From Glycomyces sp. YM15 (lineage in GTDB: Bacteria; Actinomycetota; Actinomycetes; Mycobacteriales; Micromonosporaceae), in NCBI RefSeq assembly GCF_016918015.1, contig NZ_JAERMK010000013.1, positions 1-64,000 of the forward strand: a stretch of DNA of 64,000 bases. The letters are read 5' to 3'. Below the pieces are notes generated by a model, which saw only the letters and a program-made list of their open reading frames with translations, was not told the DNA's origin and ran no database searches. The translations under genes and the position numbers were made by a program. This document shows, one piece after another, positions 1 to 64,000 of the stretch. How positions within the stretch are numbered: the stretch's first letter is position 1; every line of letters begins with the position of its first letter.

Positions 1-2
1 GC

Positions 3-707
3 CCCACGGTCGCGGAGAACCTGATCCTGCTGTGCCGGTTCCACCACGGCCGCATCCACACCCCGGGCTGGTCGGTGGAGAAGACCGGCCCCGGTCAGGC
101 GATCATCACCCACCACGACGGCCACGACGGCCTCCAAGGCAGCCAAGGCCAGGGCGGCACCGCCGGTGGCTCGGCCGGGTGCGGGTGCGCTGATTGGCGC
201 ACCGATGCCGACATGGACGCCGAGCATGCAGGCTCGGACTGGGACGTGTTCCCCACCGGGCTCTACCGCACCGAATGGTCCGAGACCTTGAAACCCGACC
301 TCGACGGCATCGCCGAGATGATCGACCGCGACCGGGCGATCAAAGCCATGCGAGCGGCGAAAGCGCGATGCCGAGCGACATTCGGCATACGCGAAGCCTC
401 AAGCGCCGAAGCAGCAGCCGAGGCGCCCCCACCACCGACACCAGGAGGGGCGGGGTCGGCGACCGACGACTACGGCGACCCGCCGTTCTTACCCTGCCCC
501 AGCAGGCGACTGCTGGGGGAAGCGCCGCACACACCACGCAGCGCCACCCGAACCCCAACAGGGGCCGGGCCCCTCAGCATGCCCACACCAGGAAACCCAC
601 CCCACCCCAGCCACACACCCCACCATCACCGCCGGACTGAACCCCGACCCGACCAGGCCAGAGAACCGGAGACGAACCCAAACCCGCCCCCACCTTGTTG
701 TCGCTGA
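3..707 (+). CDS. HNH endonuclease-like protein, C-terminal part (5' truncated by window)
   Basis: The window starts inside this frame. The first visible residues, NLILLCRFHH followed by RIHTPGW, match the HNH nuclease motif found at the C-terminus of DUF222/13E12-type proteins, which are repeated in many actinobacterial genomes. After about 80 visible residues the protein becomes a Pro/Thr/Arg/His-rich tail with little predicted structure, ending at TGA 705-707. Only the nuclease end is seen, so the DUF222 half is inferred. The family is often linked to mobile or multicopy genes; its role here is unknown. Confidence 0.7.
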   Translation, partial: PTVAENLILLCRFHHGRIHTPGWSVEKTGPGQAIITHHDGHDGLQGSQGQGGTAGGSAGCGCADWRTDADMDAEHAGSDWDVFPTGLYRTEWSETLKPDLDGIAEMIDRDRAIKAMRAAKARCRATFGIREASSAEAAAEAPPPPTPGGAGSATDDYGDPPFLPCPSRRLLGEAPHTPRSATRTPTGAGPLSMPTPGNPPHPSHTPHHHRRTEPRPDQAREPETNPNPPPPCCR

Positions 708-861
708 CCGCCTGAACCCCGAGCCCGATCCGGCCGGGAAGCCGGAGGCAGACCCGGCCCCTCCCTCACCTCTTCATCGCTGCATGTCTGAGCCTCAGCT
801 CGAATGGACCGAGAGGCCGGAGACGAACCCGGCCCCGCCCCACCTTGTTGTCGCTGACCGC
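667..861. repeat. three degenerate direct repeats of about 45 bp
   Basis: Copies lie at 667-712, 742-783 and 817-861. The outer two share CCGGAGACGAACCC, a C-rich centre and then CCACCTTGTTGTCGCTGACC; the middle copy is more diverged (CCGGAGGCAGACCC, then CACCTCTTCATCGCTGC). Spacing is about 75 bp. The first copy covers the stop codon of the HNH gene, so the array may come from duplication of that gene's 3' end. Confidence 0.6.
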
Positions 862-1138
862 ACGTACCAATGCCCGGTCGCCCCCGGAGAGTCGCTACCG
901 GCCCCGCCGCTCCCCCGGCTCCTCGTCGCCTGCTTGCCTGGAGCACCTGATCGTCGTCTCCAGAATGGGCACGCATTTGAACGGCTCCATGATCTCTGGC
1001 ATCATCGCCATCGCTCTCGGAGCGGGGCTCTACACGTGGTGCTGGTGGGCGGACGCAAGCACCGGTAGCCCTCTCGCACTGCGACGCAACCCGCGTCACG
1101 CCCGCAGCGCCCGACCCGGGTGCCGGCACTGTCCCGGG
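708..1138. other. gene-free interval between HNH gene and importer operon
   Basis: No convincing gene. Apart from the direct repeats it holds a short frame beginning at 965 whose translation looks like a membrane helix, but it runs on without a stop into the antisense of the permease gene. Two CCCGGG boxes at 1115-1120 and 1133-1138 flank a GTGCCGGCAC palindrome just past the importer stop codon and could be a weak terminator. Confidence 0.4.
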
Positions 1139-2056
1139 CTATTTGATGGCGCCCGCGGTCAGGCCTGCCTGGATCTGGCGTTGGAAGAGGATGTAGGCGA
1201 TGAAGATCGGGATCATGGCGAGCACGGTGCCGGCGAAGAGCGCGCCCGAATCGCCCTCATAGCCTTGGCGCAGGGCGAGATTCGCGAGGCCCTGCGAGAT
1301 CATCGCGTCTTCGGGGTTGCGGCCGAGGAGGACCAGCGGGAGCAGGAACTGGTTCCACTGGCCGATGATGTTGAAGATCGTGATGGCGATCAGCCCGGGC
1401 TTGGCCATAGGCAGCATGACCTGGAAGAACAGCCGGTAGTGCCCCGCGCCGTCCACGACCGCGGCCTCGGCGACTCCCGTTGGGAGCGTTCGGAAGAACG
1501 CGGTCAGGAAGAAGACCGTGAACGGCAGCGAATAGGCGATGTAGACGATCACGAGGCCCGTGTAGGTGTTGAGCAGGGACACGTTCTGCAAGGTCTTGAA
1601 CAGCGGGAACAGAGCCAGGAACACCGGGAACATCATCCCGGCGGCGAACCCGAAGTAGATGACGCGGTTGCCGGGGAACTCGTAGCGGGCCAGCACGTAC
1701 GCGGCCATCGCCCCCAGCAGCATCGTGCCGGTGACGCTGAAGACCATCACCTGCACGGTGTTGAGGAAGTAGCCGCCGATGTTGCCGTTCGTCCAGGCGT
1801 TCACGTAGTTCGCCCAATGGGGCGCCTCGGGCAGGCCGAGCGGGTCCGAGGCGATCTCCCGCGTGGTCTTGAAGGAGGACATGACGATCCAGGCCACCGG
1901 GATGATGACCATGAGCGCCCAGAGCCACAGGAAGCCCTGCGAGAAGAAGTTGAGCGCGTTGCCTTCGGGTCGCGGAGTGCGGTCCGGGGTCCGTACGGGC
2001 GGTGTCGCTTCGGCCGCGCCTTCAGAGGTACTGCCGGGGGCGGTGTCGGTTGCCAT
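1139..2056 (-). CDS. ngcG: carbohydrate ABC transporter permease, MalG/NgcG type
   Basis: Second membrane subunit of a CUT1-family sugar importer, 305 aa. A hydrophilic Thr/Pro-rich N-terminus of about 40 residues is followed by six hydrophobic segments. The cytoplasmic EAA loop that contacts the ATPase reads EAAVVDGAG, then FFQVMLPMAKP. The ATG at 2056 is chosen because it lies just after the preceding permease gene (8-bp gap); the longer open frame upstream is antisense noise. No ATPase gene accompanies the operon, as is usual in actinobacteria, where one MsiK-type ATPase serves several importers. The symbol rests on similarity of the partner binding protein to NgcE. Confidence 0.8.
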   Translation of the reverse strand: MATDTAPGSTSEGAAEATPPVRTPDRTPRPEGNALNFFSQGFLWLWALMVIIPVAWIVMSSFKTTREIASDPLGLPEAPHWANYVNAWTNGNIGGYFLNTVQVMVFSVTGTMLLGAMAAYVLARYEFPGNRVIYFGFAAGMMFPVFLALFPLFKTLQNVSLLNTYTGLVIVYIAYSLPFTVFFLTAFFRTLPTGVAEAAVVDGAGHYRLFFQVMLPMAKPGLIAITIFNIIGQWNQFLLPLVLLGRNPEDAMISQGLANLALRQGYEGDSGALFAGTVLAMIPIFIAYILFQRQIQAGLTAGAIK

Positions 2057-2064
2057 GTCGCTCC

Positions 2065-2988
2065 TCAGAACTCGATCCGCTCGCGGCGGCCGAACCGCAG
2101 CGACACGACCGCCAAGGACAGGGCGGCGAAGAACAGGACCACGCCGAGCGCCGACGCGAACGCCTGCTCGCCGTGATTGAACGCGTACTTCCAGATGACG
2201 CCGCCGACCACTTCGCTCGCCGCGTCGGGCCCGCCGCGTTCGGGCGTCATCATGTAGATGAGCACGAACACGTCGAGCGCCACGATCGAGAGGTAGATCC
2301 ACGCGGTCTGCACCGAGTCCCACAGCAGCGGCAGCGTGATCTTGAAGAACATCGGCACCCGCCCGGCGCCGTCGATGACCGCCGCCTCGTACAGGTCGCG
2401 CGGGATCGACGCCATCGCCGAGGAGAAGAACACCAGGTAGAACCCGACGGCACTCCACACGAGGACGGCGATGACCGCCGCCAGCACCAGGCGCTTGTCG
2501 GCCAGGAAGCCGTTGACGGGGGCCGGAAGCCCCACCGCGGTGAGCGCCCCGGTGATGAGCCCGCCGAAGTTCTCGGGCGCGTACACCTGCTTCCACAGGA
2601 TCCCGATGATCGCCACCGAGAGCACCTGCGGGAAGAAGTACACGACCTTGTGGAACCGGGCCCCGCGCACACCCTCGATGCGGCCCCTGCGCACCCGCCC
2701 GCCGAGGTTGAGCATGAACGCGAAGAACAGGCCCAGCGCGATCGTCACGACCGGCAGCACCACCAGGATGATCCCGGTGTGCCGCAGGGCGGGCAGGACG
2801 AGCCGCTCGTCCTTGAAGAGGTTCACGTAGTTGTCGAACCCGATGTACTCGAAGGAGTTCGACGAGCCCGACCAGTCGGTCAGGGAGATCTGGAAGGCCT
2901 GGGCGAACGGCAGGATCACCAGCCAGGCGTACAGCCCCACCGGCAATGCCAGGAAGCTCAGGATGAACGGGTACCTGCCGTGCTTCAC
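2065..2988 (-). CDS. ngcF: carbohydrate ABC transporter permease, MalF/NgcF type
   Basis: First membrane subunit of the same importer, 307 aa. It starts MKHGRYPFILSFLALP, enters the membrane almost at once, has about six transmembrane segments, and carries the EAA loop EAAVIDGAG near residue 200. It lies 30 bp after the binding-protein gene and 8 bp before the second permease, so the three are probably one transcript. Substrate specificity cannot be read from the permease; the N-acetylglucosamine/chitobiose assignment is inferred from the binding protein and the neighbouring amino-sugar genes. Confidence 0.8.
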   Translation of the reverse strand: MKHGRYPFILSFLALPVGLYAWLVILPFAQAFQISLTDWSGSSNSFEYIGFDNYVNLFKDERLVLPALRHTGIILVVLPVVTIALGLFFAFMLNLGGRVRRGRIEGVRGARFHKVVYFFPQVLSVAIIGILWKQVYAPENFGGLITGALTAVGLPAPVNGFLADKRLVLAAVIAVLVWSAVGFYLVFFSSAMASIPRDLYEAAVIDGAGRVPMFFKITLPLLWDSVQTAWIYLSIVALDVFVLIYMMTPERGGPDAASEVVGGVIWKYAFNHGEQAFASALGVVLFFAALSLAVVSLRFGRRERIEF

Positions 2989-3018
2989 AGCCCAGGCCCT
3001 CCTCTCTGCTCGTCGCGC

Positions 3019-4425
3019 CTACTCGTCGTGGGTGAACTTCTCGATGGTGTCGTCAGCGGCCGTCTCGTCGGCGACCGTCTGCATCCGCGCGATGAACTCC
3101 TCGGGCGTCGTCTCGGCGTTGATGAGCTGGCCGAGCGCGGGGCGCACCTCCTCGTTCATCTTCGTGTACCAGTAGCGGAACTGCGGCTGGAACATGTCGT
3201 CCGGATTGGACACCAGGGCGTCGGTCATCTTCGCGGCCTCGTTGTCGAGCGCGACGCCCTTGACCACGGTGGTCGCCTGCACGGTGTCGCCGAAGATCTG
3301 CGAGCCCTCCTGGGAGAGCATGATCCGCAGGTACTCGTACGCACCCGCGAGGTTCGTCGCGTTCTTCGGCACCACGAACGGCTCGTCGCCGCCGGCGCTG
3401 ATGAGGCCGGGCTGGACGCTGCCCTCGAGCGGCGGCACGCCCATCGGGGCGTACTCGAAGCCCTCTGGGGCGATGGCCTTCTGCTCGTTGGGGAGCCACG
3501 ACCCGCACGGCAGGAACGCGGCCTCGTTGTTGTTGAAGGCCGTCTGCGACTGGATGTGGTCGATGCCCGCGCTGCCGTCGAGCAGGTAGCCCGCGGCGCC
3601 GAGGCCGTGCATCGCCTCGGCCGCCAGCGCCACCGACTCGTGGCCCCAGGCGCCGTCTTTGAGGTTGTCGATGTCCTTGAGGACCTGGACGCCGCCGTGG
3701 CGGCCCGCGAGCATGAGGAACATGTCGTAGAGGTACACGGGGTGCTGCCCGGCGTAGGTCCACGGGGCGACCCCGGCGGCCTGGATCTTCGGGCAGAGGG
3801 CGAGCATTTCGTCCCATGTGGTCGGCGGGGTCCAGCCCTTGTCGCGGAAGAGCTTGGCGTCGTACCAGATCGTCCACGCGTTGAACACGTAGTTGAGGGC
3901 GTAGACCTTGCCGTTGAAGGTGCCGGCATTGAGCACGCCCTCGCGGAGGGTGTCGAGCACGGTCACGTTCGGGTCGTCGTAGGAGGGGGCCTCGAGCAGC
4001 GGGGTGAGTTCGGCGAGTTCGCCGTCGCTGACGAGGGCGTCCATCGGGATCTGCTGGGCCCCGGAGTTGTCGAGGACGTCGGCGGGCTTGCCTTCGGCGA
4101 ACCGCGGCTGCTGGGTCTCGGCGATCGCCTGCGTCGCGGTGTGCTCGATCTTCGCGTCGGGGAACGCGCGGTTGTAGATCGCCTGGTGGGCGACGGCGTA
4201 CTCGTTGCCGAAGCCGCCGTCGAAGATGACGACGTCCAAGGGCGCCTTCGGGTCGACGCCGAAGGGGTTCTCGGCGTCCTCCCCCACGGTGACCTCTTGG
4301 TCGTCGCCGTCGCTGCCGCTGGTGGCGCAGGCTGCCAGCGAGGAGGCCGCGAGTCCGGCAGCGGTGGCGCCGAACAGATTGCGGCGGTTGAACATCGGGT
4401 GCTTGTCGGCTGAAGTGTTCCTCAT
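3019..4425 (-). CDS. ngcE: Tat-exported sugar-binding lipoprotein, NgcE-like
   Basis: Extracellular solute-binding protein of the importer, 468 aa. The N-terminus has a twin-arginine motif (NRRNLFGA) and a lipobox (SSLAAC, Cys about residue 33), so it is probably folded before export and then lipid-anchored. The body resembles the NgcE family of Streptomyces, which binds N-acetylglucosamine and chitobiose: NAWTIWYDAKLFRDKGWTPP, then TTWDEMLALCPKIQAAG and APWTYAGQHP. The ATG at 4425 is supported by GAAGGAG 7 nt upstream. The gene follows the rpiR gene by 53 bp. Similarity is from memory of the family; MurNAc or muropeptides are alternative ligands. Confidence 0.8.
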   Translation of the reverse strand: MRNTSADKHPMFNRRNLFGATAAGLAASSLAACATSGSDGDDQEVTVGEDAENPFGVDPKAPLDVVIFDGGFGNEYAVAHQAIYNRAFPDAKIEHTATQAIAETQQPRFAEGKPADVLDNSGAQQIPMDALVSDGELAELTPLLEAPSYDDPNVTVLDTLREGVLNAGTFNGKVYALNYVFNAWTIWYDAKLFRDKGWTPPTTWDEMLALCPKIQAAGVAPWTYAGQHPVYLYDMFLMLAGRHGGVQVLKDIDNLKDGAWGHESVALAAEAMHGLGAAGYLLDGSAGIDHIQSQTAFNNNEAAFLPCGSWLPNEQKAIAPEGFEYAPMGVPPLEGSVQPGLISAGGDEPFVVPKNATNLAGAYEYLRIMLSQEGSQIFGDTVQATTVVKGVALDNEAAKMTDALVSNPDDMFQPQFRYWYTKMNEEVRPALGQLINAETTPEEFIARMQTVADETAADDTIEKFTHDE

Positions 4426-4478
4426 GGTCGCTCCTTCAAGGGGTAGAGGTTGGGCATGACCGCTGTGGACGGCGAGGG

Positions 4479-5414
4479 TCAGCTCGATCCGTTCCGTTGG
4501 CGCGTCGGCCGGTGGCCGACCACGGCTCGGGCCCGGGACTCCAGGGCCTCGAGAGCTGCGGGGAAGCGCCGCTGCGCGACTGCGATGTGCACGAGGTCGG
4601 CGACGAGCAGGGCCGAATGCCGGGAGGCGAGCAGGTCGGCGCGGTGGCCGGTGCGGGTGGTGGCCGAGACCAGGCAGATGTCGGCGATCTCGGCGAGGGC
4701 CGAGTCGGCGTGGCCGGTGAGGGCGACGGTGAGGGCGCCGCGGCTGTCGGCCTCGGAGAGCATCTCGATGACCTCGGCGGTGGAGCCGGAGAGGGAGACG
4801 GCGAAGGCGATGTCGCCCTCGCCGAGGAGGGCGGCGCTGGCGAGCGCGTCGTGGACTTCGGTCCAGACCCATGCGGCGACGCCGGTGCGGTAGAAGCCCA
4901 TCTGGAGTTCGCGGGCGACGGTGGCGCTGGTGCCGACGCCGTAGACGTCGACGCGGCGGGCGTCGCAGACGCGGGCGGCGACGCGTTCGACGGCGTCGAG
5001 GTCGAGGGTGTCGACGGTGTCGCGGAGCATCGCGGCGTCGATGGTGATGAGCTGCTTGAGGACCCGGTCGAGGGGGTCGGAGGGGGCGATCTCCTGTCCT
5101 ATGTTGACGTCCCAGCCGGTCTCGAGTCGGGCGGACGCACGTCCCGTTTCGGTTGCGATTGCAACCCTGAGGGCTGCGTAACCGTCATATCCGAGATGAC
5201 GGCAGAATCTAGTGATGGTTCCTGGGGAGGTACCGGAGAGCTCGGCGAGGTCCATGATCGTGGCCCGCGCGGCGGCTTCGGGGTCGGCGAGTACTTGGTC
5301 GGCCACTTTCGACATGGCTTCGGAGAGTTCGCTGGCGCCGTGGCGGATCCGTTCGAGGACTCCGGCCGCTGCTGGTGCGTTGGGCGCATCTGGGCTAGTT
5401 CGGTCCATTGGCAT
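4479..5414 (-). CDS. RpiR-family transcriptional regulator (HTH + SIS), importer-linked
   Basis: 311 aa. The N-terminal half is an RpiR-type helix-turn-helix (ATIMDLAELSGTSPGTITRF), the C-terminal half a SIS sugar-phosphate isomerase-like domain (VDVYGVGTSATVARELQMG, later AVSLSGSTAEVIEM). RpiR proteins sense phosphosugars such as MurNAc-6-P or GlcNAc-6-P. It is first in the presumed rpiR-ngcEFG operon and divergent from the sugar kinase, so it probably controls both. A second ATG two codons downstream (5408) is also possible. Ligand and sign of regulation are inferred. Confidence 0.85.
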   Translation of the reverse strand: MPMDRTSPDAPNAPAAAGVLERIRHGASELSEAMSKVADQVLADPEAAARATIMDLAELSGTSPGTITRFCRHLGYDGYAALRVAIATETGRASARLETGWDVNIGQEIAPSDPLDRVLKQLITIDAAMLRDTVDTLDLDAVERVAARVCDARRVDVYGVGTSATVARELQMGFYRTGVAAWVWTEVHDALASAALLGEGDIAFAVSLSGSTAEVIEMLSEADSRGALTVALTGHADSALAEIADICLVSATTRTGHRADLLASRHSALLVADLVHIAVAQRRFPAALEALESRARAVVGHRPTRQRNGSS

Positions 5415-5439
5415 CCCCTTCGGGAGGTGGATGCAAGAA

Positions 5440-5469
5440 AAACTATTACCTATGCCACACTCGTGTCAA
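5440..5469 (-). promoter_or_regulatory. candidate promoter of rpiR-ngcEFG
   Basis: On the minus strand TTGACA (5469-5464), an 18-bp spacer and TAGTTT (5445-5440) form a good primary-sigma promoter; transcription would start near 5433, about 20 nt before the regulator gene. The 5430-5525 block is markedly AT-richer than its surroundings, as expected of a divergent control region shared with the kinase gene. Confidence 0.6.
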
Positions 5470-5544
5470 GTTCATGAGAATTATTTTTACTGGTTTGCAC
5501 CGAAGGCGGATACTGCTGGTATCGCAAGGAGCGGGGACCCCAAC

Positions 5545-6498
5545 ATGCACGCAAGACTCGCCGTCGGCCTCGACGCCGGCGGGACCAGCAGCCGCGCCGT
5601 CCTCATAGACGAGAACGGTGCGGTGCTCGGCACCGGCGCGTCAGGACCGGCCAACCCGGTCGGCGGCGACCGGGAGATCGCGCTGTCCAACATGGCCCTC
5701 GCATTCCAGCGGGCCCTCGGCGGCATCGACCCGGCGGAGGTCGGCTCGGTCTGCGTCGGCACGGCCGGAGCGCTCTCCCTCACCGAGGAGGTGCGCGAGC
5801 TCTCCGCAGATCTCAAGCGGCGCTTCGCGACCGAATGCGACGTCCGGGTCGTCTCCGACGCGGTGATCGCATTCGCGGCCGGATCGTCCGCATCGGACGG
5901 CACGGTCGTCGTCTCGGGCACCGGCGCGGTGGCGTTCGCGATCCGCGACCGGGCCCCGGCCCTGCGTTCGGACGGCTACGGCTGGCTCTTCGGCGACGCC
6001 GGATCGGGCTTCTGGCTCGGGCGCGAGGCCGTGCGCGCCGCGCTGCGGCACATCGACGGGAACGGTCCGGGCGGGCGGCTCGTCGAGGCCATCATCGCCG
6101 CCATCGCGCCCGACAAGCGGCGCTCGGGCGCGCTGGTGGCCAAATGCATGGCGGACCCGCCGGTGCGGCTCTCGCGGTTCTCCGCGCTCGTGTGCGAGGC
6201 GGCGGACGGCGGTGACCCGGTGGCCGAGTCGATCGTCGCGCGCGCCGTCGGGCATCTCGCCGAATCGGTGTCGTACGTGGTCGACCGCGAGCTGCCGATC
6301 GTGATGGCGGGAAGCCTCCTCACCCGCCCGACCCCGATCGCGGCGCTGCTCCAGGAGCGGTTCCGCCTCGTGTACCCGAAGGCCGGCATCAGCAAGGCGA
6401 CGGACCCGGCGATCGGGGCCGCCTGGATGGCCGCCAGCGCCTTCGTCACCGACCAGGAAGCCCGAGTCCGCCTCCACCGACAACTCGCCTGGCGTTAG
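5545..6498 (+). CDS. BadF/BadG-family amino-sugar kinase (GlcNAc/MurNAc kinase-like)
   Basis: 317 aa member of the ASKHA fold. Visible are the phosphate-1 loop VGLDAGGTSSRAV at the N-terminus, the phosphate-2 loop VVVSGTGAVAF, the motif GDAGSGFWLGREA and the adenosine-binding stretch IVMAGSLL. Relatives include N-acetylglucosamine kinase and MurK, which phosphorylates both MurNAc and GlcNAc at O-6. With an ABC importer delivering unphosphorylated sugar and murQ next door, MurNAc/GlcNAc kinase is the likely role. The start at 5545 is chosen because the conserved domain begins there; AAGGAG lies 13 nt upstream, slightly far. Confidence 0.75.
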   Translation: MHARLAVGLDAGGTSSRAVLIDENGAVLGTGASGPANPVGGDREIALSNMALAFQRALGGIDPAEVGSVCVGTAGALSLTEEVRELSADLKRRFATECDVRVVSDAVIAFAAGSSASDGTVVVSGTGAVAFAIRDRAPALRSDGYGWLFGDAGSGFWLGREAVRAALRHIDGNGPGGRLVEAIIAAIAPDKRRSGALVAKCMADPPVRLSRFSALVCEAADGGDPVAESIVARAVGHLAESVSYVVDRELPIVMAGSLLTRPTPIAALLQERFRLVYPKAGISKATDPAIGAAWMAASAFVTDQEARVRLHRQLAWR

Positions 6499-6520
6499 CC
6501 CGCACAGCGCGCGTGGCGAC

Positions 6521-6634
6521 GCGTGCGAGCCGTAATGCGGCGCAGCTCGCGGGATGCAGGACGGCGCGTGCGAGCCGCAATGGAGCGCGGCTCGCGCGAT
6601 GCAGGCCGACGCAGCGCAGCTCGCGCGCGGCAGG
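6521..6634. repeat. tandem hairpin repeat between convergent kinase and murQ
   Basis: A 40-bp unit occurs at 6521-6560 and 6566-6605 (period 45) with a partial third copy at 6611-6634. Each unit is itself an inverted repeat. In copy 2, GCGAGCCGC (6570-6578) and GCGGCTCGC (6587-6595) form a perfect 9-bp stem with an 8-nt loop. Placed between convergent stop codons, the array probably terminates both transcripts. Confidence 0.65.
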
Positions 6635-6711
6635 CCGAACCCGTCGCACCCCGATGCCGGCATCGATCCGGGGCGGCGGCGAATCGCCGCCCGGACAGAC
6701 CGCTCCTGCCC

Positions 6712-7641
6712 TCAAGCCACCCTCAGCGCCCTCGACAGACGGCCCTCGGCCGCTTCCAGTCTCGCTTTCGCCGCAGGGGCGTCAATGCCGAGCTCGAGCA
6801 TGACGACCGCGGTCTTCACGTGCTCTCCCGACGCGGCCAGGGCCGCCTCTGCGGCTTCCGCGTCGGCGCCGGTGATCTCGCGGATCATCCGCACGGCCCG
6901 CGCCGCCAGCTTCGAGTTCGCGACCCGCATGTCCACCATGTAGTTCCGGTAGACCTTTCCCAAGCGCACCATCGTGATCGTCGAGATCATGTTGAGCACG
7001 AACTTCTGCGCCGTGCCCGACTTCAACCGCGTCGACCCGGCCACGACCTCCGGCCCGACCTCGACCTCGATGCGGTGCTCGGCCACAGCGGACAGGAGTG
7101 TGTCGGCGTTGCACGACAACCCCACCGTGAGCGCCCCGCGCCGCCGGGCCTCCTCGATCGCCGCGACCACGAACGGCGTGCGGCCGCTCGCGGCCAGGCC
7201 CACCACCGCGTCGGCGGGGCCGATGTCCTCGGCGGCCATGGCCGCGGCCCCGGCGGCCGCGTCGTCTTCGGTGCCCTCCACGGCGCCGCCTTCGGCGGCC
7301 TTCCCGCCCGCGAGGACCGCCTTCACCAGCTCGGGGTCGGTCGAGAACGTGGGCGGGCACTCGGCCGCGTCCATGATCGCCATCCGCCCGGCGGTCCCGG
7401 CGCCGACGTACCGCAGCCGCCCGCCCTTCGCGAGCCGTTCGGCCACGGCGTCGATCGCGGCGGCGACCTGCGGGAGCACCGCGGCGACGGCGGTCGGGAC
7501 GCTCGCGTCGGCCTCGTTCATGGTGCGCGCCAAGTCAATCGTCGAGAGCCCCTCGATCCCGGCGTAGCGGGGGTCCGCCTGCTCGGTTGCCAGGGCGGCC
7601 AGCTGGGTGCGCGCCCGCAGGCGCTCGGTCGTCTCACTCAC
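6712..7641 (-). CDS. murQ: N-acetylmuramic acid 6-phosphate etherase
   Basis: 309 aa cytoplasmic enzyme that splits MurNAc-6-phosphate into GlcNAc-6-phosphate and D-lactate. The SIS fold shows GAGTAGRMAIMDAAECPPTF, with a conserved catalytic-region Glu, then a second Glu region in GGAVEGTEDD, AVVGLAASGRTPFV, and the C-terminal TAQKFVLNMIST typical of MurQ. GTG 7641 is chosen because the conserved start (SETTERLRARTQL) follows at once and a TAGGCT -10 box sits 7 nt upstream, which would give a leaderless mRNA. It is divergent from the second rpiR gene. Confidence 0.92.
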   Translation of the reverse strand: MSETTERLRARTQLAALATEQADPRYAGIEGLSTIDLARTMNEADASVPTAVAAVLPQVAAAIDAVAERLAKGGRLRYVGAGTAGRMAIMDAAECPPTFSTDPELVKAVLAGGKAAEGGAVEGTEDDAAAGAAAMAAEDIGPADAVVGLAASGRTPFVVAAIEEARRRGALTVGLSCNADTLLSAVAEHRIEVEVGPEVVAGSTRLKSGTAQKFVLNMISTITMVRLGKVYRNYMVDMRVANSKLAARAVRMIREITGADAEAAEAALAASGEHVKTAVVMLELGIDAPAAKARLEAAEGRLSRALRVA

Positions 7642-7648
7642 AGTTGCG

Positions 7649-7677
7649 AGCCTAGCGTAATGAAGTGAATTTTCATT
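7649..7677 (-). promoter_or_regulatory. murQ -10 box and overlapping inverted repeat (RpiR operator candidate)
   Basis: The minus-strand -10 TAGGCT (7654-7649) lies exactly 7 nt from the GTG of murQ. Overlapping the spacer and -35 area is AATGAA-N7-TTCATT (7659-7677), a perfect 6-bp inverted repeat. Its place between murQ and the divergent rpiR gene makes it the best operator candidate for that regulator. A recognisable -35 is lacking, which would fit an activated or tightly controlled promoter. Confidence 0.55.
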
Positions 7678-7743
7678 CCACCGTATGGACATGAAGAATC
7701 CCGCCGTACCGTGCACTCCCGCCCGCAGGTGTACGGTGTCGTC

Positions 7744-8625
7744 ATGCCTGCCAGCCGCACCGACACGCCCAACCTCCTGGTGCTCATCAAATCCGTCCTG
7801 CCCTCGCTCTCGAAGGCCGAGACCAAGGTCGCCCAGGAGATCATCCGCGAGCCCGAGGCCGCCTCGACCCGGACGATCACCGAACTCGCGCGCGCCGCGG
7901 GCACCTCCGAGGCCACCGTCGTGCGATTCTGCCGCTCGCTCGGCCTCGCCGGGCACCGTGAGCTTCGCATGCGCGCCGCGCAGGCCGTCATCGGCACCGG
8001 CGAAGGCCCGGACCGCGAGATCGCGGGCGGCGACATCCCGACGGGCGCCGACATGTCGCGCATCATCGCCACCGTCTCGTACGCCGACGTCGGCGCGATC
8101 ACCGACACCGCGAACGCCCTCGACACGGCCGCGTGCGAAGCCGCCGTCGCGGCCCTCGCGGGCGCGGGCCGCATCGACGTCTTCGGCGTCGAGGCCTCGG
8201 GGATCGTGGCGTCTGACCTCGTCAAGAAGCTTCACCGCATCGGCTGCACCGCGTTCTCGTGGCCGGACGTGCACTCCGCGCTCGTCGCGACCGCGCTCGC
8301 GAGTCCGAAGGACGTCGCGGTCGCGATCTCCCACTCCGGGGCGACCACGGAGACCGTGGAGTTCCTCGAGTCGGCCCGCGACCGCGAAGCGATGACGATC
8401 GCCATCACCAACCACGCCCGCTCGCCTATCGCGACAGCGGCGGACCTCGTCTTGACTACGGCTGCAAGGGAAACGACGTTCCGATCAGGAGCGACGGTCA
8501 GCCGCATCGCCCAGCTCATGGTCGTCGACTGCCTGTTCGTGGGCGTAGCGGCCAAGCAGCGCAAGCGAACCGCCAAAGCCCTCGCCGCGACGGCGGCGGC
8601 GGTGTCAGGCCGCCAACGCGCCTGA
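7744..8625 (+). CDS. RpiR-family regulator, MurR-like
   Basis: 293 aa with an N-terminal RpiR helix-turn-helix (ITELARAAGTSEATVVRFCR) and a C-terminal SIS domain (IDVFGVEASGIVASDLVKKL, then AVAISHSGATTETVEFL). It is divergent from murQ, the position held by MurR in bacteria where MurNAc-6-P lifts repression of murQ. ATG 7744 is preferred over the GTG at 7711 because TACGGT (7732-7737) lies 6 nt upstream, giving a leaderless start. It shares domain order but limited identity with the importer-linked RpiR protein. Confidence 0.85.
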   Translation: MPASRTDTPNLLVLIKSVLPSLSKAETKVAQEIIREPEAASTRTITELARAAGTSEATVVRFCRSLGLAGHRELRMRAAQAVIGTGEGPDREIAGGDIPTGADMSRIIATVSYADVGAITDTANALDTAACEAAVAALAGAGRIDVFGVEASGIVASDLVKKLHRIGCTAFSWPDVHSALVATALASPKDVAVAISHSGATTETVEFLESARDREAMTIAITNHARSPIATAADLVLTTAARETTFRSGATVSRIAQLMVVDCLFVGVAAKQRKRTAKALAATAAAVSGRQRA

Positions 8626-8632
8626 GCCGAGC

Positions 8633-9049
8633 TCAGTCCGGGCCGATGACCTCGAGTTTCGGGAAATAGGTTCTGAACCTGGCGGTGTCCCGCGTGAGCA
8701 GCCGATACCCAGAGACCATCGCGTGCGCGCCGATATAGAAATCGGGCGATGGGGCGCGCTTCGTGCCGCCCCGCGTCCTGTACATCGCAAAGGCCTTGCC
8801 CGCCAAGAACGCCGCTTCATAGGGCAGAGCCTCGCGCAGTACCTCCCGCGCGGGCAGCAGCGCTTCGAGCGGCTCGACCGCATCGAAGCGCACCGACACT
8901 TCCGCGTAGATGATCGGATTGATGCAGAGCAGCCCCATCTCGAAGGCTCGGGCGAGTGCCTGCTCTGACCAATCGGCCCACTTCTGGTCGTCGCCGAAGA
9001 GGTCGAGCCAGATATTGCTGTCTACCAGAGTCCAGACGGGCTCATTCAC
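8633..9049 (-). CDS. PIN-domain ribonuclease toxin, VapC-like
   Basis: 138 aa. The acidic PIN residues are visible: LVDSNIWLD near the N-terminus, a Glu in YAEVSVRF, Asp in SPDFYIGAHA, and the closing TRDTARFRTYFP. VapC toxins cleave tRNA or rRNA and are held by their antitoxin. The GTG start at 9049 overlaps the last 8 bases of the antitoxin gene, the standard coupling of such pairs. The target RNA cannot be predicted. Confidence 0.85.
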   Translation of the reverse strand: MNEPVWTLVDSNIWLDLFGDDQKWADWSEQALARAFEMGLLCINPIIYAEVSVRFDAVEPLEALLPAREVLREALPYEAAFLAGKAFAMYRTRGGTKRAPSPDFYIGAHAMVSGYRLLTRDTARFRTYFPKLEVIGPD

Positions 9050-9275
9050 CGCGAAGCATCTCCATGAGCTCGTCGGTGGTCTTGTCCATATTCGCAGTGC
9101 CCTTGCCGCGAAGGCCCCTCACGAACCGCTGTCCGCGGGTCTCTTCCTGTGGGACAGGGCGGAGCACGACCTGGCCGTCCTCCTCGACGAACTCGAACTC
9201 GTCTCCCGGGCGCCAGCCCTGCTTGGCGCGAATCTCGGCCGGCACGGTGACCTGGCCCTTGGTATTCATCAGCAT
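9042..9275 (-). CDS. AbrB/SpoVT-type antitoxin, VapB-like
   Basis: 77 aa. A SpoVT-AbrB swapped-hairpin DNA-binding domain (NTKGQVTVPAEIRAKQGW, then PGDEFEFVEEDGQVVLRP) is followed by a basic then acidic tail expected to wrap the toxin. ATG 9275 is chosen because GAGGAGGT lies 7-8 nt upstream; the GTG at 9284 sits inside that ribosome binding site. The protein probably represses its own operon through the repeats just upstream. Confidence 0.85.
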   Translation of the reverse strand: MLMNTKGQVTVPAEIRAKQGWRPGDEFEFVEEDGQVVLRPVPQEETRGQRFVRGLRGKGTANMDKTTDELMEMLRGE

Positions 9276-9297
9276 AAGAGTCACCTCCTCAGGCTAC

Positions 9298-9323
9298 GTA
9301 ATACCAGGTGGTAGTAATACCAC
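9298..9323. promoter_or_regulatory. VapB operator candidate
   Basis: GTAATACCA occurs twice (9298-9306, 9314-9322), and GTGGTA-GTAA-TACCAC (9308-9323) is a perfect 6-bp inverted repeat. It lies 23-48 bp upstream of the antitoxin start, in an AT-rich patch, so it fits an autoregulatory operator. Confidence 0.6.
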
Positions 9324-9381
9324 TCTAATCGCTGCGGCGTGTCGACCGCTCGTATTCCCGGCCGGTTTCATCGGCATGGCG

Positions 9382-9410
9382 AAGGCGGGGGCCTTGTGGG
9401 CCCCCGCCTT
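9382..9410 (-). terminator. terminator of the GH25 gene
   Basis: AAGGCGGGGGCC and its perfect complement form a 12-bp stem with a 5-nt loop (TTGTG on the plus strand), 14 bp past the stop codon of the muramidase gene. Confidence 0.8.
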
Positions 9411-9423
9411 TCGGTGGTGCGGG

Positions 9424-10188
9424 TTACGTGTTGTTGGCGAGGGCCAGGAGGCGGTCCCTCGCGCCGTTGAAGTGGTCGCGGTCGACGTTGCCGGAGATGC
9501 CGGAGACCGATCCGGTGGCGGTGTACTGCCAGAACGTCCAGGTGGTGCTGCTCCAGCCCGCCGGGAGCGTCGGCGATGAGGCGCCCCAGTGCGCGATCCA
9601 GAGCGGGCTCTTCGAGGCCATGCCGGTCCACGAGCCGGTGCAGGAGTTCCACCACGAAGCGGTCGTGTAGATGACCACGTCGCGGCCGGTGCGCGCCTTG
9701 TACCGGTTGTAGAAGTCGGTGATCCAGGTGCGCATCTGCGTGGTGGTCAGGCCGTAGCAGGCCGCGCCCGATGGCGGGGCCTCGAGGTCGACCGCGCCGG
9801 GCAGGGTGAGGTTGTCGGCCGACCAGGCGCCGCCGTTGCCGGCGAAGTAGTCCGCCTGCGCGGTGCCGCTCGAGGAGTTCGGGCGGGCGAAGTGGTACGC
9901 GCCGCGGATGACGCCGGCCGCGTGGGCCGCCGGGTAGTTCGTGTTGAACCGGGGGTCCTTGTAGGTGGTGCCCTCGGTGGCCTTGATGTAGGCCCACTGG
10001 ACGCCGGAGTTCCTGACGGAGGTCCAGTTGATCGTGCCCTGGTAGTTGGAGACGTCGATACCGGCGACGCGGGTCTGCGCCTGGGCCGGGCTCGCGACGG
10101 CGAGTCCGGCGGCGGTGAGGACGGTGGCCGCGAGGAGGACGATGGCGGCTCGGAGTCTGCGACGGGAAAGGGTGGGGGGAAGCTTCAC
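9424..10188 (-). CDS. secreted GH25 muramidase (lysozyme)
   Basis: 254 aa. A Sec-type signal peptide (SRRRLRAAIVLLAATVLT, cleavage after ASPAQAQ near residue 38) precedes a single GH25 domain. Family motifs are GIDVSNYQGTINW, YIKATEGTTYKDP, RGAYHFARP, the acidic pair in AVDLEAPPSG, and LWIAHWG; the C-terminal VDRDHFNG completes the barrel. GH25 enzymes cut the MurNAc-beta-1,4-GlcNAc bond. No extra wall-binding module is present. Its closeness to murQ and an amino-sugar importer suggests that the released sugars are re-used. Confidence 0.92.
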   Translation of the reverse strand: MKLPPTLSRRRLRAAIVLLAATVLTAAGLAVASPAQAQTRVAGIDVSNYQGTINWTSVRNSGVQWAYIKATEGTTYKDPRFNTNYPAAHAAGVIRGAYHFARPNSSSGTAQADYFAGNGGAWSADNLTLPGAVDLEAPPSGAACYGLTTTQMRTWITDFYNRYKARTGRDVVIYTTASWWNSCTGSWTGMASKSPLWIAHWGASSPTLPAGWSSTTWTFWQYTATGSVSGISGNVDRDHFNGARDRLLALANNT

Positions 10189-10323
10189 TTTTACTCCCTG
10201 CTTGTGAGGAGATCAGTGGATTGGGGGGAGTGCACGGTTTTGCACCCGGAACCCAGTATGAAGATAAGCTCCACCGAGAGTCAAGCTTGTGAAAATAACT
10301 TTCCGCCACGGGCGAATGAACGG

Positions 10324-12141
10324 CTACGTGTAGTGCAGGCCGTGGCCGAAGGCGAACGCGATCTCGCCGTCCGCGTTCGGCACGTCCACCGGCAGCGCGC
10401 CGCCCGGATCGACCTCACCGGTGATGACCTTCGCCAGGGACGCAAGTGAAACGGCCGTGTATGAATAGGACGCCAGGCTCGCGTTGACCGCGCCGAGGCG
10501 CGCGGCGTCGTAGGGTGTGCCCACGGCGGCGGTCACGACCCGCGCACCGGCCTTCACCAGCTCGGCGACCAGGTTCGCCTGCGCGCCGCCGGCCGCGGCG
10601 TTGTACGTGGCGACGACGACGAGGTCGCGGCCGGCGGCGGCGGTCACGGCGGCCTTGATCCGGTCGGCGTCCGGTGCGTCGCCGGTGACGAGCGCTTCCG
10701 CTTGCAGCCCTTGGCCGTTCAGAGCGTCGGTCAGGCGGGCGACGGTGTTCTCGCCCCAGCCGGCCACCAGGACACCGCCCGAGGCGCCCGTAGCGCTGTC
10801 GGCCGTGAGCGGGAGCGTGCCGTCGTTGACGAGCAGCGTGATCGAGCGGTCGGCGATGTCGGCGGCGACCCCGCGGTGCTCGTCGGAACCGACCACGGCG
10901 ATGCCGGCGGCGTCGGTCCGGGGTGCCTCGATGATGCCGCGGGCGGCCTTGAGCGCCAGCAGCCGCCGCACCGAGTCGTCGATGCGCTCCTCGGTGAGCT
11001 CCCCCAGCTCGACCGCGTGGAGCACCGCTTCGTAGGCGAGCGGGAAGTTCGGCGGCATGAGCAGCAGGTCGGCCCCGGCCTGCAACGCCATCACCGGCAC
11101 CCGATCGTCGCCGTACTCGGTGCGGACCCCTTCCATCTCCAGGGAATCGGTGACGATCACGCCGTCGAACCCGAGTCGCTCGCGCAGCAGCCCGGTGAGG
11201 ATCGGGGCCGAGAGCGTGGCGGGTTTCAACGAGTCGTCGAGGGCCGGGAACTGGAGGTGGCCCGACATGACCATGTCGGTCCCGGCCGCGATGGCGGCCG
11301 TGAACGGCGGGGCGTCGATCCGCTCCCACTCCTCGGCGGTGTGGGTGATGACCGGCAGGCCCACGTGGCTGTCGGTGCCGGTGTCGCCGTGGCCCGGGAA
11401 GTGCTTGGCGGACACGGCCACGCCCCCGGCCTGGTAGCCGCTCACCTGAGCGGTCGTGAACCGGGCGACGAGCTCGGGATCGGAGCTGAAGGACCGCACA
11501 CCGATCACGGGATTCGCCGGATCGACGTTCACGTCGGCGTCGGGCGCGAAGTTCTGGTTGACGCCCATGGCCCGCAGCTCCACGGCCGCCGCTTCGGCCG
11601 CGCGGCGCGCGGCCTCGGCGTCCCGGGTCGCGCCCAGCGGCATCGCCCCCGGGAACTGCGTGACGGGCTCGCCGATGCGGACGACCGTGCCGTACTCCTG
11701 GTCGGCGGCGATGAGCAGCGGGATCTCGGAGGCCTCCTGGAGGCCGTTGGAGAGCGCCACGATCTGGTCAGGATCGGACAGGCCGTTGGCCCAGTCGAAG
11801 TAGATGATGCCACCGGGTTTGAAATCGGCCACGAACGCTGCGCCGTTGTCCGATCCGAGGCGCTCGCGGTTCGAGTCGACCGCGTCGGCCTGGTCGGTAT
11901 CGGCCGTCTCGCCGTGCACGTACACCATGAACAACTGGCCGACCTTGTCCGCCAGAGACATCGACGCCAGCTGCGTCTCGACCCAGTCGGGAGTCGCCTC
12001 CGCGGGCTCGTCCGCCTGCGGCTCCTCCTCGCCGCGCCGCGCCGCGGCCTCGGCGATCACGGCGCCACCGCCGACGACCGCGAAGGCCCCGGCGACACTC
12101 GAGGTGAGGATGGTCTTGCGGGAGAGCTTCGGCGAACGCAC
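10324..12141 (-). CDS. secreted GH3 beta-N-acetylhexosaminidase, NagZ-like
   Basis: 605 aa. A basic N-terminus and hydrophobic stretch (LTSSVAGAFAVVGGGAVIAE) indicate export or anchoring. The (beta/alpha)8 domain has IPLLIAADQEYGTVVRI, the NagZ dyad motif KHFPGHGDTGTDSH (general acid/base His-Asp) and the nucleophile region VIVTDSLEMEGV. A C-terminal alpha/beta sandwich (about residues 390-605) is present as in two-domain NagZ proteins of Gram-positives. NagZ removes GlcNAc from GlcNAc-MurNAc. GTG 12141 is preferred over a GTG at 12195 because AGGA precedes it and it starts directly at the signal. It is the third cell-wall gene of this locus. Confidence 0.85.
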   Translation of the reverse strand: MRSPKLSRKTILTSSVAGAFAVVGGGAVIAEAAARRGEEEPQADEPAEATPDWVETQLASMSLADKVGQLFMVYVHGETADTDQADAVDSNRERLGSDNGAAFVADFKPGGIIYFDWANGLSDPDQIVALSNGLQEASEIPLLIAADQEYGTVVRIGEPVTQFPGAMPLGATRDAEAARRAAEAAAVELRAMGVNQNFAPDADVNVDPANPVIGVRSFSSDPELVARFTTAQVSGYQAGGVAVSAKHFPGHGDTGTDSHVGLPVITHTAEEWERIDAPPFTAAIAAGTDMVMSGHLQFPALDDSLKPATLSAPILTGLLRERLGFDGVIVTDSLEMEGVRTEYGDDRVPVMALQAGADLLLMPPNFPLAYEAVLHAVELGELTEERIDDSVRRLLALKAARGIIEAPRTDAAGIAVVGSDEHRGVAADIADRSITLLVNDGTLPLTADSATGASGGVLVAGWGENTVARLTDALNGQGLQAEALVTGDAPDADRIKAAVTAAAGRDLVVVATYNAAAGGAQANLVAELVKAGARVVTAAVGTPYDAARLGAVNASLASYSYTAVSLASLAKVITGEVDPGGALPVDVPNADGEIAFAFGHGLHYT

Positions 12142-12232
12142 CCGCCCATCCTGACCCAGCCCGGCGAATCCCGCAAACCCGACCCTCGGCGACACTGACG
12201 CGAATCACATCAAATCGGCCAGCGTACGGCGA

Positions 12233-12266
12233 AAGCCGGGGAGGAGCGGGTGCTCCTCCCCGGCTT
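12233..12266. terminator. strong hairpin ending the ribosomal protein operon
   Basis: AAGCCGGGGAGGAGC (12233-12247) and its exact complement (12252-12266) form a 15-bp perfect stem with loop GGGT. It lies 19 bp past the rplR stop codon. Its strength suggests that transcription really ends after rplR. Confidence 0.85.
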
Positions 12267-12284
12267 CGAAACCGTTCCGAAGTC

Positions 12285-12680
12285 CTAGAACTTCAGGCCG
12301 TTCTCACGGGCGGCGTCGGCCAGGGCCGCGACGCGACCGTGGTACTTGACACCACCGCGGTCGAACACGACCGCTTCGATGCCGGCTTCCTTGGCGCGCT
12401 CGGCGACCAGCTTGCCGACTTCCTTGGCCTTGGCGGTCTTGTCGCCCTCGAACGCGCGCAGACCGGGTTCCACCGTCGACGCGGCGGCCAGCGTGTGGCC
12501 GGTGACGTCGTCGATGACCTGGGCCACGATGTGCTTCGAGGAACGGAAGACCGCGAGGCGCGGCTGGGCGGCCGTACCGGTGATCTTCTTGCGGCCACGG
12601 AAGTGGCGCCGGTTCTTGCCGATCCGGCGACGCTCGGAGACCGAGCCGGACGGGCGGCGGTTTTCGAGTTTGCTCGCCAT
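12285..12680 (-). CDS. rplR: 50S ribosomal protein L18
   Basis: 131 aa, binds 5S rRNA. Diagnostic stretches are [37 protein letters not shown] and the C-terminal [20 protein letters not shown]. Its start overlaps the rplF stop by one base (TAATG), implying translational coupling. It is the last gene of the operon here; normally rpsE follows. Confidence 0.98.
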
Positions 12681-13219
12681 TACTTGCCTGCCTTCCCGGC
12701 CTTGCGGCGGATGCGCTCGTCGACGTACTTGACGCCCTTGCCCTTGTAGGGCTCCGGCGGACGCAGTCGGCGGATGTTCGACGCGACCTGACCGACGAGC
12801 TGCTTGTCGATGCCCTCGACGTGCAGCAGGGTCGGCTTCTCGACCTTGAACGAGATGCCTTCCGGAGCGTCGACCTGGATGGTGTGGGAGAAGCCGAGGC
12901 TCATCTCCACGCCCTTGCCCTTGGCGACGGCCCGGTAACCGGTGCCGTTGATCTCGAGGGACTTCTTGTAGCCCTCCGAGACGCCGACGACCATGTTGTT
13001 GACGAGGCTGCGAGCCAGGCCGTGCAGGGCACGGGACTTGCGCTCGTCGTTGGGGCGGGTGACCGCGAAGGTCCCGTCCTCGTTCTTCTCGATGCCGATC
13101 GGCTCGGGCAGCTCAGTGCTGAGCTGGCCCTTGGGGCCCTTCACGGTCACCGTCGCGCCATCGATCTTGAGCTCGACGCCGGAGGGCACCGGAATCGGCT
13201 GCTTCCCAATGCGGGACAT
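12680..13219 (-). CDS. rplF: 50S ribosomal protein L6
   Basis: 179 aa, the usual length. It begins [19 protein letters not shown] and ends [20 protein letters not shown], both family-diagnostic. Near the GTPase centre it contacts helix 97 of 23S rRNA. Spaced 15 bp after rpsH. Confidence 0.98.
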
Positions 13220-13234
13220 GCTTATACCCTCCTG

Positions 13235-13642
13235 CTACCAGACGTAGGCGATGACTTCGCCGCCAACGCCGCGCTTGCGAGCCTGACGGTCCGTCAGCAG
13301 GCCCTGGGACGTGGACACGATGGCCACACCCAGGCCGCCGAGGACGCGCGGCAGCTCAGTGGACTTGGCGTAGACCCGCAGGCCCGGCTTGGAGACGCGG
13401 CGCAGGCCCGCAAGGGACCGTTCGCGGCGCTCGCCGAACTTGAGGTCGATGACCAGGTTCTTGCCGACTTTGCCCTCTTCAGGGTCCACGACGCGCCACT
13501 CGGCGATGTAGCCCTCCTGCTTGAGGACCTCCGCGATGGAGGCCTTCATCTTGGAGTGCGGCATCGTGAGCTGGTCGTGGTACGCCTGGTTGGCGTTCCG
13601 CAGACGGGTCAGCATGTCTGCGATCGGGTCGGTCATTGTCAT
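13235..13642 (-). CDS. rpsH: 30S ribosomal protein S8
   Basis: 135 aa. It begins [20 protein letters not shown] and ends [28 protein letters not shown] and [15 protein letters not shown]8 binds 16S rRNA and in other bacteria represses spc-operon translation. A 173-bp spacer full of repeats separates it from rpsZ upstream; other gaps in the operon are far shorter. Confidence 0.98.
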
Positions 13643-13731
13643 TAGCGTTGTTTACCTTTCTCACCCCGGTTCCCCGCCTTATGGAAACTGGCGGGGCCTG
13701 TGGCGATCGGAGCTAGTGGCCTTGGGGTCGC

Positions 13732-13845
13732 CCAAGAGGCCTGTTGTCCGGGCCTGCCGGGCTGCCAAGAAGCCTTGGAGTCCCCCGGGAGACCTGGTTG
13801 TCCAGGTCTCCTGGATTACCAAGAGGCCTTGTGGACGCCCGGGAG
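13732..13845. repeat. repeats derived from the rpsZ 3' end, with a 10-bp hairpin
   Basis: CCAAGAGGCCTTG at 13819-13831, which encodes the last codons of rpsZ, recurs as CCAAGAAGCCTTG at 13765 and CCAAGAGGCCTG at 13732. The 27-bp blocks 13765-13791 and 13819-13845 match at 22 positions. Between them GGAGACCTGG (13788-13797) and CCAGGTCTCC (13802-13811) form a perfect 10-bp stem with a 4-nt loop, ACAA in the mRNA. All of it would be in the rpsZ-rpsH spacer or rpsZ tail of the transcript. Confidence 0.65.
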
Positions 13846-14001
13846 TTCACCCGCGTGGGCCATGTCGCGCACGCAGACGCGGCACAGGCCGAACTTGCGG
13901 TAGACGGCCTTCGGCCGGCCGCACTTCTGGCAGCGGGTGTAGGCGCGCACGGCGAACTTCGGCTTCCGCTTGGCCTTCGCGATGAGGGCTTTCTTAGCCA
14001 T
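13816..14001 (-). CDS. rpsZ: 30S ribosomal protein S14, zinc-binding type
   Basis: 61 aa, the short C+ form. The zinc ribbon is visible as [20 protein letters not shown] with a final Cys in CRVC. Actinobacteria often carry this form in the spc region and a longer zinc-free paralogue elsewhere that is induced by zinc limitation. Its start overlaps the rplE end by 8 bp. The final codons coincide with the repeat seen downstream. Confidence 0.97.
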
Positions 14002-14569
14002 TGTCGTTCTCCTTGAACGGGAAGCCGAGCAGCTTCAGGAACGCCCGGCCTTCGTCGTCGGTCTTCGCGGTGGTCACCAGCGTGATGTCCATGCCGCGAA
14101 CCCGGTCGATCTTGTCCTGGTCGATCTCGGGGAACACGCTCTGCTCGGTCAGACCGAAGGTGTAGTTCCCGTTGCCGTCGAACTGCTGGTCCGAGAGTCC
14201 GCGGAAGTCGCGGATGCGCGGCAGCGCGATCGCCAGGAGGCGGTCGAGGAACTCCCACATGCGGTCGCCGCGGAGGGTCACCTTCGCGCCGATCGCCTGG
14301 CCCTCGCGCAGCTTGAACTGCGCGATCGACTTCTTGGCCCGACGGACGAGAGGCTTCTGACCGGTGATGGTGGTCAGGTCCTCGAGCGCCCCGTTGATGA
14401 GCTTCGAGTCGCGAGCGGCCTCGCCGACACCCATGTTGACCACGATCTTCGTCAGACCGGGGATCTGGTGGATGTTGACGTACTTGAACTGCTCCTGCAG
14501 CGCGGGCCTGATCTCGGAGCGGTAGGTCTCCTTCAGGCGCGGCTGGATCTTCTCTGCAACGTCAGTCAT
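13994..14569 (-). CDS. rplE: 50S ribosomal protein L5
   Basis: 191 aa, binds 5S rRNA in the central protuberance. Diagnostic stretches are [40 protein letters not shown] and [20 protein letters not shown]. Its start shares one base with the rplX stop (TAATG). Confidence 0.98.
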
Positions 14570-14883
14570 TACAGGTCCTTACCCGTCCGCTTCGAAACAC
14601 GGACCTTGCGGCCGTCGTCGCCGAACCGGTAGCCCACGCGAGTGGGCTGGTTGTCGGCGTCCAGGACCTGCACGTTCGAGATGTGGATCGCGGCCTCTTG
14701 CACCACGATGCCACCGGTCTTCGAACCTCGCGAGGTCTGTCCGGCCTTGGTGTGCTTGGTGATGCGGTTGACGCCCTCGACGAGCACGCGCTCGCGGTCG
14801 GGGTACGCCTCCAGCACCAGTCCCTCGGCACCCTTGTCCTTGCCTGCGATGACGCGGACTCGGTCGCCCTTCTTGATCTTCAT
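14569..14883 (-). CDS. rplX: 50S ribosomal protein L24
   Basis: 104 aa. The KOW motif begins the protein ([20 protein letters not shown]) and ESYPDR-like [20 protein letters not shown] follows. L24 is an assembly initiator that binds 23S rRNA domain I. It lies 3 bp after rplN. Confidence 0.98.
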
Positions 14884-14886
14884 CTC

Positions 14887-15252
14887 TTACAGCACCTCCG
14901 GTGCGAGGGAGATGATCTTCATGAACTGCTTGTCGCGCAGTTCGCGGGCGACCGGCCCGAAGATACGGGTCCCTCGCGGTTCGCCGTCCTTGACGAGGAC
15001 GGCGGCGTTCTCGTCGAACTTGATGTACGTGCCGTCGGGACGGCGCGTCTCCTTGACCGTGCGAACGATGACGGCCTTGACGACGTCACCCTTCTTCACC
15101 CCGGCACCCGGGGTGGCGTCCTTCACGGAAGCAACGATCGTGTCGCCGATACCGGCGTAGCGTCGGCCGGAGCCGCCGAGGACACGGATGCACAGGATCT
15201 CCCGCGCACCGGTGTTGTCGGCGACCTTGAGCCGCGACTCTTGCTGAATCAC
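14887..15252 (-). CDS. rplN: 50S ribosomal protein L14
   Basis: 121 aa, normal length. Begins [20 protein letters not shown] and ends [20 protein letters not shown]. It contacts L19 and 16S rRNA at an intersubunit bridge. A 12-bp gap follows rpsQ. Confidence 0.98.
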
Positions 15253-15264
15253 GTCCCGATCCCC

Positions 15265-15534
15265 CTACTTCGCCTTCTCGAGGATCTCGACGATGCGCCA
15301 ACGCTTGGTCTTCGACAGCGGACGGGTCTCCATGATGGAGACGCGGTCGCCGATGCCGGCCTCGTTGTTCTCGTCGTGAGCCTTGTACTTCTTGTTGGAC
15401 CGAATGACCTTGCCGTACAGCGGGTGCTTCTTGCGGTCTTCGACCTCGACGACAGCGGTCTTGTCCATCTTGTCGCCGACCACGAAGCCCTCAAGGACCT
15501 TGCGCCGACCGCGAGTCTGAGTTTCCTCGCTCAC
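15265..15534 (-). CDS. rpsQ: 30S ribosomal protein S17
   Basis: 89 aa OB-fold protein. [40 protein letters not shown] and [19 protein letters not shown] are diagnostic. A short acidic N-terminus ([11 protein letters not shown]) precedes them. It overlaps rpmC by 4 bp (GTGA). Confidence 0.98.
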
Positions 15535-15764
15535 TTCTCAACCTCCTCCGGCGCGGCGCTGAGGCCCAACCGGCGCTCGTTCATCACGGTGTAGATCCGC
15601 GCGATCTCCTTGCGGACCAGACCGAGCTCGTGGTTGTTCTCCAGCTGGCCCGTAGCGTTACGGACCCGCAGGTTGAACAGCTCTTCCTTCTTCTCCACGA
15701 GCTTCGCCTGGAGTTCCTTGTCGTTGAGCTCGCGCAGCTCACCGGTGTCGATACCAGTAGCCAT
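15531..15764 (-). CDS. rpmC: 50S ribosomal protein L29
   Basis: 77 aa, two helices lining the peptide exit where trigger factor docks. LREKEL-like [20 protein letters not shown] and [20 protein letters not shown] identify it. It is 2 bp after rplP and overlaps rpsQ, as in most S10 operons. Confidence 0.97.
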
Positions 15765-15766
15765 TG

Positions 15767-16192
15767 CTACTCACCTGCCCCTTCACGAGAGACGATGCGG
15801 CACTTCATCGGCAGCTTGTGGATCGCCCGCTGGAGCGCCTCGTGGGCGATCTCCTCGGTCGGGTACGAGAGCTCGAACATGACGCGGCCGGGCTTGACGT
15901 TGGCCACCCAGAATTCGGGCGAACCCTTACCGGAACCCTGACGGGTCTCGGCGGGCTTCTTCGTGATCGCACGGTCCGGGAAGATCGTGATCCAGACCTT
16001 GCCGCCACGCTTGATGTGGCGGGTCATGGCGATACGAGCGGACTCGATCTGGCGGTTGGTCACATAGCTGTGCTCCAGCGCCTGGATGCCGTACTCGCCG
16101 AAGGAGACCTTCGTGCCGCGAGTGGCCTTGCCCTTGCGCTTCGGAGCGTGAGGCTTCCGGTAACCGCGCGGCGGTTTCCGTGGCATGAGCAT
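15767..16192 (-). CDS. rplP: 50S ribosomal protein L16
   Basis: 141 aa, near the A-site tRNA elbow. It begins [20 protein letters not shown], then [20 protein letters not shown] and [20 protein letters not shown]. The conserved MLMPRK start supports the first ATG at 16192 over the ATG two codons later. Confidence 0.98.
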
Positions 16193-16197
16193 GTCGC

Positions 16198-17004
16198 TTA
16201 GCCCTCCTGCTTCTCAGACTCGGCGGGCGCGGCGGCAGCGGCCTCCGCAGGCTGAGCGGCGCCACGGCCACCACGGCCGCGTCCGCCACGGGCTGCGCCG
16301 GCTCCGCCGCGGCCACCACGGCCGCCGCGGTCGGGACCGGAGTCACGACGACGCTGCACCTGCTCGGCCTGCTCCTTGAGCGTGGCCTCACCCTTGTAGA
16401 TCCACACCTTCACGCCGATGCGGCCGAAGGTGGTGGCGGCCTCGAACAGGCCGTAATCGATGTTCGCGCGCAGCGTGTGCAGCGGGACCTGGCCCTCGCG
16501 GTACTGCTCGGAACGGCTCATCTCGGCGCCGCCGAGGCGGCCCGAGCACTGCACCTTGATGCCCTTCACGGTCGGGTTGCGCATGGCCGACTGAATGGCC
16601 TTGCGCATCGCGCGACGGAAGTTGACACGGCTGGACAGCTGCTCCGCGACGCCCTGGGCGACGAGCTGCGCATCGATGTCGGGGTTCTTGACCTCGATGA
16701 TGTTCAGCTGGACCTGCTTGCCGGTCAGCTTCTCCAGGTTGCCGCGCAGACGATCGGCCTCGGCGCCCTTGCGGCCGATGACGATGCCCGGGCGGGCGGT
16801 GTGGATGTCGACGCGGACCCGCTCGCGGGTGCGCTCGATGTCGACCTTGCTGATGCCGGCGCGCTCGAGACCCTTGGTCATGAGCTGGCGGATCTTGACG
16901 TCTTCCCCGACGTAGTCGGCGTACTCCTTGTCGGCGTACCAACGCGAGGTCCAGTCGGCGCTGATGCCGAGGCGGTACCCGTGCGGGTGGATTTTCTGAC
17001 CCAT
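16198..17004 (-). CDS. rpsC: 30S ribosomal protein S3, with long basic C-terminal tail
   Basis: 268 aa. The KH and S3 C-terminal domains are normal ([50 protein letters not shown]). From about residue 217 there is an extension of Arg-Gly-Gly repeats ending in an Ala/Glu-rich tail; comparable Gly/Arg tails occur in many actinobacterial S3 proteins. S3 sits at the mRNA entry tunnel. Confidence 0.98.
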
Positions 17005-17468
17005 TAGGCGGTCTCCTCCTTCTCAGCGTTCTCGGACTTCACGTCAGCCTCGACCGGCTTCGGAGCGGCGGCCTTGGGCCGGCGAACCGAGGGAGCGGCG
17101 GACTGCTTGGCCTGGACCGACTCGACCACCACGGTGATGTGGCTGGTGCGCTTGTTGATCCGGTAGGCACGGCCGTGGGCGCGCGGACGGTACCGGCGCA
17201 TGGTCGGGCCCTCGTCGACCTTGATCTCGGACACCAGAAGCGATTCCGGGTCGAGACCGAGGTTGTTCTCGGCGTTCGCCTGAGCCGACGCGATGACCTT
17301 GTACACGATCTCGGCCGCGCTGAAAGGCGCGAACTCGAGAGTCGTCAAGGCCTCGTCCACGGGCAGACCACGCACGAGGTCGACGACGCGGCGCGCCTTG
17401 CGAGGTGCTACGCGGACGTACCGCGCCACCGCGCGCGCCTTCGGAGCCTCCTGCTCCACTGTTGCCAT
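17004..17468 (-). CDS. rplV: 50S ribosomal protein L22
   Basis: 154 aa. Core stretches are [40 protein letters not shown] and [20 protein letters not shown]. The beta-hairpin reaches into the exit tunnel and is a macrolide-resistance site. An Ala/Lys/Glu-rich tail of about 36 residues is added at the C-terminus. Stop and the rpsC start overlap by one base. Confidence 0.98.
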
Positions 17469-17506
17469 CGTTTTAAATCCTTCGTTCGTTTCTCATAGCC
17501 CGTGGC

Positions 17507-17788
17507 CTAGCGGCGACGGCTCTTCCGGTCGTCCTTCTCGTGCCCGCGGAACGTGCGGGTGGGAGCGAACTCGCCGAGCTTGTGCCCGACCATGTTCTCC
17601 GTGACGTAGACCGGAACGTGCTTGCGGCCGTCGTGGACGCCGAAGGTCAACCCGATGAAGTCGGGAGTGATCGTCGAGCGGCGCGACCAGGTCTTGATGA
17701 CGTTCTTGCTCTTGGTCTCGATCGCAGCGTCCACCTTCTTCTGCAGGTGGTCGTCGACGAACGGCCCTTTCTTGAGGCTGCGAGCCAT
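17507..17788 (-). CDS. rpsS: 30S ribosomal protein S19
   Basis: 93 aa. [40 protein letters not shown] and [20 protein letters not shown] are diagnostic. It sits 3 bp after rplB. A 38-bp gap with an AT-rich patch precedes rplV. Confidence 0.98.
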
Positions 17789-17791
17789 GGA

Positions 17792-18634
17792 CTACTTCCC
17801 CCGCTTCCGGTTGACGTTGCGACGACGGACGATGAGCCGGTCGTTCGGGTGGTTGCGCTTGCGGGTGCGGCCCTCGGGCTTGCCCTGCGGGTTCACCGGG
17901 TGGCGACCACCGGACGTACGGCCCTCGCCACCACCGTGCGGGTGGTCGACCGGGTTCATGACGACACCGCGGACGGTCGGGCGCCAGCCCTTCCAGCGCA
18001 TGCGGCCGGCCTTGCCCCAGTTGATGTTGCCCTGCTCGGCGTTGCCGACTTCACCGACGGTGCCGCGGCAGGTGACCTGGACCAGGCGGATCTCACCGGA
18101 GGGCATGCGCAGGTGCGCGTACTTGCCTTCACGGGCGAGCAGCTGGATCGAGGCGCCCGCGGAGCGGCCCAGAGCGGCGCCGCCGCCGGGCTTGAGCTCC
18201 ACCGCGTGGATCGTGGTACCGACCGGAATGTGACGCAGCTCCAGCGAGTTGCCGGGCTTGATGTCGGCCTCCGGGCCGTTCTCGACCACGTCACCCTGCT
18301 TGATCCCCTTGGGGGCCAGGATGTAGCGCTTCTCGCCGTCCGCGTAGTGCAGGAGGGCGATGTTCGCGGTGCGGTTGGGGTCGTACTCGATGTGCGCGAC
18401 CTTCGCCGGCACGCCGTCCTTGTCGTGGCGACGGAAGTCGATCACGCGGTAACGGCGCTTGTGGCCGCCGCCGCGGTGACGGGTCGAGATCTTGCCCGAG
18501 TTGTTGCGCCCGCCGGTCTTGGTGATCGGACGGAGCAGCGACTTCTCGGGGGTCGAACGGGTGATCTCGGCGAAGTCGGAGACGCTGGAGCCACGACGCC
18601 CGGGCGTCGTCGGCTTGTACTTGCGAATAGCCAT
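17792..18634 (-). CDS. rplB: 50S ribosomal protein L2
   Basis: 280 aa, close to the peptidyl transferase centre. [20 protein letters not shown] opens the protein; the C-terminal loop [20 protein letters not shown] contains the conserved His needed for activity. A 12-bp gap separates it from rplW. Confidence 0.98.
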
Positions 18635-18646
18635 TTCTTCTAGCTC

Positions 18647-18961
18647 CTACGAGATCTGTCCGCCGAAGATCTCACCCAGGCGACCGGGGTCGCCTTCCAC
18701 GGTGACGATCGCGTGCTTGACACTCTTGCGCTGTCCCCAGCCGGTACGGGTGCGCTTGCGCTTGCCCGAGCGGTTCAGGGTGTTGACGCTCTTGACGTCC
18801 ACGTCGAAGATCTGCTTGATGGCGATCTTGATGTGGCTCTTGTTGGCGCGCGGGTCGACCTCGAAGGTGTACTTGCCCTCGCCGAGGAGGGTGTAGGTCT
18901 TCTCCGAGATGACCGGCTTGATGATGATGTCGCGCGGGTCGGCGACGGTCACTTCGCTCAC
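18647..18961 (-). CDS. rplW: 50S ribosomal protein L23
   Basis: 104 aa, at the peptide exit where signal recognition particle and trigger factor bind. [20 protein letters not shown] and [20 protein letters not shown] identify it. The GTG start overlaps the rplD stop by 4 bp. Confidence 0.98.
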
Positions 18962-19608
18962 GCCGCGACCTCCTGCTCAGTCCGGTCAGCGATGAACGCC
19001 TCGATGGCGGCCTCGCTGAACACGATGTCCTCGTTGTTGAGCACGTCGTAGGTGTTGACCTGGCCCCAGTCGAGCAGGTGCACCTCGGGCAGGTTCCGCA
19101 GGCTCAGGGCCGCGGTCTGCTCGTCGCGCGTGAGGACCACCAGGACCTTGGAGGACTCGGTGATCGCGGCCAGAGCGGCCTGCGCGGTCTTCGTCTTGGG
19201 CGATTCGCCCTCGACGAAGGCGTCGATGACGTGCACGTTCTCGCCGCGGACCCGGTCGGTGAGGGCACCCGCGAGAGCGGCGGCCTTCATCTTCTTGGGG
19301 GTCCGCTCGGCGAACGACCGCGGCTGGGGGCCGTGGACGACGCCGCCGCCGTTGAACTGCGGCGCGCGGATCGAGCCCTGGCGGGCGCGGCCGGTGCCCT
19401 TCTGGCGGTACGGCTTCTTGCCGCCGCCGCGGACTTCGCCACGGGTCTTGGTCTTGGCCGAACCCGTGCGGGCGGCGGCCAGCTGCGCCGTGACGACCTG
19501 GTGCATGAGCGGGATGTTCGGCTCGACGTCGAAGATCGACGCCGGGAGCTCGATGGTCTTCCCGGTCTCAGCGCCAGAGGCGTTCTTGACGTTGATTTCG
19601 AGGCTCAT
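18958..19608 (-). CDS. rplD: 50S ribosomal protein L4
   Basis: 216 aa. The exit-tunnel loop reads [20 protein letters not shown] then [23 protein letters not shown] 19608 is fixed by the usual L4 start ([12 protein letters not shown]) and by the rplC stop 2 bp upstream. In enterobacteria L4 represses its own operon; no such leader is evident here. Confidence 0.98.
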
Positions 19609-19610
19609 GG

Positions 19611-20258
19611 TTATGCCACCTGCTTGACTGCCGTGCGGACGAGCACCAGGCCGTTCTTCGGCCCGGGGACGGCGCCCACGATGAGCAGCAGACCGCGCTC
19701 GGCGTCGACCGCCTGGATGCGCAGGTTCTGCGTGGTGTGTCGGGAGTGACCCATCCGGCCGGCCATGCGCATGCCCTTGAAGACGCGGCCCGGGGTGGCG
19801 CAGCCACCGATCGAACCGGGGGCGCGGTGGACCTTGTGCGCACCGTGGCTGGCGGGGAGACCGCCGAAGCCGTGGCGCTTCATGACGCCGGCGAAGCCCT
19901 TGCCCTTGGTGGTGCCGGTGACGTCCACGAGCTGACCGGATTCGAAGATGGTGGCTTCGACGGTCTGGCCGAGGTCGTAGTCGGCGGCGTCCGAGGTGCG
20001 CAGTTCGACGAGGTGGCGACGCGGAGCGACACCGGCCTTCTCGAAGTGGCCCTGGAGCGGCTTGGTCACGTTCTTGAGTTTGATGTCGCCGAAGCCCAGC
20101 TGGACGGCTGCGTAGCCGTCGACGTCGGGCTTGCGAACCTGGGTGACCACGTTCGGGCCGGCCTGCACCACAGTGACCGGAACGGCGCGGCCGTTCTCGT
20201 CCCAAACCTGGGTCATGCCGAGCTTGGTGCCCAGGATTCCCTTGATCTGCCTGTCCAT
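19611..20258 (-). CDS. rplC: 50S ribosomal protein L3
   Basis: 215 aa. [20 protein letters not shown] at the start, [20 protein letters not shown] and the central-extension tip [20 protein letters not shown] mark it. The tip reaches the A-loop and is a tiamulin/linezolid resistance site; the sequence there looks ordinary. Confidence 0.98.
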
Positions 20259-20265
20259 TGGTCCC

Positions 20266-20574
20266 CTACAGCTTGATCTCGATGTCGACGCCGGCCGGGA
20301 GGTCAAGGCGCATCAACGAGTCGACCGTCTTCGGGGTCGGGTCGAGAATGTCGATGAGGCGCTTGTGCGTGCGCATCTCGAAGTGCTCGCGCGAGTCCTT
20401 GTACTTGTGCGGCGACCGGATCACGCAGAAGCGGTTGATCTCAGTCGGCAGCGGCACCGGCCCGGAGATGGCAGCACCGGTTCGGGTGACCGTCTCCACG
20501 ATCTTGCGGGCCGAGGAGTCCACGACCTCGTGGTCGTAGGCTTTCAGCCTGATGCGGATCTTCTGTCCCGCCAT
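20266..20574 (-). CDS. rpsJ: 30S ribosomal protein S10 (NusE)
   Basis: 102 aa, first gene of the S10 operon. It begins [20 protein letters not shown] and has [20 protein letters not shown]. Besides its ribosomal role S10 pairs with NusB and NusG in antitermination. ATG 20574 matches the family start; upstream in-frame codons belong to the leader. Confidence 0.98.
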
Positions 20575-20820
20575 GATTCCTAACCTAACGTAAATTGGCT
20601 GTTCAGACCGCTCCACGCGGTCGGGCGTGTCGCGAGTTTGAGACTTGCTCGGGGCACAGTGGTCCCCCTTGCCGGTCTCTTTGGCTCGCCCGCCTGCCCG
20701 TCATGAAACGGTCCCTCTCAGCACGGTTAAGTGCCTACTCGGGCCCGCGGGCCGGGCGTGAGCACCGGAGTCCTTCGCAGTGCACAGCACTGGGGACGCC
20801 GGAGCGTACGCAACCTGAAT

Positions 20821-20850
20821 ATTATGCCTGCTCCCCCATTCGCCCAGCAA
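20821..20850 (-). promoter_or_regulatory. candidate promoter of the S10 operon
   Basis: The minus strand carries TTGCTG (20850-20845), an 18-bp spacer and CATAAT (20826-20821), inside the only clearly AT-rich patch of the 432-bp interval. Transcription from near 20814 would give a leader of about 240 nt before rpsJ. The leader and the segment up to 20963 hold no gene that I can support. Confidence 0.55.
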
Positions 20851-20963
20851 GCTGGGGTCGGGCAACAGTGGGACAGGTTACGCGTGTGCGGTTGGTCAGC
20901 GCCTCGAGCGCCGGATCGGAGGAGGCCCTCGGTCACGGTGCGCTCTATATGAGACGCAAGTAA

Positions 20964-20998
20964 ACCGGGGTGACCCAACGGATGTGGGTCACCCCGGT
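20964..20998 (-). terminator. terminator after tuf
   Basis: ACCGGGGTGACCC and its exact complement form a 13-bp stem around a 9-nt loop, 8 bp past the tuf stop codon. Confidence 0.85.
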
Positions 20999-21006
20999 GT
21001 GCGGTC

Positions 21007-22200
21007 TTACTTGAGGACCTTGGTGACGCGGCCGGAGCCGACCGTGCGGCCACCCTCGCGGATCGCGAAGAGCAGGCCCTCGTCCATGGCGATGGGCTGG
21101 ATGAGCTCCACCTTCATGTCGGTGTTGTCACCCGGCATGACCATCTCGGTGCCCTCGGGGAGGGTCACGACGCCGGTCACGTCGGTGGTCCGGAAGTAGA
21201 ACTGCGGACGGTAGTTGTTGAAGAACGGCGTGTGACGGCCGCCTTCGTCCTTCGAAAGGATGTAGACCGCGGCCTCGAAGTCGGTGTGCGGCGTGGTGGT
21301 CTTCGGCTTGACGACGACCATGCCGCGCTCGACCTCTTCGCGCTTGGTGCCGCGGAGCAGGAGGCCCACGTTCTCACCGGCGCGCGCGTCGTCGAGGGTC
21401 TTGCGGAACATCTCGATGGCGGTGACCTTGGTCTGGATCGCGCCCTCGCGGATGCCGACGATCTCGACTTCCTCGTTGGGGAGGAGCACACCGCGCTCCA
21501 CACGACCGGTCACGACGGTGCCGCGGCCGGTGATGGTGAAGACGTCCTCGATCGGCATGAGGAACGGCAGGTCGGTCGCGCGCTCCGGCTCCGGGACCGA
21601 GTCGTCGACGGCCTGCATGAGCTCGGCCACGGCGTCGACCCACTTCTGCTCGCCCTCGAGGGCGCCCAGCGCGGAGACCTGCACGACAGGAGCGTCGTCG
21701 CCCGGGAAGCCCTGGTCGGACAGCAGCTCACGGACCTCCATCTCGACGAGCTCGAGGATTTCCTCGTCGTCGACCATGTCGGACTTGTTGAGCGCCACGA
21801 CGACGTAAGGAACGCCGACCTGGCGGGCGAGCAGGACGTGCTCGCGGGTCTGCGGCATGGGGCCGTCAGCGGCGGACACGACCAGGATCGCGCCGTCCAT
21901 CTGGGCGGCACCGGTGATCATGTTCTTGATGTAGTCGGCGTGGCCGGGGCAGTCGACGTGCGCGTAGTGACGCGACTCGGTCTGGTACTCGACGTGCGAG
22001 ATCGAGATCGTGATACCGCGCTGGCGCTCCTCGGGAGCGTTGTCGATCTCGTCGAACGGCGTGTACGGGTTCAGGTCCGGGTACTTGTCGTGCAGGACCT
22101 TGGTGATCGCCGCGGTGAGCGTGGTCTTGCCGTGGTCGACGTGACCCAGCGTGCCGATGTTGACGTGCGGCTTGGTCCGCTCGAACTTTGCCTTTGCCAC
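21007..22200 (-). CDS. tuf: elongation factor Tu
   Basis: 397 aa. The G-domain motifs are GHVDHGKTT (G1), [10 protein letters not shown] region with the switch I Thr, DCPGHADY (G3), NKSD (G4) and SAL (G5). Domains II and III follow ([26 protein letters not shown] at the C-terminus). It delivers aminoacyl-tRNA to the ribosome. It lies downstream of fusA, but a hairpin separates the two, so it probably also has its own promoter. It is a known target of Doc toxins, one of which is encoded at 51568. Confidence 0.98.
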
Positions 22201-22298
22201 TTCGTCCTCCTGTGGACTGGTTAAATCTGGTTTGACTTATCTGACCTATTGCGTCGCTTTGGAACTCAGCGCCTCTGCTGGCAACAGGTGGTCAGCGC
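22201..22298 (-). promoter_or_regulatory. tuf leader/promoter region
   Basis: This AT-richer spacer follows the fusA terminator. Minus-strand TTCCAA, a 17-bp spacer and GATAAG is the best promoter-like pair but not strong. AGGAGGAC just before the tuf ATG is a strong ribosome binding site. Confidence 0.35.
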
Positions 22299-22322
22299 CG
22301 GGCGCCCAGGCTTGGGCGCCCG
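22299..22322 (-). terminator. hairpin after fusA
   Basis: CGGGCGCCCA and its exact complement form a 10-bp stem with a 4-nt loop, 6 bp past the fusA stop codon. It suggests that part of str-operon transcription ends before tuf. Confidence 0.7.
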
Positions 22323-22328
22323 AAACGC

Positions 22329-24434
22329 TTACTCGCCTGTCGCCTTGGCGATGATCTCCTTGGCGACGTTCGCCGGGACTTCGGCGTAGGTGTCGAACTG
22401 CATCGAGTAGTTCGCACGCCCGGCCGTCTTCGACCGCAGGTCGCCGACGTAACCGAACATCTCCGACAGCGGAACGACGGCTTTGACCGTACGGTCGTTG
22501 CCGCGCTCGCCCATCTCCTGGACCATGCCGCGACGGGAGTTGATGTCGCCGATGACGTCGCCCATGTTGTCCTCGGGGCAGATGACCTCCACGGACATCA
22601 TCGGCTCGAGGATCACGGGGCGCGCCCGCTTGGCGGCTTCCTTGAGCGCCATGCGACCGGCGATCTTGAACGCCATTTCCGAGGAGTCGACCTCGTGGTA
22701 CTGACCGTCGATCAGTTCCATCTTGACGCCGACCAGCGGGTAGCCCGCCAGGACGCCGTCCTCGAGCGCGGACTCCGCGCCGGCCTTGACCGACGGGATG
22801 TACTCGCGCGGGATGCGGCCACCGGTGATCTTGTCGTCGAAGGCGAAGATCTCGTCCTCGTTCGACTTCATCTCCAGCGGTTCGAGGTTGACGAGCACGC
22901 GCGCGAACTGACCGGAACCACCGGTCTGCTTCTTGTGCAGGTACTCGACCTTCTCGATCCGCTGGGTGACCGTCTCGCGGTAGGCCACCTGCGGCTTGCC
23001 GATGTTGGCCTCGACGTTGAACTCCCGCTTCATGCGGTCGACCAGGATGTCGAGGTGCAGCTCGCCCATGCCCGAGATGATCGTCTGGCCGGAGTCCTCG
23101 TCGGTCTTGACCCGGAAGGTCGGGTCCTCTTCGGCGAGGCGCTGGATGGCGGTGGCCAGCTTGTCCTGGTCGGCCTTCGACTTGGGCTCGATGGCCACGT
23201 CGATGACCGGCTCGGGGAAGATCATCGACTCCAGGATCACCTGGTTGCTCGAGTCGCTGAGCGTGTCACCGGTGGTGGTGGCCTTGAGGCCCTGCACCGC
23301 GATGATGTCGCCGGCCTGCGCCTCCGAGCGCTCTTCGCGCTTGTTGGCGTGCATCTGGTAGATCTTGCCGACGCGCTCCTTGCGGCCCTTGGTCGAGTTG
23401 ATGACCTGGGTGCCGGTGGTGACCGTGCCCGAGTAGATCCGGACGTAGGTCAGGCGGCCGAGGTGCTTGTCGGTCTGGATCTTGAAGGCCAGACCGGCGA
23501 AGGGCTCCTCGACGTCCGCGTGACGCTCGGCGGGGGTCTCGTTGTCGGTGAGGGTCCCCTGGATCGCCGGGATGTCGAGCGGGCTCGGCAGGTAGTCCAC
23601 GACCGCGTCGAGCAGGGGCTGAACGCCCTTGTTCTTGAACGCGGTGCCGCAGAGCACCGGGTTGATCTGGTTGGCGATCGTGGCCTTGCGGATCGCGGCC
23701 TTGATCTCGGCGGTCGTGATCTCCTCGCCGGAGAGGAACTTCTCCGCGAACTCGTCCTCGACGTCCGAGAGGGTCTCCAGGAGCTTCTCGCGGTACTCCT
23801 CGGCCTGGTCGGCCAGGTCCGCGGGGATCTCCTCGACCGTGTACTCCTCGCCCAGACCGGTCTCGCCGCGCCACACCTTGGCGTGCATCTCGACCAGGTC
23901 GACGACGCCGATGAAGTCGGCCTCGTTCCCGATCGGGAGCTGGATCACCGCGGTGTTGGAGTTGAGGCGGTCCTGCATCATCTCGACGCAGCGGAAGAAG
24001 TTCGCACCGGTGCGGTCCAGCTTGTTGACGAAGCACATACGCGGAACGTCGTACTTGTTCGCCTGGCGCCAGACGTTCTCGGTCTGCGGCTCGACGCCCG
24101 CGACACCGTCGTAGACGGCGATGGCGGAGTCGAGGACGCGGAGCGAGCGCTCCACCTCGACGGTGAAGTCGACGTGGCCGGGCGTGTCGATGATCTGGAT
24201 GATGTGGTCGTCCCACTCGCACTTGGTAGCGGCGGAGGTGATGGTGATACCACGCTCCTGCTCCTGCTCCATCCAGTCCATGGTCGCGGCGCCGTCGTGG
24301 ACCTCACCGATCTTGTGCGACACGCCCGTGTAGTACAGGATGCGCTCGGTGGTGGTCGTCTTGCCGGCGTCGATGTGGGCCATGATGCCGATGTTGCGGA
24401 GCTTGGCGAGCGCCGCGTTAGCTTTGTTAGCCAC
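22329..24434 (-). CDS. fusA: elongation factor G
   Basis: 701 aa translocase. G motifs are [19 protein letters not shown], the GITITSAAT switch [17 protein letters not shown] and a G5 region near residue 260; domain IV has the conserved [10 protein letters not shown] region and [19 protein letters not shown] is visible. Length and order are normal. It is third in rpsL-rpsG-fusA, 21 bp after rpsG. Confidence 0.98.
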
Positions 24435-24455
24435 GATCTCTCAGTCTCTCTGCGA

Positions 24456-24926
24456 CTACCAGCGGTAGTGCGCGAATGCCTTGTTGGAATCGGCCATCTT
24501 GTGCGTGTCCTCGCGCTTCTTGACCGCTGCGCCGAGGCCGTTCGAAGCGTCCAGGATCTCGTTCGTGAGACGCTCGACCATGCTCTTCTCGCGGCGGTCG
24601 CGGGCGTAGCCGACGAGCCAGCGCAGGCCCAGGGTCGTGGCGCGCTGCGGGCGCACGTCGACCGGGACCTGGTAGGTGGCGCCACCGACGCGGCGGGAGC
24701 GGACCTCGAGGGTCGGCTTCACGTTGTCGAGCGCGCGCTTGAGGATGACCACGGGGTCCGAGTCCGCCTTCTTGCGGCAGTTCTCGAGGGCTTCGTAGAC
24801 GATGCGCTCGGCGAGGCGGCGCTTGCCGTCCTTGAGGACCTTGTTGATGAGCTGGGTGACGAGCACCGAGTTGTAGACCGGGTCGGCGGTAAGCGGCCGG
24901 CGCGGCGCGGGACCTTTACGCGGCAT
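24456..24926 (-). CDS. rpsG: 30S ribosomal protein S7
   Basis: 156 aa, organises the 3' domain of 16S r[23 protein letters not shown] and [20 protein letters not shown] are diagnostic, and the C-terminus [15 protein letters not shown] is intact. It starts 3 bp after rpsL. Confidence 0.98.
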
Positions 24927-24929
24927 GGC

Positions 24930-25301
24930 TTACTTCTCCTTCTTCGCGCCGTAGCGGCTGCGGGCCTGCTTGCGGTCGCGGACACCCTGGGTGTCGAGCG
25001 CGCCGCGGATGATCTTGTAGCGGACACCGGGGAGGTCGCGGACACGACCGCCGCGGACCAGCACGATGGAGTGCTCCTGGAGGTTGTGGCCGACACCCGG
25101 AATGTAGGCGGTGACCTCGGTGCCGTTCATGAGGCGCACACGGGCGACCTTGCGCATGGCCGAGTTCGGCTTCTTGGGCGTGGTGGTGTACACACGCGTG
25201 CACACGCCGCGAGCCTGCGGGCTGCCCTTCAGCGCGGGCGTCTTGGTTTTGCTGGTCTTGACCTTGCGGCCGTTGCGGACCAGCTGCTGGATGGTTGGCA
25301 C
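24930..25301 (-). CDS. rpsL: 30S ribosomal protein S12, natural Arg-88
   Basis: 123 aa decoding-site protein. The streptomycin loops are [17 protein letters not shown] (Lys-43 present) and [15 protein letters not shown]. In the second loop residue 88 is Arg (codon CGC), where Mycobacterium and Streptomyces normally have Lys. Lys88Arg is an established streptomycin-resistance substitution. Otherwise the protein is ordinary. It heads the str operon, 409 nt downstream of a strong candidate promoter. Confidence 0.97.
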
Positions 25302-25957
25302 TGAGGCGAACCCCTCTCAACAGTCGACGGTTGCGTATTCCTGACAATGCGACGTCACCTGTTCACCCGCGCGCTCGAACCTTGGCCGTATAACGGCCCA
25401 GCTCAACGGCGTGGGTTCCCGTCCCCCGCGTTCGGGCGTGTCGCGTCTCTCCGGACCCTAACCGGCAACAGCGGCAGACCAAGGTCGACCATCGTGCAGG
25501 TTCAGACGCGTTCGCGAACGAATCCGATAGGACCGGCGAGAAAGCCGAGTTCACGAAGCCCCCAGTGCGAAGGATGCGTGCCGGTGACGCCAGCCGACGG
25601 GATCAGATCCCGCCATCTTGCAGGCACGCAACCTGGCCTGGCTCTCACGGGGACCGAGCTGCCGGAGTCGACAGGGCCACCATGCCGCTCAAAGCGGTGT
25701 CCAGGCGCAAGGGAGAAGCCTACCTAGCCTAACGAACAAGGTCAAAGCCGTTTTCGACCCGCAAGGCATCCGTGTTCAGTGTCACGGAGCTTGGGGCGAG
25801 TTCCAGTGCTCGGTTCGGCGAACCTCGCCGCGCTCTGGGGTTGACCTGTTCGTTCGGTGCGGTAGACACACCGTGGCCTATATTAGCTCGCGATGCGGGA
25901 CGGATCCGCGCGGGATGCCCCTTGGGAGGCGCTGTTCACCAGCAGTTCCCCGAGTCG
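25302..25957. other. str operon leader and gene-free interval
   Basis: No gene is supported. 25302-25710 would be the long rpsL leader RNA; the promoter is at 25717-25745. Beyond it, an AT-rich patch GGCCTATATTAGC at about 25876-25888 could be a second promoter element, on either strand, but has no proper -35. Confidence 0.45.
25717..25745 (-). promoter_or_regulatory. promoter of the rpsL-rpsG-fusA operon
   Basis: Minus-strand TTGACC (25745-25740), a 17-bp spacer and TAGGCT (25722-25717): a near-ideal actinobacterial primary-sigma promoter. Start of transcription is expected near 25710. Confidence 0.75.
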
Positions 25958-26320
25958 TCAGAGCGAAACCGCGACGCCGCCGCCGTAGCTCGCATCGCCG
26001 GCCGCGCGGGCGAGCGCGATCACCCAGACGAGCAGGGCCGCCACGATCACCGCGGCGGCGATCCCGATGGCGGTCCAGGAGAGCCGCCGGATCACCGGCA
26101 GCCGCGAGGCGCCGAGCAGGAACCCTTCGGAGGCACGGATATCGGCCTCGGCCTGGCGCGCGAGCAACAAGGCGATGAGTGCCGGAATCGCACCGCCCAC
26201 AAAGGGCGACAAGGCGACCCCGACGCTCGCGAGCAGCCGCGCCGCCACGACTTTGGTGGACTCCACCGGCTCCGGATCATCCGGATGCCGGACCCCGAGA
26301 ACCCGCTGCACCTCAACCAC
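25958..26320 (-). CDS. small membrane protein of unknown function
   Basis: 120 aa with two hydrophobic segments (VALSPFVGGAIPALIALLLA, about 35-54, and AIGIAAAVIVAALLVWVIAL) joined by a basic loop containing EADIRASEGFLLGASRLPVI. Small two-helix proteins of this sort are found between rpoC and rpsL in other actinobacteria, as far as I recall; no function is known to me. The GTG start at 26320 has AGGAT about 7 nt upstream. It is separated from rpsL by 650 bp, so it is probably its own unit. Confidence 0.65.
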   Translation of the reverse strand: MVEVQRVLGVRHPDDPEPVESTKVVAARLLASVGVALSPFVGGAIPALIALLLARQAEADIRASEGFLLGASRLPVIRRLSWTAIGIAAAVIVAALLVWVIALARAAGDASYGGGVAVSL

Positions 26321-26535
26321 CCGCCCATCCTATTGCGGTTGACCCGCCTCGACCGGCGGGGGAACATCACCGCACGGCGAACCGCCCATGCGAAGCGGAA
26401 CTCGGCGAGCACTGCCGAGCCGCGGTGGAGGAGTGGTGCGCCTCCGAGGACGCTGCTCTCTGGGATTCGATCAGCGGCGACGGCATCGAAGACGAGCCCG
26501 AATGGGCCGCCCGGCTTCCCGCACCGGACGACGAA

Positions 26536-26560
26536 AGCGGCGGCGCTTCGCGCCGCCGCT
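26536..26560 (+). terminator. hairpin at the end of the orphan plus-strand frame
   Basis: AGCGGCGGCGC (26536-26546), loop TTC, and the exact complement (26550-26560): an 11-bp stem. It could equally act on minus-strand transcripts leaving rpoC. Confidence 0.5.
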
Positions 26561-26708
26561 GAGAAGATGTCATGGGTGCCAATCCGCCGCCAGACGACAT
26601 GGGGCTCGCCTGCGACTTCTCCGCCTCCATACGACCAGGTCGCGCGCCCGTCAGGAGCCCAGGTCAGTTCGAATACACCAGGAGCCGCTTGCTTGCCTTC
26701 GCAAGACG

Positions 26709-26756
26709 CCGGTGGGGGGGGGGGGGGGGGGGGGCCCCGCCCCCCCCCCCCACCGG
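26709..26756 (-). terminator. homopolymer G/C hairpin after rpoC
   Basis: CCGGT followed by 21 G (26714-26734), then CCCCG, 12 C (26740-26751) and ACCGG. CCGGT plus 12 G pairs with 12 C plus ACCGG, a 17-bp stem 37 bp past the rpoC stop codon. The position suits an rpoC terminator, but the homopolymer length may be uncertain. Confidence 0.6.
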
Positions 26757-26793
26757 TTTCTTCATGCCGTCGGGAATCGGCAGGTTGTTGCTT

Positions 26794-30684
<3,891 letters not shown>

Positions 30685-30779
30685 TGAACTCTTCCCCTTG
30701 ATGGTTCTTAAGGATTGGATGAGACGTTGGCGGGAGCGGGCGGCTCTTGCAGATCGGTGCCACCCGCTCTCACTCGACG

Positions 30780-33700
30780 TCAGGCGCTCTCGAAGTCCAC
30801 GCTCGAGGGCTCTTCGTGGGACAGGTCGATCCCCAGCTCCTCGGCCGCGCGGAAGACCTCGTCGTCGCTCTCCGTCATCTGGATGGCCTGCCCGTCGGCG
30901 GACAGCACCTCCACGTTGAGGCAGAGCGACTGGAGCTCCTTGAGCAGCACCTTGAACGATTCCGGAATGCCCGGCTCGGGCACATTCTCGCCCTTGACGA
31001 TGGCCTCGTAGACCTTCACGCGGCCCACCACGTCGTCGGACTTGATCGTCAGCAGCTCCTGCAGCGCGTAGGCGGCGCCGTAGGCCTGCATGGCCCAGCA
31101 CTCCATCTCACCGAAGCGCTGGCCGCCGAACTGGGCCTTACCGCCGAGCGGCTGCTGGGTGATCATCGAGTACGGACCGGTCGAGCGCGCGTGGATCTTG
31201 TCGTCGACCATGTGGTTCAGCTTCAAGATGTACATGTAGCCGACCGAGATCGGGTCCGGGAACGGCTCGCCGGAGCGGCCGTCGAACAGCTGCGCCTTGC
31301 CCGTCGGGGCGACCATGCGCTGGCCGTCGCGGTTGGGGAGCGTGCTCGCCAGGACGCCCGTGACCTCCTCGGGGTGCGCACCGTCGAACACGGGCGTGCC
31401 CACCTTGGAGTTCGCCGGGGCCTCGTCGGCGCCGATGGCCTTGAGGGCCTGCTGCCAGGCCTCGTCGAAGCCCTCCAGCTTCCAGCCGGTCTTGGCAGCC
31501 CACCCGAGGTGGACCTCCAGTACCTGGCCGATGTTCATACGGCCCGGCACACCCAGCGGGTTGAGCAGGATGTCGACCGGCGTGCCGTCCGGCAGGAACG
31601 GCATGTCCTCCTGCGGCACCACCTTGGAGATGACGCCCTTGTTGCCGTGGCGGCCGGCGAGCTTGTCGCCGACGCCGATCTTGCGCTTCTGGGCGATGTA
31701 GACCCGGACCATCTCGTTGACGCCCGGGGACAGCTCGTCGCCGTCCTCGCGCGAGAAGGTGCGGACGCCGATGACCGTGCCGGCCTCGCCGTGCGGGACC
31801 TTCAGCGACGTGTCGCGGACCTCGCGGGCCTTCTCACCGAAGATCGCGCGCAGCAGCCGCTCCTCCGGGGTCAGCTCGGTCTCGCCCTTGGGCGTGACCT
31901 TGCCGACGAGGATGTCGCCGTCCTCGACCTCGGCACCGATGCGGATGATGCCGCGGTCGTCGAGGTCGGAGAGCATCTCCTCGCCGACGTTCGGGATGTC
32001 GCGGGTGATCTCCTCCGGACCCAGCTTGGTGTCGCGGGCGTCGACCTCGTGCTCGTCGATGTGGATCGAGGTGAGCACGTCCTCTTCGACCAGGCGCGAG
32101 GAGAGCACGATGGCGTCCTCGAAGTTCTGGCCCTCCCAGGTGGTGAACGCGACGAGCAGGTTCTTGCCCAGCGCCATCTCGCCCTTGTCCGTGGACGGAC
32201 CGTCGGCGATCGGCTGGCCGGCCTCGACACGCTGGCCCTCGGTGACGAGGGGCACCTGGTTGATGCACGAGCCCGCGTTCGAACGGCGGAACTTGTGCAG
32301 CAGATAGGTGCGGCGCATGCCGTTGTCCTGCGCGATGGTGATGTAGTCGGCGCTGGAGTCCTCGACGAGGCCGTCGGCCTCGGCGACGACCACGTCGCCG
32401 GCGTCGACCGCGGCGCGGTACTCCATGCCGGTGCCCACCAGCGGCGAGTCCGTCTTGATGAGCGGCACGGCCTGGCGCTGCATGTTCGCGCCCATGAGGG
32501 CGCGGTTCGCGTCGTCGTGCTCGAGGAACGGCACCAGCGCGGTGGCGACCGAGGTCATCTGGCGCGGCGAGACGTCCATGAAGTCGATCTCGTCGGCGGT
32601 CAGGAGCTCGGCCTCGCCGCCGCGGCCGCGGGCGAGGACCTGCGCGTCGATGAACGAGCCGTCCTCGTTCAGCAGCTGGTTCGCCTGGGCGATGGTGAAG
32701 CGGTCCTCTTCATCGGCCGTCAGGTACTGGATGTCGTCGGTGACCTTGCCGTCGACGACCTTCCGGTACGGCGTCTCGATGAAGCCGAACGGGTTGACGC
32801 GCGCGAAGGTCGACATCGCGCCGATGAGGCCGATGTTCGGGCCTTCGGGCGTCTCGATCGGGCACATGCGGCCGTAGTGCGACGGGTGCACGTCGCGCAC
32901 GTCCATGGCGGCGCGGTCTCGCGAGAGACCGCCCGGGCCGAGCGCCGAGAGGCGGCGGCGGTGGGTCAGACCCGTGATCGGGTTGACCTGGTCCATGAAC
33001 TGCGACAGCTGCGAGGTGCCGAAGAACTCCTTGATCGCGGCCACCACGGGGCGGATGTTGATCAGGGTCTGCGGCGTGATCGCCTCGACGTCCTGGGTCG
33101 TCATGCGCTCGCGCACGACGCGCTCCATGCGGGAGAGGCCCACCCGGATCTGGTTCTGGATGAGCTCGCCGACGGTGCGCAGGCGGCGGTTGCCGAAGTG
33201 GTCGATGTCGTCGGGGCCGTAACCCGGCTCGGCCGAGTGCAGGCGCAGCATGAACTCGATCGTCGCGGCCAGGTCGTCCTCGGTGAGCACGCCCGTGGAG
33301 ATCGGCGAGTCGAGGCCGAACTTCTTGTTGACCTTGTAGCGGCCGACCTTCGCGAGGTCGTAGCGCTTCTTGTTGAAGAACAGGTTCTCCAGCAGCGACT
33401 GCGCGTTGTCCTTCGTCGGCGGCTCGCCCGGACGGAGCTTGCGGTAGATGTCGAGCAGCGCCTCGTCCTGCGAGTTGATGGTGTCCTTTTCCAAGGTCGT
33501 CATCATGAGCTCGGACCAGCCGAAGCGCTCGCGGATGCGGTCGTTGTCCCAGCCGATCGCCTTCAGCAGCACGGTGACGGCCTGGCGGCGCTTGCGGTCC
33601 ACGCGCACGCCGACGGTCTCGCGCTTGTCGATGTCGAACTCGAGCCAGGCGCCGCGGCCGGGAATGACCTTGGCGCTGGTGAGGTCGCGGTCGGAGGTCT

Positions 33701-34211
33701 TGTCGGGCTGCTTGTCGAAGTACACGCCGGGCGAACGGACGAGCTGCGAGACGACCACGCGCTCGGTGCCGTTGATGATGAAGGTGCCCTTGGGGGTCAT
33801 CATGGGGAAGTCGCCCATGAAGACCGTCTGGCTCTTGATCTCGCCGGTGGTGTGGTTGATGAACTCCGCCGTGACGAACAGCGGGGCGCAGTAGGTGAGG
33901 TCCTTCTCGCGGCACTCCTCGATGGGGGCCTTGACCTCGTCGAAGCGAGGGTTGGAGAAGGACAGGCTCATGGTGCCCGAGAAGTCCTCGATCGGGCTGA
34001 TCTCCTCGAGGATCTCGTCGAGGCCGCTCACCGCTTCCTCGCCCACGCGGGCGCGGTAGGCCTCGTTGCCGACGAGCCAGTCGAACGAGTCGGTCTGGAG
34101 CGCCAGAAGGTTCGGGACTTCGAGTTTCTCTTCGATCCTGCCGAACGAGATACGGCGAGGTGCGTGCTTGCTCTTGCTGGAGCTGGTCTTGCCAGTGCGG
34201 GAAGCTGCCAA
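30780..34211 (-). CDS. rpoB: RNA polymerase subunit beta
   Basis: 1143 aa. It starts with TTG ([12 protein letters not shown]), as rpoB does in Streptomyces, with GGAAGGA about 6 nt upstream. The rifampicin region reads [20 protein letters not shown] then [17 protein letters not shown]; His-526 and Ser-531 (E. coli numbers) are normal, but position 518 is Val instead of the usual Asn. The C-terminal clamp connector ([20 protein letters not shown]) is intact. Confidence 0.98.
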
Positions 34212-34426
34212 GATTCGTCCTTCCGAGGACCTGATTGTTACGACGGCCGGCGCATGCCGCAGTCACCGCACCGATGCGGGATAGACGGGGACAGCCGGAG
34301 ACGGGCATCAAATCGAGCCGGAGCAGCCGTAAGTCGGCGTCCATCGTCGGTCGATTGCCTGGAATCCCCACCGTCCACCGACCCTCACCGCGTCAAGAAG
34401 GCGTGAAGGAGGCAGCGCAAATTAAT

Positions 34427-34455
34427 AGCTTAATGTACGCTCCGGCAAGTGTCAA
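34427..34455 (-). promoter_or_regulatory. promoter of rpoBC
   Basis: Minus-strand TTGACA (34455-34450), 17-bp spacer, TAAGCT (34432-34427). Start near 34420 gives a leader of about 208 nt to the rpoB TTG. Together with the terminator after rplL this separates rpoBC from the rplJL unit. Confidence 0.75.
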
Positions 34456-35122
34456 CTTCCCCACCGGGTAGTGGGGTAAGGGGTGACGACAATCTCTCCC
34501 GCTGCCGAAGTTCCTTCCGTACATCGCTCCGAGTACCGGTTCGCACGCTCCCCGGGACCGTCCTGCCTTTCGAGCCGCCCCGCGGCGGCCCCGCTGCGCT
34601 TCGTCCGCGGTGCCGGGACGGCCCGGTGGGGGCGGACGTTGCGCGCGCCACGCAGTGGCGCTTGAGGAACTAGTTTGCAGGATCAAGTCACAGTTCGTCA
34701 AGTCAGGCGTCTAATTCGCCCGGATGCGCCCGTTCGGCCCCAGCGCCTGAACCGGCGCTCGCGGCGGGCGCGGCGGGCGCTCGGCGAGCGGGTGAAGCCC
34801 AGCACAGCGAGGGCGCGGACGGCTGCCGGGGGCCGGGCGCGAGGGCGATGGACGGCCGTTGCAAAGGGACGCACAAGCTCTCGAGCCCGGGCGTGTCGCG
34901 CGACAGCGGCGCGCGGTCGGGTGGCGGCGGATTCGACGTGCCGGGGGGCGAACCGCTGCGGAGCGGTCGCCGCGGCCCGGTTCGGTGCGGGCGCGGGACG
35001 CCTCTGCGTCGCCTGCCGCCGGTGTCGGAGCGCTCGCGCGTTCCGGCGCCCGGCCGCAATGCGGCGTCCCGGCCGCACACCTCGGCGGAGGGCCCGCGAA
35101 CAGGCCGACCGCCTCGCCTTGT
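34456..35122. other. GC-rich interval upstream of rpoBC
   Basis: No gene supported. Most of 34720-35120 reads as Arg/Ala/Pro-rich translation in every frame, typical of non-coding GC-rich DNA. Around 34660-34715 there is a less GC-rich patch with TTGACG on the minus strand (34701-34696) that could belong to a distal rpoB promoter, but no matching -10 is clear. Confidence 0.4.
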
Positions 35123-35422
35123 TCAACGAGCGGGCGCCGCGAAGGTGACGCGGTCTCGGCTGCGGGCTCGTGCCCAGCCTTCGATGGCGCCTTGGGCGTG
35201 CTCGATGGCCGCGCGCAGGTCGTCCCTGGAGGCGTACGGCTCCTCGTCCATGGAGAGGAACCGATCGAGCTGGACCTGATGGTGGGCGGCCTCGCGGCAG
35301 CCGGTGCTCTCGGCGCAGTCGCGGCGCCCGACGGCCATGCCGATCCCGTAGGCCTCCCGGCGCCTCGATGCCGTCCGGCGCTCGGGCACGCTGCCGGGCT
35401 CGACCACGAGGCCGTCCTCCAC
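35123..35422 (-). CDS. possible small hypothetical protein
   Basis: 99 aa if started at GTG 35422. The C-terminal half looks protein-like (LDRFLSMDEEPYASRDDLRA then AIEHAQGAIEGWARARSRDR, an amphipathic acidic/basic helix). The N-terminal half is less convincing, no ribosome binding site is visible, and the antisense strand is open too. I do not recognise a family. It may be a real small gene or a decayed remnant. Confidence 0.3.
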   Translation of the reverse strand: MEDGLVVEPGSVPERRTASRRREAYGIGMAVGRRDCAESTGCREAAHHQVQLDRFLSMDEEPYASRDDLRAAIEHAQGAIEGWARARSRDRVTFAAPAR

Positions 35423-35598
35423 TGCGATGATCGGCGGCGACCGCCGCCGCCGTGGAGGGGAAGAGGACCGGGAGTCGCCCGAGGGTTTTCGGTGCCGCGT
35501 ATCGGCATTGCGTCGCGCGGCGAGGATACGAGGGCGGCCCGGGTCGCGCCCCATCTGCGCAACCCGGGCCTTTTCTTCCCCGATGGAGAGGTGGCTTG

Positions 35599-36882
35599 TT
35601 ATTCGATGAGCTCCTGCGCCTTGGAGATGGCGTTCCTCATCTCTTCCTGCCAGGCGTACACGTCTTCCTCGATGGCGGTGTAGGCCTTGATGTGCGCTTC
35701 GTCGTAGGCCTTCTCGGAGGCGTCGGCGTAGCCGACCTCCTCGCCGCACTCGGAGAAGTCGACGGCCGTCTGGATCTCGAAGGCCTTCCACTCCTCATAC
35801 GAGTCGCCGGCGGTCTCGGGGATCGGCGGGAGCTCCGTGTCGGAGTCGCCGCCCATCATCATCTCCCGCTCGTCCTCGCTGGCGTTCTGGTAGTAGAGGG
35901 AACCGAAGAACTCCCAGATGGGCATGCTGTTGTACTCGGTGAACTCCCAGCCCTCGTATCCGCGGCCGGCGATGCAGTCGATGAACTCCAGCTGCAGGTC
36001 CGACATCGCGGCGGCGTAGTCGGCCTCGATGTCCTCCCACATGCTCTCCTCGGTGTCCCCGTAAGCCGGGTTGCGCGGGCGGTACTCCCAGTACGTGTAG
36101 GTCTCGGACCCGCCGTCTTCGCTCTCCCAGCTCTCCTCGACCATCTTGGGCTCGCCGTAGAGCGCCTCGATCATCTCGAGCTGGCAGCCGCCCGGTTTGG
36201 GCTCCTCCCAGCTCTCCTCTTCCTCGACGATGATCTCGCCCTCGTCTTCGGCGGCATCTTCATCGAGCTCGGCGAGCTCCTCCTCGGTGAGCTCCTCATC
36301 GGAGAATTCCTCCTCGGCCTCCATGGAGCCGACGTAGTCCTCGCGTGAGCCCCAGCTGTACTCGGCGTACGCCTCGCCCTGATAGGCGACGTACCAGTCG
36401 TACTGCTCCTCAGGGGTGAGCGCGTCCCAGTCGGAGGAGTCGGGCTCCTCCCAGTCGCCCTCCTCCTCTTCCCACTTCTCCTCTTGAGCGGTGTAGTAGT
36501 CCTCGCTCGCGGGGTCCTCGTAGCCTTCTTCGGAGTTCGCCCACTGGCCGAATCCCCATTCCTTCGCCTCTTCGGCGGGAAGGAGGAATTCCTCGTGGGC
36601 GTAGCCGTAGGTGAGGGAGTCCTGTTCCGGCTCTTCGTACGTCTGCATGGCCCACGGTTCGTGGACCGTGTGGCCCTGCTCCTCCAGGCAGTTCTGGACG
36701 ATGCGGAACTCGGCCGCCATGAGCTCGCTCTCGACGCGGCGGCTCTCGTTGAGCATCTCGATGAGGCGTTGCTCATCGGACTTCGCCTCCTCGCCGCCGC
36801 CGATGCCGAGCATTCCGCAGCCGGCGGTCAACGCGAGCACTGTCGCCCCGCCGAGCCCGGCCGCCCATCTCCTTGCGGACAT
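35599..36882 (-). CDS. very acidic lipoprotein of unknown function
   Basis: 427 aa. Signal peptide with lipobox (AAGLGGATVLALTAGC) gives a mature protein anchored outside the membrane. Residues from about 100 to 260 are extremely rich in Glu and aromatic residues (EEKWEEEEGDWEEPDSSDWD; EEEFSDEELTEEELAELDED). Around this are Cys-Gly elements repeated with variation: NCLEEQG, GGCQLEM, DCIAGRGYEGW, ECGEEVGY. Such Cys-x-x-x-x-Gly modules occur in other actinobacterial lipoproteins of unknown role. ATG 36882 is fixed by AAGGAG 8 nt upstream. It lies between rplL and rpoB, an unusual place. Confidence 0.8.
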   Translation of the reverse strand: MSARRWAAGLGGATVLALTAGCGMLGIGGGEEAKSDEQRLIEMLNESRRVESELMAAEFRIVQNCLEEQGHTVHEPWAMQTYEEPEQDSLTYGYAHEEFLLPAEEAKEWGFGQWANSEEGYEDPASEDYYTAQEEKWEEEEGDWEEPDSSDWDALTPEEQYDWYVAYQGEAYAEYSWGSREDYVGSMEAEEEFSDEELTEEELAELDEDAAEDEGEIIVEEEESWEEPKPGGCQLEMIEALYGEPKMVEESWESEDGGSETYTYWEYRPRNPAYGDTEESMWEDIEADYAAAMSDLQLEFIDCIAGRGYEGWEFTEYNSMPIWEFFGSLYYQNASEDEREMMMGGDSDTELPPIPETAGDSYEEWKAFEIQTAVDFSECGEEVGYADASEKAYDEAHIKAYTAIEEDVYAWQEEMRNAISKAQELIE

Positions 36883-36991
36883 CGTCCATCTCCTTGAGTA
36901 CGTGGGTGTGTCTACACGCAAGACGTGGCGATGATCCGGTTTCGTTGCGCCCGGGCGGAACTCTTTCTCAGATTTCTTGCGGGACATAGAA

Positions 36992-37031
36992 GACCGGGTC
37001 CGCGCCGCCTTACGGCGGTGCGGACCCGGTC
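36992..37031 (-). terminator. terminator after rplL
   Basis: GACCGGGTCCGC-GCCGCC pairs with GGCGGT-GCGGACCCGGTC around a 4-nt loop: an 18-bp stem with one G-T pair, 48 bp past the rplL stop codon. Confidence 0.8.
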
Positions 37032-37079
37032 CACGTACAAGGGCTGGGAGGCCCCTTCTTCAAATCACGGAAGTCGCGA

Positions 37080-37457
<378 letters not shown>

Positions 37458-37493
37458 GGTGTGTCCTTTCTTTAAAGTCTCGGGCTAGTGGGG

Positions 37494-38030
37494 TTACTCC
37501 CCACTGGCCGCCTTCTTGTCCTGCAGCGCCGCACCGAGCCGGGCCACCTGCGAGGCAGGGGCGGCGAGCACGGAGGCGGTCTTCTGCGCGGTGGCTTTCA
37601 GCGCGCCGGCGAGCTTGGCCAGGAGCACTTCGCGCGACTCGAGGTCGGCGAGCTTGGTGATCTCATCGACGGTGAGGGGCTTGCCCTCCATGTAACCGCC
37701 CTTGATCACCAGGGCTTCGTGCGACTTGGCGAATGCTCGCAGGCTCTTCGCGGCCTCCACCGGGTCGCCTTCGATGAAGGTGATCGCGGTGGGTCCGACG
37801 AACAGCTCGTCCAGTCCGGTGACACCGGCCTGGTTGGCAGCGCGCTTGGCAAGGGTGTTCTTGGCGACGCGGTAGTGCGTCCCCTCGCCGAGGGAACGCC
37901 GCAGCTCGCGGAGTTCTGCAACAGTGAGACCGCGGTACTCGGTGAGCACCGTGGCGTTCGCGTTGGAGAAGTCCTGGGCGAGTTCGGCGATGGCGGTCTG
38001 CTTACCCGCCGGGTATTCCCGTTCAGCCAT
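37494..38030 (-). CDS. rplJ: 50S ribosomal protein L10
   Basis: 178 aa. It binds 23S rRNA through the N-terminal domain ([38 protein letters not shown]) and L7/L12 through its C-terminal helix. ATG 38030 is fixed by GGAGGGAATT just upstream. Preceded by an attenuator-like hairpin in the leader. Confidence 0.97.
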
Positions 38031-38253
38031 AATTCCCTCCTTTCTCGGCTGATCAATCCTCAACCGTCGCGGAGGCGACAAAAAAGGCGCCCCGCGGGAC
38101 GCCTCATCACTGGGACCTGAGGCCAACTGGGTTGGCCCACACCATGGTCGCTTCGAGTAGTCGCCCTACGTCGGTTCCGGGTGGTTTACAACCGCACGAG
38201 GCGGTAACCGAACGGTCTTTGGGTTGTGGACTCTAAATTAGCACGGGGTGTGA
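38031..38253 (-). promoter_or_regulatory. rplJL leader with attenuator-like terminator (L10 leader type)
   Basis: On the minus strand GGCGTCCC-GC-GGGGCGCC (38103-38086) is directly followed by six T (38085-38080), a textbook intrinsic terminator about 50 nt before the rplJ ATG. Upstream GGCCAACCCAGTTGGCC and further pairs can fold as an L10-binding leader. In several bacteria L10 (with L12) binds such leaders and causes early termination. The folding and the L10 site here are inferred; no clear promoter boxes were found. Confidence 0.6.
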
Positions 38254-38291
38254 ACGTGGCCCCAGCGCAGGAGCCTGCACTGGGGCCACGT
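38254..38291 (-). terminator. terminator after rplA
   Basis: ACGTGGCCCCAG pairs exactly with CTGGGGCCACGT, and inner GCAGG/CCTGC extends the stem, with an AG loop. It lies 15 bp past the rplA stop codon. Confidence 0.85.
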
Positions 38292-38306
38292 CACACCTTG
38301 CGGCGC

Positions 38307-39002
38307 TTACTTGATCTTGACCGCCTGCGGGTCGACCGGGATGCCCGGGCCCATGGTGGTGGAGATCGTCGCCTTCTTGAGGTACACGCCCTTGGAGCTG
38401 GCGGGCTTCAGGCGCTGCACCTCTTCGAGGGCGGCGCTGTAGTTCTCGGCGAGCTGCTCAGCGGTGAAGCTGGTCTTGCCGATCGGCAGGTGCAGGTTCG
38501 CGTGCTTGTCGACGCGGAACGAGATCTTGCCGGCCTTGATCTCCGAGACGGCCTTGGCGACGTCGGGAGTGACGGTGCCGGTCTTCGGGTTCGGCATGAG
38601 ACCGCGCGGGCCCAGGATGCGCGCGATCCGGCCGATCTTGGCCATCTGGTCGGGCGTGGCGACGGCGGCGTCGAAGTCGAGCCAGCCTTCGGAGATCCGC
38701 TTGACGAGCTCGTCGGAGCCGACTTCGTCGGCACCGGCGGCGACGGCGGCCTCGGCCTTGTCGCCCTCGGCGAAGACGATGACGCGGACGGTCTTGCCCG
38801 TGCCGTGGGGCAGGGAGACGGTGCCGCGGACGAGCTGGTCGGCCTGACGCGGGTCGACGCCGAGTCGAAGGGACACTTCAACGGTGGCGTCGAACTTGGT
38901 CGGCGAGGTCTCCTTCGCGAGCCCGGTCGCCTCGGCGGGCGCGTAGAGCTGCGTGCGGTCGACCTTCTTGGCGAGGTCGGTGTACTTCTTGCTGCGCTTC
39001 AT
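38307..39002 (-). CDS. rplA: 50S ribosomal protein L1
   Basis: 231 aa, mobile L1 stalk at the E site. [20 protein letters not shown] at the start, [20 protein letters not shown] in the middle. AAGGATGG before ATG 39002 fixes the start. L1 often represses the L11-L1 mRNA. 106 bp separates it from rplK. Confidence 0.97.
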
Positions 39003-39108
39003 GTTCCATCCTTCGGATGTCGTGGTGAGGGCGGGCGCGCGCCCTTCCACTGGGTTGGTCTGGGTGACGCCGAGCTGGTCGGCGGCCTGACGTGCCTACT
39101 CGACGGTG

Positions 39109-39537
39109 CTATTCGACCGTGATGCCCATGGAGCGGGCGGTGCCCGCGACGATGAGCGACGCGGCGTCGAGGTCGTTGGCGTTGAGGTCGGGGAGCTTCT
39201 TCTCCGCGATCTCGCGCACCTGGGCCTGGGTCACCTTGCCGACCTTGACGCGGTGGGGCTCGCCGGAGCCCTTCGCGACACCGGCGGCCTTGAGCAGGAG
39301 CTTCGCGGCCGGCGGGGTCTTGAGGACGAACGTGAACGAACGGTCCTCGTACACCGTGATCTCAGCGGGGAGGACTTCGCCGCGCTGGGATTCGGTGGCC
39401 GCGTTGTAGGCCTTGCAGAACTCCATGATGTTGACGCCGTGCTGGCCGAGGGCGGGACCCACCGGCGGGGCCGGGGTGGCCTGGCCACCCGCGAGCTCCA
39501 GCTTGAACGTCACAACGGCCTTCTTGTTGGGAGCCAT
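39109..39537 (-). CDS. rplK: 50S ribosomal protein L11
   Basis: 142 aa. [20 protein letters not shown] with the Pro residues of the thiostrepton site, [20 protein letters not shown] and [20 protein letters not shown] are diagnostic. It binds the 1070 region of 23S rRNA and relays to RelA. The 180-bp spacer before it contains a 7-bp hairpin (39599-39618) that may end nusG transcription. Confidence 0.98.
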
Positions 39538-39718
39538 CGTGTCCTTCTCTTGATCCTGGGCTAACTTACGGCTCGCAAGCTTCGCCGTGGTTGGCTTTGC
39601 GGGGATCGACTTCCCCGCCTTCCATGCGCGCGCACGCCAGCGGCCTGCGCGCAACTCATCCAGGGTACTCGCCCAGGTGGCGGGCACTCTGAAGGAGGTA
39701 TGTGACCTGTAGCTCGTG

Positions 39719-40453
39719 CTACAGCTTCGAGACCTGGTTGAAGTTGAGCTCGACCGGGGTCTCGCGGCCGAAGATCGAGACGAGCACCTTGAGCTTCTGC
39801 TGCTCGGCGTTGATCTCGGCGATGGTGGCCGGCATGGAGGCGAAGGCGCCGTCCACGACGGTGACGGACTCGCCCTCGGTGAAGTCGACCTTGATGTCGA
39901 CGTCGCCGCCGCCGGTCTCCGCCTGGGCCTCGTCCTTGGGCTTCTGCTCCGGCGGGAGCAGCCACTGGATGACCTCGTCGAGCGGGAGCGGGCTGGGCCG
40001 GTCGGTGCGGTCGACGACGCCGACGAAGCCGGTCACGCCGGGCGTGTTGCGCACGACCGAGTAGGACTCGGGGGTCATCTCCATGCGGACGAGCACATAG
40101 CTGGGGAAGACCTTGGCCTCCACCTTCGAGCGCTTGCCGTTCTTGATCTCCACCTCGGTGTGGGTGGGGACCTCGATCTGGTAGATGAAGTCCTCCATGT
40201 CGAAGGACTGGATCCGGTTCTCCAGGTTGGAGCGCACCCGGTTCTCGAAGCCGGCGTACGAGTGCAGCACGTACCACTCGCCGGGCGCGAAGCGCAGTTT
40301 GGCGCGCAGCGCCTCCGCCGGGTCGACCTCGGGCTCGCCGGTCGCGGCGTCCTCGTCGATCTCCGGCTCCGCGTCGACGTCCGCAGCCTGCGCCGCGGCA
40401 GCCTGCGCCGCGACCTCGTTCTTCAGGGCCTCGTCGAACTCAGACACGCTCAA
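39719..40453 (-). CDS. nusG: transcription elongation factor NusG
   Basis: 244 aa. A long acidic N-terminal extension of about 55 residues, common in actinobacteria, precedes the NGN domain ([47 protein letters not shown]) and the KOW domain ([20 protein letters not shown]). It links RNA polymerase to Rho or to S10. Start is TTG 40453 or GTG 40447; ribosome binding signals do not decide. Confidence 0.95.
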
Positions 40454-40578
40454 CTCTCATTCCGGCTCGACCTCGCAACGGCGAGGTACTGCGACTGAAC
40501 ATTCTCTACGACGGTGCTCTCTTGACCGGCCCGGTTCTCGACCGGATGCTCGGATATGGCGATCCCCGCCTGTGAAGT

Positions 40579-40603
40579 CGCGCGCCGGCGGAACCGGCGC
40601 GCG
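40579..40603 (-). terminator. hairpin between secE and nusG
   Basis: CGCGCGCCGG and its complement make a 10-bp stem with loop CGGAA (plus strand) in the 264-bp secE-nusG spacer. Such a gap and hairpin suggest that nusG is at least partly transcribed on its own. Confidence 0.55.
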
Positions 40604-40717
40604 TCATACCACTAGGGTAGCCGCTCCGGAGGGCGGCGCATCTCAGGCACCGGCGAACCGGCGCAGGTCACGCATTCCGCCCGCCGCGGCGAAGGCCGGG
40701 ACGGACGGGCGGGGGTC

Positions 40718-40999
40718 CTAGGATCCGGCGCCGAAGGCCCGGCGGACGAGGTCGCCGAAGAGCAGGTCGAGGCCGCCGATGTAGGCCATCACGATGCCGA
40801 CGAAGACCATCACCACGATCGAGTAGGTGATGAGCTGGCGGCGGGTCGGGTAGACGACCTTGCGCAGCTGCTCGACGACCTCTTTGAGGAAGCGGCCGAG
40901 GCGCTTCACGGGGTTGCGGGAAACGGTCTTCTCGCCTTGCTTGCGCGTGGGACGACCCTTGTCAGCGGTCGCATCGGAGCGGCTCGTGTCGTCGGCCAC
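40718..40999 (-). CDS. secE: preprotein translocase subunit SecE
   Basis: 93 aa. A charged N-terminus with the conserved amphipathic KRLGRFLKEVVEQLRKVVYP, then one membrane helix (LITYSIVVMVFVGIVMAYIG). It clamps SecY; secY itself is not in the window. GTG 40999 has GGAGGAAG upstream. The tRNA-Trp gene often found before secE is absent here. Confidence 0.95.
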   Translation of the reverse strand: MADDTSRSDATADKGRPTRKQGEKTVSRNPVKRLGRFLKEVVEQLRKVVYPTRRQLITYSIVVMVFVGIVMAYIGGLDLLFGDLVRRAFGAGS

Positions 41000-41044
41000 G
41001 TCGGCTTCCTCCAGGGTTCGTCTGATCGGGGCGGTCAGGCTAGC

Positions 41045-41073
41045 AGCATACCGGAGCCGTATAACACGTCACT
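41045..41073 (-). promoter_or_regulatory. candidate promoter of secE
   Basis: Minus-strand AGTGAC (41073-41068), 17-bp spacer, TATGCT (41050-41045). The -10 is strong, the -35 partial. Start near 41038 leaves a leader of about 39 nt. Confidence 0.55.
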
Positions 41074-41590
41074 ATCGCGGCGGGGCGCTTCGGCGGCGCT
41101 CCACGTAGGCGGCGCACAGCTCTTCGCGGCGGGTGTGCCACTTCGCGCGCATCGCGGCCATCTCGGTCTTGGTGAACTCCATGAACGCGGCGGTCTGCAC
41201 GAGTCGGTCGCGGCCCGGGCCCTCGGGCAGCGTCTCGATGCCGGCGATGGCGGTGTCCAGGTAGCGGTCGATGATCGGGGTGCGGTCGAGCATGATCGAT
41301 CCCCAGATGTCCTCGTCGAAGAGCCGGTAGACGTCGGCGCGGGTCGAGGCGCGGCGGCCCTTGATGAGGAGTCCGGCGGTGGTCAGCTCGCGGACGGCGC
41401 CGGAGACCGCGGCGAGGCTGATGCCGAGGCCCTCGGCCACCTCGGCGGCGGTGTAGGTGTCGGCGTCGTCGACCAGGATGTAGGAGAACACCCGCGCCGA
41501 CATGCGCTGGAGTCCGCTGTCGTTCAGGATCGCCGCGAACTGCTCCACATACTCCAGCAGGGCCTTACGCTCTGCGGTGTGCTCTTCCAT
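41072..41590 (-). CDS. GbsR/MarR-type transcriptional regulator
   Basis: 172 aa. The winged helix-turn-helix is YTAAEVAEGLGISLAAVSGA then VRELTTAGLLIKGRRAS, the GbsR-like form of MarR; a helical C-terminal half (about 95-165) would dimerise or bind a ligand. It is divergent from an ABC exporter, with a perfect palindrome between, and so probably represses the exporter. The second of two adjacent ATG codons is chosen because AAGGGGA abuts the first. Confidence 0.8.
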   Translation of the reverse strand: MEEHTAERKALLEYVEQFAAILNDSGLQRMSARVFSYILVDDADTYTAAEVAEGLGISLAAVSGAVRELTTAGLLIKGRRASTRADVYRLFDEDIWGSIMLDRTPIIDRYLDTAIAGIETLPEGPGRDRLVQTAAFMEFTKTEMAAMRAKWHTRREELCAAYVERRRSAPPR

Positions 41591-41645
41591 CATTCCCCTT
41601 CGACGCCCGCGGACGGTTCTTGATGATATCTTGACACGTCAGAAG

Positions 41646-41663
41646 TTTCATGAATTCATGAAA
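41646..41663. promoter_or_regulatory. 18-bp perfect palindrome, operator of the exporter regulator
   Basis: TTTCATGAATTCATGAAA is fully self-complementary. It covers the region where the -35 of the exporter gene would lie: TAACTT (41671-41676) is a -10 box 6 nt before the exporter ATG at 41683, so that mRNA would be leaderless. Binding here should block both divergent genes. Confidence 0.7.
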
Positions 41664-41682
41664 TCTATGATAACTTGAGCGC

Positions 41683-42609
41683 ATGAACGCAGTGATCCGC
41701 ACTGAAGGACTGGTCAAGCGCTTCGGCCACGTGACCGCCCTCGACCGTCTCGACCTCGAAGTGACCCGAGGTGAGACGCACGGCTTCCTCGGCCCGAACG
41801 GCGCCGGGAAGTCCACCGCCATCCGCGTCCTGCTCGGAATGCTCCGTTCCGACGAGGGCCGCGCCGAACTCTTCGGCGGCGACCCCTGGAAGGACGCCGC
41901 GACGCTCCACAAGCGCCTCGCCTACGTCCCCGGCGACGTCGCCCTCTGGCCCGGCCTCACCGGCGGCGAGACCATCGACCTCCTCGGCCGCCTCCGCGGC
42001 GGCATCGACAAGCGCAAGCGCGACGAACTCCTCGAGCGCTTCGACCTCGACCCGCGCAAGAAGGGCCGCTCCTACTCCAAGGGCAACCGGCAGAAGGTCG
42101 CGCTCGTCGCCGCGTTCGCCGCCGACGTCGACCTGCTCCTGCTCGACGAGCCCACCTCCGGTCTCGACCCGCTCATGGGAGCGGTCTTCAACGAATGCGT
42201 CAAGGAGGCCTCGGCCGCCGGCCGCACCGTGCTGCTCTCCAGCCACATCATGAGCGAGGTCGAGGCGCTGTGCGAGCGGGTGAGCATCATCCGCAAGGGC
42301 GTCATCGTCGAGACCGGCACGCTCGCCGAGATGCGGCACTTCTCGCGCTCGCGCTTGCGCGCCACCCTGAAGAACCCCGTGCGCGGCCTCGAGGACAACG
42401 AGGGCGTCCACGATCTCAAGACCGACGGGCTCGACATCGAGTGCAGCGTCGACACCGGCGCGCTCGACGACGTGCTCGCGCAGCTCGCCGTCGCCGGCGT
42501 CGCCGCGCTCACCTGCGAGCCGCCGTCGCTCGAGGAGATCTTCCTGCGCTTCTACGGCGACGAGCTCGCCGCCTCGGGCGTGCCGAACGGGGAAGGCGCC
42601 GAGTCATGA
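41683..42609 (+). CDS. ABC exporter ATP-binding protein
   Basis: 308 aa. Walker A GPNGAGKST near residue 39-47, Walker B LLLLDEPTSGLDP, H-loop SSHIMSE. The signature is the modified YSKGNRQKVALV seen in actinobacterial antibiotic/polyketide exporters rather than LSGGQ. A C-terminal domain of about 90 residues ends LEEIFLRFYGDE. Stop and the permease start overlap by 4 bp (ATGA), so the two are coupled. Substrate unknown; drug efflux is likely given the MarR-type partner. Confidence 0.88.
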   Translation: MNAVIRTEGLVKRFGHVTALDRLDLEVTRGETHGFLGPNGAGKSTAIRVLLGMLRSDEGRAELFGGDPWKDAATLHKRLAYVPGDVALWPGLTGGETIDLLGRLRGGIDKRKRDELLERFDLDPRKKGRSYSKGNRQKVALVAAFAADVDLLLLDEPTSGLDPLMGAVFNECVKEASAAGRTVLLSSHIMSEVEALCERVSIIRKGVIVETGTLAEMRHFSRSRLRATLKNPVRGLEDNEGVHDLKTDGLDIECSVDTGALDDVLAQLAVAGVAALTCEPPSLEEIFLRFYGDELAASGVPNGEGAES

Positions 42610-44240
42610 CCACCGCGGTCGCCGAACGCGACGACCTGAGCACCCTCGCCGGCACCGGCAAGCTGCTTCGGTTCTACCTGCGCCGCACCCGGATCTTCCT
42701 CATCGCCTGGCTCGGCGGCCTGGCCGGTTTCAGCTGGCTGATGTCCGTGTCGCTGCCCGAGCTCTACCCGGACGCCCAGTCCCGCATCGAGGCCGCGGTC
42801 CTGCTCGACTCGCCCGCGATGCGGTTCATGACCGGGCCCGTCGAGTACATCGACGTGTACGGGGACTCGGTCGGCGCGATGTTCGCCCACCAGATGCTCA
42901 TGTGGTCGCTCGCGGTCACCGGCGTCATGTTCATCCTGCTCGTCACCAGGCTCACGCGCGCCGACGAGGAGACCTCCCGCTCGGAGGTCGTCCGCTCGCA
43001 ACCCATCGGCCGCCGCGCCGACCTGGCCGCGGCCCTGTGGCTGTCCCTCATCGCGGCCGCCGTGCTCGGCGCACTCGTCACGCTGACGGTGACCGGCATC
43101 GAGGGCACGGAGCTCGGCCAGGCGGTCCTGTACGGCCTGACGTTCACCGCCACCGGCATCACGTTCGCCGCGATCACCGCCGTGTGCGCCCAGATCGGCA
43201 GCTACGGCTCGACGTCGAACGGCCTCGCGTTCGCGGTCCTCGGCTTCTCGTTCCTCATGGCCGGCGCCGGGTACGCGCAGGAGAGCGGCCTCGCCTGGAT
43301 CTCGCCCATCGGCTGGCCGGAACTGACCTTCGTCTACACGCCGGAGCAGCGCTGGTGGCCGCTCGGTGTCGCCGTCGGAGTGTCGGCGGCCCTGGTCTGG
43401 CTCGCGTTCGCGCTGGTCGCCAAGCGCGACTTCGGAGCGGGCATGCTGCCGGCCCGGCCGGGCCGCGCGACCGCCAAGCCCGGACTGCGCTCGGCGACGG
43501 CCCTGACGTTCCGGATCACCAAGGGCATGCTGTGGACCGCGGTCATCAGCATGCTGCTGCTCGGCCTCACCTACGGCTCGGTCCTCGGCAGCGCCGACGA
43601 GTTCCTGGAGGGCATGTCGGAGACCCAGCGCGAGGTCCTCACCCGCGGCAGCTCCGCGCCCGCCGAGGACTCCTTCGCCGTCACCGTGACCCAGATCCAG
43701 GGCTTCTTCGCGCTGATCTTCGCGCTCCTGGTGATCGGCCGCGCCCGCAAGGAGGAGACCGGCGGCAGGGGCGAGCTGCTCGCCGCCTCGCCGGTCGCCC
43801 GCTCGGGCTGGCCCGGTTCGTACTACGCGGCGGCCATGGTCAACGGGACCGTCGGCACCCTGCTCGGCGGCCTGGGGCTGGCACTGGTGGGCGCGAGCTC
43901 ACTCGGCTGGGACGCGTTCGGGAAGCTCGTGCTCGCGCAGGTGAACTACCTGCCCGCCGTGTGGGTCGTGATCGCGGCCGCGTTCGCGCTGCTCGGCTGG
44001 GTGCCGAGGTTCGGGGCGCTGCGCTGGCTGCTGTGGCTGTACGTGTTCATCGTCGGCTACTTCGGCTCGCTCCTCGACATGCCCGAGTGGGTCGGGAAGA
44101 TCTCGCCGTTCGAGCACGTCGCCGAGTACCCGCTGGAGGACGTGGACTGGGTCGCGTTCGCGGTCCTCACCGTGGTCGCAGCCGTGATCGCGATGCTCGG
44201 ATTCACCGGGATCCGGCGCCGGGACCTCCAGTTCAGTTAA
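42606..44240 (+). CDS. ABC exporter permease, fused two-half (antibiotic exporter type)
   Basis: 544 aa with about twelve hydrophobic segments in two similar halves: the first from FLIAWLGGLAGFSWLMSVSL, the second from ITKGMLWTAVISMLLLGLTY. The duplicated layout matches permeases that pair with the preceding type of ATPase in polyketide antibiotic export in Streptomyces. A conserved element TRLTRADEETSRSEVVRSQP in the first half is echoed by IGRARKEETGGRGELLAASP in the second. Confidence 0.85.
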   Translation: MTTAVAERDDLSTLAGTGKLLRFYLRRTRIFLIAWLGGLAGFSWLMSVSLPELYPDAQSRIEAAVLLDSPAMRFMTGPVEYIDVYGDSVGAMFAHQMLMWSLAVTGVMFILLVTRLTRADEETSRSEVVRSQPIGRRADLAAALWLSLIAAAVLGALVTLTVTGIEGTELGQAVLYGLTFTATGITFAAITAVCAQIGSYGSTSNGLAFAVLGFSFLMAGAGYAQESGLAWISPIGWPELTFVYTPEQRWWPLGVAVGVSAALVWLAFALVAKRDFGAGMLPARPGRATAKPGLRSATALTFRITKGMLWTAVISMLLLGLTYGSVLGSADEFLEGMSETQREVLTRGSSAPAEDSFAVTVTQIQGFFALIFALLVIGRARKEETGGRGELLAASPVARSGWPGSYYAAAMVNGTVGTLLGGLGLALVGASSLGWDAFGKLVLAQVNYLPAVWVVIAAAFALLGWVPRFGALRWLLWLYVFIVGYFGSLLDMPEWVGKISPFEHVAEYPLEDVDWVAFAVLTVVAAVIAMLGFTGIRRRDLQFS

Positions 44241-44302
44241 AGGGCACAGCAGTTGGCGAGCACTGCGACCGACCCGCAACGACCGTCACACCAAGGAAAC
44301 CG

Positions 44303-44338
44303 GGCGCCGCCGGTCCGACACCCCGGACCGGCGGCGCC
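44303..44338 (+). terminator. terminator of the exporter operon
   Basis: GGCGCCGCCGGTCCG pairs exactly with its complement (15 bp, 6-nt loop), 62 bp past the permease stop codon and upstream of adnA. Confidence 0.8.
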
Positions 44339-44415
44339 GTTTCGCGCGTGGCGCGCGGCGCGTTCCGGCGCTCGCGACAATGCGTTGTCGTACCCGTGTG
44401 GTTCGCTGTGCTTCC

Positions 44416-47400
44416 ATGGGCACCGTGTCCGAACTCAGGTATGAGCTCACCGACCCGCCCGTTGCAGGGGCCGCGTTCGATCTCGACCCAATGCAGCGGG
44501 CGGTGGTCGAGCACGCCTCCGGGCCGCTGCTGGTGCGCGGCGGGCCCGGCACCGGCAAGACCGAGGCGCTGCTGCGAGCGGTCGCCGCGAAAGTCGAGGC
44601 CGGGGTCGACCCGGCCTCGATCCTCGTGTTCGGCCTGCGCCGCCAGGACACCGCGCATCTGCGCTCGCGGCTGAACGAGGCGACGGCGGGCCGCTCGGCC
44701 GCAGAGGTCGGCGTCTTCACGTTCCCGGCGTTCGCGTTCGCGCTGCTGCGGGCCTCCGCGGTCGCGGCGGGCCGCGACGAGCCGCGTCTGCTCACCGGCC
44801 CGGAGGCCGACGCGCTCATCCGGTCCATGCTCGAGGGCGAGGACTTCGCCTGGCCGCCGGGCTTCGACGAGGCCGTTCGCACGTACGCGTTCGCGCAGCA
44901 GCTGCGCGACCTCGTGCTCCGCTGCGGCGAGCGGGGCCTCTCGGCGCCCGAGCTGACCCGGCTCGGGCGCGAGCACGACCGTCCCGAGTGGATCGCCGCC
45001 GCGCGGTTCTACGATCGGTACGTCACCACCCTCGCGCTCCAGTCGATGTCGAGCGCCCTGTACGACTCGGCCGAGATCGTGCGCGCCGCCGCGGCCGCAC
45101 TCCGCCGCGATCCGACGCTGTACCCAAGGCCCGCTTGGGTGTTCGTGGACGACCTGCAGGACGCCACGCCCGCGCACCTGCGGCTGCTCGAACTCCTCGC
45201 CGGGGACGGCGCGAACCTGGTCGCCGCCGGCACGCCCGACGCGGCCGTGTTCGGATTCCAGGGCGGCGACCCGGAGTCGGTGCGGGACTTCCCGTTCCGC
45301 TTCACGCACCGGGACGGCACCGAGGCGGCCACCGTGCAGCTCGACGACACGCACGACGTCGCGCTCGCACCCCTCGCCGCGACCACCGCCCTGTCGCGGC
45401 GGCTGCGCGGCCACGACCGGGACCGGCGGCGCGGCACCGCGTCGGAGCAGCAGGGCCGCGTGGACGTCGTCCACCTGCCGTCGCCGACCCGCGAGGCCGT
45501 GTACATCGCCGACGTCGCGCGCCGCGCGCACCTCCTCGACCGGGTTCCCTACGGGGACATGGCCGTCGTCGTCAAATCCGCCGGAGCGATCCCGCACCTG
45601 CGCCGGGCCATGCAGCACGCGGGCGTGCCGACGCGCCAGGCCGCCGACGACGTGCCGCTCCCCGCGCACCCCACAGTGCGGAACCTTCTGCACCTCGTCC
45701 TCGTCGGACGCGGGCGCGAACGCCTCGACGAGTCGAACGCGGCCGGGCTGCTGCACTCCGCATTCGGCGGCGCGGACCCGTTCGAGGAACGCCGTCTGCG
45801 CCAGGAGCTGCGGCGGCTCGCCGTCGCCGCCGACAACTTCTCCCCCGGCGCCGACCTCCTCGTCGAGACCCTGCGCGACCCCGAACGGACCGCGGCGCTG
45901 CCCGACGAGGACTGGGCCGAACCCGCCCGCCGGCTCGGGGCCCTGTTCGCGGCCGCCCGTGAAGGCACCGGCCTCAGCGGCACCCTCTGGGCGGTGTGGG
46001 AGGCCTCCTCGATGAGCGAGCGGCTGCGGCGGCGCGCGCTCTCCGGGGACCGGCGAGCCCAGCGCGCCGACGCCGAACTCGACGCCGTGATCGCCCTGTT
46101 CGACCTCGCCGCCGACTACGAGCGCAAGCAGCCCGGCGCGGGCGTCGAAGTCTTCTGCGAACACGTGCTCCACCAGCAGCTCCCCGGCGACTTCCTGTCC
46201 GCGCGCGCGGAACTGGGCGACGCGGTGACCCTCACGACCGCGCACGCCGCGCACGGGCGCCGCTGGGAGTTCGTGGTCGTCGCGAACGCGCAGGAAGGCG
46301 CATGGCCGAACCTGCGGCCCCGGGGGTCCCTTCTCGGCGCCGAAGCGCTCGTCGACGTCATCGACGGCCGCGCCGACGTCGACCAGGTCGCGCAGCTGCT
46401 CGACGAGGAGCGGCGGCTGTTCTACAACGCGTGCACCCGCGCCCGCACCCGCCTGCTCGTCACCGCGGTCGACTCCGAAGAGGCGCAACCGAGCCGGTTC
46501 AGCGCCGAACTCGGTGTCGAACCGGTCAACGCGCCGCGCCGCGGACGGCCCCTGAGCCTCGCGGCCCTCACCGCCCGCCTGCGCGAAGCCGTCGTCGACT
46601 CCGGCCACGCCGAACGTGACGCCGCCGCGGCCGCCCTCCGGCGCCTCGCCGAATCCGGCGTGCCCGGCGCCGACCCCGCGAAATGGTGGGGCCTGGCGGC
46701 GGTCTCCGACGAACGCGCGCTCGCCCTGGCCGGGGAGTCCATCCGCATCTCACCGTCCCAAGTCGAGAAGACCCAGCAGTGCGGGCTGCGATGGGTCCTC
46801 GAATCCCACGGCGGCGACTCCGGCGACCTCCTCCCCCGCCACCTCGGCACCCTCCTCCACGCCGCCGCCGAAGCCGTCACCGTCGACCCCGCCGCAGACC
46901 CGAGGACCGTGATGGAACAGGTCGTGGGCGAGCACTTCGACCGGCTCCCCTTCGAAGCGCCCTGGCACGCCGAACAGCAGCGCCAGCGCGTCTCCGGCGC
47001 CGTCGAACGCTTCGCGAGATGGCTCAGCGCCAACCGGAGGGAACTCGTCGGCGCCGAACGGTCCTTCCGGATCAGACTCGAGATCGGGCCCCCCGGCGTC
47101 GAAGTCGTCATGTCCGGCCAGATCGACCGGCTCGAACGCGACGCCGACGGCCGCCTCTACGTCGTCGACCTCAAGACCGGCAAGAGCGCCGTCACCAAGA
47201 CCGAGGCGCAGACCAACCCGCAGCTCGGGATCTACCAGCTCGCGATCGCCGAAGGCGCGTTCGAGGAAGGCGCCGAACCCGGCGGGGCCGAACTCGTGTA
47301 CCCGAACGCGAAGGGCGCCACCGCCGCCTCTCGCCAGCAGGGCCCGCTCGGCGAACACGAGAACCCCGACTGGGCGCGGGAGCTCGCCGGAGACACCGCC

Positions 47401-47514
47401 GTGCGCATGGCAGGCGCCGTGTTCGAGGCCCGCAACACCAGCAAATGCGAGACCTGCTCCGTGAAACGGTGCTGCCCGATCGCCGACGAGGGACGACAGG
47501 TGACCGATGAGTGA
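44416..47514 (+). CDS. adnA: AdnA-like subunit of the AdnAB helicase-nuclease
   Basis: 1032 aa. UvrD-type motor at the N-terminus with Walker A GGPGTGKTEALL; the Walker B position reads VFVDDLQDATP, Asp in place of the Glu of DEYQDT, so ATP hydrolysis may be impaired, as reported for the AdnA motor of mycobacteria. The C-terminal RecB-like nuclease shows QIDRL and VVDLKTGK, plus a likely iron-sulfur set: Cys in QQCGLRW and the cluster CETCSVKRCC. AdnAB resects double-strand breaks in actinobacteria lacking RecBCD in this role. ATG 44416 is chosen; GTG 44425 is possible. Confidence 0.85.
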   Translation: MGTVSELRYELTDPPVAGAAFDLDPMQRAVVEHASGPLLVRGGPGTGKTEALLRAVAAKVEAGVDPASILVFGLRRQDTAHLRSRLNEATAGRSAAEVGVFTFPAFAFALLRASAVAAGRDEPRLLTGPEADALIRSMLEGEDFAWPPGFDEAVRTYAFAQQLRDLVLRCGERGLSAPELTRLGREHDRPEWIAAARFYDRYVTTLALQSMSSALYDSAEIVRAAAAALRRDPTLYPRPAWVFVDDLQDATPAHLRLLELLAGDGANLVAAGTPDAAVFGFQGGDPESVRDFPFRFTHRDGTEAATVQLDDTHDVALAPLAATTALSRRLRGHDRDRRRGTASEQQGRVDVVHLPSPTREAVYIADVARRAHLLDRVPYGDMAVVVKSAGAIPHLRRAMQHAGVPTRQAADDVPLPAHPTVRNLLHLVLVGRGRERLDESNAAGLLHSAFGGADPFEERRLRQELRRLAVAADNFSPGADLLVETLRDPERTAALPDEDWAEPARRLGALFAAAREGTGLSGTLWAVWEASSMSERLRRRALSGDRRAQRADAELDAVIALFDLAADYERKQPGAGVEVFCEHVLHQQLPGDFLSARAELGDAVTLTTAHAAHGRRWEFVVVANAQEGAWPNLRPRGSLLGAEALVDVIDGRADVDQVAQLLDEERRLFYNACTRARTRLLVTAVDSEEAQPSRFSAELGVEPVNAPRRGRPLSLAALTARLREAVVDSGHAERDAAAAALRRLAESGVPGADPAKWWGLAAVSDERALALAGESIRISPSQVEKTQQCGLRWVLESHGGDSGDLLPRHLGTLLHAAAEAVTVDPAADPRTVMEQVVGEHFDRLPFEAPWHAEQQRQRVSGAVERFARWLSANRRELVGAERSFRIRLEIGPPGVEVVMSGQIDRLERDADGRLYVVDLKTGKSAVTKTEAQTNPQLGIYQLAIAEGAFEEGAEPGGAELVYPNAKGATAASRQQGPLGEHENPDWARELAGDTAVRMAGAVFEARNTSKCETCSVKRCCPIADEGRQVTDE

Positions 47515-50500
47515 GCGCGACGCGAACCGATACACCGCCGTGGGCCTCGCCAACCGGCTCGGCACCCCCACCCCGACCCCCGAACAGGCCCTCGTCATCG
47601 AAGCCGGGCCCGACCCGATGCTCGTCGTCGCCGGCGCCGGATCGGGCAAGACCACCACCATGGCCGACCGCGTCGTCTGGCTCATCGCCAACCGCGTCGC
47701 CCGGCCCGAGCACATCCTCGGCCTCACCTTCACCCGCAAAGCCGCCGCCGAACTCGCCGCCCGCGTCCGCGAGAAACTGCGGCGCCTCACCGAATCCCTC
47801 CCCGAACTCGCCGACCTCCACGGCGAACCCACCGTCTCCACCTACAACGCGTACGCCGGCGGCCTCGTCGCCGAGCACGGCCTGCGCATCGGCATCGAAC
47901 CGGGCACCCGCGTCATCACCGACACCGGCCGCTGGCAGATCGCGCGAGACCTGGTGTGCGCCTGGGACGGCCCCATGAGCGAATTCGACGTGGGCGTCGA
48001 CAAGGTCACCGAACAGGTCCTCCAACTCGCCGGGCAGCTCGCCGAACACCTCCGTGACGGCGACGACCTGCGCCGGTTCGACCGCGATCTGGAGGAGACG
48101 CTCGCCGAACGCCAGGGCAGCCGTTCGAACGACCAGTTCCGGGCGCTCCTGTCCTTGCGGCGCAAGCGGGAGCAGCTGCTGCCGCTCGTCGAGTCCTGGG
48201 ACCGGCGCAAGCGCGAACTCGGCGTCATGGACTTCGCCGACCAGCTCTCGCTGGCCGCGCAGCTCGTCGCGGGCGCGCCCGAGATCATCAAGACCGAACG
48301 AGAACGCTGGCGCGTCGTCCTCCTCGACGAATACCAGGACACCTCCTACTCCCAGGTCGCACTGCTCCGCGACCTCTTCGGCGGCGGGCATCCCGTGACG
48401 GCCGTCGGCGACCCGAACCAGTCGATCTACTCCTGGCGCGGCGCCTCCGCCGGGACGCTCCTGCGCTTCCCCACCGACTTCCCCACGCCCGCAGGGGGTG
48501 CCGCAAAGCGCGTGGAGCTGACGAAGTCGTGGCGCAACCGAGCCGAGATCCTCGCCGTCGCCAATCGAGTCTCCGAACCGCTCCGCGCAGACGGCCTCCA
48601 ACCCCTCGAAGCCGGCGTCGACGGCCCCGGCCTCGTCCGCGCCGCCATGCACCTCACCGTCAGCGACGAAGCCGACTGGCTCGCCGCGAACCTCGCCGTC
48701 ATCTGCGACTCGATCGACCAGCGACGCCACGCCGAACACGGCGACGCGGCCGAACCCGTCGAAGCCGCCGTCCTCGTCCGCAAGAGGCGCCAGATCCCCG
48801 CCCTCCACCGGGCGTTGACGGCCGCCGGACTCCCCGTCCAGGTCGTCGGCTCCCTCGGGCTCCTCTTCCACCCCGAAGTGGCCGAAGCGGTCGCGATGCT
48901 CCGAGCCGCCGCCGACCCCACCGACGGGCCCTCGCTCATGCGGCTCCTCGCCGGGAACCGCTGGCGCATCGGGCCGCGCGACATCGCCGCCCTCTGGGCC
49001 CGCGCGCGCGAACTCGCCCCCGACACGCGCGGCTTCGAACCGGACGCCGGGCGGGAGGCCGAGGCGTCCCTGGCCGATGCGCTGGCCGATCCGGGCCCGG
49101 CCGAGCGCTACTCGGCCTTGGGGTATCTGCGGTTCGCGCAGCTGCACGAGGAGCTGGCCTGGATTCGCGGGCGGCTCGGGCAGAGCCTGCCTGACGTGGT
49201 GGGCGATGTGATCGCGTATTCGGGTCTCGACGTCGAGGTGATGCTGCACCACGGGGACCTGTCGAACCTGGACGAGTTCATCGATGTGGCGGCCGCGTAC
49301 GAGAACGACACGAGCGGGGCCAGTATCCCCGGGTTCCTGTCCTATCTGGAGACCGCCGCGGAGCGGGAGCGGGGCCTGACGGTGGAGGGCGCCTCCCCCG
49401 CGGGCGGCGTGGTGCAGCTTCTCACGGTGCACGCCGCGAAGGGCCTGGAGTGGGACGTGGTGGCGGTGCCGGGGCTGTGCGAGGGCATTCTGCCGGGCAA
49501 GGTGAAGGGCGACCAGACGTGGGTGAGCGACGCGGCGCGGCTGCCGTACCCGCTGCGCGGGGATGCCGGGAACCTGCCGGTCCTGTACCTCGACGACGCG
49601 ACCGTTCCCTCCGAAGTCAAAGGGGCCGTTGAGGACTTCAAACGCGACGACGAGGAGGCGCGGCTCGAGGAGGAGCGGCGGCTCGCGTACGTGGCGCTGA
49701 CCCGCGCGCGGCAGGCGCTGCTGGCGAGCGGGTACTGGTGGGAGGCGGAGCGGCGGCAGCTGCGGGGGCCCGCTCCGTACCTGGAGGAGGCGGTGGCGGC
49801 GGGCGCGGAGGCGACCGTGTGGGCTGATCCGGGCCCGTCGAATCCGCTCGAAGACGACGCCCGCACGGTCGAGTGGCCGAGCAAGGCGCCCTTGGGTTCC
49901 CGGCAGGAGAGGTTCGCGGAGGCGGCCGAGCTGGTGCTGGCCGCACCGGACAGCACTGGATCGGATGGCTCCGCTGAGGGCCCGTTGGCGCGGACCTGGC
50001 GTACGGAGGCGGAGCTGCTGCTCGCCGAGCGGGCGGCGCTCGAATCGGGTGTGGTGCGGCTGCCCCGCCCGAAGCGGCTGTCGACGTCGCAGCTCATGGC
50101 GATGCGCGCCGACGAGGAGCGGTTCGCGGCGGAGCGACGCCGCCCGATGCCGGTCCCGCCGCGCCCGGCGACGCAGCGCGGCACCGAGTTCCACGCCTGG
50201 GTGGAGGAGTTCTTCGGCGGCGGCACGCTCTTCGACCCGGCGGACCTGCCGGGCGCGGCCGACCCGGTGGGCCCGGATGCGGACCTGGACCGGCTCAAGG
50301 AGTCCTTCCGCAATTCGACCTGGTCGAAGCGGCGCATCGCGGCCCAGGAGGTGCCCTTCGTCATCGACTACGAGGGCACGATCGTCCGCGGTCGCATCGA
50401 CGCGGTGTTCTTCGGCGAAGAAGACGGCGGCTACGACATCGTCGACTGGAAGACCGGCCGCCCGCCGCGGGGCGACGACGCGGTCCACGCCGCGCTCCAG

Positions 50501-50614
50501 TTGAAGGTCTACCGGAAGGCCTGGGCGCGCCTCAAGGACATCGACGAGTCGGCGATCCGGACCGCGTTCCACTACATCGGTTCCGACCACACCTGGTGGC
50601 CCGACCTGGATTAG
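47507..50614 (+). CDS. adnB: AdnB-like subunit of the AdnAB helicase-nuclease
   Basis: 1035 aa, overlapping adnA by 8 bp. The motor is complete: GAGSGKTTTMADRV, LTFTRKAAAELAARV, LLDEYQDTSYSQVALLRDLF, VGDPNQSIYSWRGA, TVHAAKGLEWDVV and VALTRARQAL. The C-terminal nuclease has GTEFHAWVEEFFGG, RIDAVFF and DIVDWKTGRPP; it lacks the iron-sulfur Cys cluster of its partner. It is expected to be the leading 3'-5' motor. Order and pairing match the mycobacterial adnAB operon. Confidence 0.88.
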   Translation: MSERDANRYTAVGLANRLGTPTPTPEQALVIEAGPDPMLVVAGAGSGKTTTMADRVVWLIANRVARPEHILGLTFTRKAAAELAARVREKLRRLTESLPELADLHGEPTVSTYNAYAGGLVAEHGLRIGIEPGTRVITDTGRWQIARDLVCAWDGPMSEFDVGVDKVTEQVLQLAGQLAEHLRDGDDLRRFDRDLEETLAERQGSRSNDQFRALLSLRRKREQLLPLVESWDRRKRELGVMDFADQLSLAAQLVAGAPEIIKTERERWRVVLLDEYQDTSYSQVALLRDLFGGGHPVTAVGDPNQSIYSWRGASAGTLLRFPTDFPTPAGGAAKRVELTKSWRNRAEILAVANRVSEPLRADGLQPLEAGVDGPGLVRAAMHLTVSDEADWLAANLAVICDSIDQRRHAEHGDAAEPVEAAVLVRKRRQIPALHRALTAAGLPVQVVGSLGLLFHPEVAEAVAMLRAAADPTDGPSLMRLLAGNRWRIGPRDIAALWARARELAPDTRGFEPDAGREAEASLADALADPGPAERYSALGYLRFAQLHEELAWIRGRLGQSLPDVVGDVIAYSGLDVEVMLHHGDLSNLDEFIDVAAAYENDTSGASIPGFLSYLETAAERERGLTVEGASPAGGVVQLLTVHAAKGLEWDVVAVPGLCEGILPGKVKGDQTWVSDAARLPYPLRGDAGNLPVLYLDDATVPSEVKGAVEDFKRDDEEARLEEERRLAYVALTRARQALLASGYWWEAERRQLRGPAPYLEEAVAAGAEATVWADPGPSNPLEDDARTVEWPSKAPLGSRQERFAEAAELVLAAPDSTGSDGSAEGPLARTWRTEAELLLAERAALESGVVRLPRPKRLSTSQLMAMRADEERFAAERRRPMPVPPRPATQRGTEFHAWVEEFFGGGTLFDPADLPGAADPVGPDADLDRLKESFRNSTWSKRRIAAQEVPFVIDYEGTIVRGRIDAVFFGEEDGGYDIVDWKTGRPPRGDDAVHAALQLKVYRKAWARLKDIDESAIRTAFHYIGSDHTWWPDLD

Positions 50615-50763
50615 CGTGACCGCCCTGCGCCGTTCGCGGCGACGTCGCCGCCGGTTTGCAGGGGGTCCCTAACATGGACGCTGATCCCGGGGCCGGGCCC
50701 ATACCGGCCTTCGGCCCCACCACCCACGGGGCTGCAAGGGATTTCCTCATCTGATTGGAACCC

Positions 50764-51243
50764 ATGAACACTGTGATGACGCCCCGCCGTGCCCGCCGTG
50801 CCACCGCCCTCGTCGGGGGCACGTTCGCCGCGGTCTTCGCCCTCGCCGCCTGCAGCGCCGGCAACGACACGCCCGACGGCGCGGTCGAGAACTTCCTCGA
50901 CAACGGCGTCGAAGACGTCTTCAACGCCGTCTCCGAAGGGGACTTCGACGGCGCGGCCGACGCCGCCGACGAGTACTTCTGCGCAGAAGACGTGGCCGGC
51001 ATCAAGGGCATGAGCGCCATGTTCGAGGGCATGAGCGCCGAGGAGATCGAAGAGGCCATGGCCGCGGGCGGCGAGGACCTCGCGCTGCCCGAGGACTGGT
51101 CCTACGAGATCGGCGAGGTCACCGAGGAGGGCGACACCGCCACCGTCGAGGTCACCATGACCGAGGACGGCGAGGACACCGAGGAGACCTTCGACCTCGT
51201 CAAGGAAGCCGAAGCCTGGAAGATCTGCGGCTTCATGTCGTAG
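50764..51243 (+). CDS. small acidic lipoprotein
   Basis: 159 aa. Arg-rich start, hydrophobic stretch and lipobox (FAAVFALAAC) predict a lipid-anchored protein. The mature part is acidic (DGAVENFLDNGVEDVFNAVS; DYSYEIG-like EDWSYEIGEVTEEGDTATVE) with two Cys (YFCAED, KICGFM). The layout resembles the DUF4878-like/NTF2-like lipoproteins in which a short helical part is followed by a beta sheet. Function unknown. Monocistronic: a terminator follows. Confidence 0.8.
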   Translation: MNTVMTPRRARRATALVGGTFAAVFALAACSAGNDTPDGAVENFLDNGVEDVFNAVSEGDFDGAADAADEYFCAEDVAGIKGMSAMFEGMSAEEIEEAMAAGGEDLALPEDWSYEIGEVTEEGDTATVEVTMTEDGEDTEETFDLVKEAEAWKICGFMS

Positions 51244-51261
51244 TCCGACACCAGCACCGAA

Positions 51262-51294
51262 CGGGGCCTGGCGAGCAATGCTCGCCGGGCCCCG
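51262..51294 (+). terminator. terminator after the small lipoprotein
   Basis: CGGGGCC-T-GGCGAGC pairs with GCTCGCC-G-GGCCCCG around loop AAT: 15 bp with one T-G pair, 18 bp past the stop codon. Confidence 0.85.
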
Positions 51295-51333
51295 CCTTCC
51301 GTGCGTCAAGGTCACGCCCACGAACAAGGACAA

Positions 51334-51367
51334 CCTCGTGATACCGCGTGGTATCACGAGGTATCAT
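51334..51367 (+). promoter_or_regulatory. operator and leaderless promoter of the RHH-Doc module
   Basis: CCTCGTGATACC (51334-51345), spacer GCGT, and its exact complement (51350-51361) form a 12-bp inverted repeat; a further half-site GGTATCA overlaps its right end. TATCAT (51362-51367) is a -10 box 6 nt before the antitoxin ATG, implying a leaderless mRNA. The operator fills the -35 and spacer. Confidence 0.7.
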
Positions 51368-51373
51368 TACCGA

Positions 51374-51571
51374 ATGGCCATGACTTTGCGACTCTCAGAA
51401 GAAGACGACCGGCTGCTCACCGAGCGAGCCGCGAAGGAACGTCGATCCAAGCATGACCTCGTCACGGAAGCGGTCCACGTGTTCCTGACCGAACGCCAGC
51501 GCCGCTTCGACGAGCTGCTCGCCCGCACGCTCGAGGAAGACCGCGAGCTGCTGGACCGGCTCGCCAAGTGA
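51374..51571 (+). CDS. ribbon-helix-helix antitoxin
   Basis: 65 aa. TLRLSEEDDRLLTERAAKE followed by RRSKHDLVTEAVHVFLTERQ is a ribbon-helix-helix (CopG/Arc-like) domain; the C-terminal FDELLARTLEEDRELLDRLA is an acidic helix likely to mask the toxin. ATG 51374 is chosen because of the -10 box and operator just upstream. It overlaps the toxin start by 4 bp (GTGA). Confidence 0.85.
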   Translation: MAMTLRLSEEDDRLLTERAAKERRSKHDLVTEAVHVFLTERQRRFDELLARTLEEDRELLDRLAK

Positions 51572-51954
51572 TCGACTACCTCAACCTCGACGATCTGGAG
51601 AAGATCGCCATCGCGGTGACGGGGCACAAGCCTCCGCCGGTGCGGGACTGGGGCCTGCTGGAGTCGGCCCTGGCCCGCCCCCAGGCGTGCGTGTTCGGGG
51701 TAGAGGCGTACCCGTCTCTGCACGAGAAGGTCGCCGCGCTGCTTCACTCCCTGGTTCGCAACAACGCACTGGTCGACGGCAACAAGCGATTGGGCTACGT
51801 TGCAGCCAAGCAGATGTACGGCTTGAACGGGTACCACCTCAAACCGCCGTCGCCGGAAGCGGGCGACGGGTTCATTCGGGCGGTCGCGCAAGGGGATCGA
51901 GAGGTCGCGGAAATAGCGAACACCCTCGTGAAGTGGACGACGCCGATCCATTGA
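51568..51954 (+). CDS. doc: Doc-type Fic toxin
   Basis: 128 aa. The Fic core at residues 60-74 reads HSLVRNNALVDGNKR, with the catalytic His-60 and the Doc-like Asn-Lys-Arg ending instead of GNGR. P1 Doc transfers phosphate to EF-Tu and stops translation. The GTG start overlaps the antitoxin stop. Fic proteins with the HxFx-NKR form are mostly toxins of death-on-curing type; the symbol is by similarity. Confidence 0.85.
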   Translation: MIDYLNLDDLEKIAIAVTGHKPPPVRDWGLLESALARPQACVFGVEAYPSLHEKVAALLHSLVRNNALVDGNKRLGYVAAKQMYGLNGYHLKPPSPEAGDGFIRAVAQGDREVAEIANTLVKWTTPIH

Positions 51955-51976
51955 GCGTTGCCGGAACGATTTCGGC

Positions 51977-51998
51977 CTGGACGCCCAGCGGCGTCCGG
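51977..51998. terminator. bidirectional hairpin between doc and a lipoprotein gene
   Basis: GGACGCC-CAGC-GGCGTCC (51979-51996) with a C-G and T-G extension on the outside sits in the 44-bp gap between convergent stop codons. Confidence 0.65.
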
Positions 51999-52697
51999 TC
52001 AGTTCGAGGTGAAGACCGCTTCTTCGTGATCCCACGATGGGCTGAGCTGCAATACGATGTCGTTCGGGTCCTCTACACCGAACCCGGAGTCCCAGGTAAC
52101 CGAGCGGCCGGGTTGCAGACTCGTATACGGCGGCCCTTCCAGCCCTTGCTCAGAGTCGAACACTTCGCTCGCCTCACTCTGCCCGCTCTGTGCGGAGTTG
52201 GTGAAGAACGTCAAGTCGAGCGCCTGATCGCCGTCATTGACAACCGTGATCGAGAAGCGCACATAGCTCGGAGACTCCTCGAATGCCGCAGTGCCACTCG
52301 GACTGAACTCGACAGGCGGGGCGACGGTGACCGATATGCCGTCGTCATAGGTGACGGTGTCGCCGAATGCACCGGTGGCGGGTGCATCATCTGGCGGAGC
52401 CGGTTCTTCAGCAGTCGATTCCGGTTCGGTCGTCTCCTGTTCGGTCGTTTCCGGTTCGGTTGTCTCCGGTTCGGGCGTCGCTTCGTCAGTCGACTCTTCG
52501 GGAGGAGTAGGCGAGTGAGTGGGCTCTTTGAAGAGCGTCGGCGAATCGGTGGTCTCCTGCGGTGTCGGTGAGACAGCGGGTGCAGAGGTCTTGTCATTGA
52601 CGCCGGCATCATCGCTGTCTTGAAGACACCCGGCCGCTCCGGCCAAAGCGCAAGCGAGGATTCCGGCGAGCATGGCCAGCTTCTTCTCGTTCCGCAT
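51999..52697 (-). CDS. lipoprotein with Thr/Pro/Glu linker and DUF4352-like domain
   Basis: 232 aa. Signal and lipobox (GILACALAGAAGC) are followed by a Thr/Pro/Glu-rich spacer of about 80 residues (PEPETTEPETTEQETTEPES), which would hold the domain away from the membrane, and an immunoglobulin-like domain (FGDTVTYDDGISVTVAPPVE; YVRFSITVVNDGDQALDLTF) of the DUF4352 type. Function unknown; ligand or wall association is plausible. The ribosome binding site is weak. Confidence 0.8.
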   Translation of the reverse strand: MRNEKKLAMLAGILACALAGAAGCLQDSDDAGVNDKTSAPAVSPTPQETTDSPTLFKEPTHSPTPPEESTDEATPEPETTEPETTEQETTEPESTAEEPAPPDDAPATGAFGDTVTYDDGISVTVAPPVEFSPSGTAAFEESPSYVRFSITVVNDGDQALDLTFFTNSAQSGQSEASEVFDSEQGLEGPPYTSLQPGRSVTWDSGFGVEDPNDIVLQLSPSWDHEEAVFTSN

Positions 52698-53060
52698 GGT
52701 GTGCCCCCGAAAGGATTCCGAGACCCGGAGTGTGCAAAGCGCCGCGAAAGCGTCGTATCGGCAAGATCTTGGGCGTCCGGTTTCGGCTTGTCGGTCAAGC
52801 ACTCGATAGGGAACGCCTCTCCCCGTTGAGATGGGTGGAACTCGGCCAATCGCGTCGATGACGCACGGTTGTCCGCACTCGGCAGATCGCCGCCACTCGT
52901 TGGTCTCGCGATGAATATGACCTGGCCACCCAGGCTATCGATACTCCGACCTTCGCGGGTCGGCTTGGCTGAACTCCGAATGCGGGCCGTCCTGATCCAG
53001 ATCGGGCTCGGAGCGCAACGAAAAGTCAAAGGGCGACATCTGGGATGCGCAGCGGCAAAG
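52698..53060. other. gene-free interval before the ileS terminator
   Basis: About 360 bp without a supported gene. A minus-strand frame is open for about 110 codons in line with the lipoprotein gene, but its composition and lack of a start do not look coding. TTGACC at 52798-52793 (minus) may be part of the lipoprotein promoter; no good -10 accompanies it. Confidence 0.4.
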
Positions 53061-53089
53061 GGGCCCGACGACCTTCGGTCGCCGGGCCC
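53061..53089 (-). terminator. terminator after ileS
   Basis: GGGCCCG-A-CGACC pairs with GGTCG-C-CGGGCCC (one mismatch) with loop TTC, 14 bp past the ileS stop codon. Confidence 0.75.
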
Positions 53090-53102
53090 GCCTTTCCTCG
53101 TC

Positions 53103-56100
53103 TCAGACCTTGCTGACGGCGGCCTTCACGGTCACGTCTCCGGCTTCACCGCTGGTGGCGGTGTCGGGGAGGTCGGCGAAGGTCAGGTCCAGGGCCAAAG
53201 TCTCGGCTCGGACGAAGGCGCGGTGGGTCTCCACCGCGGCTTTGACCTCGTCGGAGGCGTCGAGGACGACCGAGACGCGGTCGCTGACGTTCAAGTCGGC
53301 GTCCTTGCGTGCCTGCTGGATCACCCGGACGACGTCGCGGGCGAGGCCCTCGGCGGCGAGCTCGGGGGTGACCTCGGTGTCGAGCACGATGACGCCCGCG
53401 TCGTTCGGCAGGGCCTCGGTGTGCTCGGCGTCCACGGCCACCATGGTCAGCTCGTACTCGCCGTCCTCCAGGACCACGCCGCCCGCGGTGACCGTGCCGT
53501 CTTCGACGGTCCAGTCCCCGGCCTTGACGGCCTTGATGACCCGCTGCACGTCCTTGCCGAGGCGGGGCCCGAGCACGCGCGGGACCAGCTTCAGGTCGGC
53601 CTTCGAGTAGGCGCTCACGTCGGAGTCGAACTCGACGGCCTTGACGTTCAACTCGTCCTTGAGCAGGTCCGCGAACGGCGCGAGCCGCTCGGCGTGTCCG
53701 GTCGCCACGGTGAGCTTCGCCAGTGGCAGGCGCACGCGGAGCTTGCGGGCCTTGCGCATGAACAGGCCGACCGAGGCGATCTCGCGCACCGCGTCCATCG
53801 CTTCGACCAGGGCGTGGTCGGCGGGGAGGTCGTCGGCGTCGGGCCAGTCGGCCAGGTGCACCGAGCGGCCGCCGGTGAGGCCGCGCCAGATGTCCTCGGC
53901 GACGAGCGGCAGCAGCGGCGCTGCCACCTCGCACGCGGTCTTCAACGCCGTTGCGAGCGTGGCGAACCCGTCCTCGTCGCCTTCCCAGAACCGGTCGCGC
54001 GAGCGGCGAACGTACCAGTTGGTGAGGCTCTCGAGGTAGGAGCGGAACGCGGCGGTCGCGCGCACCAGGTCGTAGGCGTCCATCGCCTCGGTGATGGTCT
54101 CGACGAGTTCGCGGGTCTTCGCCAGCAGGTACTTGTCGAGGCGGTGCTCGCTCGCCAGCGCGGTCTGCCGGGCCTGCTCAGGGGAGGCCTCGTAGCCGGC
54201 GGCCCCGGCGTAGAGCGTGTAGAAGTACCACACGTTCCACAGTGGCAGGACGATCTGGCGCACCGCGTCGCGGAAGCCGTTCTCGGTGACCGGCATGTCG
54301 CCGCCGCGCAGGACCGGGGAGGACACGAGGAACCAGCGGACCGCGTCGGACCCGTAGGCCTCGAAGGACTCCCGGACGTCCGGGTAGTTCTTGAGCGACT
54401 TGGACATCTTCTGCCCGTCGGCGCCCAGGAGGGTGCCGTGGACGACGGCGGTGCGGAACGCGGGGCGGTCGAAGAGGGCCGTGGCGAGGACGTGCAGCAG
54501 GTAGAACCAGCCGCGGGTCTGCGCCGTGTACTCGACGATGAAGTCGCCCGGGTAGTGGTGCTCGAACCACTCGGCGTTCTCGAAGGGGTAGTGGACCTGC
54601 GCGAACGGCATGGAGCCGGATTCGAACCAGCAGTCGAGCACTTCGGGGACGCGGCGCATCACGGACTTCCCGGTGGGGTCGTCCGGGTTGGGCCGCACCA
54701 GGTTGTCGATGCCGGGCCGGTGCAGGTCCGTGACGGGCACGCCGAAGTCGCGTTCGAGGTCGGCGAGGGAGCCGTAGACGTCGACGCGCGGATACTCCGG
54801 GTCGTCGCTGACCCACACGGGGATGGGCGAGCCCCAGAAGCGGTTGCGGCTGATGTTCCAGTCGCGGGCGTTGGCGAGCCACCGGCCGAACTGCCCGTCC
54901 TTGATGTGCCCGGGGGTCCAGTCGATCTCCTGGTTGAGTTCGACCATGCGGTCGCGGAAGCGGGTGACGGCGACGAACCACGCCGACAGGGCGCGTTGGA
55001 TCAGCGGGGAGCCGCAGCGCCAGCAGTGCGGGTAGTTGTGGTTGTAGGTGTCGTGCCGCAGGAGCGACTGGGTCTCCTTGAGGTCCTTGATGATGAGCTT
55101 GTTGGCCTCGAAGACGTGGACGCCCGCGTACGGGGGCACCTCGTCGGTGAACTTGCCGGCGCTGTCGACGGGCACGACCGGTTCGATGCCGGCCGCGTCG
55201 GTGACGAGCTTGTCCTCTTCACCGAAGGCGGGGGCGATGTGGACGATGCCGGTGCCGTCCTCGGTGGTGACGTAGTCGGCGGTGAGCACCTGGTGGGCGT
55301 TCTCGCGGCCGGCGAAGAAGTCGAACGGCGGGTTGTAGTGCAGGCCTGCGAGGTCGGCGCCTTTGTAGCGGCCGACGACTTCGGCTTCGTCGCCGAGTTC
55401 GCGGGCGTACGCGGCCATTCGCGCCTCGGCGAGCAGGTAGCGGGAGCCTTCGGCTTCGATGACGACGTAGTCGACGCTCGGGTGGACGGCGGCGGCGAGG
55501 TTCGACGGGAGCGTCCACGGCGTGGTGGTCCACACCAGGAGCTTCGCGCCTTTGAGCGGGCCTTCGGTGGTGATGTCGAGTCCGACGGTGACCGCCGGGT
55601 CCTGGCGGTCCTTGTAGGTGTCGTCCATCTTCGTCTCGGTGGCGGCGAGCGGCGTCTCGCAGCGCCAGCAGTACCAGAGCACGCGGTAGCCCTCGTAGAC
55701 CAGGCCCTTGTCGTAGAGGGTCTTGAAGGCCCACATGACGCTCTCCATGTAGGTGAGGTCGAGGGTCTTGTAGTCGTTCTCGAAGTCGACCCAGCGGGCC
55801 TGGCGGGTGACGTAGTCGTGCCATTCGCCGGTGAACTGGAGGACCGAGGCCTTCGCGGCGGCGTTGAATCGGTCGATGCCGTACGCCTCGATGTCGGCCT
55901 TCGATTTGAGGCCGAGCTCCTTCTCGGTGGTGACCTCGGCGGGCATGCCGTGGGTGTCCCAGCCGAAGCGGCGTTCGACGCGCCTGCCGCGCATGGTCTG
56001 GTAGCGCGGGACGATGTCCTTGACGTAGCCGGTGAGGAGGTGCCCGTAGTGGGGCAGGCCGTTGGCGAAGGGGGGGCCGTCGTAGAAGACGAACTCGTTC

Positions 56101-56246
56101 GCGCCGTTCTCGCCTGCCGGGCGGGCTTCGATGGAGGCGGCGAAGGTGTCGTCCTTGGCCCAGAAGTCGAGCACACGGCGCTCGACCTCCGGGAGGTTCG
56201 GGCTCGCGGGTACGCCCCGTGCGGGGTCGTCGAGTGGATAGGCCAT
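53103..56246 (-). CDS. ileS: isoleucyl-tRNA synthetase, eukaryotic-like type (IleRS2)
   Basis: 1047 aa class Ia synthetase. The HIGH motif is [16 protein letters not shown] near residue 60; KMSKS is present as [14 protein letters not shown] near residue 610; the editing domain has [16 protein letters not shown]. Features such as [11 protein letters not shown] and the absence of the bacterial C-terminal zinc domain place it with IleRS2, the eukaryotic-like type that tolerates mupirocin. The C-terminus has the anticodon-binding fold expected of that type. A T-box leader precedes it. Confidence 0.95.
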
Positions 56247-56504
56247 AGGACCGGTGTCTCCTCACACACACCTTGCGGACGTTCGGTGTGCGAGGACGAG
56301 TCCCGGCTTTGTTAGGGCCTGACCCGCGGTACCACCTCGCTTGGCGCACAGGGTGCGCCCGCTTGATTCGGCGGCGGTGACGGGCCGCGCCCGTCCGGTT
56401 CTACTGCGGTCCCGCACGGCTGCGACTGCTCCGCCGCGAATGGGGCCGGTTCTTCCGGAAGCTCGCCGGTGATGGCCGGGTCGACGCTGTTGTCCGCAAG
56501 TGTA
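56247..56504 (-). promoter_or_regulatory. T-box riboswitch (translational, ultrashort stem I) of ileS
   Basis: The minus strand carries AGGTGGTACCGCGG (56337-56324), the T-box bulge, whose TGGT pairs with the ACCA end of uncharged tRNA-Ile. Upstream, CCGGCC-ATC-ACCGGCGAGC places Ile codon ATC (56473-56471) as specifier in a short stem I, the form known for actinobacterial ileS. Downstream, CGTCCTCGCACACC can pair with GGTGTGTGTGAGGAG, hiding the ileS ribosome binding site, so control would be of translation. No terminator U-run is present. A -10 TACACT lies at 56504-56499. Confidence 0.88.
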
Positions 56505-56585
56505 GCGCTGCGCCGGGGGCGGTTCGCGAGCGATTGAGGGCGCGTCCTCGCAGCGCACCGGCGGCGGTCCCACTCATTGGGCATG

Positions 56586-56591
56586 TAGTAT
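56586..56591 (+). promoter_or_regulatory. -10 box of the trp leader transcript
   Basis: TAGTAT sits 7 nt before the GTG of the leader peptide, so the transcript should begin at that GTG (leaderless). No clear -35 is visible. Confidence 0.6.
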
Positions 56592-56598
56592 TCGGCCT

Positions 56599-56637
56599 GT
56601 GAGAATCCACGCACGCAACTGGTGGTGGCGTCGCTGA
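56599..56637 (+). CDS. trpL: trp operon leader peptide
   Basis: 12 codons: GTG then RIHARNWWWRR and TGA, with three consecutive Trp codons (56620-56628). It precedes a hairpin and then the fused trpE-trpG gene, the arrangement of ribosome-mediated attenuation. When charged tRNA-Trp is scarce the ribosome stalls on the Trp codons and alters leader folding. Starting with GTG at the predicted transcription start matches leaderless trp leaders of other actinobacteria. Confidence 0.85.
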   Translation: MRIHARNWWWRR

Positions 56638-56647
56638 GGCGGCGTCC

Positions 56648-56695
56648 CTGCTTTTGCGTGCAAGAAGCAAGCGACCGTCTCGAAGGCGGTCGCTT
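56648..56695 (+). terminator. trp attenuator hairpins
   Basis: AAGCGACCG (56669-56677) pairs exactly with CGGTCGCTT (56687-56695), with further CT/AG pairs in the loop. Overlapping it is a competing structure TGCTT...AAGCA (about 56648-56669), able to act as antiterminator or pause hairpin. No run of T follows, so termination may need a factor, or the control may be of translation. Confidence 0.6.
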
Positions 56696-56752
56696 CGTCG
56701 TATCCGGGGTCGGCCGCCTCGAGTCGGGACCTGAGACCCATTGAGAGGGCCG

Positions 56753-58879
56753 ATGACCAAATTCCTTACACCCGCCGGCGTGACCGTGGAGCGCCACGTC
56801 AGTGAGCTCGACGACCCGGATCTGACGCCGATCGTCGCGCAGGTGGAGACGCGCCGCGGCGGGGTGCTCTCGAGCGGCATGGAGTATCCGGGCCGCTATT
56901 CGCGCTACCACCTCGCGTATGTCGACCCGTCGCTCGAGGTCGTGGCGCGCGGCCGGAAGGTGACGGTGCGGCAGTTGAACGCCCGCGGGTTCCTGCTCGT
57001 GGACGTCCTCGCCGATGCGCTGGAGGCGTCCGGGGTCGGGGAGGTGACGCGGGGCGACCGCGAGGTGCACGTCCAGGTGCCGACACCGACCGAGCGCGTC
57101 CCCGAGGAGCTGCGCTCGAAGCTGCCGACGGCGTTCTCGGCGCTGCGGGTGATCCTCGAGGCGCTCAAGTGCGACGACCCGTACCTGGGCCTGTGGGGCG
57201 CGTTCGGGTACGACCTGGCCTACCAGTTCGAGCCGATCCCGTTCGCGAAGGACCGGCCCGCCGACGCCCGCGACCTGGTGCTGCACTTGGCGGACGAGAT
57301 CTACGTGGTCGACCGCAAGCGCGAGACCGCGCAGGTGCGCCGCTACGACTTCTCGTTCGGCGGGCGATCGACGACGGGCCTGGCGCGCGAGACCGAGTCG
57401 CTGGACTACGTGCGGGCCGCATCGGTTCCGGACGGGCCGGTGCCGGGCGTGTACGCCGACACGGTGCGCCGTGCGCGGCAGGAGTTCAAGGCCGGCAACC
57501 TGTTCGAGGTCGTGCCGGGGCACGAGATGTACGCCGCGTGCGATTCGCCGACGCTGTTCTATGAGCGGCTGCGCACCGCCAACCCGGCGCCGTACGAGTT
57601 CCTGTTCAACCTCGGCGACCGCGAATACCTGGTGGGCGCGTCGCCGGAGATGTTCGTGCGGGTCACGGGCGACCGGGTGGAGACCTGCCCGATCTCGGGG
57701 ACGATCGCGCGCGGGGACGACCCGATGCACGACGCGTCGCAGATCGCCGAACTCATCGGCTCCTCGAAGGAGGAGTCGGAGCTGACGATGTGCACCGACG
57801 TGGACCGCAACGACAAGGCCCGCGTGTGCGTGCCCGGTTCGGTGAAGGTGCTGGGCCGCAGGCAGATCGAGATGTACTCGCGGCTGATCCACACCGTCGA
57901 CCACATCGAGGGCCGGCTGCGGCCGGAGATGGACGCGCTGGACGCGTTCCTGACCCACATGTGGGCGGTGACGGTGACCGGCGCACCGAAGACCTGGGCG
58001 ATGCGGTTCATCGAGGAGCAGGAGACGACGCCGCGGCGCTGGTACGGCGGCGCGGTGGGCTTCGTCGGTTTCGACGGTTCGATGAACACCGGCCTGACGC
58101 TGCGGACGGCGCAGATCCGCGACGGCGTCGCGTGCGTGCGCGCGGGCGCGACGCTCCTGTACGACTCCGATCCGGACGCCGAGGAGGCCGAGACCCACCT
58201 GAAGGCCCGGGCGCTGCTGGAGACCGCGGCGGGCGGGATCGGCGCGGCGGCAGCGGTCCCTGAACCGATCGAGGTCGCGGGCGGGCCCGCGGGGGTCGGC
58301 CGCAAGGTGCTGCTGGTGGACCACGAGGACTCGTTCGTGAACACCCTCGGCGACTACTTCCGCCAGCACGGCTGCGAGGTGACGACGCTGCGATTCGGGT
58401 TCGACGCGGCGAGGACGCTCCACGAGCTTGCCCCTGACCTGGTCGTGCTCTCGCCCGGCCCGGGACGGCCGCAGGACTTCGGCACGGCCGGGCTGCTCGA
58501 CGAGCTCGAGCGGCAGGGCCTGCCCGTGTTCGGGGTGTGCCTGGGGCTGCAGGCGATGGTCGAGCACGCGGGCGGTTCGCTGTCGCTGCTGGACGAGCCG
58601 AGCCACGGCAAGCCCGGAAACGTGAAGGTGGCCGGCGGCGGCCTGTTCGACGGGCTGCCCGCCGAAGTGACCGCGGCGCGCTACCACTCGCTGTACGCCA
58701 CGCCCGACCAGGTGCAGGGCGATTTCACGCCGACCGCGGCGATCGACGAGGTCGTCATGGCGATCGAGGCGCCCGGGAAACGCTGGTTCGCGGTGCAGTT
58801 CCACCCCGAGTCGATCCTGACCTCGGCCGGCGCGCACGGGCACCGGATCATCGGGAACGTGCTGCGGCTGACCGCTTGA
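56753..58879 (+). CDS. trpE(G): anthranilate synthase, fused TrpE-TrpG
   Basis: 708 aa. Residues 1 to about 500 are the chorismate-binding TrpE part (GNLFEVVPGHEMYAACDSPT; SGTIARGDDPMHDASQIAEL; ELTMCTDVDRNDKARVC). Residues from about 518 are the glutamine amidotransferase: VLLVDHEDSFVNTLGDYF, nucleophile Cys-596 in GVCLGLQ, and His-684/Glu-686 in FHPES. Fused TrpE-TrpG enzymes are known from rhizobia and some actinobacteria. It makes anthranilate for tryptophan; the attenuator upstream supports this over a phenazine role. ATG 56753 follows GAGAGGG. Confidence 0.93.
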   Translation: MTKFLTPAGVTVERHVSELDDPDLTPIVAQVETRRGGVLSSGMEYPGRYSRYHLAYVDPSLEVVARGRKVTVRQLNARGFLLVDVLADALEASGVGEVTRGDREVHVQVPTPTERVPEELRSKLPTAFSALRVILEALKCDDPYLGLWGAFGYDLAYQFEPIPFAKDRPADARDLVLHLADEIYVVDRKRETAQVRRYDFSFGGRSTTGLARETESLDYVRAASVPDGPVPGVYADTVRRARQEFKAGNLFEVVPGHEMYAACDSPTLFYERLRTANPAPYEFLFNLGDREYLVGASPEMFVRVTGDRVETCPISGTIARGDDPMHDASQIAELIGSSKEESELTMCTDVDRNDKARVCVPGSVKVLGRRQIEMYSRLIHTVDHIEGRLRPEMDALDAFLTHMWAVTVTGAPKTWAMRFIEEQETTPRRWYGGAVGFVGFDGSMNTGLTLRTAQIRDGVACVRAGATLLYDSDPDAEEAETHLKARALLETAAGGIGAAAAVPEPIEVAGGPAGVGRKVLLVDHEDSFVNTLGDYFRQHGCEVTTLRFGFDAARTLHELAPDLVVLSPGPGRPQDFGTAGLLDELERQGLPVFGVCLGLQAMVEHAGGSLSLLDEPSHGKPGNVKVAGGGLFDGLPAEVTAARYHSLYATPDQVQGDFTPTAAIDEVVMAIEAPGKRWFAVQFHPESILTSAGAHGHRIIGNVLRLTA

Positions 58880-58897
58880 GCGTCCCGTTCTGACACG

Positions 58898-58937
58898 GCA
58901 AGGGCCGGGAGGCGCGGTGGCGCTTCCCGGCCCTTGC
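58898..58937. terminator. bidirectional terminator after trpE(G)
   Basis: GCAAGGGCCGGGA pairs exactly with TCCCGGCCCTTGC, and the stem continues inward through GGCGC/GCGCT to a GGTG loop, about 18-19 bp in all. It lies between convergent genes. Confidence 0.9.
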
Positions 58938-58965
58938 GTTGCGGGCATTAGGGTTTCGGGCGCTA

Positions 58966-59367
58966 TCAGGTGTACTCCCAGTCCTGGACGCAGGACCAGG
59001 CGCTGTAGCCCCAGCCGCCGTTCCAGTAGACCTCCATCCAGTAGTCGCTGGTGAGGCCGCAGGCGCGGTACTCGCCGCCGGAGCCGCGCTCGCAGGAGAC
59101 GGGGACCCAGGCGCCGGCCGGGATGACATCGAGGATCGACGAGCCGACCTCGGCGAGGCGGCGGTGGTTGACGCGTTCGGTGAAGCGCGCCCTGCAGGTC
59201 CGCTGCTCTAGGGCGGAGGCCGGGACGGTCGTGCTCTCGATCCGCGATTTCACGGGCGTCGGCACGTCGACGGGCGCGGGCGGAGCCGCGGCGGCCGAGG
59301 ACGCGGCGGTGAACGACAGCGCGAGCGCGGCCGCAATGACGCCGATGGCAGTGAAGAACCTCTTCAT
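58966..59367 (-). CDS. small secreted Cys-containing SH3-like protein
   Basis: 133 aa. Signal peptide (FTAIGVIAAALALSFTAASS, cleavage near AAA-APP) and a mature domain with four Cys (RTCRA, VSCERG, YRACGL, SCVQDW) and aromatic motifs YWMEVYWNGGWGYSAWSC, resembling bacterial SH3-type peptidoglycan or surface binding domains. AAGGGG about 12 nt upstream favours ATG 59367 over 59400. Function unknown. Confidence 0.75.
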   Translation of the reverse strand: MKRFFTAIGVIAAALALSFTAASSAAAAPPAPVDVPTPVKSRIESTTVPASALEQRTCRARFTERVNHRRLAEVGSSILDVIPAGAWVPVSCERGSGGEYRACGLTSDYWMEVYWNGGWGYSAWSCVQDWEYT

Positions 59368-59681
59368 TACCAGGATCACCCCTTTGGCGAACTTGATCAT
59401 GATTACGCCTTATGGCGTGGTATCAACATAATTACGAAGAAGCGCGCATTCTTGCACAAAACGGGTAATGTCGGGAAACCGACAGAGCTGATGGGGGCCG
59501 ACGGCCCCGCGCGATGGCAGGTCGCGCCCGATCGGCGCTTCTCGTTCCGGCCGTTGCCGGTCCGTGAGCTGCGGCGATCGAATCCGTTGGGGTTCAGGCA
59601 CTTCCGGTACTTTGCGGGTCGGCCGGCGCGGGTCGCGGGGTTCGTCGCCGGGATGTCGGTGGCCCGTGATTGGCTGGCGGG
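59368..59681. other. intergenic control region of the SH3-like and DHFR-fold genes
   Basis: AT-rich from about 59390 to 59470, as expected of promoters. ACGCC-TTAT-GGCGT (59405-59418) is a perfect 5-bp inverted repeat close to the SH3-like gene start and may be an operator. No gene is seen in the 314 bp. Confidence 0.45.
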
Positions 59682-60254
59682 ATGGCGAAAACCGTGTACA
59701 ACACAGCGACCAGCATCGACGGCTATCTCGCGGACCCCGAGAACTCGCTCGAGTGGCTCTTCACCGTGCCCGGAGGCGATCCGGAGCAGTCCGAGGAGTC
59801 GGAGACCCCGCTCGACGAGTTCGGCGAGTTCCTCGCCGGGGTCGGGGCGATCTGCATGGGCTCCACGACGTATGAGTGGATCCTCGAGTACGAGCACCTG
59901 CTCGACAACCCGGACAAGTGGGAGTACGAGGCGCCTTCCTGGGTGTTCACGAGCCGGAACCTCCCGGCGGTGCCCGGGAAGGACATCCGCTTCGCGTCCG
60001 GTGACGTCGCGGCGGTTCACGCCGAAATGGTCGAGGTCGCGGGCGACAAGGACCGGTGGATCGTCGGCGGTGGCGACCTCGTCGGCCAGTTCTTCGACGC
60101 CGGGCTCCTCGACGAGATCCGCGTTTCGCTCGCGCCGGTCTTCCTCGGCGACGGCGCACCGCTCCTGCCGCGCCGCATCCTCTCCCACCACCTCGAACTG
60201 ACCGAGGCCAAGAGCGTCGGCCAGTTCGCCTGCCTCACTTATCGAGTGAAGTAG
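59682..60254 (+). CDS. dihydrofolate reductase-fold (RibD C-terminal-like) protein
   Basis: 190 aa. Begins AKTVYNTATSIDGYLADPEN and has CMGSTTYEWILEYEHLLDNP, WVFTSRNLPAVPG and the NADPH-binding DRWIVGGGDLVGQFFDAGLL, then EIRVSLAPVFLGDGAPLL. This is the YyaP/YwjB-type family related to dihydrofolate reductase; most members have no assigned substrate. It stands alone, followed by a terminator. Confidence 0.88.
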   Translation: MAKTVYNTATSIDGYLADPENSLEWLFTVPGGDPEQSEESETPLDEFGEFLAGVGAICMGSTTYEWILEYEHLLDNPDKWEYEAPSWVFTSRNLPAVPGKDIRFASGDVAAVHAEMVEVAGDKDRWIVGGGDLVGQFFDAGLLDEIRVSLAPVFLGDGAPLLPRRILSHHLELTEAKSVGQFACLTYRVK

Positions 60255-60262
60255 CGCGTGCA

Positions 60263-60288
60263 CCGCCCGGCCCGTTCGGGCCGGGCGG
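60263..60288 (+). terminator. terminator after the DHFR-fold gene
   Basis: CCGCCCGGCCC, loop GTTC, and its exact complement: an 11-bp stem 8 bp past the stop codon. Confidence 0.8.
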
Positions 60289-60431
60289 GTTCCGGCGGTT
60301 AGCCGCGCCCGTTCGGTTGAGGCGCGGTCGGGGTGTCGGATGGGTGTCGGGTCACTGCTCACCGGGCACCGCAGGACACCGGCACCGGGATTGACAACCC
60401 GACCCACCGCCCTGACCGAACGACCATGCGG

Positions 60432-60998
60432 TTAGTCGTTGTCCATGTCGTCCCGGTCCTCGGCGTCATCGTCGGTGTCGTCGTTGTCATCGGCGTCGTC
60501 CATGCCGTCGTCGTCATCGCTCGCGTCGTCGGGGACCACCTCGGTGACCGTGCCGTCGAAGGCGTCGACCGCGACGTCCCATTCGGCGCCGTCGGCGTCC
60601 GTCACCTCGACCACCCAGACCGGGGCGTCGACGGTGCCTTCGAGATCGACGTCGTAGACCTCGCCCGGGACCTCCGCGAGCGCGGCCTCGACGGCCGCGT
60701 CCTCGCCGATGGCCTCGTCCGGGAGCACGAAGTCGTCGTCATCAGTGCCGTCGCGGTCATCCGCGTCGTCACGGTCGTAGCGGTCGTCCGTGTCGTCCGC
60801 CGCCTGCTCGGCGGCGCGGTCCTCCCTGTCGTCGAGACCGTCGGCGGCGAAGGCGACGGCGGTGCCGCCGCCGAGGAGCAGGACGCCCGCGGCGCCTGCG
60901 ATGACGAGGGTGCGCTGGCGGCCGCGGAATCGACGGCGCTGCGCGGCCTCGGGCTGGTCGGGGGCGGGTGCCTGCTGGGTGTCGGTCGGAGCGTTCAT
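60432..60998 (-). CDS. PepSY-domain membrane/secreted protein with Asp-rich tracts
   Basis: 188 aa. One membrane helix (TLVIAGAAGVLLLGGGTAVA, about 30-50) is followed by an Asp-rich spacer (TDDRYDRDDADDRDGTDDDD), a PepSY domain (AVEAALAEVPGEVYDVDLEG; APVWVVEVTDADGAEWDVAV) and a second Asp-rich tail (DDASDDDDGMDDADDNDDTD). PepSY genes often sit beside two-component systems and are their targets. AGGA before ATG 60998 fixes the start. It is divergent from the degraded response-regulator gene. Confidence 0.85.
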   Translation of the reverse strand: MNAPTDTQQAPAPDQPEAAQRRRFRGRQRTLVIAGAAGVLLLGGGTAVAFAADGLDDREDRAAEQAADDTDDRYDRDDADDRDGTDDDDFVLPDEAIGEDAAVEAALAEVPGEVYDVDLEGTVDAPVWVVEVTDADGAEWDVAVDAFDGTVTEVVPDDASDDDDGMDDADDNDDTDDDAEDRDDMDND

Positions 60999-61053
60999 GT
61001 CCGGTCCTCTCGGTGCCGTGCGGATGTGATGTCGCAACGGTGCGCCGCCGAAC

Positions 61054-61090
61054 CTGAAGCCAAGCTGAAGTCACCTGAAGCCGACTTCAG
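61054..61090. promoter_or_regulatory. CTGAAG box array, response-regulator binding site candidate
   Basis: CTGAAG occurs at 61054, 61065 and 61075, spaced 11 and 10 bp, followed by the inverted CTTCAG at 61085. Direct repeats one helical turn apart are the usual site of OmpR-family regulators. The array lies 56-92 bp upstream of the PepSY gene. One more CTTCAG occurs at 61184-61189 inside the truncated regulator frame. Confidence 0.6.
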
Positions 61091-61179
61091 GAATGCGGCG
61101 GGAGGAGCGGCGGTGATGCGGCCGACTCCGGCTGGATCCGGGGTCTTGCCCGGCAGCGGCCGAGTTCGCGTGTCCGCGA

Positions 61180-61716
61180 ATGACTTCAGGTTGGCTGCCC
61201 TCCATGAACGGCTACCAGGTCTGCGCGGCCCTGCGCCGGGAGGGCATCGCCACGCCCATCCTCATGCTCACCGCCAAAGACGGCGAATACGACGAGGCCG
61301 AAGGCCTCGACACCGGCGCCGACGACTACTTGACCAAACCGTTTTCCTTCGTGGTCCTCCAAGCGCGTCTCCGCGCGATGATGCGCCGCGGCCGGTCCGC
61401 GGCCGCACCCACCGTGTGGCGTTTCGGCGACCTCACCGTCGACCCCGCCACCCGCGCCTGCCGCCGCGGCGGCGAGCGGGTCGAGCTCACGTCCAAGGAA
61501 TTCTCGGTCCTGGAGTACCTGGCCAGCCGCGCCGGGGAGGTCGTCTCCAAGACGGAGATCCTCCATCACGTGTGGGACTTCGCCTATGACGGGGACGTCA
61601 ACATCGTGGAGGTCTACATCTCCAACCTGCGCCGAAAGATCGACGCCCCGTACCGACGCGCCTCGATCGCGACCGTCCGCTGCGCGGGCTACCGCCTGGC
61701 GGCCGACGGTGGCTAG
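61180..61716 (+). pseudogene. OmpR-family response regulator lacking the N-terminal half of its receiver
   Basis: 178 residues remain. The frame joins the family at GYQVCAALRREGIATPILML, then TAKDGEYDEAEGLDTGADDY and LTKPFSFVVLQARL, and a complete winged-helix DNA-binding domain (ELTSKEFSVLEYLASRAGEV, YISNLRRKIDAPY, CAGYRLA). A full protein would have about 50 more residues with the acidic pocket and phospho-acceptor Asp; the DNA upstream encodes nothing like them in any frame. Possible starts are ATG 61180 and ATG 61204. A truncated, still DNA-binding protein is possible. Coupled to the kinase gene. Confidence 0.75.
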
Positions 61717-63274
61717 GGTGCGGGGAGACAAGGCGCAGCAGGCCGAGATCCGGCGGGCCATGAAGAAGGCGGAAGGCAGGAAGCCGTTCTGGCGGCCCGA
61801 ATCCGTGCGGGCGCGCGCCACTGTGGGCGCAACGCTCGTGGTCGCGGTGGCGCTGGTCGCCGCCGGGCTCCTGGTCGTGACCCTGTTGCGCGACAACCTC
61901 TACGGCCGCGCCGAACTCACCGCTGAGGTCAATGCGCGGTCCGTCGCCGGTCAACTCGCCTCGGGCGCGTCGCCCGCGGCGATCGAACTGCCGGATGACG
62001 ACAAGCTCGTGCAGATCGTGGACGCCAGCGGGACCGTCGTCGCCGCCAGCGACGACCTCGAAGGCACCGGTGCCGTGGGCGGTTTCGCCCCCGCGCCCGA
62101 TCCGGTGGTTGAAGAAGCCGAAGCCGAGGTCGAGACCGATGACGACAGCGACGAGGACGACGATCGGGACGACGACGCCGACGAGGACGACACCGAGACG
62201 CCCCCGGGCGGCGACGCGACCGGCAGCGGCGCGGTCGGGTCGCAGATCGCTTACGAGACGGTGACGATCCCCGGCGAGGAGGCGTCCTACCGGTTCGCGG
62301 CGCTCTCGGCCACGGCCCCGGACGGCGGCGAGTACACCGTCTACTCGGGTGCTTCCCTTGCCACGCAGGAGGAGGCCGTCGCGAGCGTCGGCACCGCGAT
62401 GGTGTGGGCGCTGGCGCCGCTGCTGCTCGTGGTCGCCGTGGTGACCTGGCTGGTGGTGCGGCGCGCACTCCGGCCGGTGCGGGCGATCCAGAAGGAACTC
62501 ATCGAGATCACCGGCGGCGACCTGAGCCGGCGCGTGCCGGTGCCGGCGAGCCGCGACGAGATCCACAGCCTCGCCAGGACCACGAACATGACCCTCGCGG
62601 CGCTCGACGCGGCCGTCGCGCAGCAGCGCCGGTTCGTCGCCGACGCCTCCCCCGAGCTGCGCAGCCCGCTCGCGATCCTGCGAACGCAATTGGAGATCGC
62701 CCGCGAGCACCCGGAACTGCTCGACCTGGACGCGACGCTCGGCGACGTGACGCGGCTGCAGGACCTCGCCGCCGACCTACTGCTGCTCGCGCGACTCGAC
62801 GCCGGAGAGCGGCCGCCGCATGTGGAGGTGCCGTTCACCGAGCTGGTGCGAGAGGAGACGGCCCGCCGGGCCGCCACCGACCGGGTGCCGGTGCGGCTCG
62901 ACGTCGAGGAGGACCTGACGGTGTGGGGTGTGCGCGGGCACCTGGCCCGGGCCGTCGGGAACCTGCTCGCGAACGCGCAGCGGCACGCCGCGGGTGCGGT
63001 CTCGGTCCGGCTGGCGGCCGAGGACGAGGACTGGCTGCGGTTGGACGTCGCCGACGACGGCAACGGCGTCCCACAGGGCCAGCGGCGGCGGATCTTCGAC
63101 CGGTTCGTGCGGCTCGACGAGTCCCGCAGCCGCGACGAGGGCGGCGCGGGCCTGGGGCTGGCGATCGTGCAGGACGTGGCGCTCGAGCACCACGGGATGG
63201 TCTACGTGCTCGACGCTCCCGAAGGTGGCGCGCTGTTCCGTCTGGCGTTGCGCCGCAACGAAAGGGGGTGGTGA
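61709..63274 (+). CDS. sensor histidine kinase with Pro in place of the phospho-acceptor His
   Basis: 521 aa from GTG 61709 (GTG 61718 is an alternative). Two membrane helices (about 40-65 and 230-250) flank an extracytoplasmic domain with an Asp-rich tract (TDDDSDEDDDRDDDADEDD). HAMP follows, then the HisKA motif FVADASPELRSPLA: residue 315 is Pro (codon CCC, 62651-62653) where the family has His (CAC). The ATPase motifs are intact: NLLANAQRHA, DVADDGNGVP, FDRFVRLD, GGAGLGLAI. It may bind ATP but should not autophosphorylate. It overlaps the regulator gene. Confidence 0.9.
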   Translation: MARVRGDKAQQAEIRRAMKKAEGRKPFWRPESVRARATVGATLVVAVALVAAGLLVVTLLRDNLYGRAELTAEVNARSVAGQLASGASPAAIELPDDDKLVQIVDASGTVVAASDDLEGTGAVGGFAPAPDPVVEEAEAEVETDDDSDEDDDRDDDADEDDTETPPGGDATGSGAVGSQIAYETVTIPGEEASYRFAALSATAPDGGEYTVYSGASLATQEEAVASVGTAMVWALAPLLLVVAVVTWLVVRRALRPVRAIQKELIEITGGDLSRRVPVPASRDEIHSLARTTNMTLAALDAAVAQQRRFVADASPELRSPLAILRTQLEIAREHPELLDLDATLGDVTRLQDLAADLLLLARLDAGERPPHVEVPFTELVREETARRAATDRVPVRLDVEEDLTVWGVRGHLARAVGNLLANAQRHAAGAVSVRLAAEDEDWLRLDVADDGNGVPQGQRRRIFDRFVRLDESRSRDEGGAGLGLAIVQDVALEHHGMVYVLDAPEGGALFRLALRRNERGW

Positions 63275-63337
63275 TCAAGAGCGGCGTCCAAGGGATCGAG
63301 CGGCCTTTCGCAGGCAGCGGTCGCGACGACCGTACCG

Positions 63338-63365
63338 GTGCCGCAGAGTGCCGCAGAGTGCCGCG
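63338..63365. repeat. 10-bp tandem repeat
   Basis: GTGCCGCAGA is repeated twice with a partial third copy (GTGCCGCG) in the spacer after the kinase gene. Just before it, CGGTCG-CGA-CGACCG (63318-63332) is a small hairpin that could end the kinase transcript. Confidence 0.5.
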
Positions 63366-63450
63366 GCGTCGAACGGCCCGTCGGTGTGACCGGTCCTCGC
63401 CGTCCTGTCGGCCCCGCCGCACCGCGGGCGGCGGTCCCTACGATGGCCGC

Positions 63451-64000
63451 ATGAAAGCATGGATCCCCCACGAGGCCGGGCTCGACCGGCTCGGCCCGGT
63501 CCCCAGCGGCGTCGTCGTCGAGGTGTACGACGGCGGCGACTACCCGTCCGACCCGAGCGATGTCGAGTTCCTGGTGCCTCCGGCCGCGCCCAAGTCCACC
63601 CTTCCCGGGATGTCGTACGAGGCACCGCCGGTGCTGCAGGACATGCCGAACCTCAAAGTGCTGCAGCTGCTCAGCGCGGGCGTCGAGCAGTGGGTGCCGC
63701 TCGTTCCCGACGGTGTGCTGCTCTGCAACAACCGCGGCGCGCACACCGAGGTGACCGCCGAATGGGTGATGGCCGCGGCCCTCGCCTCGGTGCGGCGCTT
63801 CGACGTGTTCGCCCGCAACCAGGTCGAGGGCAAATGGGAACTCGCCTGGGGCACGACCCTGTCCGGGAAGACCGCGGTGATCATCGGCGCCGGTTCCATC
63901 GGCGCCGCCGTGGCGCGCCGGTTCGAGGCCTCGGGCATGGAGGTCACGATGGTCGCGCGGACCGCGCGGCCCGGCGTCGGGACGCTCGCGGACCTGCCCG
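63451..64000 (+). CDS. D-isomer-specific 2-hydroxyacid dehydrogenase family protein (3' truncated by window)
   Basis: 183 residues visible. The catalytic-domain start (MKAWIPHEAGLDRLGPVPSG; LQLLSAGVEQWVPLVPDGVL) leads to NRGAHTEVTAEWVMAAALAS and the NAD-binding glycine motif AVIIGAGSIGAAVARRFEAS. The active-site Arg, Glu and His lie beyond the window end. Substrate unknown; glyoxylate/hydroxypyruvate-type reductases and phosphoglycerate dehydrogenase relatives are all possible. Confidence 0.85.
   Translation, partial: MKAWIPHEAGLDRLGPVPSGVVVEVYDGGDYPSDPSDVEFLVPPAAPKSTLPGMSYEAPPVLQDMPNLKVLQLLSAGVEQWVPLVPDGVLLCNNRGAHTEVTAEWVMAAALASVRRFDVFARNQVEGKWELAWGTTLSGKTAVIIGAGSIGAAVARRFEASGMEVTMVARTARPGVGTLADLP

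Follow-up and report, generated by a model that had tools for sequence, protein, structure and literature searches.

A two-component pair of Glycomyces sp. YM15 without its phospho-acceptors is probably at the onset of decay

When a two-component pair has lost both the phosphate donor of its kinase and the phosphate acceptor of its regulator, and the ATP-binding and DNA-binding domains are retained, is it signaling in some other way or is it being lost? This question is raised by a 3-gene block of Glycomyces sp. YM15 that consists of a PepSY gene, a response-regulator remnant, and a histidine kinase. The block lies inside a 164-kb contig of a draft assembly (5.67 Mb, 62 contigs), and we analyzed it within a window of 64,000 nucleotides (positions 1 to 64,000 of contig NZ_JAERMK010000013.1). 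In our judgment, the locus very probably represents a recently inactivated HisKA kinase and OmpR/PhoB regulator, accompanied by a divergent PepSY gene, i.e., an ordinary loss at the onset of decay.

Architecture of the block and its private changes

The gene for the PepSY-domain protein (60432..61037, minus strand; Pfam PepSY, E 6.4e-10) is divergent from the regulator and is a probable target or partner of the two-component system. It is preceded by an intact direct repeat, CTTCAG-N5-CTTCAG (61054..61070, minus strand), which is an exact match, is conserved in relatives, and is the presumed regulator-binding site. On the plus strand, the open reading frame list and Pfam place the response-regulator remnant (178 aa; start codon uncertain) at 61180..61716, with the second half of a receiver (about 61195-61371) and a complete winged-helix DNA-binding domain (about 61471-61698). 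Its stop codon is overlapped by the GTG start of the sensor histidine kinase (61709..63274, plus strand; 521 aa), in which Pfam recognized, in addition to an outer domain, HAMP (about 62450-62581), HisKA (about 62621-62806), and HATPase_c (about 62933-63256). The outer domain of the kinase carries an Asp/Glu-rich stretch of variable length (62120-62220), and similar acidic runs are present in the PepSY protein (60432-60600); these stretches may hint at a role in sensing cations or the envelope.

Alignment with relatives revealed what the regulator gene has lost. In relatives, CTTCAG-N5-CTTCAG lies just upstream of the regulator and is followed by a likely -10 element, identified by visual reading, and then by the ATG. 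Here, 189 bp are missing, of which 31 bp precede the ATG and 158 bp are coding, and this span is identical against each of 12 of the 15 orthologues, these 12 being the ones in which the breakpoints were found by pattern. The first CTTCAG of the regulator promoter survives (61184..61189, plus strand) and the second is deleted; the sequence then jumps at a GCT common to both ends of the deletion (61194..61196, plus strand; breakpoint comparison with orthologues) to the codons preceding PSMNGY. This 3-base match is too short to serve as proof of a deletion mechanism. The deletion eliminated promoter and 5' end together (an operator half-site, the presumed -10, the start codon, and the N-terminal half of the receiver) and is not a tidy removal of the acceptor. 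The first ATG is now at 61180, inside the former operator region, and no ribosome-binding site was seen before it on inspection.

At the protein level, the remnant covers only positions 52-110 of the 111 in the Pfam Response_reg profile, so that the complete receiver of a functional OmpR/PhoB regulator is lacking and its phospho-acceptor Asp lay within the deleted part. The sequence-only reading had reported the Asp-bearing receiver segment as missing, and it is indeed absent; the second half of the domain is present. The same reading had taken the DNA-binding domain to be preserved. Its extent is intact (Trans_reg_C, 1-77 of 77 in Pfam) and its fold matches OmpR/PhoB-type domains, DNA binding itself being predicted, but an invariant wing glycine is now cysteine (G168C; codon TGC at 61681..61683, plus strand; orthologue alignment). 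This replacement, in the RGAGY wing motif, is the third private change at the locus and the only one at remnant columns that are invariant across the 15 other orthologues compared. AlphaFold2 modeling of the remnant with ten sequences gave a mean pLDDT of 63; ten-residue blocks averaged between 36 and 60 for residues 1-80, so that the fold of the half receiver is a low-confidence prediction, and between 56 and 84 for residues 81-178. The shallow alignment and variable models make this a weak test. The receiver surface that is normally contacted by the kinase lies largely in the half missing here.

In the kinase, residue 315, counted from the GTG at 61709, is proline (codon CCC at 62651..62653, plus strand), at the position of the H-box phospho-acceptor His of a functional HisKA kinase. 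The nearest relative, Glycomyces luteolus (G014), has CAC at this codon, which bears out the earlier proposal that a single base, at 62652, separates Pro from His. Retention of the ATP-binding part, likewise proposed, also held: HATPase_c is recognized over profile positions 3-109 of 111 (Pfam, E 4.5e-23), and four boxes, which we take to be the N, D/G1, F, and G2 boxes, are readable by eye. Of the 166 kinase columns at which the other 15 orthologues compared do not vary, the His alone is changed here; when the comparison is restricted to the other 13 genus members, 253 columns are invariant, and the changes are at the His and one Val. The changed codon lies within a run of five C.

All 16 orthologous loci examined (L010-L025; 13 from the same genus, 2 from the same family, and 1 from the same order) encode a full-length receiver with the Asp and an H-box with the His. 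The H-box varies to SHELRNP in L015 and to AHELRTP in L025, and in the 14 loci for which the His codon was read, it is either CAC or CAT. Carriers of the orthologous locus include G. luteolus, G. algeriensis, G. niveus, G. harbinensis, and G. paridis. The sequence-only reading had suggested comparing the regulator start and kinase residue 315 with related genomes, and had considered that the regulator N-terminus might always have been absent from this locus and encoded elsewhere. The latter idea was ruled out, as the N-terminus is in place in 16/16 loci, and the ancestor was full length. No conserved variant without both His and Asp was seen among the 16 loci. A conserved pseudokinase would have a His loss common to orthologues and kept by selection, whereas the His is present in every one of them; the pattern is that of a pseudogene pair, with disabling changes private to one lineage and orthologues intact at the same place.

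Constraint on the remnants and age of the damage

Branch dN/dS was estimated with a custom script, which fitted an MG94 x HKY model to six taxa on a fixed topology, with the optimizer limited to 60 iterations. A codon column was excluded if one or more of the aligned taxa (up to ten) had a gap there, which left 467 of 521 kinase codons and 171 of 172 remnant codons. In the six-species branch model, omega of the regulator remnant was 0.028 on the host branch relative to a background of 0.043, whereas that of the kinase was 0.159 relative to 0.081 (2dlnL 4.8, p about 0.03 uncorrected). An omega of 1 was rejected for both (dlnL 18.6 for the remnant and 13.7 for the kinase). Eight control genes were fitted, and an aligned ninth (53103-56261) was left out of the fit. 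Their host-branch values were 0.04 (trpEG), 0.06 (orf65152m), 0.08 (orf64411), 0.08 (DHFR-like), 0.09 (orf66567m), 0.25 (HADH), 0.25 (PepSY), and 0.34 (orf58966m). The kinase value is therefore not exceptional, since control genes reach 0.25 (the neighboring HADH and PepSY genes) and 0.34.

The low branch omega indicates that constraint acted on the pair through almost the entire lineage history, so that either the damage happened recently or the remnants remain in use. In the likelihood profile of the remnant, lnL is lower by about 2 at an omega of 0.08; if the remnants are now unconstrained, we infer that this state occupied no more than a few per cent of the branch. Low dN/dS would suit recent loss and continued use alike. 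A dN/dS test had been put forward as a way to tell selection from decay; it gave low values that exclude an omega of 1, but it does not separate recency from use.

Absence of the block and CTTCAG operators across Glycomyces

Of 22 Glycomyces genomes, 14 carry both the PepSY and the kinase gene, and the block is absent from the other 8. In the trpEG tree, two block-less genomes, G017 (with G004, support 95) and G018, are nested among carriers and keep flanking genes. The DHFR-like and HADH genes are adjacent in G018, and no match to PepSY, regulator, or kinase was found within the 18-kb stretch searched. In G017, the DHFR-like gene was matched over its last 35 residues only, followed by HADH (L190, 8276-8380), as if loss of the block had taken most of its DHFR-like neighbor too. 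Both genomes have zero exact operator pairs. The remaining six block-less genomes form one group in the trpEG tree (support 63 with G001 included), and the two looked at among them, G001 and G012, have the same DHFR-like/HADH adjacency. The system is thus dispensable, because the block is missing in 8/22 genomes, including two nested among carriers.

CTTCAG-N5-CTTCAG occurs 12-32 times per genome where the pair is intact (n=13), 9 times here, and 0-1 times where the block is absent (n=8), counts that are non-independent because six of the eight block-less genomes group together. A reversed-pattern control gave 0-2 matches per genome. In relatives the repeat is found at both the regulator and PepSY promoters, and in Streptomyces lydicus (L044) a copy precedes a PepSY gene beside a related kinase. 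From its place, conservation, and co-absence, we infer that the repeat is the sequence bound by the regulator.

We also considered whether operators have decayed faster here than in relatives, using nine orthologous site groups, each represented in two or more of G016, G006, and G002, with the two-component locus itself excluded. No clear difference emerged: exact operators were kept in 5 of the 9 groups in this genome (G000) versus 7 of 9 in its sister species G014. Counts for G016, G002, and G006 were 6, 8, and 9, respectively; these three helped define the groups, so that only G000 versus G014 is an unbiased comparison. G000 lacks an exact site in four groups: one has a gap of about 80 bp over the site, one a set of substitutions, and two no recognizable site in a poor alignment.

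A conserved stretch of ~63 bp (TAGCGTNGAAACCGGGGGCCCTTNCCC...CGGCGTG) lies 3' of many CTTCAG repeats (alignment A1; L113:1438-1500, L119:1518-1580, L144:518-580, and 30 more places). Its sites occupy orthologous places across genomes and often converge on the 3' ends of housekeeping genes (e.g., pfkA-like and enolase-like). Counts from a sequence model, which may be low as 150 candidates were scored per genome, were at least 3-29 in the 13 intact-pair genomes, at least 3 in G000, and at least 0-3 in the 8 genomes without the block. In G018, G017, and G014 (L193, L194, and L196), the stretch occurs once each after a CTTCAG-free upstream sequence (GACAGC or GAACAGC ... GATGTC), and is therefore not tied to the regulator alone. 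No known Rfam family was recognized in the stretch and operator loci (16 loci, E up to 1). The search returned 10 rows: two tRNAs above the gathering score and eight below it, the latter comprising six microRNA rows, three of them near, not on, two sites, and two Plastid-ycf2 rows antisense over tRNAs.

Decay, its rivals, and known systems

In the proposed course of events, the ancestral kinase would have phosphorylated the regulator, which would have bound CTTCAG-N5-CTTCAG repeats in some 10-30 places of each genome, among them the promoters of its own gene and of PepSY. The 189-bp deletion and the losses of the kinase His and the wing Gly would have broken the pair, leaving the loop dead here, with no phosphate transfer and no drive from the regulator's own promoter; the genes would appear fresh only through the recency of the loss. 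Decay is supported because the orthologues are intact, the deletion extends beyond the acceptor to promoter and start, the wing Gly is changed, and the block is absent from other Glycomyces. Whether by drift or favored, it accounts for the data with nothing new. Linked decay, one of two outcomes offered by the sequence-only reading, is supported on these grounds. Points against it are that the pair is clean apart from three changes, with no frameshift and no stop, and that omega of the remnant is not raised. In addition, random decay would only rarely hit the His as the sole change among 166 invariant kinase columns. That same observation would suit a history in which one or both inactivations were favored because the system was costly, the second then following by drift, and disappearance of the block from other species is in keeping with it. 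The site was picked for being striking, however, as one event that permits no statistics, and such a history overlaps with decay and differs in cause only; we consider it very unlikely.

The other outcome offered was a pair that works without phosphate: a Pro-substituted sensor of kinase fold would change shape upon ATP or ligand binding and contact a winged-helix protein on CTTCAG sites, with the intact PepSY promoter as main target. Retention of the ATPase and DNA-binding domains, the low omega of the remnant, and the intact PepSY operator agree with such a pair, and there are pseudokinase precedents in a ChrS variant (PMC9491836) and DivL (PMC4211667). Yet the changes are private to one genome, the start and a promoter half-site are deleted, the wing Gly is lost, and the low constraint signal is indistinguishable from recency. 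The part of the receiver that would touch the kinase is also largely gone. The proposal found no positive support: there is no conserved variant lacking His and Asp among the loci examined, the half receiver is of low predicted confidence, and the native start and promoter are missing. We regard it as very improbable. Sequencing or assembly error behind one or both changes is suggested by the five-C run around the changed codon and by the draft state of the assembly, but the deletion is located inside its contig, its flanks are coherent, and the missing span is identical in comparisons with 12 relatives; in addition, the pair and nine neighboring genes in the codon alignments have open frames. 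Error is a very improbable source of the changes.

Read as early decay, the locus would be a snapshot of a two-component system near the moment of loss, in a genus where two further lineages nested among carriers have neither the block nor exact copies of its presumed sites. The order in which a regulon decays (switch first, sites later) thereby becomes open to testing in named Glycomyces species. The locus is also a caution that the absence of both donor and acceptor does not by itself imply a new signaling mode.

Compared with known systems, the block shares domain order, overlapping genes, a winged-helix domain, and direct-repeat promoter sites with OmpR/PhoB regulators and their HisKA kinases (e.g., PhoP and PrrA of M. 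tuberculosis), from which it differs in lacking the first half of the receiver, the Asp, the His, the start, and a promoter half-site. The intact relatives match no named NCBIfam equivalog above cut-off, the best being cztR_silR_copR and cztS_silS_copS, both below. A literature search on PepSY two-component systems, histidine kinase pseudokinases, gene decay, Glycomyces, and truncated receivers returned, among the matches listed and as far as their excerpts go, none about this system. As in DivL of Caulobacter and the evolved ChrS of Corynebacterium glutamicum, a kinase fold has lost its catalytic function, and DivL (4q20) is a distant sequence match to the kinase. However, DivL is reported to be a conserved, used protein (PMC4211667), and the ChrS variant is a laboratory product of a frameshift within its ATPase domain, with its regulator kept (PMC9491836), whereas here the change is confined to one genome and accompanied by a broken regulator. 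Also comparable are two-component pseudogenes of decaying genomes, which likewise combine private truncation and a point change with intact orthologues and loss elsewhere in the genus; relative to these, the pair of Glycomyces sp. YM15 is at a very early stage, with the kinase frame open.
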